Assembly: GCA_020073385.1 (NCBI GenBank) | Contig: JAIQFH010000003.1 | Location: forward strand, 124,001-188,000 | Length of the DNA: 64,000 nt | Reading direction: 5' to 3' | Source of the DNA: Terriglobia bacterium | Lineage (GTDB): Bacteria > Acidobacteriota > Terriglobia > Terriglobales > Acidobacteriaceae | Part shown: positions 1 through 64,000 of the stretch, one piece after another | Position numbering within the stretch: position 1 is the stretch's first letter | Layout of the letters: the number at the start of each line of letters is the position of its first letter | The notes under the pieces: model-generated | Told to the model about the DNA's origin: nothing | The model's database searches: none | What the model saw: the letters and a program-made list of their open reading frames with translations, nothing else | Program-made: the position numbers and the translations under genes

Positions 1-33
1 GGCACCTTGCTCGCGATGAAAGACATCAAGTAA
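1..33 (+). CDS. C-terminal end of a CDS truncated by the left window edge (…GTLLAMKDIK*)
   Basis: Open frame from base 1 to TAA at 31-33; too short to assign. Confidence 0.3.
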   Translation, partial: GTLLAMKDIK

Positions 34-42
34 GCCTTGTCT

Positions 43-1956
43 CTAGCCAGTTGAAGACTGGGCTGGGGTTTGATCGAACCCGCATTCCTTAGGATCTTTG
101 TCGTCCCGTAATCCAAGAAATACAGGGGCCCGCAGCTTGGGGCCGCTCCCTGTGTTAGCACCTTCAGTCCACTCTGCATATTCGATCTCCGCCACAAGTT
201 CCGGCTTGACCCAGCTCACTTTGCGCAGGGCCTCTACTTCTCCGTAGAACGGGTTCTTCTTGGTTTCGAGCTTCTTGAGGACTTTAGAAATCTCGGTCAA
301 CAGCTTCTGGTCGAATCCGCTCCCCACCTGGCCAACGTGAATGAGTCGTTCTTGCTTGTCGTATAGCCCGAGCACTAGCGATCCGAAGTGTGCCCGGGTG
401 CCCTCCGGTTCGGTAAAGCCGCCGATCACGCACTCCATGCGATGCCGGATTTTGATCTTGAGCCACTCGCGGCTGCGACGCTCTTCGTAGAAACTGTTCC
501 GCTTCTTGGCCAGGATGCCTTCCAACTTCTTGTCGCGAGCAATCTCGAACAGCGCTTTTCCCTGCGCTTCATAATGATCCGAATAGCGCAGCGAATCTCC
601 CGGCTCCAGAATCGAAGCCAACTTTTTCTTGCGTTCCTCCAGGGGCACCCGCCGCCAATCGTAGCCGTCGAGATACAGAACATCGAAGGCGTAATACAAC
701 ACCGGAACGTCGGCTTTTTCCGCAGCCCGCTTCCCGCCGGGCCGAAATCCGGTACGCTGCTGCATCAGGCTGAATGATGCCCGCCCGTCGACGTCCAGCG
801 CCACGACTTCTCCGTCCAGAATCGCCGTCTTCGCTTTGATGAACTCCGGCATGTCCTTCAGCTCCGGATACCGCGTCGTCAGCTCATTCTGATTCCGCGA
901 GACGAGTCGCACCTTCCCGTTTTCGATGAAGGCAATCGCCCGGTATCCGTCCCATTTGATCTCAAACAACCAATCCGGATCGTCGAACGGTTTTTCAATC
1001 GACTCTGCCAGCATGGGATGGATCGTAGTCGGCATGGGCCGTTTCTGAGGAGCGTCTGCGGAGTTCGCTTGCGATACCGTTGATGTCGCGGAGGAGGTTG
1101 TATTGGTCTTCTCTGGTTTCGCAACTGGCGCGACTTTCTGAACAGCCGCAACTTGTGACGTACTCTTTGTCTTCGCGGTTGTCTTCCGCCTATTTTCGCT
1201 TTTCTCCGCGTCCTCTGCGTCGTTGTTCTCTGTGTTCTCCGCGGTGGTCTTCTGCTTTTTTTTTTGATCGAGCCGTGCCACGGCGTCGGCCAGCCAAGCC
1301 GCCTTCAATCTCCCGCGCCCAGCGGGACGGCTGCTCGTCCACTCCCGCGACCGAGCATCGCCCGCGATGTCATCCATGCTTCGCTTGCTGAGCACCGATT
1401 CGTCGATGTCGCCGGCGTCGTAACCTTCAACCACATACTCGTCGTGCTTCTTGATCATCAGCCATTCGTTGCCCTTGCTGCCGGGACGCCGACCCTTCAT
1501 CTTGATAAGCGCGAAATCTCCCTTGAGTCGCTTGCCATTAAGCCGAAATTTCAAATCGCCTTTGGCGAGCATCGCCACCGCGTCGGCCTCAGTTCCCGGA
1601 ACATATTTCCCATTCACCGGCACGGGCGAAAGAGGTGCCCACGTCCCCACGTCCCACACCATGACGCTGCCTGCGCCGTAGTTGCCCTCGGGAATGGTTC
1701 CCTCGAAGTCGAAGTAGGAAACTGGATGATCTTCCACGTGCATCGCCAGCCGCTTGTCGGCCGGATCGAGCGACGGCCCCTTTGGCACCGCCCACGATTT
1801 CAGTACCCCTTCCATCTCCAACCGAAAGTCATAGTGCAACCGCGTCGCATCATGCTTCTGTACGACGAAGCGATTCCCCTTCTTCTTCGCGACTTCCGGC
1901 GGAGGCTCGGGCGTGTCCTCAAACCGCCGTTTTCGCTTGTATTCCTCAAGAGCCAT
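43..1956 (-). CDS. ligD: ATP-dependent DNA ligase LigD: N-terminal 3'-phosphoesterase domain plus C-terminal ligase domain, no polymerase domain
   Basis: FVVQKHDATRLHYDFRLEMEGVLKSWAVPKGPS…HVEDHPVSYFDFEGTIPEGNYGAGSVMVWD (PE domain); WLFEIKWDGYRAIAFIENG (ligase motif I with catalytic K). Start taken at MALEEYKRKRRF (1956) because the upstream ORF extension reads through an intergenic repeat. Confidence 0.92.
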   Translation of the reverse strand: MALEEYKRKRRFEDTPEPPPEVAKKKGNRFVVQKHDATRLHYDFRLEMEGVLKSWAVPKGPSLDPADKRLAMHVEDHPVSYFDFEGTIPEGNYGAGSVMVWDVGTWAPLSPVPVNGKYVPGTEADAVAMLAKGDLKFRLNGKRLKGDFALIKMKGRRPGSKGNEWLMIKKHDEYVVEGYDAGDIDESVLSKRSMDDIAGDARSREWTSSRPAGRGRLKAAWLADAVARLDQKKKQKTTAENTENNDAEDAEKSENRRKTTAKTKSTSQVAAVQKVAPVAKPEKTNTTSSATSTVSQANSADAPQKRPMPTTIHPMLAESIEKPFDDPDWLFEIKWDGYRAIAFIENGKVRLVSRNQNELTTRYPELKDMPEFIKAKTAILDGEVVALDVDGRASFSLMQQRTGFRPGGKRAAEKADVPVLYYAFDVLYLDGYDWRRVPLEERKKKLASILEPGDSLRYSDHYEAQGKALFEIARDKKLEGILAKKRNSFYEERRSREWLKIKIRHRMECVIGGFTEPEGTRAHFGSLVLGLYDKQERLIHVGQVGSGFDQKLLTEISKVLKKLETKKNPFYGEVEALRKVSWVKPELVAEIEYAEWTEGANTGSGPKLRAPVFLGLRDDKDPKECGFDQTPAQSSTG

Positions 1957-2102
1957 GGTCTCTTCTCTGTGTCCTTCTGTGCCCTCTGTGGTTGTCAGGT
2001 TTTTTAGCTTGCGCGAAATTGTAGCAAGCCGCGAGCTGTTAGCCCCGAGCTTCGACCAAAGAACCAACTCGGGTATGCTAACTCGAAGCTCCTGGACAAT
2101 CG

Positions 2103-2534
2103 ATGAACCGCGAATTCCCAGAATTACCCTTGGTCGGCGTCGGCGCCATCATCATCGAAGGCAACCGTGTTGTCCTGGTGAAGCGGGCCCATCCGCCGAT
2201 CCAGGGACATTGGTCGATTCCCGGAGGCGTCCTCGAAGTCGGCGAGATGGTTCGCGAGGCGGCCGTGCGCGAGGCATGCGAAGAGACGGGATTGATCGTC
2301 GAACCCGGCGAACTGCTTGGGGTGTACGACCGCATCCTCCGCGATCCCGGGCAACGGGTGCAGTATCACTATGTGCTAATTGATTTCTTGTGCCGCCCAG
2401 TAGGAGGTGAACTGATCGCTGCCAGCGACGCCGCCGACGTCCGCTGGTTTGCCCGTGAAGAACTTCCAGCCCTCAATCTGGCAGAGGACACGCTGGATGT
2501 GATCAAAAAGGGATTCGAAAAGTTAGGCCGGTGA
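2103..2534 (+). CDS. NUDIX hydrolase
   Basis: Nudix box GGVLEVGEMVREAAVREACEETGL. Confidence 0.9.
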   Translation: MNREFPELPLVGVGAIIIEGNRVVLVKRAHPPIQGHWSIPGGVLEVGEMVREAAVREACEETGLIVEPGELLGVYDRILRDPGQRVQYHYVLIDFLCRPVGGELIAASDAADVRWFAREELPALNLAEDTLDVIKKGFEKLGR

Positions 2535-3242
2535 CTCAGGGCTTGGCACTCCGTCGTCTTCCCACTCCACCTTACATGAGTGACAGCGCCATGCACGACG
2601 TTGAAATGGAATGGGCACGTTCAAAGCCATGGACAGGTAGGCCGATGGATTGAGTTCGCGAAAATTAATGTCCAGCGAGCCGCACTTCGGACATCTGGGC
2701 TGCTCGTACTCACCCACGCCGGAAACTTCAAGATGTTCCGGAATCGGTTGCCGCAGCATCTCTTCTGCGACATCCGAGTCTTCGGTTTTGACTTGCAACT
2801 TAATGCCACCGAGCAGGTTCGAGATAAGCCAATCGAGTCGGACCATGTTGTCATCAATGAGAGCGCACTCGATGCCTGCTGACTCCAGACTTCCCTTCGC
2901 CAGCAGAGCTTCCGGCAGGTCCCTGAACTTGCGAATCGTCACGAACTCTCCGTCTCCAGCCTCGCCGTCCAACATCGGCAACTCTTGCTGTGTACTATCC
3001 GGCTCCGCAGCATCCTCTTCCGGAGGATCCCCGGGCTCCGGCGCCTTCTTCACCGGAACCGGTGCCTGCTCGGCAAACTCCACGCTGAGGCCTCGCCTCT
3101 CCAATTCCGACCTCAATACCTCTCGGGCAAGATCACTCAACTCGTAGGCTTCGCCCGCGACCTTCTCCAGTTCACCATCCAACTGGCCGGCATAGAAGGC
3201 GGCTAGCCTTCGTCGCTCCTGCTCTGGATCGATCATGGTCAT
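2523..3242 (-). CDS. DUF2007-like putative signal transducing protein with C-terminal zinc ribbon
   Basis: FVTIRKFRDLPEALLAKGSLESAGIECALIDDN and CPKCGSLDINF…CHSCKVEW. Convergent 12-bp overlap with the NUDIX gene. Confidence 0.65.
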   Translation of the reverse strand: MTMIDPEQERRRLAAFYAGQLDGELEKVAGEAYELSDLAREVLRSELERRGLSVEFAEQAPVPVKKAPEPGDPPEEDAAEPDSTQQELPMLDGEAGDGEFVTIRKFRDLPEALLAKGSLESAGIECALIDDNMVRLDWLISNLLGGIKLQVKTEDSDVAEEMLRQPIPEHLEVSGVGEYEQPRCPKCGSLDINFRELNPSAYLSMALNVPIPFQRRAWRCHSCKVEWEDDGVPSPESPA

Positions 3243-3373
3243 GGCACGCCATCATATAGTGAGAACCCGCGAAAACACTAGCAGTTAGCGCTTTCTCTTC
3301 AGTCACTCCTACCCGTGATCTTCGTCACAGACCCATTACCCGCCCGATTCTAGAGTCCAAGCGAGTACCCCGG

Positions 3374-3946
3374 ATGCAACCGAGCCTCAGACTGAATCGC
3401 CGAGCTTTTCTGCAAGCCGCTCTCACGGCCGCGGCGGCTGCGGGGGCAGGTGTCGCCTGCAGCCGCAACGGATCCCCCTGGCGCTTCTTTACTCTCGACG
3501 AAGCCAGGGCTCTCGCCGGCATGGTCGACCAGATCATCCCTCCTGACCAGGACGCCGGCGCGGTTTGGGCGGGCGTGGTCAACTACATCGACCGCCAGCT
3601 TTGCGGGCCTTATCAGACTCTCCAAGAGACCTACCGTTACGGACTCGAAGCTGTTGACCAGACAAGCCAATCGACCTACGGGAAGGTTTTTGCCGACCTT
3701 GAATCTCACCAGCAGATCGAGCTTCTGCATCGTTTGGAAGACGGCAAAGCTCCGGGTGCTGCCTGGAAGCAAGTCTCGTCAGCGGAGTTCTTCAGGTACG
3801 TCGTGGATCACACCATGCAGGGCTTCTACGGCGATCCCCGACACGGCGGCAATCGCGAAGGGGTGAGTTGGAAGATGCTGAACCTTCCATACCCGCCGAT
3901 TCGTGGCAGAGTTCGCTCCGACCTTCCAAAACCCAGGTCCGGCTGA
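3374..3946 (+). CDS. Gluconate 2-dehydrogenase subunit 3 family protein (Tat signal)
   Basis: NRRAFLQAALTAAAAAGAGVAC signal; FFTLDEARALAGMVDQIIPPDQDAGAVWAGVVNYIDRQL. Confidence 0.8.
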   Translation: MQPSLRLNRRAFLQAALTAAAAAGAGVACSRNGSPWRFFTLDEARALAGMVDQIIPPDQDAGAVWAGVVNYIDRQLCGPYQTLQETYRYGLEAVDQTSQSTYGKVFADLESHQQIELLHRLEDGKAPGAAWKQVSSAEFFRYVVDHTMQGFYGDPRHGGNREGVSWKMLNLPYPPIRGRVRSDLPKPRSG

Positions 3947-5601
3947 TGTCCCTGAAACATGTCAACGCGGTGATCGTCGGTAGCGGCGCCGGAGGAGGCG
4001 TGGTCGCCAAAGAACTCGCCGAAGCCGGACTGAGCGTCGTTCTCCTCGAGCGCGGCAAATGGTTCACTCCGTTCGACGAGCGCAAAGACGACCTGCGCAA
4101 CCAGCGGACCTGCGTGCTGGGGAATGCCTTCGGTCCCGACGAGCGCAATCCGCGCGTCTATGTGGATGCCTCCGGGCATGAGCGCATTGTTCCTCCCACT
4201 TACGGGGCCTATAGCAACAACGCCGCCTGCGTCGGCGGAGGCACCCTCAGCTACGGAGCCATGGCGTGGCGCTTCATGGAAAAGGACTTTCGCCTGCGCT
4301 CCACCTACGGCACAGTCGAAGGCAGCACGCTGGATGACTGGCCCATCACCTATGAGGATCTCGAGCCCTACTACGAAAAGGCGGAATGGGAGATCGGAGT
4401 CTCCGGAGACGATTCCAACAACATTTTTCGTGCGCCCCGGAAGCGTCCGCTACCCATGCCGCCGCTTCCTCCTACTCGGGAGCACCAGATTCTCAAACCT
4501 GCAGCGCAACGCCTTGGCCTTCATCCCTTCGATATCCCGATGCTGCGCAATTCCATTCCCTACAACGGACGCGGCGCCTGCATGCGCTGCCGCTGGTGCG
4601 TGGGCTTCGCCTGCGAAGTGGATGCCAAGTGCGGAACTCACAATACGGTCATTCCGACAGCCATAAAGACCGGCAACTGCGACTTACGCTGCGAATGCAT
4701 CGTCCGGGAGATTCTCACCAGCGATCGCGGGCGCGCCACCGGCGTCGCCTATTACGATTCCGACGGACGTTTGCAGGAACAGAGCGCCGACCTCGTCGTG
4801 GTTTCCTGCGCAGCGATCGAATCCGCTCGCCTGCTGCTGAATTCCAAAAGCCGCCTTTTTCCCAACGGATTGGGTAACCGCTACGACTGGGTCGGTCGAA
4901 ACCTTCAGGGCCACGCCTACACCGGGGCGATCGGCCTGTTCGACCGTGAAACCTACGATGATCTCGGACCCGGAGCTTCCATCGCTGTCTGCGATTTCAA
5001 CCACGGGAATTCGGGATTCGTCAGCGGCGGACTGCTCGCCAACGAGTTCATTCGCCTGCCCTACCAGTTTGCTTCCCGCACAACGGCAGGAATCCCTCGA
5101 TGGGGAGCGGCCCATAAGAACTTCGTGCGGCGTTACTACCGGAGCAGCATTTCCGTGATGGGACCGATGCAGGAAATGCCGATCTTTGATTCCCGTGTGC
5201 AAGTCGATCCCAAGGTGAAAGACCACTGGGGCATTCCAGTCGCCCGCCTCTCCGGGCATCGCCACCAGAACGATCTGTTGGGAACGAATTTCATGTCCGC
5301 CAAGGCCGAAGCCTGGCTGAAAGAAGCTGGCGCCGCCACAGTCATCCGTTCTGGTCCCATCTCGCTCGATGGTCCCAGTGGCGGCCAGCATCAGGCCGGT
5401 ACGTGCCGCATGGGGAGTGATCCCAAAACATCCGTTGTCGACAAGTTCTGCCGCGTGCACGACGTCGACAACCTATACGTTGTCGATGGAAGCGTCCATC
5501 CCAACAATGGCGGATTCAATCCGGTGCTGACGATCATGGCGATCGCGTATTACGCCTCCGCCAACCTGGTGAAGACGCGGAAGGGAATGGGAGCTACGTA
5601 A
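3946..5601 (+). CDS. GMC family oxidoreductase (FAD-dependent)
   Basis: VNAVIVGSGAGGGVVAKELAEAGLSVVLLERG (FAD GxGxxG); C-terminal GGQHQAGTCRMGSDPKTSVVDKFCRVHDVDNLYVVDGSVHPNNGGFNPVLTIMA. ATG overlaps the upstream TGA (TGATG). Confidence 0.9.
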   Translation: MSLKHVNAVIVGSGAGGGVVAKELAEAGLSVVLLERGKWFTPFDERKDDLRNQRTCVLGNAFGPDERNPRVYVDASGHERIVPPTYGAYSNNAACVGGGTLSYGAMAWRFMEKDFRLRSTYGTVEGSTLDDWPITYEDLEPYYEKAEWEIGVSGDDSNNIFRAPRKRPLPMPPLPPTREHQILKPAAQRLGLHPFDIPMLRNSIPYNGRGACMRCRWCVGFACEVDAKCGTHNTVIPTAIKTGNCDLRCECIVREILTSDRGRATGVAYYDSDGRLQEQSADLVVVSCAAIESARLLLNSKSRLFPNGLGNRYDWVGRNLQGHAYTGAIGLFDRETYDDLGPGASIAVCDFNHGNSGFVSGGLLANEFIRLPYQFASRTTAGIPRWGAAHKNFVRRYYRSSISVMGPMQEMPIFDSRVQVDPKVKDHWGIPVARLSGHRHQNDLLGTNFMSAKAEAWLKEAGAATVIRSGPISLDGPSGGQHQAGTCRMGSDPKTSVVDKFCRVHDVDNLYVVDGSVHPNNGGFNPVLTIMAIAYYASANLVKTRKGMGAT

Positions 5602-5604
5602 AAG

Positions 5605-6720
5605 ATGACCAACGACCGCAAATTCCTCCGCCTTCGGGTCATCGCGCCGGTGCTCCTCATCTTGTTCGCGACATTCCTTCTACCCGGCGCGAGCCTCTAC
5701 TACAGCTATTCCGGAGGAAAATCCTGCACCAAGTGTCACGAGATCTGGCAGCCTTACCGCGACTGGCACGACTCCGCGCACCGCAACATCGCGTGCTCGG
5801 AATGCCACGGCGACGTCTTGACCCTTGACGCTGGCTTTCATTTGAAGAATATTCGCCAACTGGCCGCGCATCTGCGGGGAAAAATCCCCGAGCAAGTTCG
5901 CCTCAAGACGGACGACGTCCTCCAGATCGAGAAGCGCTGCGCCAAATGCCATCGTGAAGAATACGCAAGCTGGTCCGCGGGGCCGCACAGCGCCAGCTAC
6001 GCGAAAATCTTCCTGAGCAAAGATCACAACACTCAGACGCTCCTGATGGACGACTGCCTCCGCTGCCACTCCATGCACTTTCAGGGCAGCATCCGCGATC
6101 TGGTCACGCCGCTGAATAAAGAGGGACCGTGGCGCCTGACAGATTCCAGACTCGCCGATCAGCCCGCGATCCCCTGCCTCACCTGTCATCAAATGCACCG
6201 CCACGGCGACCCGCTCGCCCGCCCACCTGCGACGAAGCCAGACGATGCCGGCCCGCACGAGGAGTTAGCTCGGCCTTCTCTCGCGCTGTTCGACCGCCGG
6301 GAACAAGATTACGTTTCACTCGACCGTCTTCCGCTGCCCCAGATGCATGAAGGTACGCGCCTGGTGAAGATCAGTCCCGACCGGCGCCAGGCTCTTTGCT
6401 ACCAATGCCACGCCCCAGAGGCAACCGCCCAGGTTGGATCAGGCGACGACCGCACTCCCATCGGCGTCCATGAGGGCCTCAGTTGCTTCGCCTGCCACGA
6501 AAAGCACGGCCAGACGACGCGAGCCTCATGCACGACGTGCCATCCGCAACTCTCCAACTGCGGCATCAACGTTGAGACCATGGATACGACGTTCAAATCC
6601 CTGAAGAGCTCCCACAACGTGCATACGGTCAAGTGCATCAACTGCCACACCAAAGGCGTGCCAGAGAAAAAAGGCAAGAACCACGAAGGCCAAGAAGTCT
6701 CACGAAGGAATCCAGCCTAG
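5605..6720 (+). CDS. Membrane-anchored multiheme cytochrome c (9 CxxCH), NapC/NrfH-like
   Basis: N-terminal TM segment; CTKCH, CSECH, CAKCH, CLRCH, CLTCH, CYQCH, CFACH, CTTCH, CINCH. Confidence 0.85.
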   Translation: MTNDRKFLRLRVIAPVLLILFATFLLPGASLYYSYSGGKSCTKCHEIWQPYRDWHDSAHRNIACSECHGDVLTLDAGFHLKNIRQLAAHLRGKIPEQVRLKTDDVLQIEKRCAKCHREEYASWSAGPHSASYAKIFLSKDHNTQTLLMDDCLRCHSMHFQGSIRDLVTPLNKEGPWRLTDSRLADQPAIPCLTCHQMHRHGDPLARPPATKPDDAGPHEELARPSLALFDRREQDYVSLDRLPLPQMHEGTRLVKISPDRRQALCYQCHAPEATAQVGSGDDRTPIGVHEGLSCFACHEKHGQTTRASCTTCHPQLSNCGINVETMDTTFKSLKSSHNVHTVKCINCHTKGVPEKKGKNHEGQEVSRRNPA

Positions 6721-6773
6721 AGCTTTTCCTCTGTGTACCTCTGTGTCCTCTGTGGTTCAAGATTTTGGGGTCC

Positions 6774-6809
6774 AAAAACAAACGGCCCGCAGGCAAAACC
6801 TGCGAGCCG
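6774..6809 (-). terminator. Intrinsic terminator (minus strand)
   Basis: CGGCTCGCAGG-TTTTG-CCTGCGGGCCG followed by TTTGTTTTT on the minus strand; 11-position stem with one mismatch. Confidence 0.8.
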
Positions 6810-7068
6810 TCCGGTGGACTGTTGTGGATTGACCAAGAGGTGGTCACTCTACGTGGCCTCTTCGGCAACTCCGGGCTCCTGACCGACCTGCGTCAGGCGG
6901 AATCAATCCTTACTCACCGATAGTTTGCGGGCTGTAGCTTCAGGCGTTGTGACGCCCAAAGCCCCGCTTAGAGCAACCCGCTCTAAGTCTCAGCCACCTC
7001 ACCTGGTCTTTGGGTACATCTACTACTGCCTTCAGAACTTGTCATCAGACCACCTCCTTTCCGGTGTA
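6774..7068 (-). ncRNA. Candidate structured RNA / leaderless small transcript with short ORF and intrinsic terminator
   Basis: Hairpins 6967-6974/6980-6987 (8 bp perfect), 6943-6947/6952-6956 nested in 6929-6933/6960-6964, 6878-6883/6892-6897, long-range 7005-7009/7047-7051; terminator 6783-6809; TTGACG (7098-7103) with a -10-like TACTAATC (7075-7082) upstream; GGAAAGGAGGTGGTCTGATG. Confidence 0.45.
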
Positions 7069-7130
7069 AACGCAGATTAGTACGAAACGAGAGTCCGCGT
7101 CAATCGGGGGACCGCCGCAGATAACAACTC

Positions 7131-7262
7131 GTGTAGCCCCGGACGCCATCGTCTGGGGTTGCGCGCAAAGTGCGCAATGATGACTTTTGGCGCAGCGGGG
7201 GATGATGCGAGGGCACGCGTCGCTTCGCTCCGCGGGGCGGACGAGGCGTCCGCCCCTACACA
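7131..7262. repeat. BIME-like two-ended palindromic element (family A, copy 1)
   Basis: GTGTAGCCCCGGACGCCATCGTCTGGGG…GCGGGGCGGACGAGGCGTCCGCCCCTACACA. Confidence 0.85.
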
Positions 7263-7263
7263 A

Positions 7264-9126
7264 TCAGGGCAGCCCGAAGGTATAAATTGCGCTGCCCGCC
7301 GCGATGGCCACATATTCTCTTCCATCGACCGCAAACGCCATGGGCGCTGCATAGACGGCCCCGCCCATCTGAAAATGCCACAGCGGCTTGAGTGTGGCCG
7401 CGTCGAAAGCGATAAAGTTCCCTTCAGCGTCGCCGCTGAACACTAGGCCCCCGCCTGTCGACAGCACTCCCGACCAGGTCGGCGACGTGTGTTGAAACCT
7501 CTGCTTAGTCTCGCCAGTCGCTGGATCAATGGCCTTCAGGAATCCCAGATACGGTCTAGCCTCTTCCGACGGAAAGTACGCGCTGCCATAGAATGCGTGT
7601 CCAGCCTCATACGGCTGCGGCGCCGTGCTGAAGATGTCGCACTGATCGCGGGCCGTCACGTAGAACAATCCACTCTGCGGATCGTAGGTCGGAGCCATGA
7701 AGTTCGTCGTTCCGAGCGCACCGGGACAAACCGTGTGCCCTTCGAGCGTGGGTGAGGCGTTTTTGTTCGCGACCGGACGCCCCTCCGTGTCTTTCGAATC
7801 GCTCCAGGTCGTCTTGCCGTAGGGCGTCGCCGAGAGCAGCTTCCCGTTTGTGCGGTCGATGACATAGAAGTAGCCGTTGCGGTCGGCCTGCGCGATGAGT
7901 TTCTTGCCGCCGGCATCGATCAGCACGGGAACCTGGGTGGCATCCCAATCGTGCTCGTCATGTTTGGTGAACTGGAAATGCCAATTGAGTTTGCCGGTGT
8001 CGGCGTTTAGTGCGAGAAGGGAATTGCTATACAGATTGTCACCCGCGCGCCCTTCGCCTCGATTTGAAGGCGATGGATTTCCCGTCGGCCAGAAAAGCAG
8101 GTTCGTCGCCGGATCGTATGTGCCCGTGTTCCAGGCCGGAGCGCCGCCCACTTTCCACGACTCGCCTTCCCACGTGTCATGGCCGGGTTCGCCTGGACCG
8201 GGCACGGTGTAATAACGCCACTTGCGTGCGCCAGTCTCTGCATCGTAGGCGTCGATGAATCCGCGCACGCCGTATTCTCCGCCGGAAATGCCAATCACGA
8301 TTTCATTCTTCACCGCGAGGGGCGCAACCGTGAAGCTATGACCGGTTCGATAATCGGCCGCGGTCACGTCCCACACGACCGCGCCGGTTTTGGTGTCGAG
8401 CGCGATCACGTGCGCGTCCAGCGTTCCCAGAAAAACTTTGTCGCCAAGGATTGCCAACCCTCGATTCACGCGTCCGCAGCACGGACGAATGTCACCCGGG
8501 AGCTGCCGCTGATACATCCAGATGGGCCTGCCCGTGCGCGCATCCAGCGCAAAGGCGCGATCGTCCTGTGCGGTAGCGTAGAGAATCCCGTCCACGACCA
8601 GGGGAGTCGTCTCAAGCTTTCCCGTCGCTGCCGTTTGATATACCCACTTTGCCACCATGCTGTGCGCGTTGCCCGTGTTGATTTGCTCAAGCTTGCTGAA
8701 GCGCTGTCCGGAATAACTGCCGGAATAGGTCATCCAGTTCTGCGGTTCTTTCGTGGAATTGACCAGGCGTTCGAAGGTGACCTGGCCGTGGGCGGCAAAC
8801 GTCATAACCCAGACCAGGATGCCGCAGACCTGGATACGGTCCGCGACGATCTTTCCGGCTCTGGCCAACTCGTGGAAGAGATGCCCTTTCAGGGCCGCGT
8901 AAACACATCGACAATCGAAGGCCTTTAGGCCCCGTGGGATGCCGGGGCTAAAGCCCCCGAACTTGTTTGTGCTTTGACGCGGCGCTGAAGCGCCGCTCTT
9001 CCACGGTGGCGTCGACGCTTGTGCTAGTCCGCTCTTCCTCGGTTGCTCCAGTAGACAACCACTCGGTTGCTGCGGCAGACAACAGATCACGCCGTATTCC
9101 TTCAAGCGCAGAATCCGGGTGCTCAT
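7264..9126 (-). CDS. PQQ-binding beta-propeller / PQQ-dependent dehydrogenase-like protein (true start probably well downstream of 9126)
   Basis: WMTYSGSYSGQRFSKLEQINTGN, WEGESWKVGGAPAWNTGTYDPATNLLFWPTGNPSP, TWSGVLSTGGGLVFSGDAEGNFIAFDAATLKPLWHFQMGG. The first ~100 codons read through a repeat. Confidence 0.82.
   Translation of the reverse strand: MSTRILRLKEYGVICCLPQQPSGCLLEQPRKSGLAQASTPPWKSGASAPRQSTNKFGGFSPGIPRGLKAFDCRCVYAALKGHLFHELARAGKIVADRIQVCGILVWVMTFAAHGQVTFERLVNSTKEPQNWMTYSGSYSGQRFSKLEQINTGNAHSMVAKWVYQTAATGKLETTPLVVDGILYATAQDDRAFALDARTGRPIWMYQRQLPGDIRPCCGRVNRGLAILGDKVFLGTLDAHVIALDTKTGAVVWDVTAADYRTGHSFTVAPLAVKNEIVIGISGGEYGVRGFIDAYDAETGARKWRYYTVPGPGEPGHDTWEGESWKVGGAPAWNTGTYDPATNLLFWPTGNPSPSNRGEGRAGDNLYSNSLLALNADTGKLNWHFQFTKHDEHDWDATQVPVLIDAGGKKLIAQADRNGYFYVIDRTNGKLLSATPYGKTTWSDSKDTEGRPVANKNASPTLEGHTVCPGALGTTNFMAPTYDPQSGLFYVTARDQCDIFSTAPQPYEAGHAFYGSAYFPSEEARPYLGFLKAIDPATGETKQRFQHTSPTWSGVLSTGGGLVFSGDAEGNFIAFDAATLKPLWHFQMGGAVYAAPMAFAVDGREYVAIAAGSAIYTFGLP
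8920..9008 (-). repeat. Double-hairpin repeat (family B, copy 1)
   Basis: Minus strand: CCGTGGAAGAGCGGCGCTTCAGCGCCGCGT…GGGGGCTTTAGCCCCGGCATCCCACGGGG. Confidence 0.75.
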
Positions 9127-9971
9127 TTCGCCCCCACGCCGGCCAGGAAGGCCACGATGTCTTCCACTTCCTTATCGCTCAATACATCGGGGTCGTACTT
9201 CGGCATCGCCGACTCGCGGCTCTTCTTGAAGGATTTCAACTTGTCTTTCTGGAGCAGATGAATGTGCTCACCCGAATCCATAATCTGCACACTGAAGCTG
9301 TCTTCATTCAGGATCACGCCCTTAAGCTGTTTTCCATCTGCTGTGACCGCAATGACGCTTTCGTACTCCTGCGGGAACTCTTTGGTTGCTTCCGTCAGTC
9401 CCCAGGCAAGCCGACGGCTTGGATTGCGGATGGATTCGATCATCGCCTCACGGGTGCGCGATCCCCCTACACCGGTCAAATCCGGCCCCATCCTGCCGCC
9501 TTTGCCTTCGACCATGTGGCACATCGAACAATTCCCATCGCCGTAAAACAATGTCTTGCCGTGAACCGCATCGCCGGTCGTTTTGGTTGAGGCCGTCACT
9601 TCCTGACTGCGAATGTAGGTGATGATCTGCCAAATCTCCTCATCGGTCATGCCCACGCCCTGGCCATTCGTGCCGTTCGCGGGCATCGCGGTTCCGGGAA
9701 TGCCGTTGCTGATGATCTGAAACATGTCGGAGTCAGCGTGCGCATGCTTCTTCTGCGCTCGTGTCAGATCGGGGCCGCGACCCCCTCCGCGGGCGCCGAG
9801 TCCGTGACACAGAGCGCAATTGATGCGGAACTCGTACTCGCCGGCCTTTGCCGCCTTGGGATCACCGGCCAGCGGATTCTGACCTAACCCATTGGCCACG
9901 CATGCAAGAAACACCACTCCCACGACCCACATTCGTCCTGCCATGAATTTCCTCGGCTGAATTTGCCGCAT
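9123..9971 (-). CDS. c-type cytochrome with two CxxCH motifs
   Basis: INCALCHGLGARGGGRGPDLT and CSMCHMVEGKGGRMGPDLTGVG; stop overlaps the ORF start of the downstream PQQ protein. Confidence 0.87.
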   Translation of the reverse strand: MRQIQPRKFMAGRMWVVGVVFLACVANGLGQNPLAGDPKAAKAGEYEFRINCALCHGLGARGGGRGPDLTRAQKKHAHADSDMFQIISNGIPGTAMPANGTNGQGVGMTDEEIWQIITYIRSQEVTASTKTTGDAVHGKTLFYGDGNCSMCHMVEGKGGRMGPDLTGVGGSRTREAMIESIRNPSRRLAWGLTEATKEFPQEYESVIAVTADGKQLKGVILNEDSFSVQIMDSGEHIHLLQKDKLKSFKKSRESAMPKYDPDVLSDKEVEDIVAFLAGVGAK

Positions 9972-10160
9972 TCTACGCCATCAAGCCGGATTTGCAGCTT
10001 TGGAAATCTCGCCGGAAACAGGAACGGTTCCCGCCGGACATGTCCCGGGGGTATCTGCCGGTAGCAATTTTGCGTCTCTACACTGAAATCCTGTCCTCCA
10101 CCTGCCGATATTCCTGATGAAAGGAGAGCCTTTTCCTTAGGAGGCTAAGTTTCTGATCCT

Positions 10161-10823
10161 TCAGCCTTTCCAGTGGAAGGCCTGAGGCTGAGGGAGGCCC
10201 AGGTGAGCCAGCACGCGATAAGCAAACTCGCGAGCGAGTTCATCTAATGAAGCAGGGCGGTAGTAGAAAGCGGGGATCAAAGGAAAGATGGTCGCGCCGG
10301 CATCGGCGGCCCGGTACATGTTGCGGATGTGGATTTTGTTGAGGGGCGTCTCGCGCACGCAAAGCACCAGGGGACGCTTCTCTTTGAGCGTGACGTCGGC
10401 GGCACGTTCGATCAGTTGCGCGGCGACGCCGTTGGCGATGCGGGCCAGAGTGCCCACGCTGCACGGGATAACGACCATGGCATCAGCGGGATAGGAACCG
10501 CTGGCGACGTTGGCACCGATGTCAGCGTTCGATTGCACTTGAATTTTGCTCTTTGATGTTTTAGCGGACGAGCCGAGCACCTGGGCAACGAGATCGGATC
10601 TGCCTTTGAGGTCCAGTTCCTCGGCCATGACCCGCAACGCGCTGTCGGATGCGATGAAGTTTATGGTCTGAACGCGCTCATCGCGCTCGACGGCTAGCAG
10701 GAAGTGGCGAAGAAAGATAGCTCCACTCGCGCCAGTGGTCGCAACGATGAGATTTTTCGGCAGGTGATTGGGCACGGATGCCTCGAACTGAGGAGCATAG
10801 GTAGCGCACGAGGTAGAAGTCAA
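10161..10823 (-). CDS. ubiX: UbiX-family flavin prenyltransferase
   Basis: KNLIVATTGASGAIFLRHFLLAV; PADAMVVIPCSVGTLARIANGVAAQLIERAADVTLKEKRPLVLCVRETPLNKIHIRNM. Confidence 0.88.
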   Translation of the reverse strand: MTSTSCATYAPQFEASVPNHLPKNLIVATTGASGAIFLRHFLLAVERDERVQTINFIASDSALRVMAEELDLKGRSDLVAQVLGSSAKTSKSKIQVQSNADIGANVASGSYPADAMVVIPCSVGTLARIANGVAAQLIERAADVTLKEKRPLVLCVRETPLNKIHIRNMYRAADAGATIFPLIPAFYYRPASLDELAREFAYRVLAHLGLPQPQAFHWKG

Positions 10824-10861
10824 GACGAACGAGCTAGGAGCCAGAAGCTAGAAGCTGAATT

Positions 10862-12454
10862 ATGGCATCTACGGCCAACCTCCGGTCCCGTCGCAGCGCA
10901 GCGCAACTGCACGCGCTTGCCGGTGTAGAGCGCGAGATTCGCGCGCAGGACTCGAATGGCCGCCGGAAGTATCTTCGCGAGTTCAACAAATCATTCCGCA
11001 CCTATGAATCGGTTCTGACCAGCGAGGAAGTTCAAGCGACGTTAGGCTTGGCCGACGTGGTCCTGATCGGGGACTATCACGCTCTGTCGTCATCGCAGCG
11101 CTGTGCCGCTTCGCTAGTTGAACAACGGGCCCTGGCCGGAGATCGGCCAGTAGTGCTCGGCGTCGAGACCGTCTTTGCTCGCGACCAGCACATTCTCGAC
11201 GAATGGTGGCGGCGCGAGATTGATGAAGCCGAACTGCGGCAGCGCATCCGCTTCGATCTGGATTGGGGATACGACTGGGCTCCGTTTTACGATTTGCTGG
11301 TCAGTGCGCGTGATAACGCCGAGGCGCTGTACGGCCTGGATTGCATGCCGCGCGAGGACTTGCGCAAGATCGGCGCCCGCGATCGGCATGCCGCGTTGAA
11401 GATCGCAGAGATCAGGCAGAGGCATCCGAACGCTGTGGTCTACGTGCTCTTTGGCGAGTCGCATATGGCTCCAGGGCATCTGCCACGAGCAGTTCGCAAA
11501 CAGAATCCCGAAGCCAAGGTCGCGACCGTCCTGCAGAACGTAGATTCATTGTATTGGCGTGCTGCGGGAGAACGCGCAGATAAGATCGAGGCCGTTCGAG
11601 TCAAGGAAGACGTTCTCTGCGTATTCAACGCGACGCCGCTGGAGAAATACGAAAGCTACCGGCTGTTTCTCGATCAGTGGAGCCGATGCGACGAGAGCCC
11701 GGATTACGCCCCTACCATTTACAACTTGATCGACAGCCTTGCCAACTTCCTCGAGATCAACCGCTACTCGCCTCACAACGGTACCCAGCCGAAATTCCTA
11801 GTCGACATGTTGCCGGAAGTCTATGGCGGCTCATCGGCTGCGACGCTGGGGCGACTTCTTCTGCGCAAGGGTGTGAGCGAGGACGATCTGCGGAAGATGC
11901 TCGCCCGAGTGGAGGAGTGCGGCAGTACCTATCTGCCGCAGGTGAACGCCTTCTATGTTCGCGAATTCCAGATGATGCACGCCGCCGAGGATGCCACACG
12001 TTTTCTGCATCAGGCGTGCCAGGGCTTGCCGCAGCGGTTGAACGGCCACTCTGGAACAGAATCCGCGGTTGCTGACGAGCAGCCCGCACTGGACCGCTTT
12101 TATGCTCGCGTGATCGAGCACGCGATCGCGTACTTCGGTTCGCGCGTGCTGTATCCTTCTCGGCCTGCTGCGGTCACGGATAATGCTCCGCTGAAACGCG
12201 CGGGGATCGAAAAGATGGCCCAGGCGGCAAGTCGAAGTGAAGACAGTATCGAGCCCACAGCTCTGGAGCTTGGGCATCGCATCGGCAGTCAGATCTACGA
12301 CGCATATTTGTCCGGCAAGGTGCCTCTCAGAGGGCTCCGGCGGCTCTTCCTGGCGCATCTTGATGAACCGGGCATGGCACGCAAGGTGTGCGGTGCGATC
12401 GTTTCCAAACTCAAGTCGGTTTCCCGCCCGTTGGCTAGCGCGGCTCATGCTTGA
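10862..12454 (+). CDS. ChaN-like (haem-binding uptake / DUF399) family protein
   Basis: VVLIGDYHALSSSQRCAASLVEQRAL…VVLGVETVFARDQHILDEWW…VVYVLFGESHMAPGHLPRAV. Confidence 0.7.
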   Translation: MASTANLRSRRSAAQLHALAGVEREIRAQDSNGRRKYLREFNKSFRTYESVLTSEEVQATLGLADVVLIGDYHALSSSQRCAASLVEQRALAGDRPVVLGVETVFARDQHILDEWWRREIDEAELRQRIRFDLDWGYDWAPFYDLLVSARDNAEALYGLDCMPREDLRKIGARDRHAALKIAEIRQRHPNAVVYVLFGESHMAPGHLPRAVRKQNPEAKVATVLQNVDSLYWRAAGERADKIEAVRVKEDVLCVFNATPLEKYESYRLFLDQWSRCDESPDYAPTIYNLIDSLANFLEINRYSPHNGTQPKFLVDMLPEVYGGSSAATLGRLLLRKGVSEDDLRKMLARVEECGSTYLPQVNAFYVREFQMMHAAEDATRFLHQACQGLPQRLNGHSGTESAVADEQPALDRFYARVIEHAIAYFGSRVLYPSRPAAVTDNAPLKRAGIEKMAQAASRSEDSIEPTALELGHRIGSQIYDAYLSGKVPLRGLRRLFLAHLDEPGMARKVCGAIVSKLKSVSRPLASAAHA

Positions 12455-12588
12455 AGCGGTGAGCGATGAGCTGTGAGCAAACGGTCTTGCTCCATTAATT
12501 GATCGCCTCTTCCACCTTCCCGCTTCGCTCAATGCTAATCTAGGACTTCAGCTCGGCTGAATGCCGACTGCTGACTGCTGAGTGCCTC

Positions 12589-13338
12589 TTGAACGCCGAA
12601 TCCATCCGCCAACTTTTCCAACGGGTCCGCAACGGTGAAATTACTCCTGACGAGGCAGTCAACCGCCTGCGCCATCTGCCGTTTGAAGATCTCGGATTTG
12701 CGAAAGTCGATCATCACCGGGCGCTGCGCGCGGGAATGCCGGAGGTTATCCTGGGAGAAGGGAAGACTCCTGCGCAGGTCGCGGGCATTTTCGCGCGGCT
12801 TGCCAAGCACGGTGGGAATGTTCTCGCCACTCGCGTGAGCGATAAGCAATTCGCCGCGGTGAAGAAGAAAGTCCGCGGGGTCGAATATCGCGAACTTGCA
12901 CGAGCGATCGTGTTGCACAAGGATTCGACGAAATACGGCAAGGGAATGGTGGCTGTCGTTTCCGCTGGAACCAGCGACATTCCCGTTGCCGAAGAGGCCG
13001 TGGTCACGGCTGAAATGATGGGCAATGAAGTGCGACATTTCTACGACGTCGGCGTCGCCGGGATTCACCGCTTGCTCGCAAACCGCGAGGCGCTCACCAA
13101 GGCGCGTGTGGTGATTGTTTGTGCCGGAATGGAAGGAGCTCTACCCAGCGTCGTCGGAGGATTGGTCGGCGTTCCTGTGATCGCCGTTCCTACGAGCGTT
13201 GGCTACGGCGCGTCATTCAAGGGAATGGCTGCGCTGCTGGGCATGCTCAATTCATGCGCTTCGAACGTGAGCGTCGTCAATATCGATAACGGGTTTGGCG
13301 CAGGGTACGTTGCCTCGCTCATCAACCGCTTGTCTTGA
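12589..13338 (+). CDS. larB: Nickel pincer cofactor biosynthesis protein LarB (AIR-carboxylase-like)
   Basis: [33 protein letters not shown]…[41 protein letters not shown]…[31 protein letters not shown]-track start is TTG. Confidence 0.9.
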
Positions 13339-13356
13339 TCTGTCAAAGGAGTTGCA

Positions 13357-13776
13357 ATGCCCATCTCACTCTCTCCTGAAGTGCAACAGTTAATCGATCG
13401 CCCCAACTTTGCGCACCTTGCCACGCTGATGTCTGACAGTTCGCCGCAATCGGTGCCGGTGTGGATCGGGCGTGAGGGCGAGCACCTTGTCGTTTGCACC
13501 GGGGAAGGCTCGCTTAAAGCGAAGAACACGAAGCGTGATCCGCGCGTCGCGCTTTCGATCGTAGACTTCACCAATCCTTACGAAGAGGTTCAGATCCGGG
13601 GACAAGTCGTGGAGCGCCGCCCCGACTCGGATTTCAAATATATGGATGCCATCTCGCACAAGTACACGGGGAAGCAATTCCCGTTCCGCAGCCCCGAAGG
13701 CCGGGTCGCGCTGGTGATTGAAGTGGAGAAAGTGCGCTACACGAAGCTGCCGTTCGAGCACACGCCGCCGAAATGA
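13357..13776 (+). CDS. PPOX-class (pyridoxamine 5'-phosphate oxidase-like / F420-dependent) oxidoreductase
   Basis: NFAHLATLMSDSSPQSVPVWIGREGEHLVVCTGEGSLKAKNTKRDPRVALSI; SD AAAGGAG before ATG. Confidence 0.82.
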   Translation: MPISLSPEVQQLIDRPNFAHLATLMSDSSPQSVPVWIGREGEHLVVCTGEGSLKAKNTKRDPRVALSIVDFTNPYEEVQIRGQVVERRPDSDFKYMDAISHKYTGKQFPFRSPEGRVALVIEVEKVRYTKLPFEHTPPK

Positions 13777-13779
13777 AAA

Positions 13780-13801
13780 GGGCGCAGTTTTCACCGCGCC
13801 C
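13780..13801 (-). terminator. Intrinsic terminator for the BON-domain gene
   Basis: GGGCGC-N10-GCGCCC followed by TTTT on the minus strand. Confidence 0.6.
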
Positions 13802-13837
13802 TCGTCACCGCTACATCAACTTCAGTCTTCGGCTGCC

Positions 13838-14608
13838 TTAGCTCTTCGCCACCTGCAGTTTGTTCTCGACGCTAAACGCGCCGAACACGCCGCCGGCCCG
13901 GAGTCCCGCGATGTTCCTATCCATCGTGCTGTCGACAGAACCATACAGGGTTACATGTCCGTTGACGACGATGATGCGGATCGGACGTGCGGGATCTATG
14001 GCGTACTTGCTGAGCACGGAATCACCATAGATGGCACGCAGTGCTCGCAGGCGTACGCTGTCATCGAACGGCGATACCGGTTCGATCGAAACGTTGTCGA
14101 TGACGTCCTTCACGCCAGGCATGTTTGCGATCTCTGCCAGCGCTTCGTCGCGGCCCACGCCAGTGCGATCCTGTCCTTCCACCGTGACCACACCATCCTT
14201 CACGCCAATGGCGAAGTAGTCGAAGGTGCTGTCATAGCCCGTGCGGACATAAGTCAGCTTCTTCGCCAGCTTCTGCTCGAGCCGCGCGTCCGGAACGTTA
14301 GGGCCTGCGACCGTAATCAGATTACGAACTCCCTGGGAGTTCGAGGTCTTCCGCGCCAGCTTGGCCGCATCGAGCTTACGCTGATAAAGGTCCACGGTTC
14401 CGGTAAGAGTGACAATGCCATCCTCGACCGAAGCCTTTACATCGTTGTACTGACTCTTGGACGCCAGTTTCTGCGTCACCGCATTCTGAAGTTGAGTGTC
14501 ATAACGAGAGGCTGCTGCGCTGGTTTCAGCCATGAGGGTTGCACTCAGCAGCCCGACCGCCAGCAACGAACCCGCCAATTTCTTAAAACTTTGCTTTCTA
14601 GTCATCAT
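13838..14608 (-). CDS. BON-domain protein (secreted, multiple BON repeats)
   Basis: LQNAVTQKLASKSQYNDVKASVEDGIVTLTGTVDLYQRKLDAAKLA; second and third BON-like units; N-terminal signal; good SD (GGAGGTGACC). Confidence 0.85.
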   Translation of the reverse strand: MMTRKQSFKKLAGSLLAVGLLSATLMAETSAAASRYDTQLQNAVTQKLASKSQYNDVKASVEDGIVTLTGTVDLYQRKLDAAKLARKTSNSQGVRNLITVAGPNVPDARLEQKLAKKLTYVRTGYDSTFDYFAIGVKDGVVTVEGQDRTGVGRDEALAEIANMPGVKDVIDNVSIEPVSPFDDSVRLRALRAIYGDSVLSKYAIDPARPIRIIVVNGHVTLYGSVDSTMDRNIAGLRAGGVFGAFSVENKLQVAKS

Positions 14609-14642
14609 AAGGTCACCTCCTGACCCGTTGACAATTCTTTAC

Positions 14643-14664
14643 TAATTAACCATCTGGTTAATTA
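14643..14664. promoter_or_regulatory. Perfect 22-bp inverted repeat, operator-like, upstream of the BON-domain gene
   Basis: TAATTAACCA-TC-TGGTTAATTA. Confidence 0.7.
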
Positions 14665-14836
14665 TTTCGATGCGGAGGTGTCATTCGAAGATGCATGCGC
14701 GGGAGGCGGAAAGCAGGCGACAATTCAGTCAAAATTCGCAGGAAATACGCAACTTTTTGAACGATCCAGGGTTGAGGAAAGGCGGGGAGAAAACTGGACA
14801 CAGATTTCTCCCGCGTTCAAGAAACCGAACAAAAGT

Positions 14837-16033
14837 TTACTTCCCGACGCCCGACCACTCGGTCATCAGAACTGGCTGGCTGCTCTTGACGATGGTGGGA
14901 TACACGTTGTCGAAGCCCTTGTGGTCCGACGAGCTGTAATTCAGGATCAGCTTGGGCCCGAGCCCTGCATTCATCTCGTGAATCGACTCGATCGCAGAGA
15001 TGAACTTTTCTCGCGTCACATCTTTCCCGGCGCGCTTCAGTCCTTCAACCAGGACCATCGCATCCACAAATCCTTCAAGGCTGACAAATGTCGGCGCTTC
15101 TCCGGGCGAGTATCTCGCTAGGCATTTTCGATAAAGGGCGACGGTGGGGTAATCGATGCGGTCGTAAGGCGGCATCACCTGAGTGATGATGGTTCCTTCG
15201 GCATCCGATCCCGCCTCTTTGATGAACTCCTCTGTGCCAACAAAAGAGACGGTGAGGAATTGCGGCTTCCAGCCGTCGGAGTGCGCCTGCTTCACAATGG
15301 CGGCAGCCGGAGCGTAGGGGCCGGCGATGATGACGGCCTGCGGGTGTGCTGCCATTACTTCCTTCAGGCCGCCAGCAATGTCGACGCTGTTGCGGGTGAA
15401 CGTGCCCAGCCCCACTGGAGCAGCATTATGCTTCTGCAGTGCCAGCTTTACGCCATCCAGCACAGCTTTGCCGAATGGATCGTCCTGATAAATCACGCCG
15501 ATCTTGTGGATGTTCACTTCCCAGAGTTTGTCGACCTGCTCCCGAGTCTCGTCGTAGTACGAGGCGCGAACGTTGATGATTTCGTGTTTCAACGGTTCGT
15601 ACAGCAACTGCGCGCCGGTGAAGAGGCCTACCACTGGAATCTTTTCCTCTTGTGCCAAGGGCACATAGGCCTTGGCCGTGGGAGTGCCGACAAAGAATCC
15701 CAGGGCGAAGACTCCTTCCTTGGTCATGCGCTTGAAACAAGCGGGAGCACGGTCGGGGTCGTAGCTGTCATCAAAAGCCTGCAATTGAATCTTGCGGCCG
15801 AAGACTCCGCCGTCGTCGTTGATCATGTGGAGGTAGGCAGAGGCACCGAGCACAGTCTGGCGGCCAAGGAAGTGCGCCGGACCGTCCAATGCGGAGCACG
15901 ACCCGATCAATATGCTGTTATCGGTGACGCCCGGAGCTTCCGCCACCGCGGACGCCGCAAGTGCTGATGTGAGAAGCGCGAGCCCAATGCCGCGCAAAAA
16001 GGTGCATACCGCTCCCGTCCCAAGACGGCTCAT
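14837..16033 (-). CDS. ABC transporter substrate-binding protein, branched-chain amino acid (LivK-like) type
   Basis: ITDNSILIGSCSALDGPAHFLGRQTVLGASAYLHMINDDGGVFGRKIQLQAFDDSYDPDRA; signal peptide. Confidence 0.87.
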   Translation of the reverse strand: MSRLGTGAVCTFLRGIGLALLTSALAASAVAEAPGVTDNSILIGSCSALDGPAHFLGRQTVLGASAYLHMINDDGGVFGRKIQLQAFDDSYDPDRAPACFKRMTKEGVFALGFFVGTPTAKAYVPLAQEEKIPVVGLFTGAQLLYEPLKHEIINVRASYYDETREQVDKLWEVNIHKIGVIYQDDPFGKAVLDGVKLALQKHNAAPVGLGTFTRNSVDIAGGLKEVMAAHPQAVIIAGPYAPAAAIVKQAHSDGWKPQFLTVSFVGTEEFIKEAGSDAEGTIITQVMPPYDRIDYPTVALYRKCLARYSPGEAPTFVSLEGFVDAMVLVEGLKRAGKDVTREKFISAIESIHEMNAGLGPKLILNYSSSDHKGFDNVYPTIVKSSQPVLMTEWSGVGK

Positions 16034-16249
16034 GCCTATCTCCTCGTGCCAAGTATTTCCCCCGCACTGGGTTACACTCGCTGAGGTTCCAAGTTGTTAT
16101 GTGCGTGAGATCAGTTTGCTCATTGTGCCACGGAGAAGCGGTGCCCGCTCCACCTGCGCCTCACCAAAGTAACTAACGCCGTCCTGCATTGGGATGTCTC
16201 ATATCCGGATTACCCACGTAACTTTCTGGCGAGTACCTCGCGTTCTACC

Positions 16250-18838
16250 ATGCTTGTGCACTGCGAGTTCAGAGGGGGAATCCGCGGGATGGGCGAACGT
16301 GTCACCCAATCACGCCGTGCTGATTTGATTCGCGCCGGACGGCTCAAGAAAGCTCTGGAAACCGGGGCCGCTCCCTCATTTATTAATCCAGAAATCCCGC
16401 CAACGAATGGATCTTGCTCTAATTCCTCTTGCCCGGTGCCTCCGATCCTTGAGCCTCACCTGGAACAGGTGAGCGCCGAGGCTCGTTTACAGTTTTTCGA
16501 GCAGATGTTCCAGGCTTCTCCGGACGCACTGAGTATTGCTGACAGCGAACATCGAGTGGTCTGGGCCAACCAGACATTCATGGCGATGTTTGGCTACGCA
16601 GCGGGAGAAATCGTCGGCCAACCGCTGGAGAGTTTAGTAGTGCCGTCAAGCCGGCTGGCCGAATCCAAGTGGGTGACGGAGTCGCTGGCGAAAGGCGAGC
16701 GAACTACGCTCGAGACCAAGCGCCGGAAGAAAGACGGAACATTGCTCGATGTGTCCGTGTCCTGCGCTCCTCTTCTCCTCGACGGCAAAGTCGTAGGCTT
16801 CTATACCGGATATCACGACATCTCCGATCGCAAGCGCGTCGAAGCGCTCAGTTCGGCCTTGTATCGGGTGGCAGAGAAGAGCAGCAGCGCGCATGAGCTG
16901 CAGCAATTCTTCGCCGCTGTGCATGGCATTGTTGACGAGCTCATGCACGCGAAGAACTTCTACATTGCGATTTACGATCCCGCGACTGAGCTGCTCAGCT
17001 TCCCGTATTTCGTCGACGAGCAGGATTCTGCTCCTCCGCCAAAGAGGCTGGGTAAGGGATTGACTGACTACCTGATCCGTACGGGCGAATCGCTGCTGGC
17101 CACGCCCGAGGTTCTCGAAGGCATGGAGAACCGGGGCGAGGTGGCGCGGAATGGTTCGAAATCCCTGGACTGGATGGGCGTCCCACTGAAGGTAAACAAC
17201 CACACCTTTGGGGCACTTGTGGTGCAAACCTATTCGAAGAATATCCGCTATGGGGAACGGGACAAGGAGATCCTGACATTCGTCGCCCGCCAGGTAGCCA
17301 GCGCCGTCGAGATCAAGCGCAATGAGCAGGCCTTGCGGCGATCGGAGGCTCGTTACCGTTCGCTGGTACAAAGCTCAGTGTACGGAATATATCGCTCCAG
17401 CCTGGAAGGCAGATTCCTCGACGTCAACCCAGCGCTGATCACCATGTTGGGCTACGCATCCCCTGAAGAGGTGCTGCTGCTCGATCCTGAAAACGATGTG
17501 TTCGCGCAAGCCGAGGAACACGACCGACTGATCGATGAATTCCGCCGTACCGGACGGCTCGATGGATTCGAAGTGAAGTGGAAGCGCAAAGATGGCAGCG
17601 CGATCACCGTTCGCATCAGCGGACGCGCCGTCAGCAGCGCCGATGAGCCGGCGGATGTGCTGGAAGCCATCGCCGAGGACGTCACCGACCGCCGTGCGCT
17701 CGAAGATCAATTCCGCCAGGCGCAGAAGATGGAAGCCGTAGGGCGCCTCGCTGGTGGTGTGGCTCACGACTTCAATAACCTGCTGATGGTCATCAGCGGC
17801 TATGCCGAGGTGATTCTGGCGCAGGTGGATCCCGCAAGCCCGCTGCTCGAGAAGGGCCGCGCCATTCAACTCGCCGCCGATCGCGCCACCACGTTGACCC
17901 GTCAATTGCTGGCCTTCAGCCGAAAGCAGCTGCTCGAGCTGAAAGTAGTAGACGTGAATGCGATTGTGCAAGACATGGAGCGCCTGCTGCGTCCGCTGAT
18001 CGGCGAGAACATCGATCTGGTGACTGTCCTCTCTCCGGAAGCCGCTCATACCCGTGCCGACGCCGGCCAACTCGAACAAGTGATCATGAATCTCGTGGTC
18101 AATGCCAAGGATGCTATGCCCGCCGGAGGCAGACTCACGCTTCGGACAGAGAACGTGGTCCTCGACGAGAACCATCGCCGCGGTCAGCAGTTCATCCGGC
18201 CCGGCAACTACGTGACGCTTATGGTCAGCGACACCGGCATGGGAATGGATCGCGAGACGCAGTCGCGGATCTTCGAGCCGTTCTTTACCACGAAAGAAAA
18301 AGGCAAGGGAACCGGGCTGGGCCTTTCCACCGTTTATGGAATCGTGAAGCAGAGCGGCGGATATGTGATGGTGCAGAGCGAACTGGGACGTGGCACGACC
18401 TTCCAAATATACCTCCCGCTGGTGAAAGGAACGGTAGAAAAGCGTTCCGTTACCGTTCCTGAAGCCGTGGGTGGAACAGAAACGATCCTGCTGGTGGAGG
18501 ACGAGGAATCGGTGCGCCAGCTGGTGCGCGATACGCTTTCCGCCAAAGGTTACAAGGTACTGGAGGCCGAAAACGGCGAGGCTGGCTTTGCCGCGGCAGC
18601 CAGCCACCAGGGAAAACTCGACCTGGTCATCACCGACGTCGTCATGCCCGGTATGGGCGGACGCGAGATGGTGAAGCAACTGATCGAAACCCGTCCCGGA
18701 ATCAAAGTGCTCTATCTGTCGGGATACACCGAAGACGCGATTATCAGCGATGGCTCCATCGAGAAGGGAACCGCGTTCCTGCAAAAGCCGTTTACCCTAC
18801 AGAGCCTCTCTCGGAAAGTAAGAGAAGTTTTAGGATAG
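16250..18838 (+). CDS. Hybrid sensor histidine kinase (PAS-GAF-PAS-HisKA-HATPase-REC)
   Basis: GRLAGGVAHDFNNLLMVISGYAEV (H box), NLVVNAKDAMPAGGRL, GTGLGLSTVYGIVKQSGG, ETILLVEDEESVRQLVRDTL…DLVITDVVMPGMGGREM. Confidence 0.93.
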   Translation: MLVHCEFRGGIRGMGERVTQSRRADLIRAGRLKKALETGAAPSFINPEIPPTNGSCSNSSCPVPPILEPHLEQVSAEARLQFFEQMFQASPDALSIADSEHRVVWANQTFMAMFGYAAGEIVGQPLESLVVPSSRLAESKWVTESLAKGERTTLETKRRKKDGTLLDVSVSCAPLLLDGKVVGFYTGYHDISDRKRVEALSSALYRVAEKSSSAHELQQFFAAVHGIVDELMHAKNFYIAIYDPATELLSFPYFVDEQDSAPPPKRLGKGLTDYLIRTGESLLATPEVLEGMENRGEVARNGSKSLDWMGVPLKVNNHTFGALVVQTYSKNIRYGERDKEILTFVARQVASAVEIKRNEQALRRSEARYRSLVQSSVYGIYRSSLEGRFLDVNPALITMLGYASPEEVLLLDPENDVFAQAEEHDRLIDEFRRTGRLDGFEVKWKRKDGSAITVRISGRAVSSADEPADVLEAIAEDVTDRRALEDQFRQAQKMEAVGRLAGGVAHDFNNLLMVISGYAEVILAQVDPASPLLEKGRAIQLAADRATTLTRQLLAFSRKQLLELKVVDVNAIVQDMERLLRPLIGENIDLVTVLSPEAAHTRADAGQLEQVIMNLVVNAKDAMPAGGRLTLRTENVVLDENHRRGQQFIRPGNYVTLMVSDTGMGMDRETQSRIFEPFFTTKEKGKGTGLGLSTVYGIVKQSGGYVMVQSELGRGTTFQIYLPLVKGTVEKRSVTVPEAVGGTETILLVEDEESVRQLVRDTLSAKGYKVLEAENGEAGFAAAASHQGKLDLVITDVVMPGMGGREMVKQLIETRPGIKVLYLSGYTEDAIISDGSIEKGTAFLQKPFTLQSLSRKVREVLG

Positions 18839-19019
18839 CGTTGCCATAGCGCCGACATCCCATCGACTACGCCCAAGGCAGGCCCGGCCGGCTACCGCTT
18901 CGGAGACCACATCAAAGTCTGCAACTTTTTCCTGCCGTTCGCGTCCCATTTGATGAACAATCAGATATAGCACCCGAATCCGTCTGTGGCGGATGGCGCG
19001 TACAAGAGGTGGGGTTCTT

Positions 19020-19982
19020 ATGCTTATCAAGAAAGCGGAAGACATTCGTTCCTCGGAAATCACACCGAAGAGCCTTTACCTGAATCGCCGCAAGTTTCTG
19101 GCAGAGGCGGCCATGGCCGGAGCCGCCGCGGCAATCGGCGTGGGACTGAAAGAGACGATTTCCCCTTCCACGAGTGTGCTGGCAGGGAACAAAATCGACG
19201 GGGTTAAGAAAAGCTCTCTCAGCACCACCGAGACGGTCACGCCCTACAACGACGTGACCCATTACAACAACTACTACGAGTTCGGAACTGAGAAAGATGA
19301 GCCTGCCGAGATGGCGAAGAATTTCCGTACTCGTCCGTGGAAGGTCAAGATCGAAGGCCAGGTGGAAAAGAAGCAGGAGCTCGACATCGACACCATTCTC
19401 AAGATGGCTCCTCCTGAGGAGCGCATTTATCGTCATCGCTGTGTCGAAGGATGGTCGATTGTTGTTCCCTGGGTCGGCTTCTCTCTCAGCGAACTCATTA
19501 AAAGAGTCAACCCCACGAGTAAGGCCAGGTACGTCGAGTTCACCAGCCTGTTTGACCTGACGCGGATGCCCGGCCAGCGCCGGCAGGTGCTCGATTGGCC
19601 CTACGTCGAAGGCCTGCGCATGGACGAGGCCATGAACCCTCTGGCCCTGCTCTGCTTCGGTATGTACGGGGAAGAACTTCCCAACCAGGATGGCGCGCCG
19701 CTGCGCATCGTCTTGCCGTGGAAGTATGGATTCAAGAGTTCAAAGGCGATCGTGCGCATCCGCTTCGTCGAAAAACAGCCGCTGAATAGCTGGAACATTT
19801 CAGCTCCAATGGAGTACGGCTTCTACGCCAACGTGAACCCAAACGTGGATCACCCGCGCTGGAGCCAGGCCAAAGAACGGCGGCTGGGCGAATTCCTGAA
19901 GCGTCCGACGCTGATGTTCAACGGCTACGGCGATCAGGTGGCGAGCCTGTACAACGGGATGGACTTGAAAAAGAACTACTAG
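19020..19982 (+). CDS. msrP: Protein-methionine-sulfoxide reductase catalytic subunit MsrP (YedY, molybdopterin)
   Basis: [18 protein letters not shown] Tat signal; [57 protein letters not shown]. Confidence 0.93.
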
Positions 19983-19991
19983 AAGCGGACT

Positions 19992-20054
19992 TCAGGCATC
20001 AGACCTCAGACCTCGGAACGTGAGAAAAACTTAGGTCTGAGGTCCGACGCCTGA
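19992..20054. repeat. Long inverted repeat between msrP and msrQ
   Basis: TCAGGCATCAGACCTCAGACCT (19992-20013) versus AGGTCTGAGGTCCGACGCCTGA (20033-20054): 20/22 complementary, 19-nt loop. Confidence 0.9.
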
Positions 20055-20067
20055 CGCCACATTTCGA

Positions 20068-20694
20068 ATGCATCGTTACTTCAAACCCGTCGTCTTCCTC
20101 GCCTGCCTGGTACCTCTCGGCAGGCTGGCGTGGCGCGGGCTTCACGCGGGTCTCGGCGCCAATCCGATCGAGTTCATCACCCACTCGACCGGCGACTGGA
20201 CGCTGACCTTTCTCCTCGTCACTCTTTCTATCACTCCGCTGCGCAAGCTCACACGCCAGTACTGGCTGATCAGCTTCCGCCGCATGCTCGGGCTTTTTGC
20301 TTTCTTCTATGGCATTCTGCATCTGACGACCTACGTCTGGCTCGACAAGTTCTTCGACGTGCATGAGATGTTGCACGACATCGCCAAGCGCAGATTCATC
20401 ACCGCGGGCATGACCGCCTTCGCCTTGATGATTCCGCTGGCGCTGACGTCGACGAAGTGGTCGATCCGCAAGCTGGGCAAGCGCTGGCAGATACTACATC
20501 GTTTGATCTATTTCAGCGCCGCCGCCGGAGTGATTCACTACATCTGGCTGGTGAAGGCGGACTTGAAGAAACCTCTGGAGTATGCGTTCGTGCTGGGGAT
20601 GCTGCTGATGTATCGCGTAATCGCCTGGGCAATTGACCGGAGAGCGAGTCCCAACCGAGTTGTAGAGCCGAGGCGCCAGATTGCTATTCAATAG
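20068..20694 (+). CDS. msrQ: Heme-binding membrane subunit MsrQ (YedZ)
   Basis: GDWTLTFLLVTLSITPLRKLTRQYWLISFRRMLGLFAFFYGILHLTTYVWLD; LGKRWQILHRLIYFSAAAGVIHYIW. Confidence 0.92.
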   Translation: MHRYFKPVVFLACLVPLGRLAWRGLHAGLGANPIEFITHSTGDWTLTFLLVTLSITPLRKLTRQYWLISFRRMLGLFAFFYGILHLTTYVWLDKFFDVHEMLHDIAKRRFITAGMTAFALMIPLALTSTKWSIRKLGKRWQILHRLIYFSAAAGVIHYIWLVKADLKKPLEYAFVLGMLLMYRVIAWAIDRRASPNRVVEPRRQIAIQ

Positions 20695-20907
20695 AGGTCG
20701 GTGCGGTCCAGTTCGCATAGCCGTGCCGCAAGCTTATTCCAAAACCTAGCGAATAGTCTCTGGTCGGGCTAATCGAGCAGGGTAGGGATGCTTCGACTCC
20801 GCCGGAGTTCCGCTTCGCTACACTCCGGCTGCGCTCAGCATGACAAAGTTGTTGGAGAGTTCGGCCAACAACCAAGGACTAACGACTAGCGACTGTTGAG
20901 ACACGAA

Positions 20908-20940
20908 GGGCGCGGTCGAGTTCGATTTCTCGCCGCGCCC
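20908..20940. terminator. Hairpin, probable terminator of the 20952-22676 lipoprotein gene
   Basis: GGGCGCGG-N17-CCGCGCCC. Confidence 0.45.
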
Positions 20941-20951
20941 TTTGTTCGTTC

Positions 20952-22676
20952 CTATTTCGAGCGAGTCCGCGGGGCATTCGTCGGGCGGGTGTGAGGCGTG
21001 CCTTTCCGGGCGGATTTAGCACGTGGAGAGGCGTTGACACGTAGTGTTGTCAGATGACTCGCCACCACGTTCGACTGAGCGCTTGCGTTCTGTTTTACGA
21101 ATGCACCGAGCGCGATGTAGGCATCGTTCACGTTGGCCTCCGTACTGACCACAACTGCTGTGGAACTGTCTACGACATAGGTGGTCAGATCGTAGCCGTT
21201 TCGACCGGGGGTGACAGTTCCGCGACCAGAGACAGTTGCGTCGGCTGCATAAGTCGAAGAGAAGGTATTCTTGAAACTGGTCGATCCCTGATCGTTGAAA
21301 TCGATAATGCCGTTGAAATGCCCGTTGTTATTCGTGAACTCAGCGATATCATCCTCCGAACTGCCACTGTTGGCCGTGACAAACAGGCCACTCAGATTCA
21401 TGCCATAGCCCTCACCTGAGGCGAGGGTTGTGGCCGTTTGCGGGTAGGCGATACCGTTGGTCGACCCTGCATCATCAATCTCTAGCATTTGGAGGCCGCC
21501 GCTCGAGGGATACACCGCAAACACGCAGGCACTGCAGCCTAACCCGTCGTTCCCATTGATGAAGCCAGTAAGCGTGAGCTCAGCGCGGCCTCCGGTCAGA
21601 GCGGTATAAGTACCTGTAAAGTTGACTGTGGAGGCAACACCAAAATCATTGACGTCTTGCACGGAGTCGGAAACGATGGTTCCACTCCCATCGGCATGGA
21701 GTAGGCCAGCGGCTGTGAACGGTCCCATCACATTACTTGCGTTGTCGAAGCCCGCCACTGTAAACACGTTGTTGCCGGTAGGAATCGAGGACGTCTGCGT
21801 AAACGCATCTCCAACCAGAACAGGAAGCGCGTCAGTTTCAATGAACTTCAGATGCGTGGCATCGATCGGGAAGACGTCAAAAGTGTAGGTAACCGCACTC
21901 GCGCCGCTTCCTGACGTGATTGTAGCCGTGCCGAAACCTTGTCCGAGAGTTATTCCGCCGCCGGTGACAGCAACATTCGTTGCGCCGCTCGAGAAACAGT
22001 TATTGTTAAAGTCCTCCACTCCGCCGGTGATGTGGCCGCTAGAGTCCAGCGTGAACGCCCCAACGGTAGCGTACGGGATTACAACAGAACCACCGGCATT
22101 AAGGTTGCAGAACACAGTGTCGAAGCCGGAGCTGCCAGTAAAATTGAACGCATATGAGTTCCCATTGATGTTGGCCTGGGTGACCGCGCTCTGCGCATCG
22201 AGGGTGCCGCTGGCGCTTCCGAAAGTCTCAAATTGCGTTACCAATCCGTGCGTGCTCGAAGTCAGCACGTAGTCGAACTGGAATGTTCCTGAATTCTGAG
22301 TTTGCAGCGTCAGGAGACCTGCTGGAAGGCTGGGACTTCCGGTCGGACGGCCATCCGAGCCGACACTATACGTACCGGACGTGATGGTATCGAGTATCAG
22401 GCCGTTGCTGGCTGTGCTGTTCTGATCAAGCACTCCGCCTGTGATGTTGCCGTTTCCGTCGGCAGTGAACACACCCATGATCGTCACAAAATCATTGAAC
22501 TGATCAGCTGCCGTGCCCGTCACCGAAAATACGTAATTCCCATTCAGATTGCTATTGCTGAAACTCCCGCTCGGGGGCGGGTTGACCGGAGGATTGCTGC
22601 TCCCTCCTCCACAGGCAGCCAGAACTGCGATTGATGAAAGGATCACGGGCAGAATGAAGTGATTGCGTAGCGACAT
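20952..22676 (-). CDS. Lipoprotein built of repeated beta-rich modules, unknown function
   Basis: Lipobox SSIAVLAACGGG; recurring modules LNGNYVFSVTG…GVFTADGNGNITGGVLDQN / INGNSYAFNFTG…GAFTLDSSGHITGGVEDFN / NNVFTVAGF…GLLHADGSGTIVSDSVQDVND / …GHFNGIIDFND. Confidence 0.7.
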   Translation of the reverse strand: MSLRNHFILPVILSSIAVLAACGGGSSNPPVNPPPSGSFSNSNLNGNYVFSVTGTAADQFNDFVTIMGVFTADGNGNITGGVLDQNSTASNGLILDTITSGTYSVGSDGRPTGSPSLPAGLLTLQTQNSGTFQFDYVLTSSTHGLVTQFETFGSASGTLDAQSAVTQANINGNSYAFNFTGSSGFDTVFCNLNAGGSVVIPYATVGAFTLDSSGHITGGVEDFNNNCFSSGATNVAVTGGGITLGQGFGTATITSGSGASAVTYTFDVFPIDATHLKFIETDALPVLVGDAFTQTSSIPTGNNVFTVAGFDNASNVMGPFTAAGLLHADGSGTIVSDSVQDVNDFGVASTVNFTGTYTALTGGRAELTLTGFINGNDGLGCSACVFAVYPSSGGLQMLEIDDAGSTNGIAYPQTATTLASGEGYGMNLSGLFVTANSGSSEDDIAEFTNNNGHFNGIIDFNDQGSTSFKNTFSSTYAADATVSGRGTVTPGRNGYDLTTYVVDSSTAVVVSTEANVNDAYIALGAFVKQNASAQSNVVASHLTTLRVNASPRAKSARKGTPHTRPTNAPRTRSK

Positions 22677-22837
22677 AACATCCCCCTGATATAGCTTTGG
22701 CCCAGAAAGCCAGATTCTTGGCTCAGACTAGCACGTGTGACTTGTCGCTTGATTCAACCCGAACCTGGAAAATAAGTAGCGGAAGGTGACCAAAGTTTTT
22801 CAAGGGTTTACAAAGTTCACAATTGCCAACAAAACAA

Positions 22838-22923
22838 ATTGCAGATTGAAGATTTTAGATTGCAGATTGAAACCGTCTCTGGGTCATTACGCAATCTGAA
22901 ATCTGCAATCGTCAATCTGAAAT
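22838..22923. repeat. Imperfect long inverted repeat (AGATTGCAGATTGAA family)
   Basis: AATTGCAGATTGAAGATTTTAGATTGCAGATTG … CAATCTGAAATCTGCAATCGTCAATCTGAAATT. Confidence 0.75.
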
Positions 22924-22925
22924 TG

Positions 22926-23981
22926 TTACTTCTGCACTTCCGCCTCCTGCCCGGCGAGCCGCCGAAGGGACTCGTCGTAGGGTGCGCGCGCCACACCCCT
23001 TTCGGTAATGATGGCCGCTACGTACTTCGCCGGGGTCACGTCAAACGCTGGGTTCTCGACTGCAACGCCGTCGGGCACCATCTGCTTGCCCGCGATGTGC
23101 GTCACTTCTTTGCCATCCCGTTGCTCGATGGGAATCCCGGCTCCGTCTGGACACGCCATATCCACGGTCGAGATCGGTGCCGCGACGTAGAAGGGAATTC
23201 CGTGCTCTTTGGCCAGTATCGCAACCGTGTATGTCCCGATCTTGTTCGCCACGTCACCATTGGCCGCGATGCGATCCGCGCCCACGACGATGGCTCCGAT
23301 CTTCCCCTGCTTCATCATCGCGCCCGCCATGTTGTCGGAGATTACCGTTGTCGGGATTCCGTCCTTCATCAACTCCCACGCGGTGAGGCGAGAGCCCTGC
23401 AGAAATGGCCGCGTCTCGTCGGCATAGACGTGAATCTTCTTTCCTTGCTCAACGGCCGCGCGGATCACGCCCAGCGCTGTGCCATATCCTGCTGTTGCTA
23501 GTGCTCCGGCATTGCAGTGCGTGAGCACTCCACCGTCACTCGGCATGAGCGTGGCGCCATGTCGTCCCATGGCCTGGTTGGCCGCGATGTCTTCAGCGTG
23601 CATGCGCTGCGCCTCTTCGATCAGGTCGCGTTTGATCTGCGGAATCGGACGGATGCGGATGCGATCAAACTTCTCCTGCATCCGCCGGATCGCCCAGAAG
23701 AGATTCACCGCAGTCGGCCGCGTTTTGCTGATGAGATCGCAGATGGCGTCGAAGTCACGCTTCAGATCGCCTGTAGTTTCGGCTTTGGAATTGTTCACGC
23801 CGAGCGCGATGCCCATACCAGCCGCCACGCCGATCGCGGGGGCCCCGCGCACTACCATGTTGCGGATCACGTCTGCAACCTGCTGATGTGTTTTGCAGGT
23901 TACGTACACTTCTTCGGTCGGCAGCTTCGTCTGGTCGATGAAGCGCACGCCTTTGTCGGTCCATTCGAGAGTTTGAATCAT
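22926..23981 (-). CDS. mtnA: S-methyl-5-thioribose-1-phosphate isomerase
   Basis: [84 protein letters not shown]. Confidence 0.95.
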
Positions 23982-24226
23982 AGGGAGTTTTGTGAGTTGC
24001 CGGACTTTTGCCGCTCCGCCCACCAATAAAGAAAGGACATTGTGACGGCGAGAGCCAATCCTTCCGCGATCACCCGAATTACCAATCTCCCGGGCAGTTC
24101 GAATAATGCGGCCATCGTCGGGGGGATGAACAAGAACAATACAAAGCGAACCACATATTGCTTCCAGCGTTCAACAAGAATGCCCTGTGCCATAAAAGGT
24201 TTCATCTTAGTTGAGGCTTCGGTCAT
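23978..24226 (-). CDS. Small membrane protein, unknown; 4-bp ATGA overlap with mtnA
   Basis: 82-aa ORF with two hydrophobic stretches, translationally coupled to mtnA. Confidence 0.6.
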
Positions 24227-24250
24227 ACGGCCCTCCCGGCAGGCTCCGCG

Positions 24251-24919
24251 TCACACGTTGTGCGCCTCGCAACGGTTTCTGGGGCTATTGGTCACCGCGG
24301 GCCTCCCGCACACTTCGCAAGCGGCCGCGACCGCGAAAATGCTCGGCTCCGTGTCGTCGGTCTGCGCAATATGTTCCTTGCGGATGTCGTTGGCCGTAAA
24401 GATGGAAACGAACGGCGCCGGGGCAGCAGCCTTTTCTACACTCGGACGCCCCTTCGCCTCCTCCCTCTCGACCAGGCACATCACGCCGACGACTTCAAAT
24501 CCAAATTCACGCGCCGCCTCGATGGCTTGTACTGTCGAAGCGCCGGTGGTGCAGACATCGTCGACGATCACCACCCGCGCACCCTTTTCGCGGAAGCCTT
24601 CGATGCGCTGTCCTGTACCGTGCTGCTTTTCCGCTTTGCGCACTAGAAATCCATTGAGTTCTCCACTCACCACTGAAACGGCGACGACGATCGGATCGGC
24701 GCCCATCGTCAAGCCGCCAATAGCCTGGGCCTTCCATTCGCGGTTCCGGATTTCTTCCAGGAATACTTCCCCAGTCAGCCGCGACCCTTTCGCGTCGAGC
24801 GTGGTGGTGCGGCAGTCGATGTAGTAATCGCTCGTCCCGCCGGAGGAAAGTTTGAACTCCCCCAACCGAAAGGACTTGTGGGCGAGCGTGGTGAGCAACT
24901 TTTGCCGCGCAGAATGCAT
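24251..24919 (-). CDS. pyrE: Orotate phosphoribosyltransferase
   Basis: FKLSSGGTSDYYIDCRTTTLDAKG; GARVVIVDDVCTTGASTVQAIEAAREFGFEVVGVMCLVEREE. Confidence 0.92.
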   Translation of the reverse strand: MHSARQKLLTTLAHKSFRLGEFKLSSGGTSDYYIDCRTTTLDAKGSRLTGEVFLEEIRNREWKAQAIGGLTMGADPIVVAVSVVSGELNGFLVRKAEKQHGTGQRIEGFREKGARVVIVDDVCTTGASTVQAIEAAREFGFEVVGVMCLVEREEAKGRPSVEKAAAPAPFVSIFTANDIRKEHIAQTDDTEPSIFAVAAACEVCGRPAVTNSPRNRCEAHNV

Positions 24920-24956
24920 GAAAATCTACGATATCACGCCATGGGTTACAGGTTTT

Positions 24957-25050
24957 CTCAGCGTCCTCTGCGAAGTCCTCAGCGTTCTCTGCGGCTTGGT
25001 TTTCCTTTTTGACCGCAGAGATCGCCGAGAAAAGCCGCTGATAACGCCGA
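24957..25050. repeat. Fold-back repeat of the CTCTGNG family in the pyrE upstream region
   Basis: CTCAGCGTCCTCTGCG…CTCAGCGTTCTCTGCGG…CCGCAGAGATCGCCGAGAAAAGCCGCTGA. Confidence 0.7.
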
Positions 25051-25146
25051 GACCCATGCCCTACCGGGTGTGAAGCTGTACTGCGGAATTCGAGTCCGAC
25101 CGCAGCAATACGGGCTGTTTGCGTGTTAACCTGAGGTTTCCGGGTA

Positions 25147-27501
25147 TTGCAGAAAGCTATCGCAGTCCGCGGTTCCGGATTACCCAATCGAGATATGACA
25201 TTACACACCGCGCTCAGGATGCCACGTTACGTTTTTGTCTTTCTGTTTCTTTCTTTCGCCATCACCTCGGTTTCCCGTCCGGCCGTTGCCGAAGGCACGC
25301 GCACCTGGGAGCAGTCGAAGTTTGAGGAACTGGTCAAAGGTACGGCTACCGGAGTGGCCATCCGCAGTTCTGGCGGACTGGAACTGGCGCCATCGTTCAA
25401 GCTGCTGTATGCCACGCCCTCGACCTATATCTGGGCGGTGTCAGCCGATGATGCGGGAAGCATCTATGCCGCCACAGGTTCACCCGCGCGTGTGTACCGC
25501 ATCACGCCCGACGGCAAGTCGACCATCATTTTCCAGCCGAAGGAACTTCAGGTGCAGGCGCTGCAAGTCGCTCCGGGAGGCGTAATTTACGCAGCCACCG
25601 CGCCCGATGGCAAGGTCTACAAGATCGAGCACAAGGCCGGAGACAAGACTGAACCTTCCAAGTCTGAAAACAAAGCCGAAAACAAGGCCGGCGACAATGC
25701 GCAGAAAGATCCGGCCAAGCCTGCAGTCGATTCTTCATGGACCTCTTCTGAGTACTTTGCGCCCGGGACCAAGTACATCTGGGACCTGGCTCTGGACAAG
25801 ACCGGAAATCTGTATGTGGGCACCGGCGATCGCGGCGAGATCTACAAGGTAACTCCGAAGGGTGAGCACTCGCTCTTCTTCAAAAGCGACGAAACCCATA
25901 TCCGGGCTCTCGCACTGGATGCGCAAGGAAACCTGATCGCTGGAACTGACGGCAGCGGGTTGGTCTACCGAATTTCTCCAGCCGGGGAAGGGTTCGTTCT
26001 CTATAGCGCGCCGAAGAAGGAAATCACGGCGCTGGCTCTTGACCATGACGGAAATATCTATGCCTCAGGTGTCGGTGAGAAGCGTCCCGGGATGGGAGGA
26101 GCACCGGGAACTCCTTCCATGATGATTACGATGGGACAGAATCCTGCCGCCATCCCGGGTGTCCAGACGCCTGGCATTGTGATGACTCCCACTCCCGGGG
26201 CCATTACCACGTTTCCGATCCCCGGCGCGGGCGCAACCGGTGGTTCCGATGTTTACCGGATCGGATCTGACGGCTCGCCTTTGCGCATCTGGACCTCGCG
26301 GGAAGACATTGTCTATGCCCTTGCTTTCGATTCACACAACAAGCTTCTGGCGGGCACCGGAAACCGTGGACATGTCTTTGCGATCGATGGGCCCGATGAC
26401 TATTCTGACCTGCTGAAAGCGCCAGCCTCGCAAGTTACCGGATTTGCCAAAGCTCCGAGTGGCGGCCTCTATGCCGCGACCAGCAATCTCGGCAAGATCT
26501 TTGTCCTCGGGCCAGGCGCTGAGAAAGAGGGTTCTTACGAAAGCGATGTCTTCGATGCGAAGATTTTTTCGCGCTGGGGACGCGCCGAATTTCGTGGCTC
26601 AGGAAATGTGGATCTCCTGGCTCGCAGCGGCAATGTCGACAATCCGGACCGCAACTGGAGTCCATGGAAGCAAGTGGACCTGAGCAAGGGCGTCGAGTTA
26701 AACATCCCGCCGGCTCGCTACGCACAGTGGAAGGCGGTTCTGCACGACGGAGGCGCGAAGCCCTCGGTCGATTCTGTGACCGTGAATTATTTGCCGAAAA
26801 ACATCGCGCCAGAGATTGACGACGTTTCGGCGCAGATTGGCGTGCGCTACCAGCCGCTCCCGAAGACATCGCTTAACGCCAGCACGGATATCAGCGGATC
26901 CTCTGGCATCCACTTCGAATCGCCCGTGCCCAGCACTCATGACAAGGACGCGATCGGCGTGAAGTGGACGGCGCACGACGACAACGACGATCAACTCGCA
27001 TATTCCGTCTACTACCGCGGCGACGGAGAATCCCGCTGGCTGTTGTTGAAGGACAGCATCACCGATAAGGCGTATTCCTTCGATGCCAGTCTGCTTCCCG
27101 ATGGAGGCTACACGATCAAGGTGGTCGCCTCCGATGCGCCTTCGCATTCTCCCGGTGACGCGCTTTCCACGTCGCGCGAGAGCCGCCGCTTTGAAGTCGA
27201 CACCACTCCTCCGCGCATCGAAAATCTCACTGCTTCTGTCGAGGGCGGACAGTTCCACGTCCGTTTCCGCGCCGAGGATGGATTCTCTGCGATAAAACGC
27301 GCGGAATTCTCTGTGGACGCCGGCGATTGGAAGTACGTAGAACCGGCAGGACAGTTGTCTGATTCGAAGACCGAAGACTACGACTTCAAGGGCGCACTCG
27401 ATTCCACGAAAGATGCGGCGGGCGAACACGTAGTCGTCGTGCGCGCCTACGACAAGTATGACAACATGGGAGCGGCGAAAACTGTGCTGAAGGCAAAGTA
27501 G
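25147..27501 (+). CDS. Secreted beta-propeller protein with C-terminal Ig/FN3-like region, unknown function (start may be ~25195)
   Basis: Repeated blade motifs (SIYAATGSPARVYRITPDGK, NLYVGTGDRGEIYKVTPKGE, NLIAGTDGSGLVYRISPAGE, KLLAGTGNRGHVFAIDG); signal-like N-terminus. Confidence 0.75.
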   Translation: MQKAIAVRGSGLPNRDMTLHTALRMPRYVFVFLFLSFAITSVSRPAVAEGTRTWEQSKFEELVKGTATGVAIRSSGGLELAPSFKLLYATPSTYIWAVSADDAGSIYAATGSPARVYRITPDGKSTIIFQPKELQVQALQVAPGGVIYAATAPDGKVYKIEHKAGDKTEPSKSENKAENKAGDNAQKDPAKPAVDSSWTSSEYFAPGTKYIWDLALDKTGNLYVGTGDRGEIYKVTPKGEHSLFFKSDETHIRALALDAQGNLIAGTDGSGLVYRISPAGEGFVLYSAPKKEITALALDHDGNIYASGVGEKRPGMGGAPGTPSMMITMGQNPAAIPGVQTPGIVMTPTPGAITTFPIPGAGATGGSDVYRIGSDGSPLRIWTSREDIVYALAFDSHNKLLAGTGNRGHVFAIDGPDDYSDLLKAPASQVTGFAKAPSGGLYAATSNLGKIFVLGPGAEKEGSYESDVFDAKIFSRWGRAEFRGSGNVDLLARSGNVDNPDRNWSPWKQVDLSKGVELNIPPARYAQWKAVLHDGGAKPSVDSVTVNYLPKNIAPEIDDVSAQIGVRYQPLPKTSLNASTDISGSSGIHFESPVPSTHDKDAIGVKWTAHDDNDDQLAYSVYYRGDGESRWLLLKDSITDKAYSFDASLLPDGGYTIKVVASDAPSHSPGDALSTSRESRRFEVDTTPPRIENLTASVEGGQFHVRFRAEDGFSAIKRAEFSVDAGDWKYVEPAGQLSDSKTEDYDFKGALDSTKDAAGEHVVVVRAYDKYDNMGAAKTVLKAK

Positions 27502-27546
27502 CGCCGGCGTCCCGCCGGCTTCGGCGCGGGCATCTTGCCCGCGCAT
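27502..27546. repeat. GC-rich tandem hairpin repeat (family C, copy 1)
   Basis: GCGCCGGCGTCCCGCCGGCTTCGGCGCGGGCATCTTGCCCGCGC. Confidence 0.7.
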
Positions 27547-27638
27547 GTCGGGTATCTGGGCAGTGCTGAAAGTCTTCGAATCGGGACATGTCCGAATGGC
27601 CTCTTTTGAAGAGCGAGAGATTCCCGGACAATATCCTC

Positions 27639-28922
27639 ATGTGTAAGTCTCGGGCAGCCCTCCGGATTGCGTTTTTCATTTCCATCGCAGCAGCGGTCGT
27701 GTCTCTCACCGCATGCTCAGGCGTCTCCAATCGATCAGGGAACGGCGGCAATGGCGGTGGAGGCGGAGGGAATGGCGGAGGAACCGGCGGCGGTAATCTC
27801 GCTTGCAATGGTATGTCCACCGGGCAGACTGCGAGTCTGAACGGCTTTGTTCCGTTCACCAGCAGCAATCTGTGGAACACCGACATTTCATCCGCCCCGG
27901 TCGATCCGAATTCTGGCGCGATTATCACGAACTGGGTTGGCTCTGTGAACGTGCACCCGGATTGGGGCACCGATCCGACCTACGGCATTCCTTACGTTGT
28001 GGTCAACGGTAACCAGTCGCTGGTCAAAGTGAATCTTCAGGCTTACGGCGATGAAAGTGACCCTGGCCCGATGCCGGTTCCCGCAAATGCTCCGATAGAA
28101 GGCGGATCATCAAGTACGGGCGATCGCCACGTACTCGTCCTCGACAACGGCAACTGCTTTCTGTACGAACTCTACAATTCCTCCGTGAACGGGGACGGAA
28201 GCTGGAACGCCGACTCGACCGCGGTCTGGGATCTGCTTTCTGACGAGCAACGACCTTACACGTGGACGTCCGCCGATGCCGCGGGCTTGCCAATCTTCCC
28301 CGGCCTGGTGCGATATGACGAAGTCGCTTCAGGAAAGATTCAACACGCCTTCCGTTTCACTTTGCCTAGAACGCGTGCTGCAATCGTCCCGCCAGCCTCG
28401 CACTGGGCAGGGAATACCAGCGACCCGAGCGCCCCGCCGATGGGTTTGCGCCTGAGACTGAAGTCGACCTATGACATCTCTGGATTCTCTTCTCAGATGC
28501 AGGTCATCCTAATGGCCATGAAGCATTACGGACTGATCCTGGCCGACAACGGGAGTTCGCTATTCGTGACGGGAGTGTCTGACAGCCGTTGGGGATCCGA
28601 TCTCGATTCTCTCAAGACGGTCCCCGCATCCGCCTTCGAAGTCGTACAGATGAATCCCATCTATACCAGCGCCAACTATCCGACGGGCGCCGCGCCGACG
28701 GTCAGCAGCTTCACGGCTTCGCCGACTCACGTTTCCTCCGGAGGAAGCGTGACCCTTTCATGGACCGCCGGCAGCGCGGATTACGTCATCGTTTCCCCGG
28801 GCCCAGGTGCCGTCCGCGACACCAGCGTGACGGTGAATCCAACCGCGACCACGACCTATACGCTGTACGTCACGAATCAATACGGACGCACGACGGCCAC
28901 GGTCACAGTGACCGTCCCGTAA
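27639..28922 (+). CDS. Lipoprotein with Gly/Asn linker and C-terminal Ig-like domain
   Basis: MCKSRAALRIAFFISIAAAVVSLTACSG lipobox; GNGGNGGGGGGNGGGTGGG linker; PTVSSFTASPTHVSSGGSVTLSWTAGSADYVIVSPG…TTTYTLYVTNQYGRTTATVTVTVP. Start chosen inside ORF 27588. Confidence 0.68.
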   Translation: MCKSRAALRIAFFISIAAAVVSLTACSGVSNRSGNGGNGGGGGGNGGGTGGGNLACNGMSTGQTASLNGFVPFTSSNLWNTDISSAPVDPNSGAIITNWVGSVNVHPDWGTDPTYGIPYVVVNGNQSLVKVNLQAYGDESDPGPMPVPANAPIEGGSSSTGDRHVLVLDNGNCFLYELYNSSVNGDGSWNADSTAVWDLLSDEQRPYTWTSADAAGLPIFPGLVRYDEVASGKIQHAFRFTLPRTRAAIVPPASHWAGNTSDPSAPPMGLRLRLKSTYDISGFSSQMQVILMAMKHYGLILADNGSSLFVTGVSDSRWGSDLDSLKTVPASAFEVVQMNPIYTSANYPTGAAPTVSSFTASPTHVSSGGSVTLSWTAGSADYVIVSPGPGAVRDTSVTVNPTATTTYTLYVTNQYGRTTATVTVTVP

Positions 28923-28999
28923 ATTTCCTTCGTGTACCTTAGCCTGCCCTGAGCGCAGTCGAAGGGTGCCCTTTAAGGGTGCCCTTTGTGGTTGAAGGT

Positions 29000-30325
29000 T
29001 TATTCGGCGGCCAAATAAGCGTAGCGGAAGATGAACAGCGGAGTCAGGATCCAGATCACGGGACTCACTTCCCGGAACCTGCCCGCCGCCACTTTCACCA
29101 ACGTATAGGAGATCAGTCCCAGGCTGAGTCCGGTCGCAATGCTGAAGGTGAGTGGAGTCGCCAGCAGGGTCACGAATGCAGGAATCGCCTCGGTGAAATC
29201 GGACCAAACCACGCGCCCGATCGATTCAGTCATGAGCGCGCCCACCACGATCAATGCAGGCGCGGTAGCGTATCCCGGGATTGCCGTCGCGAGCGGAGTG
29301 AAGAAAACCGCTAAAAGAAATAGTGCCGCCACGAAGACGTTACTCAATCCGGTCCGCGCACCGGCAGCGACTCCCGCAGCGCTCTCGATGTAGCTGGTCA
29401 CCGTCGAGGTTCCGGTCAGCGCACCGAAAACCGTCCCCATAGCGTCCGACACCAGCGCTCGCCCAACCCGCGGAATCTTCCCATCCTTTACAAATTTGCC
29501 CTGCTCGCAGACTCCCAGCAGCGTGCCCACGTTGTCGAATAGATCGACGAAGAGGAACACGAAGATGATCTCGAGCAAACCGAGGTGCAGCGCTCCTCGC
29601 AAATCCAGTTTCAGCCAAGTTGCCGACGGATGCGGCAAAGAAAGAATATGCACCGGCCATGTTGCCATCCCGCGAAGGATGCCGAGCAAGGTGGTAGCGA
29701 CAACGCCGATCAGAATTGCACCTGTCACTTTTCGCGTCATCAGGATCAGTATGATGACAAGGCCCACGCACGCCAGTTGCGCCTCGTGGTTTCCAAAGCT
29801 TCCCAGGCTGACGAATGTCGCAGGATTCGCTACAACCAAGTTTGCATTCCGCAGTCCGACGAAGGCGATGAACATTCCGATTCCGCCCGCGGTCGAGTGT
29901 TTCAAGCAGTCTGGGATTCCGTTCACGATCTTTTCGCGCACACGGCTGACGGTCAGAATCAGGAAGAAGACGCCCGAGAAGAAAATCACGCCAAGCGCAG
30001 TCTGCCAGGGTACATGCATCCCCAGGCACACCGAGTACGTGAAATACGCATTCAACGACATGCCCGGAGCGAGCGCGATGGGATAGTTCGCGTAAAGCCC
30101 CATCACCAGCGTCGCAGCGGCGGACGAAATACAGGTGGCAAACACGACTCCCTCGATCGGCATTCCTGCCTTGGAGAGAATCTGCGGGTTCACCACCACG
30201 ATGTAGGCCATGGTGACGAAGGTGGTCAGCCCGCCAAGAAACTCTGCGCGAACCGTGGTCTGGTTTTCTTTGAGACGGAAGTAGCGCTCGATCAATTCGA
30301 TTCCTCGTTGGAGAAGGAAACGCAT
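29000..30325 (-). CDS. NCS2 family (AzgA-like) purine permease
   Basis: LIERYFRLKENQTTVRAEFLGGLTTFVTMAYIVVVNPQILSKAGMP; DLFDNVGTLLGVCEQGKFVKDGKIPRVGRALVSDAMGTVFGALTGTSTVTSYIESAAGVAAGARTG. Confidence 0.95.
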   Translation of the reverse strand: MRFLLQRGIELIERYFRLKENQTTVRAEFLGGLTTFVTMAYIVVVNPQILSKAGMPIEGVVFATCISSAAATLVMGLYANYPIALAPGMSLNAYFTYSVCLGMHVPWQTALGVIFFSGVFFLILTVSRVREKIVNGIPDCLKHSTAGGIGMFIAFVGLRNANLVVANPATFVSLGSFGNHEAQLACVGLVIILILMTRKVTGAILIGVVATTLLGILRGMATWPVHILSLPHPSATWLKLDLRGALHLGLLEIIFVFLFVDLFDNVGTLLGVCEQGKFVKDGKIPRVGRALVSDAMGTVFGALTGTSTVTSYIESAAGVAAGARTGLSNVFVAALFLLAVFFTPLATAIPGYATAPALIVVGALMTESIGRVVWSDFTEAIPAFVTLLATPLTFSIATGLSLGLISYTLVKVAAGRFREVSPVIWILTPLFIFRYAYLAAE

Positions 30326-30426
30326 ATTCTACGGCAAGAGGTCGGGCATTCGTAGTTGGCGAGAGCGCTCGACTGAAGTTAAGAGGTTCCCTCTGTGCTC
30401 CTCCGTGTCCTCAGTGGTGAAAGTTC

Positions 30427-31701
30427 TTAAGCTGGATCAGCAGTTGTCGATTGAACATCGGTGGTTATGGAATGCAACTCGCCGGCCCGTCGAAGGTCCG
30501 GAAACCACCAGGCCCACAGAGTAACGACCAACAAGGTTCCCACTCCTCCCAGCACAACAGCTGGCACAGTTCCAAACCACTGCGCGGTGAGGCCGGACTC
30601 GAACTGTCCAAATTCATTCGAGGTGCCGATGAAGATCATATCCACAGCAGTCACTCTGCCTCGCATCTCGTCGGGCGTAGCCAGCAGTGTCAAAGTCGCG
30701 CGAATGATGACGCTGATCATGTCGCTCGCTCCAAGCAGCACCAGCGCGATCAGCGAGAGGGTCAGGCTGCGCGATAGTCCAAAGATGATCGTGAACACCC
30801 CGAATCCGGCGACAGCCCAAAGCAATTTCGGCCCCGAGTTTCCCCGCAACGGCCAGTGCGCCAGCAGAATTGCCATCAGCGCCGCACCCACTCCCGGAGC
30901 CGTCCTCAGCAATCCAAGTCCCCACGGCCCCGTATGCAGGATCTCGCGAGCGTAAACGGGAAGAAGGGCCACGGCACCGCCGAGCATGACGGCGAATAAA
31001 TCCAGCGAGATCGCGCCCAGGATGAGTTTGTTGTTGCGGATGAAATGCAAACCTGCGAAGAGAGTCTTGAGATTCATCGGCTCTCGAGGACGCGCTTTCA
31101 CTTCCGACTTAATGCGGAATGTAGTAACCGTCGCCCCAATCGCCGTAACCATGGCAATCACATAAACCGCGGAGGGCCCACGGAATGCCGCGTAGACAAT
31201 TCCTCCGAAGGAGGGACCGAGAACGGTCGCGGCCTGAAAAATCGTCGCATTCCAGGCAACGGCGTTCGCGAAGTGCTCCTGCGGCACAAGTTGCGGCAGG
31301 ATCGACCGGCTGGCGGGTCCGTTGAAAGAACGCACGATTCCGATCATCACCAAAACGACGTAGATCGGCACAATGGACGGGACGCCACGGCGGCTGAGCG
31401 CCAGCAACAGGGCGAAGCACAAGCCATATCCCGCATAGCAGGCCGACAAAACATTGCGCCGCTCAAACCGGTCCGAGGTGTGTCCGGAGATCGGGAACAG
31501 CAGTATCCCGGGCAGAAACTGCGCCAGTCCCACATATCCAAGATCAAGCGGCCGCTTTGTGATCTCATAAACCTGCCAGCCGACGGCCACCGCCTGCATC
31601 TCGACGGCGGACACAATCAGAAATCGCGCTATCTGGAAGAGCAAGAATCCCGGATGGGAAAAGGCCGCGCGTCCCGCCCTGGCATCGGCAATCGGAGGCA
31701 T
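30427..31701 (-). CDS. MFS transporter (EntS/MFS_3-like)
   Basis: ITKRPLDLGYVGLAQFLPGILLFPISGHTSDRFERRNVL; FNGPASRSILPQLVPQEHFANAVAWNATIFQAATVLGPSFGG. Confidence 0.9.
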   Translation of the reverse strand: MPPIADARAGRAAFSHPGFLLFQIARFLIVSAVEMQAVAVGWQVYEITKRPLDLGYVGLAQFLPGILLFPISGHTSDRFERRNVLSACYAGYGLCFALLLALSRRGVPSIVPIYVVLVMIGIVRSFNGPASRSILPQLVPQEHFANAVAWNATIFQAATVLGPSFGGIVYAAFRGPSAVYVIAMVTAIGATVTTFRIKSEVKARPREPMNLKTLFAGLHFIRNNKLILGAISLDLFAVMLGGAVALLPVYAREILHTGPWGLGLLRTAPGVGAALMAILLAHWPLRGNSGPKLLWAVAGFGVFTIIFGLSRSLTLSLIALVLLGASDMISVIIRATLTLLATPDEMRGRVTAVDMIFIGTSNEFGQFESGLTAQWFGTVPAVVLGGVGTLLVVTLWAWWFPDLRRAGELHSITTDVQSTTADPA

Positions 31702-31749
31702 GAACGTCTAATGTGACACAGAATGGATTGCACGTGGTAACGAGAGTTC

Positions 31750-31912
31750 GTGTGGGGGCGGAGGCAGCTTGCCCTGAGCAAAGTCGAAGCGTCCGCCCCG
31801 CGAGCGAAGCCAGCGTTTCGGCTGCCTGGAAGTGCACGCCCTTTCCGCGTTCACCTGCAGTCGTCATTGCGCGCTTTGCGCGCAACCCCGGACGAGGTGT
31901 CCAGGGCTACAT
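31750..31912. repeat. BIME-like two-ended palindromic element (family A, copy 2)
   Basis: GTGTGGGGGCGGAGGC…GTCCGCCCCGCGAGCGAAGC…GCGCGCTTTGCGCGCAACCCCGGACGAGGTGTCCAGGGCTACAT. Confidence 0.8.
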
Positions 31913-31918
31913 TTCTGC

Positions 31919-33304
31919 TCACGCTACTAGCGGAACATTCGCGATCCCAGCGGTCCCGAACACTCTTCGGTAGCGCTCAATCTCCGAAGGCGGCCCCAGC
32001 GCTTTTGAATAATTATCTGAGAGTTTCACCGCCGGCTGCCCTTCGACGGTCGACACTTTGCAGATGAGACCGATCGGATCAAACCCACCTCCGTCGTTCG
32101 GGTTGCATCCGCGAAAATCATTGGTCAACAAAGTTCCCCAGCCTGCGCTGAAACGGATCCTTTGATCCGCCATCCATTTGTTCGGATGGTGAAAGTCAGA
32201 GGCATTTCGAAAATCGCTGGGAACGCCGCCCTCCGCTATCGTTCCGGCGAAATACGCATGCAGCCCGAGGATGGTGTCGACATCGAGAGTGTCGGAAGCG
32301 ATCAGAAGTTTCTCCCGCGGATCGCGTCCTCTGGCCGTGAGCCATTCGATATACTCATCACCCGCGACGTAGGGATCTTTACTGTCAACGCGCTGGCCGG
32401 TCCAGTCGGCAACCCACTCCGGCGCATGGGCCAGAAACTGAGTGGTTCCAAACGTGTCGGGCAGCATGACGCGCAACGCGCCCTCGTACGTCTGCTGCCA
32501 CAGTTCAAGCATGTTGTATTGCGATGCTTTTAACTCGACATCATCTTTCGCCAGAGCGGCCATGACCATCGGAATCTCATGGGCGTTCGTTCCGATCGCT
32601 TCCAGATCATGCTTGTGGGCGAGAAAGGCGTTCGAGGTGCCGATGAAATTGCTGCCGAGATTGGCGGCCATCGCTACCACAACGTATTCCTGCCACAGAA
32701 AGCTGTGCCGCCTGCGGGTTCCGAAGTCCGCCACGCTCAACCCCGGCACGCCGCGCAGGCGTTCAATCTTGCCCCACAACTTCGTTTTCGCCCGCGCGTA
32801 AAGAATGTCGAGCCCGAATTCGCTCAGCGTCTTCAATTGCGCGCGTGTCTTCAACTCGTCGAGAATCGCCAAGGCATACAGTTCCCACATAGTGGTCGCG
32901 GTCCATGGTCCTTCAAACGTCAACTGGATCTGGCCGTCGCGCACGCGGAACTGGTAATCCGATAAGCGAAAGTCCTTCTCCAGCCATTCCAAAAATGCAG
33001 GTTCGAAAATTCCGCGCCGTCCGTAGAACGTGTTGCCCGCCAGCCAGACCAGTTCCGATTTGCGGAAGTGCAGTCCGCGCACGTGCTGCAGCTGAACCTT
33101 AAACTCCTCGATATGAATGATATCGGCGATGCGTACCGCGGGATGACGGTTGAAGAGCGAGAACTCCACCTGTGTGTTGCGAAAATGCTTCCAGATGAAT
33201 TGCAGCATCAACAGCTTGTAGAAGTCGGTATCCAGCAGCGACCGGATGACGGGATCGAGTTCCCAGTTATGGTTATGCGCGCGTTCGGCGTGGTTGATGA
33301 TCAT
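31919..33304 (-). CDS. pncB: Nicotinate phosphoribosyltransferase
   Basis: IRSLLDTDFYKLLMLQFIWKHFRNTQVEFSLFNRHP; ADFGTRRRHSFLWQEYVVVAM; FIGTSNAFLAHKHDLEAIGTNAHE; FSAGWGTLLTNDF. Confidence 0.95.
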   Translation of the reverse strand: MIINHAERAHNHNWELDPVIRSLLDTDFYKLLMLQFIWKHFRNTQVEFSLFNRHPAVRIADIIHIEEFKVQLQHVRGLHFRKSELVWLAGNTFYGRRGIFEPAFLEWLEKDFRLSDYQFRVRDGQIQLTFEGPWTATTMWELYALAILDELKTRAQLKTLSEFGLDILYARAKTKLWGKIERLRGVPGLSVADFGTRRRHSFLWQEYVVVAMAANLGSNFIGTSNAFLAHKHDLEAIGTNAHEIPMVMAALAKDDVELKASQYNMLELWQQTYEGALRVMLPDTFGTTQFLAHAPEWVADWTGQRVDSKDPYVAGDEYIEWLTARGRDPREKLLIASDTLDVDTILGLHAYFAGTIAEGGVPSDFRNASDFHHPNKWMADQRIRFSAGWGTLLTNDFRGCNPNDGGGFDPIGLICKVSTVEGQPAVKLSDNYSKALGPPSEIERYRRVFGTAGIANVPLVA

Positions 33305-33497
33305 CGGACGAGGGCGGTCCTCACTGACAGTCTAGAGGATTATCCCAGTCGCTGCGAGTGAGCTCCAGTCGCAGACATAAGAGTGGCGCGGAGTTGCTAT
33401 CGATTCCGCGGCGCGCACGTCAAAGTCAGCAACGGCGCTCGGGCGTTGCGGGACTGCATCACCCTCGGTACTCCGATCTGCCCGTCTCTCGTCTACA

Positions 33498-35831
33498 ATG
33501 CTTCTCGCCCTCGTGACTGGAAAAGATTTCAGATCAAGCTTGCCCCGAGTTGCGGCATTGCTCCTGCTCTTTGTGCCTTTCGGTTACGCCGCGCCGCCTG
33601 CAATACAGATTCCCCGTATCGAGCACGCGCCCAGGCTCGCCGATTTCGAGGCTATGCGGCCCGCCGGCGGAGCGTCCGAAAACATGTTGAAGGTTTCCGG
33701 CTTTATCGCCCGCGAGCCCGCTGACGGTGCGCCGCCCACGCAAGACACCGACGTCTATCTGGCCTATGACGACCACAACCTTTACGCGGTCTTTATCTGC
33801 TGGGACAAGGAGCCCGACAAGATTCGTGCCCGCATGACTCGCCGCGAAGATATCTTCTCCGACGATTCGGCTGAGATCATGATCGACACCTTCAACGACG
33901 CCCGCCGCGGATACGCCTTCGCCGCTAATCCCCTAGGCATCCAGTGGGACGCGCTCTGGACCGAAGGCTCGATCGGCAATGGACTTCCCGCCGATTACAA
34001 CGGTTTCGATCAGTCGTTCGACACCGTGTGGAACTCCGAAGGTCGGCTCACCAGCCAGGGTTACATGTTGCTGATGACGATCCCTTTCAAGAGCCTGCGC
34101 TTTCCGAAAACCGATCCTCAGCAGTGGCGGATAATCCTCAACCGCAGCATTCCGCGCACCAACGAAAACCTGTTTTGGCCGCGTATCTCCAACCGCATTC
34201 AGGGACGATTCAATCAAGCTGCGACCGCAACCGGTATCGATCACATCTCGCCGGCTCGCAACATTCAACTCATCCCCTACGGACTACTGCGCGGGTTTCG
34301 TGACATCGATGACCGCGATCCCACACATCCAATCTTCGCCAACCGTACCTTGCAGCCGGAAGCGGGACTGGATGCGAAGTTCATCCTGCATGACAGCTTT
34401 GTGCTTGATGCCACGATCAACCCGGATTTCAGCCAGATCGAATCGGATCAGCCGCAGATCACCGTCAATCAGCGTTTCGCCGTGTTCTTCCCCGAGAAGC
34501 GGCCGTTCTTCTTGGAAAACAGCAACTACTTCACCAGCCCGATCGACCTGGTCTTTACTCGCAACATCGGGCATCCAGAATTTGGCCTACGCCTGACGGG
34601 CAAGATGGGTCCGTGGGCAGTAGGAGTTCTCGCCAGCGATGATCGCGCTCCGGGAGAAGCTTTGCCTTTGAGCGATTCTCACTCCGGTGACCGGGCAACC
34701 TTCACTATCGCGCGCGTGAGCCGGGACATTCTTGATCAATCCACGGTTGGAGCGATCTACACCGATCGCGAATTTGCCGGTGGATACAACCGCGTCGGAG
34801 GCATTGACGCAAATCTGAAGCTCAATCAGCACTGGCGCTTGCAGGGTCAGGCAGTGAGCAGCTCCACACACGACATTATCGCGGGAACTCCACCCTTGGA
34901 CGGGCTCGGCTACAAACTCGATCTTGAACGAATCGGACGCAAGCTCAACCTGCAGTCCCAGTACCTCGACTTCAGCCCCAACTTCGAAACCCAGACCGGA
35001 TTCGTGAACCGGGTCGACCTCCGGGAGCAGATTCTTAAAGCCAGCTACTACTGGCGGCCGGAGGGCAAGTTCCTCATATCGTATGGGCCGACGCTTCAGA
35101 TGTTTAATATCTGGGACCACAGCGGCACGGCGCTCGATTACTTTGCGTATCCGGGATTTCGTGTGGACATGACGCGCGGCACCTACGTCAACTTTCATCC
35201 CTATGGATACGACGACGTCCGCCTGCGCCCAATCGACTACAGCACGCTGTCGCGGGTGACTGCCTATCCGCAACCATTTTGGGGAATTGATGCCGGGACG
35301 AGCTGGTTCAAGGAATTCGACCTGACCGCATTCTTTGTGTCCGGCGTTGGAGTGAACTTCAATCCTGCCGCGAACCAGGCCCCTAAGATAGGACACGAGG
35401 ACCAAGGCAATTTCACTCTGACCTTTCACGCGGCCGGACGCTTGCGCATCGATAACGCTTACCTGATCGAACACATTCGCGAACGCGATTCTCACCTCAC
35501 CGCCGTTACCAATCACATCATTCGCAGCAAGTGGAATTATCAGTTCACGCGCAATCTGTCCGCTCGCCTGATCCTTCAGTACAACGCGGTGTTGGCGAAT
35601 CCGGATATCAGTTCACTGTCCCGCACCAAGAACTTCAACACCGATTTCCTGATCACTTACCTCATTCATCCGGGGACAGCCATCTACGTGGGTTACAACA
35701 GCGATCTGGAGAATCTGGATCGGAACCTTGCGGTCGATCCCGTGACCGGCGCGATCCTGACCACGCGCAATGGCTACATCAATGATGGCAGGCAGTTTTT
35801 CGTGAAGGCCTCGTATGTGTTCCGCTTCTAG
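33498..35831 (+). CDS. Carbohydrate-binding (CBM9-like) / DUF5916 outer-membrane-type protein
   Basis: DTDVYLAYDDHNLYAVFICWDKEPDKIRARMTRREDIFSDDSAEIMIDTFNDARRGYAFAANPLGIQWDA; INPDFSQIESDQPQITVNQRFAVFFPEKRPFFLENSNYF; C-terminal aromatic F. Confidence 0.85.
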   Translation: MLLALVTGKDFRSSLPRVAALLLLFVPFGYAAPPAIQIPRIEHAPRLADFEAMRPAGGASENMLKVSGFIAREPADGAPPTQDTDVYLAYDDHNLYAVFICWDKEPDKIRARMTRREDIFSDDSAEIMIDTFNDARRGYAFAANPLGIQWDALWTEGSIGNGLPADYNGFDQSFDTVWNSEGRLTSQGYMLLMTIPFKSLRFPKTDPQQWRIILNRSIPRTNENLFWPRISNRIQGRFNQAATATGIDHISPARNIQLIPYGLLRGFRDIDDRDPTHPIFANRTLQPEAGLDAKFILHDSFVLDATINPDFSQIESDQPQITVNQRFAVFFPEKRPFFLENSNYFTSPIDLVFTRNIGHPEFGLRLTGKMGPWAVGVLASDDRAPGEALPLSDSHSGDRATFTIARVSRDILDQSTVGAIYTDREFAGGYNRVGGIDANLKLNQHWRLQGQAVSSSTHDIIAGTPPLDGLGYKLDLERIGRKLNLQSQYLDFSPNFETQTGFVNRVDLREQILKASYYWRPEGKFLISYGPTLQMFNIWDHSGTALDYFAYPGFRVDMTRGTYVNFHPYGYDDVRLRPIDYSTLSRVTAYPQPFWGIDAGTSWFKEFDLTAFFVSGVGVNFNPAANQAPKIGHEDQGNFTLTFHAAGRLRIDNAYLIEHIRERDSHLTAVTNHIIRSKWNYQFTRNLSARLILQYNAVLANPDISSLSRTKNFNTDFLITYLIHPGTAIYVGYNSDLENLDRNLAVDPVTGAILTTRNGYINDGRQFFVKASYVFRF

Positions 35832-35834
35832 ATC

Positions 35835-35977
35835 GTGTAGCCCTGGACGCCTCGTCCGGGGTTGCGCGCAAAGCGCGCAATGAAGAAGCTGGATATAAGC
35901 GTACTGGCCGTTGCGACTTACACAGCTGGCACGCGTCGCTTCGCGACGTGGGTCGGACGAGGCGTCCGCCCCTACAC
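35835..35977. repeat. BIME-like two-ended palindromic element (family A, copy 3)
   Basis: GTGTAGCCCTGGACGCCTCGTCCGGGGTTGCGCGCAAAGCGCGCAATGA…GGTCGGACGAGGCGTCCGCCCCTACAC. Confidence 0.85.
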
Positions 35978-35989
35978 ACCCTTGATTCT

Positions 35990-37690
35990 CTACGACGACG
36001 CCCGGGCGGTGCTCTTCGCTTCCCGCCGCTCATACACTTCTTCTGCCCGCCGCAGCGCCTCCTGCACGTTGTCGCAGATATTCTCCTCGCCGATGACTTC
36101 GGCGAATTCGGCCTGATGGATAAGCTGCGCGGGTTGTTCGCGGGCACCGCAGAGAATCAGCGTCCGCTTGCTCGCATGGAGCGCTTTCGCCGCTTCTTCC
36201 AGCGCAAACAGTCCGGTAGCGTCGAGCGCGGTCATGTTGCGCAGGCGCAAGATCACGACCGGCGGAAGGGTATGCAGATTTTCCGTCACCACAGAAATCT
36301 TGTCGGTCGCGCCAAACAGGAATGGTCCGTGGATGCGGAAGATCGTAGCGTAGTAGGGGATATCGTTATCCTGCAGAATGTGCACGCGTCCGTCCTCAAC
36401 ATAGTCATCGGTGACCTGCGAGACGGTGGTAGTCGAAGCCACACGGCTGATGAATAGCAGCGCCGCCAGGATCATCCCTGCCTCGACAGCGACAGTCAGA
36501 TCGGCGAAGACGGTCAGGGCAAATGTGACCAGCCATATGCTGATATCGGTCTTAGTTAGCTTCAGCAGTTGTGGAATCTCCAGCCATTCGCCCATGTTGT
36601 ACGCAACCATCATCAGGATTCCCGCCAATGCTGCCATGGGTACGTAGCTGACCAGCGGAGCCGCAAACAACAGGATGCACAGCAGAGTCAGCGCGTGAAT
36701 GATGCCTGCCACCGGTGACTGCGCGCCAGAGCGAATGTTGGTGGCCGTGCGAGCGATGGCTCCCGTGGCCGGCAGTCCTCCGAACATGGGCGAGAAAACA
36801 TTCGCGACGCCCTGCGCCACCAGTTCGACATTGGGATTGTGCCGGTCGTTGCTCATGCGATCAGAGACGACGGCCGACATCAACGATTCGATCGCTCCCA
36901 GCATGGCCACGGTGAATGCGGGGCCAAGCAATCCATGAATCAGGTCGGAGTGAAACTTCGGAATCTGCATGTGCGGCAGCCCGCCGGGGATTCCGCCGAA
37001 TTTCGTGCCGATCGTCTCTACCGGAAGCTTGAAGAAATAAACCGCGGAAGTGGCCAGAAGCAGCGCGACAATCGGCCCGGGGATCCGGGGAGAGAGACCG
37101 CGGCAAATGATCAACGTCAACAATGTAAAGACCGCCAGCGCGGTAGCCTCGAACGATAGCGTGTGGAAGCTGCGCGCCAATTCCTCCATGCGCAGCGAGA
37201 ACACGCCGGGAACCTTGTCGAGATGCAGTCCGAAGAAATCTTTCACCTGCGTGCTGGCGATGAGGACGGCGATTCCGTTGGTAAATCCGATAACGACCGG
37301 TCGCGGGATGAATTTCACGGCGGTGCCGAGGCCCGTCACTCCCATGATGACGAGTAGTAAGCCCGCCATGACGGTGCACATGAACAGTCCGTCGACGCCG
37401 TGCGCCGCGACGATTCCCGCTACGACGACAACGAACGCGCCCGTCGGCCCGCCAATCTGCGTTTTGGAGCCGCCGAGCGCAGAAACCAGGAAGCCGGTGA
37501 CGATGGCGCAATAAATGCCCGCCTGCGGCGTGAGTCCCGAGGCAATGGCAAAGGCCATAGCCAGAGGCAAGGCGACCAGACCGACGGTGACGCCAGCGAC
37601 CAGGTCGAGAAGAAACTTGTGACGGTCGTAAGTCCTCAGCAAGAGGACCGACTTCGGAAGCCAATTTTCGTTGAGGAAAATACGCCCCAT
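35990..37690 (-). CDS. SulP family inorganic anion transporter with STAS domain
   Basis: RHKFLLDLVAGVTVGLVALPLAMAFAIASGLTPQAGIYCAIVTGFLVSALGGSKTQIGGPTGAFVVVV; STAS: PPVVILRLRNMTALDATGLFALEE. Confidence 0.95.
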   Translation of the reverse strand: MGRIFLNENWLPKSVLLLRTYDRHKFLLDLVAGVTVGLVALPLAMAFAIASGLTPQAGIYCAIVTGFLVSALGGSKTQIGGPTGAFVVVVAGIVAAHGVDGLFMCTVMAGLLLVIMGVTGLGTAVKFIPRPVVIGFTNGIAVLIASTQVKDFFGLHLDKVPGVFSLRMEELARSFHTLSFEATALAVFTLLTLIICRGLSPRIPGPIVALLLATSAVYFFKLPVETIGTKFGGIPGGLPHMQIPKFHSDLIHGLLGPAFTVAMLGAIESLMSAVVSDRMSNDRHNPNVELVAQGVANVFSPMFGGLPATGAIARTATNIRSGAQSPVAGIIHALTLLCILLFAAPLVSYVPMAALAGILMMVAYNMGEWLEIPQLLKLTKTDISIWLVTFALTVFADLTVAVEAGMILAALLFISRVASTTTVSQVTDDYVEDGRVHILQDNDIPYYATIFRIHGPFLFGATDKISVVTENLHTLPPVVILRLRNMTALDATGLFALEEAAKALHASKRTLILCGAREQPAQLIHQAEFAEVIGEENICDNVQEALRRAEEVYERREAKSTARASS

Positions 37691-37740
37691 TCTTACAGTA
37701 TGGCAGCAGTTCGGGGAATCTGGTAGTTACCGCAGAATTT

Positions 37741-37927
37741 GTGTAGCCCCGGACGCCTCGTCCGGGGTTGCGCGAAGCGCAATGAGACGTTTGAAGTGAT
37801 GAGCTGAATTAGCGCCCCATGCGGCCGGCACGCGAGGCCCGTGGCGGAACAGCAAGATGTGGGAACGATTCGACCCCGCGGCACGCTCGCTCCGCTCGCG
37901 GGGCGGACGAGGCGTGCGCCCCTACAC
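37741..37927. repeat. BIME-like two-ended palindromic element (family A, copy 4)
   Basis: GTGTAGCCCCGGACGCCTCGTCCGGGGTTGCGCGAAGCGCAATGA…GCACGCTCGCTCCGCTCGCGGGGCGGACGAGGCGTGCGCCCCTACAC. Confidence 0.85.
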
Positions 37928-37944
37928 AAGCTAGAATCTAACTC

Positions 37945-38529
37945 ATGGAGTTCGTTCGCACGGTGGGTTGGCTGGCTTGTGTTCTGTATTCCACCGTCCC
38001 ATCATTCTGGCTGATGGTGCATCCGCGCGCGCACCGCTGGCGCGCCCGCGTGCGTTCGCCCTTTCGCGTCCTCGTTCCGGCGTGGATCACCATGTGGATC
38101 GGCGTCGGCGCCCTGACCGGCCCGTGGCGCAAACTGGCCCTGTATTCGACGCCCTGGACCTGGATTCCCGCCGCACTGCTTTTTACCACCGGCATCTTTC
38201 TCTATCGCCGCTCCGGCGCCCACTTCAGCTTTGTCCAACTGGGAGGTTTGCCTGAAGTTCGCTCCGATCATGGCCACCACCCCCTGGTGACAACCGGCAT
38301 TCGCGCCCGCGTTCGCCATCCCGTCTACCTGGGACATCTCTGCGAGATGCTGGCCTGGAGCCTCGGCACGGGCCTTGTGGTCTGCTGGCTTCTAACGACT
38401 TTCGCGATTGCGACCGGTGCGGTCATGATCCGCATGGAGGACGCGGAGTTGGAAAAGAGATTCGGCTCAGAGTTCATGGCCTATCGACGCAAAGTCCCCG
38501 CTATACTGCCCATAGTCCGACTTGGCTGA
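37945..38529 (+). CDS. Isoprenylcysteine carboxyl methyltransferase (ICMT/PEMT-like) family membrane protein
   Basis: HPLVTTGIRARVRHPVYLGHLCEMLAWSLGTGL…MEDAELEKRFGSEFMAYRRKVPAILP. Confidence 0.85.
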   Translation: MEFVRTVGWLACVLYSTVPSFWLMVHPRAHRWRARVRSPFRVLVPAWITMWIGVGALTGPWRKLALYSTPWTWIPAALLFTTGIFLYRRSGAHFSFVQLGGLPEVRSDHGHHPLVTTGIRARVRHPVYLGHLCEMLAWSLGTGLVVCWLLTTFAIATGAVMIRMEDAELEKRFGSEFMAYRRKVPAILPIVRLG

Positions 38530-38561
38530 GGTCCGAAGCCCAAGGTCCGACGCCCGCTTTC

Positions 38562-39908
38562 ATGCGTTTCGAACTTTTCATTGCAAGCCGATACTTGCGC
38601 GCCAAGCGCCGCCAGGCGTTCATTGGCATCATCACAGGAATTTCCATCGCGGGAGTTGCCGCGGGAGTGGCGTCGCTCGTGGTTGCTCTCGCGATTAACA
38701 ACGGATTCCGCCAGGACTTACAGCAGCGGCTGCTCGGCTCGACCTCGCACATCACTCTGCAGAGGATTGCTGACGACGGCATTAAAGACTGGCCTCCGCT
38801 GATGGAGCGACTCTCGAAGCAGCCGCACGTGGTTGCTGCTGCTCCAGCGATTTTCGAGCAGGTTCTGATTTCGCGTGGACCTCGAGCGAGAGGGGCAGTA
38901 CTCAAAGGGATGATCCCCAAGTACGAGCGGCAGGTTGGGGACCTGCTGAACTCGGTGACCGAGGGTTCGGCTGCCGAGTTGGACGCCGATGCGTCACGGG
39001 TTCCTGCATCGCCTTCGGCGAGGGCGGACCCTTCGGCTTCGCTCAGGGCAAGCGAGGTGTCCGCCCCTACACAATCTCCCGATTCTCTCGCAGGCGTGCA
39101 GCAGCGCGTCGCTGCCATGCCGCCCATCGTTCTCGGTAAAGAGATGGCTGACAACCTGGGCGCGACCGTCGGTTCCGTCGTGCTAGTGACCAGCCCTCAA
39201 GGCGAGCTCACACCCTTCGGCATGGTGCCCAAATACAATCGGTTTCGCGTGGTAGGAATCTTCAACTCCGGATTCTTCGACTACGACTCAACCTGGGCCT
39301 TCACCCGTCTCTCCGATGCGCAGCGCCTGTTTGGGCTTGGAAATCTGATCTCTCTCCTGGAGTTCAAGATTGACGACCTCGACAAGGCCGATGCCGTTGC
39401 CCACGAGATCGAAAATGCCGCCGGCCCTGGATTTATGGCAACCAACGCCCTTCGGCAGAACAGCGCTCTGTTCAAGGCTCTCAAGACCGAGCGCCTGGTT
39501 ACCTTCATCACGATCGGCCTGATCGTCTTCGTCGCAGCGCTCAATATTCTGATCAGCCTCATCATGATGGTCATGGAGAAGACCAAAGACATCGCCGTGC
39601 TCATGTCGATGGGCACCCGACGCAGGCAGGTGCGGAACGTGTTCATCGCGCAGGGAGTTTTGATCGGAGTGGTCGGTACCGTAATCGGCCTCATCGCCGG
39701 ATACGCCATCGCGTATGCCGGCGGCCGGTACCACGTGATTTCCCTCTCGCCCGAGGTGTACTCGATCAACTACGTTCCCTTCGCGCCTCGCATGGCGGAT
39801 GGCCTATGGATCGCCGTGTTCACTCTGCTGGTTTCGTTCGTGGCCACCCTCTACCCGTCATGGTCGGCCTCCCGCATCCTCCCCGCCGAGGCCCTCCGCT
39901 ATGAGTAG
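38562..39908 (+). CDS. Lipoprotein-releasing ABC transporter permease (LolC/LolE family)
   Basis: MRFELFIASRYLRAKRRQAFIGIITGISIAGVAAGVASLVVALAINNGFRQDLQQRLLG; four-TM MacB/LolC-like arrangement; VLMSMGTRRRQVRNVFIAQGVLIGVVGTVIG. Confidence 0.92.
   Translation: MRFELFIASRYLRAKRRQAFIGIITGISIAGVAAGVASLVVALAINNGFRQDLQQRLLGSTSHITLQRIADDGIKDWPPLMERLSKQPHVVAAAPAIFEQVLISRGPRARGAVLKGMIPKYERQVGDLLNSVTEGSAAELDADASRVPASPSARADPSASLRASEVSAPTQSPDSLAGVQQRVAAMPPIVLGKEMADNLGATVGSVVLVTSPQGELTPFGMVPKYNRFRVVGIFNSGFFDYDSTWAFTRLSDAQRLFGLGNLISLLEFKIDDLDKADAVAHEIENAAGPGFMATNALRQNSALFKALKTERLVTFITIGLIVFVAALNILISLIMMVMEKTKDIAVLMSMGTRRRQVRNVFIAQGVLIGVVGTVIGLIAGYAIAYAGGRYHVISLSPEVYSINYVPFAPRMADGLWIAVFTLLVSFVATLYPSWSASRILPAEALRYE
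39021..39072 (-). repeat. Half of a family A element inside the Lol permease ORF
   Basis: GGGCGGACCCTTCGGCTTCGCTCAGGGCAAGCGAGGTGTCCGCCCCTACACA; matches 39912-39995 in reverse complement. Confidence 0.8.
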
Positions 39909-39911
39909 CTC

Positions 39912-39995
39912 ATGTAGGGGCGGACGCCTCGCCTGCCCTGAGCGAAGTCGAAGGGTCCACCCCGAGTCGCGAAGCGACAAGTGTCCGCGGCGAAC
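39912..39995 (+). repeat. Family A half-element carrying the CTGCCCTGAGCGAAGTCGAAGGG insert
   Basis: ATGTAGGGGCGGACGCCTCGCCTGCCCTGAGCGAAGTCGAAGGGTCCACCCCGAGTCGCGAAGCGAC. Confidence 0.75.
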
Positions 39996-40167
39996 GCAAT
40001 CTCATGGCAGAGGTGTTCGTGGTTTTGAGGCAGTCTGGATATTCGTAACTGTAGTGATTCTCATCACATGAACGAGAACGGGGCCGAGATATGTTCGTAA
40101 TGATGGAGCCGGTGAATACGGGCGGGGCTGTAAGTTCCGATCTTCCAACCTGCACCCTGGCGACCGC

Positions 40168-40902
40168 TTGGAACGAAAGTCAGGCACCATGCATCTAAGG
40201 GATAACGGCGAAATGCTTCGAGTCGAAGGCTTGAAGAAGGTTTTCCGGTCCGGAGAGTCGGATCTGGTGCTCTTTGAAAATCTGTCGTTTGAGGTGCAGC
40301 AAGGAGAGATGCTCGCCATCGTGGGAGAATCGGGCGCGGGGAAGAGTACACTCTTGCACATCCTGAGCGCCCTTGATCGTGCTTCCGCAGGTGACGTATA
40401 CTGCGCCAACTTGCGATTGAGTTCGTTGTCCCACGACGAAGCCGCAGACTTTCGCAATCGCGAGACCGGCTTCGTATGGCAGTTTCACTATCTGCTGCCG
40501 GAATTCACGGCAGCAGAAAACGTTGCCATGCCGCTGCTGCTTCGCGGACAGACATGGCAGCAGGCAGAACCGTTAGCTTCACGCTGGTTGCGTGAGGTCG
40601 GGCTGGAGCAAAGGGCGCATCATCGCTCGGGTGAGCTTTCCGGCGGTGAGCAGCAGAGGGTTGCTCTGGCGCGTGCGCTCATCACTGGTCCCAAGCTTTT
40701 GCTCGCTGATGAGCCTACGGGAGACTTGGACGGACAGACTGCGGAAGCCGTTTTCGCTTTGATTGCGCGACTACATCGCGAGCACCAACTCACCTCCCTC
40801 ATCGCAACGCATAATTTGTCGTTTGCCAGACGTTGTCACCGTGTCTTGCGGTTGCAGCGAGGGCGTGTGGAGGAGATTTCGCCGGAGTCGCTCCCGGCCT
40901 GA
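40168..40902 (+). CDS. lolD: ABC transporter ATP-binding protein (LolD-like)
   Basis: Walker A GESGAGKST; LSGGEQQRVALARALITGPKLLLADEPTGDLD. Start may be 40189. Confidence 0.9.
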   Translation: MERKSGTMHLRDNGEMLRVEGLKKVFRSGESDLVLFENLSFEVQQGEMLAIVGESGAGKSTLLHILSALDRASAGDVYCANLRLSSLSHDEAADFRNRETGFVWQFHYLLPEFTAAENVAMPLLLRGQTWQQAEPLASRWLREVGLEQRAHHRSGELSGGEQQRVALARALITGPKLLLADEPTGDLDGQTAEAVFALIARLHREHQLTSLIATHNLSFARRCHRVLRLQRGRVEEISPESLPA

Positions 40903-40962
40903 AGATGTGGCTTCGAGGCTGATGTTGTGGAAGTGGAAGACGTGAAGTAGTGGAAGACCTAA

Positions 40963-41032
40963 CGGTGGTGGAAGAGCGGCCCTTTAGGGCCGCGTTAGGG
41001 TTAGAATCGCTGGGGCTTTAGCCCCTGAGGGA
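40963..41032 (+). repeat. Double-hairpin repeat (family B, copy 2)
   Basis: GGTGGTGGAAGAGCGGCCCTTTAGGGCCGCGT…GGGGCTTTAGCCCCTGAGG. Confidence 0.8.
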
Positions 41033-41282
41033 TGAAGGCAAGATAAGTTAGACAAAGTGCAACGCATTGGTTTTGCGGTAGGGCCGAGGGTGTTCCAGGG
41101 AATACCTTCGGTAACGTGATCAAAGACATGGGCCCCGTTTTCTCAGCTTGGGTTTCATGGCCTCTTGATTGCATAATGTGGGAATAGAATAAGGTAGGAC
41201 CGGAGGTTCGGGGCTCAGGTCCAACTTCAGTCGGGTCGGGAGCCACGCTCTCCACCCAGGAAGGTCAAAGGGGAAGGGCATT

Positions 41283-43727
<2,445 letters not shown>

Positions 43728-43730
43728 CTC

Positions 43731-43775
43731 GTGTAGGGGCGGACGCCTCGTCTGCCCCGAGCGAAGCGAGTGGGG
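43731..43775 (+). repeat. Family A half-element at the clpC 3' end
   Basis: GTGTAGGGGCGGACGCCTCGTCTGCCCCGAGCGAAGCGAGTGGGG. Confidence 0.75.
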
Positions 43776-43780
43776 AAATC

Positions 43781-43817
43781 TGCCGCCAGCCAAAAGCTGG
43801 CGGCATTTGCTTTTTCC
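43781..43817 (+). terminator. Intrinsic terminator of clpC
   Basis: TGCCGCCAGC-CAAAA-GCTGGCGGCA then TTTGCTTTTT. Confidence 0.85.
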
Positions 43818-43874
43818 AGATGGTGCCCTCCCGGAACCACCTCCCCTTCGCAAACGATTTAAACTAATCTTCGC

Positions 43875-45584
43875 ATGTACTTAGGCCGGACATTCCGTTG
43901 GCTAGCCTGGGCGCTATTCGGGCTTATGCTCGCATGGCCTGCGGCAGCTCAGAACGCGGGTCCCGAGCCCCAGTCGACGGACAAACTCCAGGCGCCATCC
44001 CAGGGACCCCCGCGCAAAGGCGTCACTTTTGACGAGTTCGTCGACTCGGCTATCCTGCAGGAACGGCGCCTCACGAAACTGATGCGCAACTTCAAGCCCG
44101 TCGTCGAGACCTACGTACAGGAAGAAAAGCAAGGCGCTGATGGTCAGATCTCGCCAAAAGACGACCACTATTTCTTGAGCCGTCTCGACTTGACTGGCGA
44201 TGCTCCCGCCAACCGAGGATTTGATACCCGCGGGTACTGGAAACACAAAAGAAAGAAGAAGTCGCCCAAGAGTGCGGCGGCTTTCGCCGCAGGCGGCTTC
44301 GCCCAGTCGGTGTTCCCGGACCTGGACCACTTCGACCGTCAGAACTACGCGTTTCAATTCGTCCGCTGGGAGACGCTCGGCGACGTACGTTGCGTGGTGA
44401 TCGATGTGAGTCCGCGTGAGAATGCGAAGAATCGCGGCTTTGTCGGCCGGATCTGGGCCGAGGATCAGAATTTCAACATCGTCCGCTTCACGGGAACCTA
44501 CACGTCAAAGCCGTTTTCCAAACGCTCATTTCACTTCGACAGTTGGCGGCTGAATACTCTGGGCATCATGTGGATGCCTGCGTACGTTTATACGCAAGAG
44601 TCAGACCCACGCGATCCATCCAGCCACGGTTTCTGGTTTAAGGCGCAGACTCGGGTTTGGGGTTATGACCTGGCACATGCAGGAGACCACCGCGAGTATG
44701 CGAAGCCCCTGACGGACAATCCCGCCGGAGTTGATCCCAATCGCCACGAAGCCTCGCAAAATGTGAGCCCTGATTTAACCGTGGGGGGAACCACTTATAC
44801 CCCGGAAGACAATGTCGTGGAGCGGTTGCAGGTCGCCGGACTCATGGCGCCCGATGGCGAGGTCGACCGCATCCTCGAGACCGTGGTCAACAACCTGTTG
44901 ATCGTGAACAATCTTGATCTCGCCGGAGTGCGTTGCCGCGTCTTGCTCACCACGCCGTTGGAGTCGTTCGTCCTGGGCCGAACGATCGTTGTGAGTCGCG
45001 GACTTCTCGACGTATTACCCGATGAAGCCACACTGGCAGCGGTGCTGGCGCACGAGTTGGCTCACGTCGTTTTGCAGCATTCCCTCGGTGCGGAATTTGC
45101 GTCGCAATTCAGTTTGCCTGTTTCGGATCTCGAAATCTTCGCCAGGCTCAACTTCCGTTTCGATCCTGCAAAAGAAGCCGACGCCGACAGGAAGGGCCAG
45201 GAATTATTCTCGAAATCTCCGTATAAAGACAAAGCCACCAGCGTGCCACTTTTTCTGGAAGCGCTGGAGGCTCGCTCCAAGCGATTGCCCGGTTTGTTGC
45301 AAGCACAATTCAGCAACGATTTCGGGAGCAGTCACTTGGTCGGAATGCAAGCGCTCGCTAACCCTTCAATACGTCTTCAACCGAATCAGCCGGATCAGAT
45401 CGCCGCCTTGCCGCTGGGTTCGCGGATCAAGGTCGATCCCTGGTCGGATCGGATCGAGATGCTGAAGAGCAAACCGCCTCTGCTCGAATCGGCGTCGGAG
45501 AATCGACCGTTCGAAGTGTCTCCGTTCTTCCCTTACCTCAAGCGGTTGGAAGAACCAAAACCTCAGGCGAGTGTCAATCCATGA
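43875..45584 (+). CDS. M48 family zinc metalloprotease
   Basis: LAAVLAHELAHVVLQHSLG (HExxH); signal peptide; KEADADRKGQELF. Confidence 0.88.
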   Translation: MYLGRTFRWLAWALFGLMLAWPAAAQNAGPEPQSTDKLQAPSQGPPRKGVTFDEFVDSAILQERRLTKLMRNFKPVVETYVQEEKQGADGQISPKDDHYFLSRLDLTGDAPANRGFDTRGYWKHKRKKKSPKSAAAFAAGGFAQSVFPDLDHFDRQNYAFQFVRWETLGDVRCVVIDVSPRENAKNRGFVGRIWAEDQNFNIVRFTGTYTSKPFSKRSFHFDSWRLNTLGIMWMPAYVYTQESDPRDPSSHGFWFKAQTRVWGYDLAHAGDHREYAKPLTDNPAGVDPNRHEASQNVSPDLTVGGTTYTPEDNVVERLQVAGLMAPDGEVDRILETVVNNLLIVNNLDLAGVRCRVLLTTPLESFVLGRTIVVSRGLLDVLPDEATLAAVLAHELAHVVLQHSLGAEFASQFSLPVSDLEIFARLNFRFDPAKEADADRKGQELFSKSPYKDKATSVPLFLEALEARSKRLPGLLQAQFSNDFGSSHLVGMQALANPSIRLQPNQPDQIAALPLGSRIKVDPWSDRIEMLKSKPPLLESASENRPFEVSPFFPYLKRLEEPKPQASVNP

Positions 45585-45644
45585 TCCAATTTGGTGATCG
45601 AAACTTCTTTGCGACTTTTCCTTCTCTGAAATAATCCCTCTACC

Positions 45645-46004
45645 ATGCCCAAGGTCAACCTCGCCGAGAAGTTTTCCAAGATCTCCGAATACTGGAAGCC
45701 CTACATCGCCGCCGAGCTCAATGGCCAATACGTGAAGCTCGACAAGATTAAGGGCGAGTTCATCTTCCACCACCATGACCACGAAGACGAACTATTCCTC
45801 GTCGTCAAGGGCCGCTTCCGCATGGAGTATCGCGACCATCATGAATGGATCGAGGAGGGTGAGTTTGTGGTGGTCCCGCGCGGTGTGGAGCACAAGCCAG
45901 TCGCCGAGGAAGAGTGTTGGTTCCTGCTGTTCGAGCCCGCCACTACGCTGAATACGGGGAATGTCGTCAATGAGCGCACCCATCGCGAACTGGAGAAGGT
46001 GTAA
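45645..46004 (+). CDS. Cupin domain protein
   Basis: FIFHHHDHEDELFLVVKGRFRMEYRDHHEWIEEGEFVVVPRGVEHKPVAEEECWFLLFEP. Confidence 0.9.
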   Translation: MPKVNLAEKFSKISEYWKPYIAAELNGQYVKLDKIKGEFIFHHHDHEDELFLVVKGRFRMEYRDHHEWIEEGEFVVVPRGVEHKPVAEEECWFLLFEPATTLNTGNVVNERTHRELEKV

Positions 46005-46051
46005 GGGGATTCCCCTGCATCCCCTCCTTGGCTCACTGTGGTTAAATCCTG

Positions 46052-46312
46052 TTGATGGAGATTACGCTCTACACCGCATTCTGGTGTCCCGATTGCCGTA
46101 CGACTAAACGCTTTCTGGCCACACACAATATTCCCTGCAAGGAAATTGACATCGAAACCACGCCCGGAGCCGCCGAGGAGGTCATCCGGGCTACGGGTAA
46201 GCGTGCCATCCCGCAGTTGGTGATCGACGGTCGATGGTTCCAGCCCTATCGCCCAGGTAAAGGATTCCTCTACGAAGAGATGGCAGAACTTCTGGGCATC
46301 GAAAATCCTTAA
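46052..46312 (+). CDS. Glutaredoxin-like protein
   Basis: MEITLYTAFWCPDCRTTKRFLATHNIPCKEIDIETTPGAAEEVIRATGKRAIPQLVIDG. Confidence 0.88.
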   Translation: MMEITLYTAFWCPDCRTTKRFLATHNIPCKEIDIETTPGAAEEVIRATGKRAIPQLVIDGRWFQPYRPGKGFLYEEMAELLGIENP

Positions 46313-46313
46313 A

Positions 46314-46452
46314 GTGTAGGGGCGGACGCCTCGTCCGCCCCGCGAGCAGAGCGAGCGTGCCAGAGCGTCGTTCATCCCAACATTTGTCTTACTGCCAGCA
46401 CCCCTCATTGTGCGCTTCGCGCGCAACCCCGGACGAGGTGTCCGGGGCTACA
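46314..46452. repeat. BIME-like two-ended palindromic element (family A, copy 5)
   Basis: GTGTAGGGGCGGACGCCTCGTCCGCCCCGCGAGC…GTGCGCTTCGCGCGCAACCCCGGACGAGGTGTCCGGGGCTACAT. Confidence 0.87.
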
Positions 46453-46606
46453 TGACCAATTCCAACATAACCCCGGTACATCCCCTTCGGTACCGTGGCG
46501 GACTCACTCCTAAAGGGCGAAGATAGCTGCTCCCGGTCCTCCTGCCCTGAGACCCTGGCGTAAAGCCCTGACGGGGTATGGAGTATCGATCGCCACATCG
46601 AAACGT

Positions 46607-47605
46607 ATGGCCGAGACCCAAAACCCGCCCGAACATCCCGACCCTACGCCCAAAACTGAGTCCCAGCCGGAATCGAGTATCGTTTGTGAAAGCTGGCAGC
46701 AGATGATTCAGGGCGTTCTTGCCGTCATGATGCTGGTGGGAGCGGTGGCGATGGTCCACTACTACGGTCCGATGGCAGCACAAGGACTTCCCCCTGACGA
46801 CTTGCAGACACGAGTGCATGAACTGACCGCGGAGGTCGAGCAACTCAGGCAAGAGCAATCGATGCCGGCGGTCGTCTTGAACCGCTACCGCAATTCCATC
46901 GGATACATCTATGGTGTGTACCAGGTAGGATTCCCGAATCATCGGCCAAATATTCGTGCCCGCGTTTCCGGCACCGGATTCCTCGTCGGGAATGGTCTGA
47001 TCGCCACCAATCGCCATGTTGCCGAGCCTTGGTACGGCGACTCCGAAGCGCAGAAACTCATAGATGAAGGAGCCCTCGGTACTATCGAGAGCCTGGTGAT
47101 TTTCTTTCCCGGCTCCCCGACGCCGGTGAACCTCACTCCCGCCTCAGTCTCGAAAACTTCTGATCTCGCGGTGGTCCGAGCCGAGGATGCGAACGCAGTT
47201 CATGCGTTGTCCGTCCTTCCACTCGCGAGATCAACTGGCGCGCCTGGTCAGCTCGTGACTGTGATCGGTTATCCCATGGGCATCGCCGGCATGGTCGCCA
47301 AGTCTCCTTCTGGAATTTACGAGCGCCTTGCCTACCGTCACAACGACATCAACGCGGCCAGTGAACTTGCCGCCCTGTCGCTGATTCGCCCTTCGACGAC
47401 CTGCGGCCACCTCGGCGACGTAGTCGGCGACAAGCTCATTTATGACGCTCCTACCGCCCACGGTGGTAGCGGCGGTCCCGTCTTCAATTCCAAGGGAGAA
47501 GTCATCGGCGTGAATTCCGCCTATATGGACGGTTTCTCCGGCGGCACACTCGGTGTCTCGGTAGATGCTCTCCGCCCCCTGATCGACGAAGCCAACCCCC
47601 GCTAA
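46607..47605 (+). CDS. Membrane-anchored trypsin-like serine protease
   Basis: Catalytic triad contexts ATNRHVAEPW, SDLAVVRAED, HGGSGGPVFNSKGEVIGVNSAY; N-terminal TM. Confidence 0.85.
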   Translation: MAETQNPPEHPDPTPKTESQPESSIVCESWQQMIQGVLAVMMLVGAVAMVHYYGPMAAQGLPPDDLQTRVHELTAEVEQLRQEQSMPAVVLNRYRNSIGYIYGVYQVGFPNHRPNIRARVSGTGFLVGNGLIATNRHVAEPWYGDSEAQKLIDEGALGTIESLVIFFPGSPTPVNLTPASVSKTSDLAVVRAEDANAVHALSVLPLARSTGAPGQLVTVIGYPMGIAGMVAKSPSGIYERLAYRHNDINAASELAALSLIRPSTTCGHLGDVVGDKLIYDAPTAHGGSGGPVFNSKGEVIGVNSAYMDGFSGGTLGVSVDALRPLIDEANPR

Positions 47606-47611
47606 ATGATT

Positions 47612-47746
47612 GTGTAGGGGTGGACGCCACGTCCGCTCCGCGAGCGAAGCGAGCGTGTCATCGTTGAGCTCGGCGCTTACCTCAATATCGGCTGTCTTTA
47701 TTGCGCGCTTCTGCGCGCAACCCCGGACGAGGCGTCCGGGGCTACA
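47612..47746. repeat. BIME-like two-ended palindromic element (family A, copy 6)
   Basis: GTGTAGGGGTGGACGCCACGTCCGCTCCGCGAGCGAAGCGAGCGTG…GCGCGCTTCTGCGCGCAACCCCGGACGAGGCGTCCGGGGCTACAT. Confidence 0.87.
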
Positions 47747-47788
47747 TTTTGAAGCCATTCTTCTCGCCTGACCCATTACATTATCTGC

Positions 47789-48760
47789 ATGCCCCATCTC
47801 CGTCTGTTGCTGTTCGTCTTCTTCTTGCTTGTTGTTGCCTTCGTCGCCCTTGCCGACACCCCCAGCCAGACCACGCCATATTGGGCGTTCTGCATCAACC
47901 CTGTTACCCCCACTCCGGCGAAGCCCGACGATAACCCCCGCCGCGTTCCCAACAGCAGCGCAGTTTTCACGACTGCCCAAACGCAGGATCTCTTCAATCC
48001 CCCCGACTGGCATCCCCCCGACCACCCGCCGATGCCAGAGATCGTGGTCCACGGCAGAAAGCCGGACGTTTACGCCTGCGGTTATTGTCACTTGCCCAAC
48101 GGCATGGGGCGGCCCGAGAACTCGAGCCTCGCCGGATTGTCCGCGGACTACATCATTCACCAGATGACCGACTTTCGTAGCGGTGCCCGCAAGAGTTCCG
48201 AGCCCCGTCATCTCCCGGTGGCGAACATGATCTCCCGCGAGACCAAAGCAACCAACCAGGAGATCGCCGCGGCAGCAGAATATTTCTCCAAGCTAGAGCG
48301 CAAGATTTGGATCCGCATTGTGGAAACCAGCACCGTGCCGAAAACGCACGTCGCCGGATGGATGCTGGTCGCGGATACTCCTGCTGCCACCGAGCCCATC
48401 GGCCAGCGCATCATTGAAATGCCGGAAGACTTGGAACGCACCGAGTTGCGCGACGACGCGTCAGGATTCGTCGCATACGTCCCCGAAGGCAGCCTCAAGC
48501 GGGGGAAGTGGCTGGTCACCGGCGGAGGCGACGGCAAGATGTCCCCATGTGCCAAGTGTCACGGCCCCGGCCTCCGCGGCAGCGGCAATGTTCCGCCGAT
48601 CGCCGGACGTTCGCCCAGCTACATCGTCCGCCAACTGTTCGATATGAAGTCCGGCGCGCGCTCCGGAGCCCTCTCATTGCAAATGCGCCGACAGGTTGTG
48701 AAGTTGAGCATCGATGACATGATCGCCATCGCGGCGTTTGTATCGTCGCTCAAGCCGTAG
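47789..48760 (+). CDS. Di-heme c-type cytochrome (secreted)
   Basis: CGYCHLPNGMGRPENSSLAG and CAKCHGPGLRGSGNVPPIAGRSPSYIVRQLFDMKSGAR; signal peptide. Confidence 0.87.
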   Translation: MPHLRLLLFVFFLLVVAFVALADTPSQTTPYWAFCINPVTPTPAKPDDNPRRVPNSSAVFTTAQTQDLFNPPDWHPPDHPPMPEIVVHGRKPDVYACGYCHLPNGMGRPENSSLAGLSADYIIHQMTDFRSGARKSSEPRHLPVANMISRETKATNQEIAAAAEYFSKLERKIWIRIVETSTVPKTHVAGWMLVADTPAATEPIGQRIIEMPEDLERTELRDDASGFVAYVPEGSLKRGKWLVTGGGDGKMSPCAKCHGPGLRGSGNVPPIAGRSPSYIVRQLFDMKSGARSGALSLQMRRQVVKLSIDDMIAIAAFVSSLKP

Positions 48761-48765
48761 CTCCG

Positions 48766-48810
48766 CGTAGCGCCGGCTGTGGCGGGGGCGTCTCGCCCCG
48801 GCACGCGGCC
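48766..48810. repeat. GC-rich hairpin repeat (family C, copy 2, partial)
   Basis: CGTAGCGCCGGCTGTGGCGGGGGCGTCTCGCCCCGGC. Confidence 0.65.
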
Positions 48811-48822
48811 GGAGTGAATGTT

Positions 48823-49452
48823 CTAATAATCGACGCGCGTCAGCTTGCTTGCCGCCCTCACCCGAACTGATAAATCCTCTTCTCTCTGAATCCGCTTTCT
48901 CATCAATTCACCCTGTTCTTGCGTGAATAGCAACATTCCTTTCCCGATTTTCTGCACGCTGTCCTCCTGCCATCGCGGCTCCATAATTCCGATTCGCGAA
49001 TGGGAATTGGAACCCAGTAGCAGGTGACCCAGTTCGTGTGCCGAGACGGCACCTAACAATAGCGCGAGGTTAACGTCTCCTTGTTCTTGTTTGAGCCGCT
49101 CGAAGAAGACATCACTATATTGGCCACGCCCATCTTCTCCCAGAAAGGCCTCGCCAAAAACGAAATCGCTCGCGGTGTGACCTGCAGGTACGATATGTAG
49201 CACGAACTCATTGGGCCCGAGGATGCGCCGGCATTCCTCGGTCTCAGCGCAATTCACCCATTGAATCTCAATCCCCGCGGCATCGAACAGTCGTGCCGCT
49301 TCCCGTTCCGCCCGTCTTAGAACCGACGGCTTCACGCCGGCACTATCGTTCACCAGGACCGTTACCCCCGAGCTTTTATCCTGCGCGGTCGCGACGCCGC
49401 CCCATAACAAAACACCCGCGAGAACTAATTCCCACCGACTGCTGAACCCCAT
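48823..49452 (-). CDS. Secreted putative zinc metalloprotease, unknown family
   Basis: Signal peptide; AVSAHELGHLLLGSNSHSRIGIMEPRW (HExxHxxxGxxH-like). Confidence 0.65.
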   Translation of the reverse strand: MGFSSRWELVLAGVLLWGGVATAQDKSSGVTVLVNDSAGVKPSVLRRAEREAARLFDAAGIEIQWVNCAETEECRRILGPNEFVLHIVPAGHTASDFVFGEAFLGEDGRGQYSDVFFERLKQEQGDVNLALLLGAVSAHELGHLLLGSNSHSRIGIMEPRWQEDSVQKIGKGMLLFTQEQGELMRKRIQREEDLSVRVRAASKLTRVDY

Positions 49453-49585
49453 AACCCCACCCTCCGTATCTCCACTAAGGTGGTCGAGCGGGATGGGTGC
49501 CTCAATGCCCGGCGCATGACCGCTGGATGAAACGTGGGTGACAAGCTAAGCTCTGGCACGTCAAACATTTACACAGTGGGATGAC

Positions 49586-51808
49586 ATGGGGAACCGAGCT
49601 ATTAGAATGCTAAACTTGCCGATTGTGGGGAGCACAAACGGCAACGACATAACTTCCACGCGCCGCTTTGGCGTGTTCGAGCTCGATCTGCGCGCCGGAG
49701 AGCTCCGCCGCAATGGCATCAAGGTCAAGCTTCAGGAGCAGCCCTTTCAGGTGCTGACCGAATTGCTGGAGCGCCCCGGGCAAGTCGTCACCCGCGAGGA
49801 ATTGCGCAACCGCCTCTGGCCTGCCGATACCTATGTCGATTTCGACCACAGCCTGAATGCCGCCATCCGGCGTTTGCGCGACACCTTGGGTGATTCCGCT
49901 GAGAATCCCACGTTTGTAGAAACCGTGGCACGCCGTGGATACCGTTTTTTGGCACCCGTTAGCGCTGGTCCGGCAAATGGAGACCACGCTGGCCAAGGAG
50001 AGCTGGCCGCAGTCGTGCCGATCACAGCCCCTCGCCGCCATCATTGGTGGGTTATCGGCGCCGTTGTTGCCGTTGCCCTTGTGCTGATCGGGCTCGCCGT
50101 GGGCTTCTTTCTGGCGCCACGTCCGCCAGCACTTGGTCACATCACGCGCCTCACGGCAAATCCTGCAGGCGATCCGGTTCGCACGGCCGCGATTTCACGC
50201 GACGGGCATCACTTGGCCTTTGCGGATGAAACCGGCTTCTATCTCCGCCAGATTGATACGGGAGAAACTCATCCCATCGCTCTGCCGGAGGAAATGTCGG
50301 CAACCGCGATCAGCTGGGCTCCCGATAACGACCACATGATCGTCGCCTTGGCCGCAACCAATCGCCGACCGAGCCTCTGGGATATTTCCGTCCTCGGCGG
50401 CAGCGCCCGCAGACTTGTCGATGATGGCTCTCAGCCCGCGATCTCGCCGAACGGGAAGCAGATCGCTTTCGTTGCGGGTCAGCCTTTGCACCAGAGGATC
50501 TGGCTCGCAGGACTGAACGGAGAGCCACCGCGCGAACTCCTGGGCGAGGATGGCGACCTTTTTGGGACCATCACCTGGTCGCCCGATGGCACAAAGATCG
50601 CCTACACCACGGCGAAGTTCACCTACGGATACGGTGCCAAGGGCATGATCGCGGTGGCCGATTTGAGCCATCCGCCGATTGCAGATGGGCGCCTGCGGCC
50701 CACCATTGTTCTGTCCCTGACCGGGCTCGATGCTTCCATGGCGTGGACACCAGATGGCCGGTTGGTCTACACCCTCGCGGAATCTCGACCACGCCAGGAG
50801 GACTCGAACCTGTGGTGGATTCGCCTGAATGGTCAGCTCCAGCCAGCCGCAGCCCCGGTGCGCCTCACGAACGATCAAGGAGCGGTGTTCGGGGTTAGCG
50901 CCTCCGGCGACAGCAAGCGCATCGCCTACATCAAGGGCATTCCCCAACCCGACGTCTATGTCGCCAAGCTGCAACCTTCCGGCGCCTTGGAAGAGCCCCA
51001 GCGCCTCACTCTCGATGACCGTCAGGACCTGCCCTATGACTGGACCACCGACAACAAGTCTGTGATCTTCGTCTCCGATCGCACTGGATCCTTCAGCATC
51101 TATAAGCAGCCGATTAACCAGACAGTCCCCGAGTTGTTAATGACCAGCAATCAACAACTGGTGCAGCCGCGATTGAGTCCTGATGGTACGCAAGTTCTTT
51201 ATCTGGTCAATCCCAATCGGGCAGAGGCAGATTTTGAAGTCCCGCTGATGATCGCTCCGCTGGCTGGGGGTGCATCTCGGGAAATAGCCAAGGCCAAGTG
51301 GATCAGCAATCATCAATGTGCCCGCGCGCCCGCCACCGTGTGCATCTACAGCGTAAATACCGACGCCGGTGTCACGTTCTTCCGATTTGATCCATCCCAG
51401 GGACAAGGCACACAGATTTTCCAGCTCAAAGACGATCTCGCCCAACTCTTCAACTGGAGCTTGTCGCCCGATGGCACCATGCTCGCCATCGCCAAAGGAA
51501 AGTGGGGCAACGTTGAACCACGAATTAGCCTGTTCTCTCTGAACGGTGCTCCGGAAAGATCGCTGACAATTCGCGGCTGGCCGGGAATCATGGCTCTCGA
51601 TTGGGCGGCCGACAGCAAGAGCCTGTGGGCGACGACGCCAGGTGACAAGGAGAACACGCTCCTGCGAATTGACCTGCAGGGAAATGCCCGCGCTGTCTGG
51701 CACCCCAAGAACGTGACAGTCAATTGGGCGATTCCCTCCCGCGACGGAAAATATCTGGCCCTCCACGTTCACAGCAGTAGCGCCAACGTCTCGATGCTCG
51801 AGCAGTAA
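49586..51808 (+). CDS. CadC-like transcriptional regulator: winged-helix DNA-binding domain, TM helix, TolB-type WD40/PD40 propeller
   Basis: RRFGVFELDLRAGELRRNGIKVKLQEQPFQVLTELLERPGQVVTREELRNRLWPADTYVDFDHSLNAAIRRLRDTLGDSAENPTFVETVARRGYRF; PD40-like repeats. Confidence 0.9.
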   Translation: MGNRAIRMLNLPIVGSTNGNDITSTRRFGVFELDLRAGELRRNGIKVKLQEQPFQVLTELLERPGQVVTREELRNRLWPADTYVDFDHSLNAAIRRLRDTLGDSAENPTFVETVARRGYRFLAPVSAGPANGDHAGQGELAAVVPITAPRRHHWWVIGAVVAVALVLIGLAVGFFLAPRPPALGHITRLTANPAGDPVRTAAISRDGHHLAFADETGFYLRQIDTGETHPIALPEEMSATAISWAPDNDHMIVALAATNRRPSLWDISVLGGSARRLVDDGSQPAISPNGKQIAFVAGQPLHQRIWLAGLNGEPPRELLGEDGDLFGTITWSPDGTKIAYTTAKFTYGYGAKGMIAVADLSHPPIADGRLRPTIVLSLTGLDASMAWTPDGRLVYTLAESRPRQEDSNLWWIRLNGQLQPAAAPVRLTNDQGAVFGVSASGDSKRIAYIKGIPQPDVYVAKLQPSGALEEPQRLTLDDRQDLPYDWTTDNKSVIFVSDRTGSFSIYKQPINQTVPELLMTSNQQLVQPRLSPDGTQVLYLVNPNRAEADFEVPLMIAPLAGGASREIAKAKWISNHQCARAPATVCIYSVNTDAGVTFFRFDPSQGQGTQIFQLKDDLAQLFNWSLSPDGTMLAIAKGKWGNVEPRISLFSLNGAPERSLTIRGWPGIMALDWAADSKSLWATTPGDKENTLLRIDLQGNARAVWHPKNVTVNWAIPSRDGKYLALHVHSSSANVSMLEQ

Positions 51809-51825
51809 GAAGCGTCAGGCGTAGC

Positions 51826-51872
51826 GCCGCCGTCCCGGCGGCTGTGGTGGGGGCGTCCCGCCCCCACAAGTT
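51826..51872. repeat. GC-rich tandem hairpin repeat (family C, copy 3)
   Basis: GTAGCGCCGCCGTCCCGGCGGCTGTGGTGGGGGCGTCCCGCCCCCAC. Confidence 0.75.
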
Positions 51873-51902
51873 GAATTCAAACTCGTTGGAGTTTCGGGAA
51901 AT

Positions 51903-51932
51903 AAAAAAGCCGGGAGGCGATCGCCTCCCGGC
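51903..51932 (-). terminator. Intrinsic terminator of the TonB-dependent receptor gene
   Basis: Perfect 24-bp palindrome GCCGGGAGGCGATCGCCTCCCGGC followed by TTTTTT on the minus strand. Confidence 0.9.
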
Positions 51933-51953
51933 GTCTGTGAATTTCTTGCTAGT

Positions 51954-54900
51954 CTAGAAAGCCCAACGCAGCGAAAACTGAATCAGCCGCGGCGTGCCCG
52001 TCGAATTCACGATCTGCCCGAATGGACCGTTCCCGGTGTTTCCGGCATTTATCCACGCTAGATAAGCCTCGATGTCAGTGACCGCCGGATTCGCGAAGTT
52101 CGCGTGGTTCCACACGTTGAAGAAGTCGGCTGTGAATCGCACTTCATTCCGCTCGTTGATCTTGAAGTATTTGATCAGTGAAGCATCCCAGCTCTGCTCG
52201 TGTGGGCCGCGGTAGATGTTGCGTCCGAGATCCCCGAAGCCCGTCGTGCATCGGTCCGTGTCGCCGCCGGCGCATGCGGTCGGATAGAGCTGAGGAGCCG
52301 TGGTGAAAGTAGCCGGATTCAGGTATCCCGCCAGCCGTTCGTGAATGCCGCCGCTCGTCATGCCGCTGGAAACTGTTGCGCCAGGAGTCAGGCTCGCGCC
52401 GAGTAGCGGCGTACTGCCCAGTCCCAGGAACGCATCGCCCGCTCCGGAATCGAGAATCGAGAATGGCGTTCCGGACTGAAAGATGCTAACGCCACTGATC
52501 GCCCATCCGCCCAACGCGGCATGCGCCAATCCCTTGGAGTGTTGGAAGAACGGCAACTCGTACACATAAGTGACTGAGAGCCGGTGTTTGCGGTCGAAGT
52601 CCGACAGTCCGCGAGATGCGTTGATGTTGCTCTGATCGTTGTAGGCAGTGTTGAAGGCGGTATTTCCGCTTGATGTGGCGTCGATGTTCTTCGCGAACGT
52701 GTAAGCCGCCTGCACGTAATTCCCACCCCACCGCCGGGACAGCGTCGTCTGCAATGAGTGATAAATCGAATATGCGTCGTTTGCAAAGATCTGGTACCCG
52801 CTATATCCGTTCAGCCCAGGGGCGGGTGTGCGCGCGATCGCATTCGAGAAAGTGTTGTCAGTAATGGTGTAGTTGTTTCCGTTAACATCCGTGACCGTGA
52901 ACGGATGCTCCGGAGTGGCGTTCACCGACTGGATGCCATCCCGCGTTTCGCGCAAATGGATTCCCCGCGTCCCGACGTAACCGGCTTCCAATACCCACTT
53001 CTTTCCGAGTTCCTGCTGCAGCGTCAGGTTCCATTGCTGTGTATTGGGGACGCGGAAGTGACGCGGTACTTCGAGCACGAACAGGTTCTGAGTCGTATTC
53101 ACGCCGGGACCGCCCGTGCATGCGTAATTGCCGTCGGGCACCAGAGGGTCATCGCTAGGTGCAAAGCTGGTTAGCCGCGCCAGGCACGGGATCCATGCGC
53201 CCGAGAGTTGTCCAGCTTGTGGCACAGCGTTTGGATTAGTGGTCGGGTCTCCTGTGAAGAAATTCGAGAGCGTGAAGCCCGTAGTGGAAGGGAAGAACAC
53301 GATCGGAATAAAAGGCGACTGGAAGCTGAGTTGGTCGACCGCCCCGATATCTTCGCGATCGTAGTAGATCCCATAGCCTCCGCGTACGGTCGTTTTGTGC
53401 CGCCCCAGTACATCCCACGCGAATCCAAAGCGCGGTCCCCAACCCGTAGAGACGTTGTTCCTGAACGTCGAACCAGCAGCATTTCCTGTCAGCCCGGAAA
53501 CGCCCAGCTTGTTCACGCAGCTGGGATAGATGAAGGGATACGTCCCGGACTTGGTCAGGTCAGATTCGATGTTGCCGATGTGGCACGAGCCGTCGGTCCA
53601 GGCACCCAGGAATTCTGTGCGCAGGCCCATATTCAATGTCAGGCTCTTCGTCGCCTTCCAGTCATCTTGAAGAAAGACAGCTGAATCGTTCTGGCGGTAT
53701 TTGTGGTTGTAAACGCCACCGCCGCCAAAACTAAACTGGACATTTCCACCTAGCATGTTTTGGAAGTCAGTGACCGGAATCTGATTATTGGATTGGTCGG
53801 TAAAAGTTGTGCCGGTGAAGAAGAGCTGTCCATTGAACACTTGCGGGAATAGTTTATCGAGACTCACGTGCGTGAACTGCCCGCCAACCGTGAACGTGTG
53901 AGCGCCCTTGACCCAGCTGAGGTTGTCGACAAAGTTATAGCTGTTCTGGGTTTGGTACTGGTTCGCCGGCGGTGTCGGTCCAAACTGGAAGCCCGACGTC
54001 AGCAGCGTGAATTTGTAAATTGCGCTCGTCAAATTGCTCGTCGGCCGGTCTATCCCGACGTCGGAAGCTGTCACCGGATTCACATTGATGCCGCTATTGT
54101 TGATGTGTACCACCCCGAAGCGGAGATCATTCACCAGAGTCGAATTGAAGACGTGCGTTTCCGACATGATGAAAGCGCGATCCTTCACCGGCAGGTTGTA
54201 CGGGAAATTCAAATCTGTTCCGCTCGCTGGTGCACCAAGGGACGCCTGCAATCCCCCGGCACCAAATGGAATGTCCTGCTCCGAATTCGAAAAGAAGAAC
54301 CGCGCCGCCACGGAGTCCTGCGAATCACGGAACTCATGATCCCAGTTCGCTGTTAGCTGGTCGTCGACAAACTTTCCCGGTTTGCTCACCGTGAATTGGA
54401 CTGGAGTTCCTGCCGCGGTGCCTGCGGGAGCATTCGGCAGCGGGAACAGATAGCCGTTTGCGGGAGCACCAAATTGATTGCTCTTGAATGCCAGCAAAGA
54501 CGCGGCAACCGGATCGAGCGTAAGCCCGACACTCGACAATTGCATGTCGTTGGCAAGGTTGGCCATCGAGGTGGCGTCGGTCCCGCGGTCGGCCGCCGGA
54601 ATGTAGGGCACAAACGTGCTGATCAGCGTTCCCGGCGATTCGCCGCTCCGCTGGCGAGTCCCTTGGTAATTGACGAAAAAGAACCCGAGCTTGCCGCCCG
54701 GCGTCACTGGTCCGCCCAGACTGCCGCCGAAGATATTCTGCTGAATTACGGGACGAGGCGACCCGCTCCCCTTCAAGAAGTACTCGTTCGAGTCCAATAC
54801 TGTGTTTCGAAAGAACTCATACACATCGCCATGAAACTGGTTGCTGCCAGACTTCAAGATTGCGTTGATATTGCCGCCGCCGTTGCGCCCCTGGCTCGCG

Positions 54901-55610
54901 TCATAGAGCGACGTCTGCACCTTGAATTCCTGCACCACATCCGGATTCGGCAGAGGAGTATTCGTCAGCGACGCCACGTTGTAATCCGTGGTGCTGATGC
55001 CTTCGATCAAATAGTTGTTGTTATCCTCGCGCTGCCCGTTCACAAAAATGTGGACCTGCCCACGGCCCAGCTGCGATGCCGCATTCAGTTCACCCTCCGC
55101 CCCCGTCGACAGCGTCAGCAACTGCTGGAAGTTCTGCGTGGCCAGCGGCAGCGCGCGGATCGTGGTGCTCTCGATCGCCTGACCGGTCGTCGCATCGCTG
55201 GTATCGACCGTCTGCACCTCTGCCTGCACTTCAATCTTCTGCTGCACCGATTTGGTCGTGAGCTTCGCCGTCATGCGCGTTGTCTCGGTGACGCGCACTG
55301 CAACGTCAGCGACCTTCGTCTCGGCAAAACCTTCGGCCTGGATGCTCACGCTGTACTTGCCGACAGGCATCAGCGGAGCCGTGAATGCTCCATCCGGCCC
55401 GGTCGTGACCGAACGCTCGAGCACACCAGTGTCCTGGTTCGTGACGCGGACCGTGGCATTGGCCACAAATGCTCCGCTCGGATCCTGCACCGTCCCGGTG
55501 ATCGCACCCGTCGCACCGCCCTGCCCCAAAGCCGCCGCAGCCAAGGCCAACGCAGCGACACTAGTAGCTATGCACTTCTTCCAAGAACCCAGCATGGTCT
55601 TTTCCCCCAT
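51954..55610 (-). CDS. TonB-dependent receptor with N-terminal carboxypeptidase-regulatory-like domain (Oar-like)
   Basis: GAITGTVQDPSGAFVANATVRVTNQDTGVLERSVTTGPDGAFTAPLMPVGKYSVSIQAEGF; plug and barrel; C-terminal LIQFSLRWAF. Confidence 0.93.
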   Translation of the reverse strand: MGEKTMLGSWKKCIATSVAALALAAAALGQGGATGAITGTVQDPSGAFVANATVRVTNQDTGVLERSVTTGPDGAFTAPLMPVGKYSVSIQAEGFAETKVADVAVRVTETTRMTAKLTTKSVQQKIEVQAEVQTVDTSDATTGQAIESTTIRALPLATQNFQQLLTLSTGAEGELNAASQLGRGQVHIFVNGQREDNNNYLIEGISTTDYNVASLTNTPLPNPDVVQEFKVQTSLYDASQGRNGGGNINAILKSGSNQFHGDVYEFFRNTVLDSNEYFLKGSGSPRPVIQQNIFGGSLGGPVTPGGKLGFFFVNYQGTRQRSGESPGTLISTFVPYIPAADRGTDATSMANLANDMQLSSVGLTLDPVAASLLAFKSNQFGAPANGYLFPLPNAPAGTAAGTPVQFTVSKPGKFVDDQLTANWDHEFRDSQDSVAARFFFSNSEQDIPFGAGGLQASLGAPASGTDLNFPYNLPVKDRAFIMSETHVFNSTLVNDLRFGVVHINNSGINVNPVTASDVGIDRPTSNLTSAIYKFTLLTSGFQFGPTPPANQYQTQNSYNFVDNLSWVKGAHTFTVGGQFTHVSLDKLFPQVFNGQLFFTGTTFTDQSNNQIPVTDFQNMLGGNVQFSFGGGGVYNHKYRQNDSAVFLQDDWKATKSLTLNMGLRTEFLGAWTDGSCHIGNIESDLTKSGTYPFIYPSCVNKLGVSGLTGNAAGSTFRNNVSTGWGPRFGFAWDVLGRHKTTVRGGYGIYYDREDIGAVDQLSFQSPFIPIVFFPSTTGFTLSNFFTGDPTTNPNAVPQAGQLSGAWIPCLARLTSFAPSDDPLVPDGNYACTGGPGVNTTQNLFVLEVPRHFRVPNTQQWNLTLQQELGKKWVLEAGYVGTRGIHLRETRDGIQSVNATPEHPFTVTDVNGNNYTITDNTFSNAIARTPAPGLNGYSGYQIFANDAYSIYHSLQTTLSRRWGGNYVQAAYTFAKNIDATSSGNTAFNTAYNDQSNINASRGLSDFDRKHRLSVTYVYELPFFQHSKGLAHAALGGWAISGVSIFQSGTPFSILDSGAGDAFLGLGSTPLLGASLTPGATVSSGMTSGGIHERLAGYLNPATFTTAPQLYPTACAGGDTDRCTTGFGDLGRNIYRGPHEQSWDASLIKYFKINERNEVRFTADFFNVWNHANFANPAVTDIEAYLAWINAGNTGNGPFGQIVNSTGTPRLIQFSLRWAF

Positions 55611-55894
55611 TGCGTAAACGGTAATCGAATTGTTTTCACAGAAGAATCACGAACGGAAAGCATCAACAACAGTCGACAGTCCTTGCCTTGGCAGCGACAG
55701 ACGTGGTCCGTATCCGATCGTCCTGTCTAATCAAGATAGGTTGCTCCTGTGCCATAGGCGCTATGAATACAGTACTGCTGAGTAAATGCCTTCTTGGAAT
55801 TGAGGAAGCTTACTGAATGGAAAGGGCCTTTTTCAAGAGGAGAGCGTGCCAAAGGCAACCTGAGGATTACGAACTGTAACAATAACGATTTAGT

Positions 55895-57670
55895 TCATCC
55901 CTCCCCAAACTCCCGGTACCGCTCCAGCACATGCCGCTGCGTAACCACGCCCTCCAAATGCCGAAAGTCCGCGCGGCTCACCACCGGGACCAGCGGCCAT
56001 CGGTCCACATAACGCAAGGCAGTTTCCAGCGGATGATCGGGATGCAGGAACGGAACATGAAGGATCGGTAGCAGCGATCCCAGACTCGTCGCACCCTTGC
56101 CCTCGCTCGACATCGTCAGCAGCTCTTGCTTGCTTACGCTGCCCCACCCGCTCGGTGTCAGTCGTACCAGCACCCGCTCCATCTCGGAATGGTCCAACTC
56201 CTGAAGTGCCTGATCGAGCGTCATGTCTGCATCCAGCACCGGTGCTTCGACCGGTTGCATAGCATCTTCCACACGCAGGATGTCCTCTTCCCGCTGCTCC
56301 TCCATCGAGGGCAGTTCCAGGCCATCCTGCCGGGTCAACAAGTCGAAGATCGCAGTCGGCTGCAAACCGCGCGAAATGAGATAGGCGACGGTATTCGCCA
56401 GGATCACTGGCACGATGATGGAGTAGTTCCCGCTGACCTCGAGCACCATAAACACTGATGTCATCGGCGCTCGCAGAAATCCCGCGAACAGAACCCCCAT
56501 GCCCACCAATGCGTAAGTTCCCGGCGACCCGGTCAGATGGGGGAAGAGCACATGCTCCGCGCCGCCCACCGCGGCTCCCAGCATCGCCCCAATAAACAGC
56601 GTGGGTGCGAACATTCCGCCCGGCGTCCCACTGACAAACGACAGCAAGGTCGCCAGAATCTTCAGTCCCGCCAGGATCGCCAAGAACTGCCACGTGAACT
56701 GCCCGTGCATTGCCTGATCGATATATTCGTAGCCCGCGCCCATCACTTGCGGTGCGCCCAGCACCGCAATGATTCCAATCAGCAATCCAGCCACGGCGGG
56801 CTGAAAATACTGCGACCAGCGGGGGAGCGCCTTGCACACTGGGCGCAGCCAGGCAATTCCGCTGGCAAATACAACCGAAGCGAGTCCGCCCACCACTCCC
56901 AGAGCGGCGTAAGCAATCAACTCTGTAGGCCGTTTCAATTCCACCGCCGGAATGCGAAACAGCGATTCCGAGCCCAGGAACCAGCGCATCACCACTACGC
57001 TCGACACCGCAGAGAGAACCACCGATCCCAAAATCCCCGCTGACCACCGCCCAATGACTTCTTCGATAACGAACAGCACGGCCGAAATCGGCGCATTGAA
57101 AGCTGCCGCCAATCCAGCCGCCGCTCCCACTGGCGCAATCAAGCGCATGCGGTCCCGCTGCAGTCGCATCTTCCGCCCCACCGCCGAAGCAATGCATGCC
57201 CCGATCTGCAAGGAGGGGTCCTCTGGCCCCAGCGAATGCCCTGAACCAATCGCCAGCGCGGACGTAATGAACTTCCCGATTGCCGTCCGGATCGGGATGT
57301 TTCCATTGAAGATGTAAAGCGCCGCCTTGGTCTGATTGACGCCGCTGCCGCGCGCCGTCGGAAAGAAATGGATCACCAGAACCGCAATCACCAACCCCGC
57401 CAGCGCTGGTGCCAGTACCATCCGCACAGGCGTCAGCACAGCCCCGGTTCCCAGCAGGTAGAGCCGTGACCAGTCGATGGCAAACCGAAAACATACCACC
57501 GCGAGTCCCGAAAACACTCCGATGAACACCGAGAGGATCAGAAACAAACGATCTTCCCGGAACACAGAGCGCCACACCGCCCGGGGCGAATGCTCTTGGA
57601 TCCATGCAGAGGCTGACTGCCCGTTTCCGTTTTCTGCCAGCATGTCCTCGGCTTTCGCCTGCGGCTCCAT
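55895..57670 (-). CDS. ClC-type chloride channel/antiporter with C-terminal CBS domains (paralogue 1)
   Basis: ARGSGVNQTKAALYI; GSGHSLGPEDPSLQIGA; GAAAGLAAAFNAPISAVLFVIEEV; GTPGGMFAPTLFIGAMLGA. Start overlaps the TPR-gene stop (TAATG). Confidence 0.93.
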   Translation of the reverse strand: MEPQAKAEDMLAENGNGQSASAWIQEHSPRAVWRSVFREDRLFLILSVFIGVFSGLAVVCFRFAIDWSRLYLLGTGAVLTPVRMVLAPALAGLVIAVLVIHFFPTARGSGVNQTKAALYIFNGNIPIRTAIGKFITSALAIGSGHSLGPEDPSLQIGACIASAVGRKMRLQRDRMRLIAPVGAAAGLAAAFNAPISAVLFVIEEVIGRWSAGILGSVVLSAVSSVVVMRWFLGSESLFRIPAVELKRPTELIAYAALGVVGGLASVVFASGIAWLRPVCKALPRWSQYFQPAVAGLLIGIIAVLGAPQVMGAGYEYIDQAMHGQFTWQFLAILAGLKILATLLSFVSGTPGGMFAPTLFIGAMLGAAVGGAEHVLFPHLTGSPGTYALVGMGVLFAGFLRAPMTSVFMVLEVSGNYSIIVPVILANTVAYLISRGLQPTAIFDLLTRQDGLELPSMEEQREEDILRVEDAMQPVEAPVLDADMTLDQALQELDHSEMERVLVRLTPSGWGSVSKQELLTMSSEGKGATSLGSLLPILHVPFLHPDHPLETALRYVDRWPLVPVVSRADFRHLEGVVTQRHVLERYREFGEG

Positions 57671-58815
57671 TAGTTTCCCTCGTGCATTCTCGAAATGAGC
57701 AGCAAGGCCAGGTCAGTTCCCGTCGGCGTCCCGCACACCGTGCTGGTCTCACGTTCGATGCGAAACACCAGATCCATCGCCGTATCTGCCAGGTCCGGGT
57801 TGCGCCGCAGTCCCGCTCCTGTAATCTGTGGCTTTAACCGGGCCCATTTGTCGCCGAGAGAGGGCACGCTTGCCGGTGCGGTAGCCTTGACGGTCGGCAC
57901 CGCGCAACTTCTTAGTCTCTGCCCCGCGGCGACAAACGCCTCCATCACGATCCGGTTGCGCTCGCGTGCAGGAATCTGCCGTCGGAAGGGATCCAGGTGC
58001 AAAACCAATTGCGCTGTCTTCAGCCGCTCCGCACTTTCCGGATCGTTCGGATTGGCGCTGATTGCGGACTGCAAGTAGTGCTGGGCTAACTGGTACCGTC
58101 CTAGTTCGAAGGCCGCGTATCCTGCTCCCGCCAATGCGGCTGCATTATGCCGGTCAGACTTCAGGGCAGCGTTGTACGCCCCCAGGGCATGTTCGTAGTC
58201 TTCCGCGCGCAGAAAAACGTCGCCGATGCGTTGTTGCTGCACTGGATCGGGCCCTGCATTTTCCGACAGCGCAATCAGTTCACTCTGCGCCTGTGCCTTG
58301 AGGTGATTCCGCAGGAGGAGTTCGATCAACTCCAAACGTGCATTGCGGCGCATTCCTTCTTGATCGCTCGGCCACACCGCATATACCGCGTTGTGGTAAT
58401 AACGAATAGCGTTGTCGGTCTCTCCTCGTTGCGCTGCGATTCGCGCCAGTTCGAGATTCACGATTCCATTCTCCGGCTCTCGGTCCCATAGGTTTGTCAG
58501 ATATGCGAAGGCTTGTCCCGTATGGCCTTCTCCGATCAAAGCCTCGGCCAGGTTGAGCTGATAGGAATATTCATCGGGTGAGTAAAGCAGCGCCGCCCGG
58601 AAATCGGTAACCGCAGCATCAAACCGCTTACCATTCAGATCGGCGATGCCACGGTTGAACCAGCGCTCCCCGATCGCCTGTCTCTGGGCTTGATGCGTGC
58701 GCGACAAGACCGTCACGCCAAGAAAGAACACAATCGCGAGCACCGAGAATACCGCCAGCATGATAGGCCGCTGTCGCAGATAAAACCGGTATTTGGCGTA
58801 TGCTTCCGATGCCAT
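57670..58815 (-). CDS. Tetratricopeptide repeat protein with N-terminal TM segment
   Basis: WFNRGIADLNGKRFDAAVTDFRAALLYSPDEYSYQLNLAEALIGEGHTGQAFAYLTNLWDREPENG and further TPRs. Confidence 0.85.
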   Translation of the reverse strand: MASEAYAKYRFYLRQRPIMLAVFSVLAIVFFLGVTVLSRTHQAQRQAIGERWFNRGIADLNGKRFDAAVTDFRAALLYSPDEYSYQLNLAEALIGEGHTGQAFAYLTNLWDREPENGIVNLELARIAAQRGETDNAIRYYHNAVYAVWPSDQEGMRRNARLELIELLLRNHLKAQAQSELIALSENAGPDPVQQQRIGDVFLRAEDYEHALGAYNAALKSDRHNAAALAGAGYAAFELGRYQLAQHYLQSAISANPNDPESAERLKTAQLVLHLDPFRRQIPARERNRIVMEAFVAAGQRLRSCAVPTVKATAPASVPSLGDKWARLKPQITGAGLRRNPDLADTAMDLVFRIERETSTVCGTPTGTDLALLLISRMHEGN

Positions 58816-58918
58816 CTTTTCTTCCTGTCCATCCGCAACTGCGAAGTCCTAACTACTATTAGGAATCGAAGACGAATATTCAATCGACCGGTCGATGTAG
58901 AAACAGTGTCAGCGGGTG

Positions 58919-58960
58919 CCCCACCCCTTGTCCCGCGTTCTTTGGCGGGACAGGGTGGGG
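58919..58960. repeat. Inverted repeat (CCCCACCC…GGGTGGGG family)
   Basis: CCCCACCCCTTGTCCCGC-GTTCTTTG-GCGGGACAGGGTGGGG. Confidence 0.8.
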
Positions 58961-59052
58961 ACTTTGACTTTGCACACGCAGTACGAATTGTCGACAGAGC
59001 GGAAGGATCACGTGCGCATTCTGGGCAAGCTTCTCCCAGCTTCCCTCGAGCT

Positions 59053-59799
59053 TCACCGCGCGAACGCCAGGTGATCCGCTCTGTTCCTCTGCCAGCACGC
59101 GTCATTGTCCTCGCTGCAAAAGGGTCGCTCCTTCCCATAGCTCACGGTTTTGATGCGGTCCGCCGAGACCCCGTGCTGCAACAATGCGCGCTTCAGCGAC
59201 TCGGCGCGGCTCGTTCCCAGCGCGAGGTTGTATTCTTCCGATCCCCGGTCATCGCAATGTCCCTCGACCACAACCTTGATCGCTGGATGCTGCGCCAGGA
59301 AAGCGGCATCGCCCTGCGCACTCGGCGCCTGGTCCTGCCGGATCTCGGACTTGTCGTAGTCAAACAATACGTCCTTCACGTTACGGGCGAAAAGGTCTTC
59401 ATCTGAGATGGAAGGGGTTGGGGCGTGCGCTACTCGGGCGTTGACGGTCACCCGGGTCGACGCGTCCTTGGTCCCGCCCGGTCCCTTTGCCGTGAGCGTG
59501 TAGGTGATCGACGAATCCGGGGTCACCGTCCTCGAACCCGACGCCGTTACGACTCCAACGCCGTCGATATTGATGTCTGTCGCGTTATTAGTTTGCCAGG
59601 TCAACGTTGTGGCCAGTCCTTGCTCAATGACCGCCGGATTCGCGGCCAGCGTTGCCGTCGGCGCGGGCGGCGCGGGGGCAGGCGGCGGCGTGGCTTGCGC
59701 GGTCTTCTTGTGGCAACCCGAAAATGTAAATACGCCCGCGAGAATCACTGCAATCGTGAACGACGTGCGTGTAAGCTGCATGACTTTAATCCTCCTCAT
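59053..59799 (-). CDS. OmpA/Pal-like lipoprotein with Ig-like N-terminal region
   Basis: Lipobox GVFTFSGC; KDVLFDYDKSEIRQDQAPSAQGDAAFLAQHPAIKVVVEGHCDDRGSEEYNLALGTSRAESLKRALLQHGVSADRIKTVSYGKERP. Confidence 0.92.
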   Translation of the reverse strand: MRRIKVMQLTRTSFTIAVILAGVFTFSGCHKKTAQATPPPAPAPPAPTATLAANPAVIEQGLATTLTWQTNNATDINIDGVGVVTASGSRTVTPDSSITYTLTAKGPGGTKDASTRVTVNARVAHAPTPSISDEDLFARNVKDVLFDYDKSEIRQDQAPSAQGDAAFLAQHPAIKVVVEGHCDDRGSEEYNLALGTSRAESLKRALLQHGVSADRIKTVSYGKERPFCSEDNDACWQRNRADHLAFAR

Positions 59800-59938
59800 A
59801 GAAAATCGAGTTAAGCCTGAAATGGCGGACAGACTTGCTCAATCGTCACAGCGGAAGAAAAACGCCGCCATAGGCGCACGCTTCCATTCGCCGCTGCAAC
59901 TTAGAGTGAATTGATTCGGAAGTGACTGATGAACGGAA

Positions 59939-60241
59939 TCAGCAGCGAAGAACTGAAGGACATCCGGATGAGGGATAGTTATACCCAGATTCCTGGCATA
60001 GAGCTGGTGTCCACAACGGCGACACTATCCCCAGGCTCACACGGCCAAGCCAATTCTGGACCGCCTTTATTCCTGTCCGAATGACAACACGCAAACGGGT
60101 CGCCGCACGGATCGAGAGCAGCGCCGTGACCGGACCATGCACGGCCGGGTAAGGTCCCTCGTGGCCGGGGAGAAAAAAGATGGCGAGCACGCAAAATACG
60201 GCAACCACCGCCAGCGCACCAGCAATCCGTACGGGAGTCAT
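59939..60241 (-). CDS. Small membrane-anchored hypothetical protein
   Basis: MTPVRIAGALAVVAVFCVLAIFFLPG…; upstream part of the ORF-track call reads through a repeat. Confidence 0.4.
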   Translation of the reverse strand: MTPVRIAGALAVVAVFCVLAIFFLPGHEGPYPAVHGPVTALLSIRAATRLRVVIRTGIKAVQNWLGRVSLGIVSPLWTPALCQESGYNYPSSGCPSVLRC

Positions 60242-60287
60242 AGAAGATACTGCCCGATTATACTTACTCGAAAACCGTTCGGGTAAA

Positions 60288-60360
60288 TCACAAAGGACAC
60301 GAAGTCCCACGAAGGTAACTCGGTTCGAACTTCCTTCGTGATCCTTCGTGTCCTTTGTGA
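60288..60360. repeat. Fold-back repeat, CACAAAGGACACGAAG family
   Basis: TCACAAAGGACACGAAGTCCCACGAAGG … CCTTCGTGATCCTTCGTGTCCTTTGTGA. Confidence 0.9.
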
Positions 60361-60393
60361 AATTGCCGTTTCTTGGTTGGATTCCCCCCAGCT

Positions 60394-62265
60394 TCAGGAT
60401 CCATGCACTTTCGTGGTACGGGACGTCGTAGTTCCCCACCACCCCGGCTCGCGTACATGTTCATCCCGCAAGCGGCGTGTTCGCGCCGCCAGGATCGCCG
60501 CTCTTCCCAGGTATCCCACTGCCTTCCGCTCATCGCTCCGGTCCACCACCGGCAAACGTCCCACATCCTGATGCAGCATCTTGGCTGCAGCTTCGGACAC
60601 GAGTTCATCCGGATAAGTCACCACCAGCGTGGTGCTTCCTGCTTCCTCCACCGTAATCATTCCGCTCGGATCTCCGTCTAGGGCTCGCAGAATGTCCCCG
60701 CGCGTGACAATCCCTGACAGCTTATCGTTGTCCAGAATCAAGAGGGCTTCATAACGCGCCACCGCGGGATCGTGCCTCGCGATTCGCTCCGCCACTTCTC
60801 CAACCTTGGTCCCCGCCGCGATCACCGGAGGATCCTTTTCCATGGTTTCTGCAACGGTGACTTGCGTCAGGACGTCGGCCTCGTAATCCTGATGGACCCG
60901 CAGCCCGCGCCGCGCCAGCTTTTCCGTCATGATCGAACTCCGTGGCATAAACAGCATCGCGATTCCATCCGCAATCACGGCCACCAGCATCAGCGGCAGC
61001 ACCGAGTTGTAGTCTCGGGTAATTTCAAACGCAAAAATAATGAAAGAGAATGTGGCCCGCGAAGCCGCTCCGAATACCGCGCCCATGGCGACGAGCGCAA
61101 ACGCCCCTGGCGACAGATGGGCATTCGGAAAAACATGATTCCCGATCATCGCAAACAGCCCGCCCATCGCCGCGCTCCACATAAATGTCGGAGCCAGCAA
61201 ACCGCCTGAGGTCCCCGATCCCAGCGAAATCACTAGCGCCGCAAACTTCGCGATCATCACCACCAACAAAACCTTCCACGCTAATTCGCCGTTCAGGATC
61301 GCCCCAATCGTGTCGTATCCCACGCCGAACACGCGCGGAACCAAGAATCCGATGATGCCCAATCCCAGCGCGCCAATCGCCGGCCACCACAGTTCGTCCA
61401 CCGGAAGCTTTTCAAAAAGATCCTCCACCCAATACAGCGCTTTGCTCAACACGATCGCGGCCAGCCCACAAATCGGTCCCAGCACGAGATAGAAGGGCAA
61501 TGCCCGGGGAATCGCAAAATCCACCGCTCCAACCTGGAACATCGGTCCCGGCCCCAGCAATTGCATGTGCACCGCCGTGGCCAGCGTGCTCGCGATAACC
61601 AGAGGAATAAACGATCGCGACTTGAATTCGAACAGCAGCAGTTCAATGGCAAGGATCACTCCCGCGATCGGAGTATTGAATGTGGCCGACATTCCCGCTG
61701 CCGCGCCGCAAGCCAGCAGAACTTTCCTCTCCACCGCCGTCGTATGGAGGACCTGGCCAACGAGCGATCCCAACGCACCGCCTGTTTGAATGATCGGTCC
61801 TTCCGCGCCGAACGGCCCGCCCGTCCCGATGGCGATCGCCGCGGAAATCGGCTTCAGCAGCGCCACCTTCGGCTCGATCCGGCTGCGGTTCACCAGAACC
61901 GCCTCCATGGCCTCAGGAATCCCGTGTCCCTTGATCTTCGAGCTGCCGTACTTGGCCATTACTCCGACAATCAATCCACCAACTACCGGAACCAGAATGA
62001 CCCACCATCCCAGATGGTGTCCGCCCACACTGCGGAAAGTTGTGGTTGCCTCGTGAAAGAAGAAGAGGTTTGTGAACAACCCGATGAGCTTGTAAAGAAT
62101 GTAGGCGACGATCCCGGCGAGCAATCCCACCCCAGCCGCGAGAAAAGACATCAGCACAATCCGGAATGGCGCGGGCGCGTCCAGCGCTAAAGGCGACACC
62201 CCCGAGGCCGCCAGCGGTTCATTCGGAATTGCCCCGGACCCGTGGTTGTTGTTGCGGCTGCTCAT
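60394..62265 (-). CDS. ClC-type chloride channel with C-terminal CBS domains (paralogue 2)
   Basis: KIKGHGIPEAMEAVLVNRSRIEPKVALLKPISAAIAIGTGGPFGAEGPIIQTGGALGS; GSGTSGGLLAPTFMWSAAMGG; CBS ITVEEAGSTTLVVTYPDELVSEAAAKMLHQDVGRLPVVDR. Confidence 0.93.
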   Translation of the reverse strand: MSSRNNNHGSGAIPNEPLAASGVSPLALDAPAPFRIVLMSFLAAGVGLLAGIVAYILYKLIGLFTNLFFFHEATTTFRSVGGHHLGWWVILVPVVGGLIVGVMAKYGSSKIKGHGIPEAMEAVLVNRSRIEPKVALLKPISAAIAIGTGGPFGAEGPIIQTGGALGSLVGQVLHTTAVERKVLLACGAAAGMSATFNTPIAGVILAIELLLFEFKSRSFIPLVIASTLATAVHMQLLGPGPMFQVGAVDFAIPRALPFYLVLGPICGLAAIVLSKALYWVEDLFEKLPVDELWWPAIGALGLGIIGFLVPRVFGVGYDTIGAILNGELAWKVLLVVMIAKFAALVISLGSGTSGGLLAPTFMWSAAMGGLFAMIGNHVFPNAHLSPGAFALVAMGAVFGAASRATFSFIIFAFEITRDYNSVLPLMLVAVIADGIAMLFMPRSSIMTEKLARRGLRVHQDYEADVLTQVTVAETMEKDPPVIAAGTKVGEVAERIARHDPAVARYEALLILDNDKLSGIVTRGDILRALDGDPSGMITVEEAGSTTLVVTYPDELVSEAAAKMLHQDVGRLPVVDRSDERKAVGYLGRAAILAARTRRLRDEHVREPGWWGTTTSRTTKVHGS

Positions 62266-62449
62266 GAACTCTCCCTTTCGAATTGCATACAATCACAGAA
62301 GCGGCACTAACACTGAAGGATGGCCCACTTCTTCCTGACCTTGTAAGAAGCGTCGATTTCCCTTTTCCAAACTCAGCGCGGTCCGCAATGCGCAGCTCTG
62401 GCGCACCGCAAACACGTTCGAGAGCCTGAAACTTGCGCCAGCAGTACCA

Positions 62450-62506
62450 TGGAAGAGCGGCCCTTCAGGGCCGCGAAGAATCGTGCGATGAGGGGGCCTT
62501 AGCCCC
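62450..62506 (+). repeat. Double-hairpin repeat (family B, copy 3)
   Basis: TGGAAGAGCGGCCCTTCAGGGCCGCG…GGGGGCCTTAGCCCCCGCGG. Confidence 0.8.
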
Positions 62507-62956
62507 CGCGGTCCTTCTCCGCGTTCGTTTGTCAGCTCCATCCTGTTTTCCCGCCATCACGCGCCGCAACGCCGCCACCAGACGCGGCGCTGCCTCCCGT
62601 AACTCGTCGTGATGGTGCAGCGCCAGATCAGCTAGCACGTTTTCGCCCTTGGGCGTGAGGGCCATCAATACCTCGCGCCGGTCGTCCTCGGCCCGCTCCC
62701 GCCGCACATAGCCGCCAGCTTCCAGCCGATTGATCAATTCCACCGCGCTGTGATGCTGGATGTGCAGGCGGTTGGCCAGTTCCCGAATCCGCGGTCGCAG
62801 CCCCTCCGGCATCCCCTTGATGGTCAGCATCAATTGATACTGCCCTCGCTCCAGGCCCGCCGCCTGCACGGCCCGATCGCTGAAAGCAAAAAACTCCCGA
62901 ATCTGATACCTGAATTCCGCCAGAGCCCGATAATCCGCCAGCGTCAGCTTCTTCAT
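62465..62956 (-). CDS. MarR family transcriptional regulator
   Basis: MPEGLRPRIRELANRLHIQHHSAVELINRLEAGGYVRRERAEDDRREVLMALTPKGENVLADLA. Start chosen at MKKLTLADYRALAEF. Confidence 0.88.
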   Translation of the reverse strand: MKKLTLADYRALAEFRYQIREFFAFSDRAVQAAGLERGQYQLMLTIKGMPEGLRPRIRELANRLHIQHHSAVELINRLEAGGYVRRERAEDDRREVLMALTPKGENVLADLALHHHDELREAAPRLVAALRRVMAGKQDGADKRTRRRTAGAKAPSSHDSSRP

Positions 62957-62966
62957 GCTGTGGATT

Positions 62967-63014
62967 CTATCGTGCAACGATAGTCTCTACATATTATATC
63001 GCACTGCGATATAA
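62967..63014. promoter_or_regulatory. Two palindromic operator-like sites upstream of the MarR gene
   Basis: CTATCGT-GCA-ACGATAG (62967-62983) and TTATATCGCA-C-TGCGATATAA (62994-63014). Confidence 0.75.
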
Positions 63015-63170
63015 CCGATTGGATAACGTTGACCGTGCCGGGGGGAGTCACGGCTTTATCCCTAGACTTCCTCCGTGTTCCTCTGTGCCCCTGTGGTGAA
63101 CGGACCTCGCTAGCCGATTCCGCACCCATCCATTTAGAATCCTCTGTCCACACCGGACAGGAGACCGCCC

Positions 63171-64000
63171 GTGATCCCGCGCTATACCCGTCCCGAGATG
63201 GCCCGCATCTGGAGCGACGAGAATCGCTTCCGCACCTGGCTCGCAGTCGAGGTCGCCGCCACCGAAACCCTCGCCGAAGCAGGACTCGTGCCCAAAGAGG
63301 CCGCCCAAGCCATCAAGGAACGCGCCGACTTCCGCGTTGAGCGCATCCACGAGATCGAAGCCGAAGTGCGGCACGACGTCATCGCCTTCACCACGGCAGT
63401 TGCCGAAATCGTCGGCCCGCACGCCCGCTGGTTTCACTACGGACTCACCTCCAACGACGTCGTAGACACTGCGCAGGCCCTTCTCATCTGCCAGGCCTCG
63501 CAAGTCATCGCGCAAGACCTGCAGCGCCTCTCTGAAGTGCTCGAACGCCGCGCCTGGGAGTTCAAAGACACTCCCATGATCGGGCGCACGCATGGCATCC
63601 ACGCCGAGCCCATCACCTTCGGATTCAAGATCGCCAACTGGTATTCCGAAACGCAGCGAAATATTGCGCGCTTCATGGCTGCAGCAGAAGACATGCGCGT
63701 CGGAAAGTTCTCGGGCGCGGTAGGAATCTTTGCGCACCTCACTCCGGAACTGGAAGAAAAGATCTGCCGGCGTCTAGGATTGAAAGCCGCTGCCGTTTCG
63801 TCGCAGGTGATCCAGCGCGATCGTCACGCGCACTACCTTTCCACGCTCGCAGTCATTGCCTCGACACTCGACAAGATCGCCACTGAAATCCGCCACCTGC
63901 AGCGCACCGAGGTTCGTGAAGCGGAGGAGTTCTTCAGCGAAAAGCAAAAGGGATCTTCGGCCATGCCGCACAAGCGCAATCCCGTGACACTCGAGCAGAT
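63171..64000 (+). CDS. purB: Adenylosuccinate lyase, truncated by the right window edge (GTG start; absent from the supplied ORF track)
   Basis: Translation MIPRYTRPEMARIWSDENRFRTWLAVEVAATETLAEAG…WFHYGLTSNDVVDTAQALL…GRTHGIHAEPITFGFK…KQKGSSAMPHKRNPVTLEQ (lyase signature). Confidence 0.94.
   Translation, partial: MIPRYTRPEMARIWSDENRFRTWLAVEVAATETLAEAGLVPKEAAQAIKERADFRVERIHEIEAEVRHDVIAFTTAVAEIVGPHARWFHYGLTSNDVVDTAQALLICQASQVIAQDLQRLSEVLERRAWEFKDTPMIGRTHGIHAEPITFGFKIANWYSETQRNIARFMAAAEDMRVGKFSGAVGIFAHLTPELEEKICRRLGLKAAAVSSQVIQRDRHAHYLSTLAVIASTLDKIATEIRHLQRTEVREAEEFFSEKQKGSSAMPHKRNPVTLEQ

What the first reader, a model, noticed from the sequence alone, without database searches (positions are those of the whole stretch)
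6774..7068. Candidate independently transcribed structured RNA with a tiny ORF, minus strand
Seen directly: ~290 nt between two convergent genes carries an unusually dense set of short perfect helices. These are CTTAGAGC/GCTCTAAG with a 5-nt loop (6967-6987), GGCGT/ACGCC nested inside GGGCT/AGCCC (6929-6964), CCTGAC/GTCAGG (6878-6897) and GGTCT/AGACC (7005-7051). It ends in a strong minus-strand intrinsic terminator (6774-6809). A TTGACG…TACTAATC promoter-like sequence lies just upstream on the minus strand (7075-7103). A very strong SD (GGAAAGGAGGTGGTCTG) precedes ATG of a 20-aa ORF, MTSSEGSSRCTQRPGEVAET*. No larger ORF explains the segment, so this is either a non-coding RNA or a leader-peptide/small-protein transcript.
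Basis: partly seen in the sequence, partly recalled or inferred. Interest (0 to 1): 0.68.

Follow-up and report, generated by a model that had tools for sequence, protein, structure and literature searches.

The report
Phylum-wide RNA with tiny translated ORF
This stretch encodes one copy of a previously uncatalogued structured RNA, found across the soil-bacterium phylum Acidobacteriota, that carries an unusually strong ribosome-binding site and a tiny reading frame that evolution keeps open although the peptide's sequence does not seem to matter, so it probably works as an RNA switch driven by ribosomes.

Summary
Window 6773-7070 (minus strand) is a free-standing RNA gene with its own promoter and terminator. 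It is single-copy and has homologues throughout Acidobacteriota: 79 of 297 sampled genomes in 19 families have one strong match each, including 35 of 36 in the window's own family. A few 'Deltaproteobacteria' MAGs also carry it. Nothing in Rfam 15 matches it.

Shown here: (1) A tiny ORF (11-22 codons) is kept in frame in 154 of 155 homologues. Its stop codon lies at a fixed distance (UAG, UAA or UGA), but the amino acids change at the neutral rate. (2) The 5' end pairs with the ORF's last variable codon (helix P0), and the ORF's end pairs with the RNA's 3' end (helix P1). Both helices covary strongly. (3) The Shine-Dalgarno region matches 15-16 contiguous bases of the 16S 3' tail. (4) In the window's lineage a 3' element can mask either that site or the stop-codon region.

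Inferred: a trans-acting RNA switched by ribosome binding and translation, perhaps sensing free 30S subunits. Output unknown; transcription untested. It is not tmRNA (the genome has a normal one), not an attenuator (no downstream gene) and not a hydrophobic type I toxin.

The parts
7098..7103 (-). promoter -35 box TTGACG
   Evidence: sequence; conserved TTGAC in homologues
7076..7081 (-). promoter -10 box ACTAAT (16-nt spacer)
   Evidence: sequence; aligned with TATACT/TAATAAT-type boxes in homologues
6773..7070 (-). RNA gene, about 298 nt (ends approximate; transcription not tested)
   Evidence: promoter, terminator, conservation; fold z = -3.8
7063..7066 (-). P0 5' strand CACC at the RNA's 5' end
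   Evidence: 93.5% of cells paired; pair 6/82 seen as CG 18, UA 16, AU 9, GC 5; pair 4/84 as AU 36, GC 8, GU 5
7048..7062 (-). extended Shine-Dalgarno GGAAAGGAGGUGGUC, complementary to the whole 16S 3' tail
   Evidence: 15-16 contiguous pairs with 16S tail GGAUCACCUCCUUUCU, median -26.1 kcal/mol over 159 homologues
6983..7045 (-). tiny ORF, 20 codons + UAG; frame conserved, peptide not
   Evidence: in frame in 154/155 homologues, stop at +15 from GAG in 155/155; syn fraction .284 vs .247 neutral, p = .32
7000..7003 (-). P0 3' strand GGUG (codon before GAG plus its G)
   Evidence: covaries with 7063-7066
6991..6998 (-). P1 5' strand GGUGGCUG (inside the ORF's end)
   Evidence: pairs 8/8 with the 3' strand in 38 of 42 distinct combinations; permuted mean 17.2, maximum 26
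6980..6987 (-). P2 5' arm CUUAGAGC, contains the UAG stop (6985-6983)
   Evidence: conserved in part of the family, pair counts
6967..6974 (-). P2 3' arm GCUCUAAG
6927..6966 (-). nested hairpin P3 at the base of the length-variable middle domain
   Evidence: genus consensus fold with pairs changed on both sides
6826..6851 (-). element A (UAGAGUGACCACCUCUUGGUCAAUCC): anti-SD-like core GACCACCUC at 6837-6845, can pair with the SD or with the stop-codon region
   Evidence: SD x A matched or beaten by only 1 of 200 shuffles; SD x A -20.2, stop-region x A -26.8 kcal/mol; not universal in the family
6813..6821 (-). P1 3' strand CAG-U-CCACC, next to the terminator
   Evidence: compensatory changes across families
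6774..6813 (-). intrinsic terminator (16-pair stem, then T run)
   Evidence: conserved position in homologues

Best explanation
It is a free-standing, trans-acting structured RNA whose conformation is set by ribosomes, not by a metabolite or a downstream gene. Unoccupied, its 5' end pairs with the last variable codon of the tiny ORF (P0) and the ORF's end pairs with the RNA's 3' end (P1), closing the molecule. In the window's lineage element A also swaps between two near-isoenergetic partners, the Shine-Dalgarno sequence (off) and the stop-codon region (on). A free 30S subunit can take the SD with up to 15-16 base pairs. A ribosome that translates the 20 codons must open P0, P1 and P2, and when it stops at the fixed UAG it covers that region and leaves A free to mask the SD again. 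Translation is therefore used to remodel the RNA, and the peptide is a by-product. The most likely role is reporting or buffering free 30S subunits or initiation capacity. Shown: the family, the ORF's frame, covarying P0 and P1, the 16S complementarity, the alternative pairings (by predicted energy). Inferred: the switch, its timing, and the output. Separate estimates: real RNA family with a translated frame 0.95; ribosome-driven refolding 0.55; 30S-sensing role 0.3.
For: Single copy per genome across the phylum. Own promoter and terminator, and neighbours that change: ubiX upstream and a convergent NUDIX gene downstream look ancestral, other genes intervene, and one genome has the RNA inverted. 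Frame kept in 154/155, stop fixed in 155/155 with all three stop codons, neutral amino-acid change. P0 covariation and P1 compensatory changes. SD complementarity to the 16S tail far above the window's long ORFs: median -26.1 kcal/mol against a best of -19.6. Sequence-only model R3 even hits the antisense of a 16S 3' end. Two states within 4.5 kcal/mol.
Against: No transcript or ribosome-profiling data. SD x A is clear in the window's genus and some families (15 of 57 representatives in the best 5% of shuffles) but absent in the 'Deltaproteobacteria' form and weak in Edaphobacter-like genomes, so masking by A cannot be the universal core. No target or effector protein is known. The amino-acid test is on short ORFs and weak selection on the peptide cannot be excluded.
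Confidence: 0.5

Rival explanations
1. A small-protein gene: the 11-22 aa peptide is the product and the RNA folds only regulate its synthesis.
For: Strong SD, start, conserved frame and stop; GAG-GUG (Glu-Val) is nearly invariant.
Against: Amino-acid changes are at the neutral rate in the variable part (38 synonymous vs 96 non-synonymous, fraction .284 vs .247 expected, p = .32). Lengths vary from 11 to 22 aa. The residue before EV changes so as to keep base pair P0, and the last residues change with P1. One homologue has lost even EV (L290...MGAASS*) while keeping P1 and an open frame.
Confidence: 0.12
2. A dual-function sRNA: element A (or the variable middle domain) base-pairs with target mRNAs, and translation is a side activity that gates the seed.
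For: Anti-SD-like core displayed in a possible hairpin (TGACCA-CCTCT-TGGTCA); standalone gene with terminator.
Against: A is not conserved in sequence or presence across the family; no targets tested.
Confidence: 0.25
3. A 16S-directed RNA: the 15-16 nt complementarity is mainly an antisense element that titrates 30S subunits or checks the 16S 3' end, and the short ORF merely releases the bound subunit.
For: Complementarity covers GGAUCACCUCCUUUC, beyond a normal SD, and in some lineages runs on to CCAGCC (AAGGAGGATGATCCAGCCTATG).
Against: A start codon at near-optimal SD spacing (7 nt in most) and a strictly kept frame argue that initiation is used.
Confidence: 0.2
4. A cis-acting leader or attenuator of a neighbouring gene.
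For: Leader-like ORF followed by hairpins and a terminator.
Against: No co-directional gene follows within the conserved unit; the downstream neighbour, where recognised, is convergent (NUDIX in 36 loci), the neighbours vary, and one genome has the RNA inverted.
Confidence: 0.03

Closest known systems
tmRNA (ssrA, Rfam RF00023)
   Same: Single-copy RNA of about 300 nt with a short translated frame whose stop lies in a hairpin; P1 joins the 3' end to an internal strand.
   Different: No tRNA-like domain or CCA end, the ORF has its own SD and start, no known degradation tag. A normal tmRNA is present in the same genome (171.9 bits).
Fold-back-inhibited type I toxin mRNAs (hok; Helicobacter aapA1, cf. 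PMC6733600)
   Same: A short ORF whose SD and coding sequence are locked by long-range pairing with the RNA's 3' part (comparison from general knowledge; PMC6733600 seen only as a search abstract).
   Different: Hydrophilic peptide without conserved sequence, no antisense RNA recognised, single copy through a phylum rather than scattered.
Dual-function sRNAs (RNAIII/hld, SgrS/SgrT, VcdRP)
   Same: Regulatory RNA containing a translated small ORF; C-rich anti-SD-like loop (general knowledge; VcdRP PMC8672173 as search abstract).
   Different: Their peptides are conserved or functional; here only the frame is. The ORF itself forms the closing helices.
Extended SD initiation sites of Staphylococcus aureus (PMC13009471)
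   Same: Unusually long SD-anti-SD helices; small ORFs acting as sensors.
   Different: Those sit in front of ordinary or leader ORFs that control a gene; here there is no controlled gene and the matching covers the whole 16S tail.

Membership tests
tmRNA (RF00023) | covariance-model match | tested here: not met
   no Rfam match at E <= 5 in 6700-7130; tmRNA is elsewhere in the genome
tmRNA (RF00023) | tRNA-like domain, resume codon without SD | tested here: not met
   ARAGORN finds none in the window; the ORF has its own SD and start
Acido-1 / Acido-Lenti-1 and other Rfam 15 families | match to the family model | tested here: not met
   eight loci with divergent homologues match only tRNAs, at gathering threshold
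Type I toxin mRNA (hok-like) | hydrophobic, conserved toxin peptide | tested here: not met
   peptides are Ser/Cys/Gly/acidic-rich and unconserved
Type I toxin mRNA (hok-like) | 5'-3' fold-back locking translation | tested here: inconclusive
   P1 and P0 covary, SD masking only in some lineages; no translation assay
Leader-peptide attenuator | regulated co-directional downstream gene | tested here: not met
   convergent or variable neighbours, inverted in one genome
Dual-function sRNA | base-pairing regulation of trans targets | not testable with these tools
   needs RNA-RNA ligation or expression data
Dual-function sRNA | translated small ORF | tested here: inconclusive
   frame conservation 154/155 and fixed stop 155/155 imply translation, which was not measured; peptide not conserved

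The most novel reading that the evidence does not exclude
A phylum-wide housekeeping RNA whose only purpose of being translated is to be refolded: it senses free 30S subunits (or an intact 16S 3' end) through 15-16 base pairs, uses one round of translation of a mini-ORF of arbitrary sequence to reset its fold, and acts in trans according to its occupancy.
Probability: 0.3. Interest if true: 0.92.

Novelty: categorically new. Interest (0 to 1): 0.8.

Why it matters
Phylum-wide, single-copy structured bacterial RNAs outside the known housekeeping set (RNase P, tmRNA, 6S, SRP) are rare, and this one is not in Rfam. A frame kept open for the sake of translation rather than for the peptide, in an RNA with no gene downstream, would be a new way to use a ribosome: as the switch of an RNA machine. 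It also gives a testable handle on how an abundant, little-studied soil phylum might monitor its translation capacity.

Tried and rejected
tmRNA hypothesis (suggested by the resemblance of AAUCCC-N-ACAG-CCACC to a T arm plus acceptor end): rejected, a normal tmRNA is present and no tRNA-like domain is found. Degenerate repeat DNA: rejected (single copy). Cis-leader: rejected by neighbourhood. Viral origin: the exact 18-mer core has no hit in IMG/VR. An automated search for the terminator chose wrong hairpins in many homologues, so P1 strands were taken by hand from the motif next to the terminator. A first SD x A shuffle test used wrongly cut regions and was repeated. The exact-pattern phylum search badly underestimated the distribution (3 of 396). 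Three weak hits in the phylum of a 'Deltaproteobacteria' MAG were inspected and are judged false. An initial idea that EVAE[AT] is a conserved peptide was dropped once divergent homologues showed the same codons changing with P1. Literature searches found no description of this RNA; subscription papers are largely not covered.

Full report
What was checked. The best reading of the promoter is TTGACG-16 nt-ACTAAT at 7103-7076, and of the transcript about 7070 to 6773 on the minus strand. The RNA folds better than all 100 dinucleotide shuffles. Rfam 15 gives nothing, even at E 5, and no tRNA or tmRNA is present in the window.

Homologues. The segment is single-copy in its genome. 51 of 101 relatives match by DNA alone at E <= 0.01. 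In the oriented alignment the promoter, a very strong SD, a tiny ORF, a hairpin at its stop codon, a 3' core and a terminator are conserved, while the middle varies in length. Divergent relatives share an 18-nt core, GAGGTGGCTGAGRCTTAG. An exact search for it in one genome per GTDB species found 112 stretches, nearly all with the SD and an in-frame ORF. They are Acidobacteriota (the window's genus is Candidatus Sulfotelmatobacter or very near it, judging from record titles) plus about nine 'Deltaproteobacteria' MAGs with a shorter, distinct form. IMG/VR has none.

Distribution. Three models were built from the 5' module. R1, with structure, found one copy in each of 60 of 297 Acidobacteriota genomes, R2 matched 74 of 297 and R3, built on the most divergent forms, gave 79 of 297 with strong matches (E below 2e-5) in 19 families, one strong match per genome, 35 of 36 in the window's family. 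Homologues from the new families that were fetched show the same plan. Because each enlargement of the model found more families, the true prevalence is probably higher. A sample of 148 genomes from the phylum of one 'Deltaproteobacteria' MAG gave no further convincing member.

The reading frame. With an anchor that required neither a start, a stop nor a frame, the first start codon after the SD is in frame with the core in 154 of 155 distinct sequences (the exception has the in-frame ATG four bases on), and a stop codon lies exactly 15 nt after the first base of the GAG in all 155: UAG 147, UAA 5, UGA 3. ORF length takes eleven values from 11 to 22 codons, and the other two frames almost always contain stops. 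Translation is therefore very probably under selection. The peptide is not detectably so: synonymous changes are 28.4% of codon changes between nearest neighbours against 24.7% expected without selection (p = 0.32). The variable part is dominated by AGT, TGT and AGA codons.

The pairings. P0 joins the RNA's 5' end (CACN, immediately before the SD) to the codon before GAG. On 50 diverse homologues 93.5% of its cells pair, the pair next to the SD occurs as CG 18, UA 16, AU 9 and GC 5, and the covariation score of the structure exceeds all shuffles and all slid controls. P1 joins GGUGNNNN, the ORF's end, to the last conserved bases before the terminator, usually with one bulged base. GGUGGCUG x CAG(U)CCACC, GGUGACUG x CAG(A)UCACC, GGUGCCUG x CAGG(C)CACC, GGUGGCGG x CCG(G)CCACC, GGUGGCAG x CUGCCAC and GGCGGCG x CGCCGUC are examples. 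Of 42 distinct combinations 38 pair at all eight positions, against a mean of 17 and a maximum of 26 in 2000 permutations. The windows were picked by hand by their position next to the terminator, which favours pairing somewhat, but the permutation uses the same windows. P2, a hairpin whose 5' arm holds the stop codon, is general in the window's relatives and variable elsewhere.

The SD. The 16S 3' end of relatives reads GGCTGGATCACCTCCTTTCT (the window genome's own 16S was not found by the pattern, so a same-genus genome stands in). The RNA's GGAAAGGAGGUGGUCC pairs with 15-16 contiguous bases of it, median -26.1 kcal/mol over 159 homologues, against -19.6 for the strongest long-ORF start in the window and a median of -11.9. 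Lineages with an inserted base keep the remaining complementarity (GGAGG-N-UGAUCC). Independent confirmation: one of R3's weak, truncated hits, G344 contig 5, 3730715-3730740 (+), is the antisense of a 16S 3' end located at 3730721-3730737 (-), and the other truncated hits cover the same model positions.

Alternative states in this lineage. Element A (6851-6826) contains GACCACCUC, complementary to the SD (9 contiguous pairs; reached by 1 of 200 shuffles), and its flanks are complementary to the stop-codon hairpin. The unconstrained fold has P0, P1 and A paired with the stop-codon region at -122.5 kcal/mol; forcing SD x A gives -118.0. The aligned genus members keep both options. In other families SD x A is sometimes stronger (L205, L269) and sometimes absent (the 'Deltaproteobacteria' form), so it is a lineage-dependent layer on top of the general P0/P1 plan.

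Neighbourhood. Where loci are long enough, ubiX lies upstream (23 loci) and a convergent NUDIX hydrolase downstream (36 loci), with PQQ dehydrogenase, DNA ligase D or other genes inserted. One genome carries the RNA inverted relative to these neighbours. In the window the PQQ dehydrogenase (7264-9126) lies upstream on the same strand and a CxxCH-rich, multihaem-cytochrome-like ORF (5605-6720) is convergent; a UbiX-like ORF lies at 10161-10823. Nothing is positioned to be regulated in cis.

Mechanism. The facts that need explaining together are a kept frame without a kept peptide, an SD matched to the whole 16S tail, an ORF whose end is the RNA's closing helix, and the absence of a target gene. 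A ribosome-driven conformational RNA explains all four. The output (30S buffering, an sRNA seed, a protein partner) is open, and expression, translation and phenotype remain to be measured.

Caveats. Homologues are related, so counts are not independent events. The exact-pattern set cannot show variation inside the 18-mer, but sets found without it do. P0 is unclear in the most divergent families. MAG taxonomy labels were taken from record titles.

Noticed in passing
6727-6754: Three tandem copies of (T)CCTCTGTG directly beyond the RNA's terminator; similar CACAGAG-type repeats follow some homologues (L058, L081).
   Followed up: no
7205-7265: GC-rich repeat-like stretch (TCGCTTCGCTCCGCGGGGCGGACGAGGCGTCCGCCCC) between the PQQ dehydrogenase and the RNA's promoter; similar GCTCGCTGCGCTCGCGG stretches lie near the RNA in L011 and L012.
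   Followed up: no
10161-10823: UbiX-like flavoprotein ORF; in many relatives ubiX is the gene upstream of the RNA, here the PQQ dehydrogenase and a cytochrome c-like ORF separate them.
   Followed up: partly
L262-L269, upstream of the SD: In families f18, f29, f56, f74 and f82 a conserved hairpin-like GCCGGGCGGGGUGGGACCCGCC lies just upstream of the SD, suggesting a longer 5' part, and P0 seems shifted (GCC x GGY).
   Followed up: partly
L067, L095, L098, L132, L148, L149, L159, L170: The RNA in 'Deltaproteobacteria' MAGs encodes a Cys-rich 12-14 codon ORF (MIDKCCDCEVAET and similar); host phylum not resolved.
   Followed up: partly
window 6822-6835 and homologues: The motif CAAUCCCAACAG before P1's 3' strand is conserved in several families without an assigned partner, possibly a protein or ribosome contact.
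   Followed up: no
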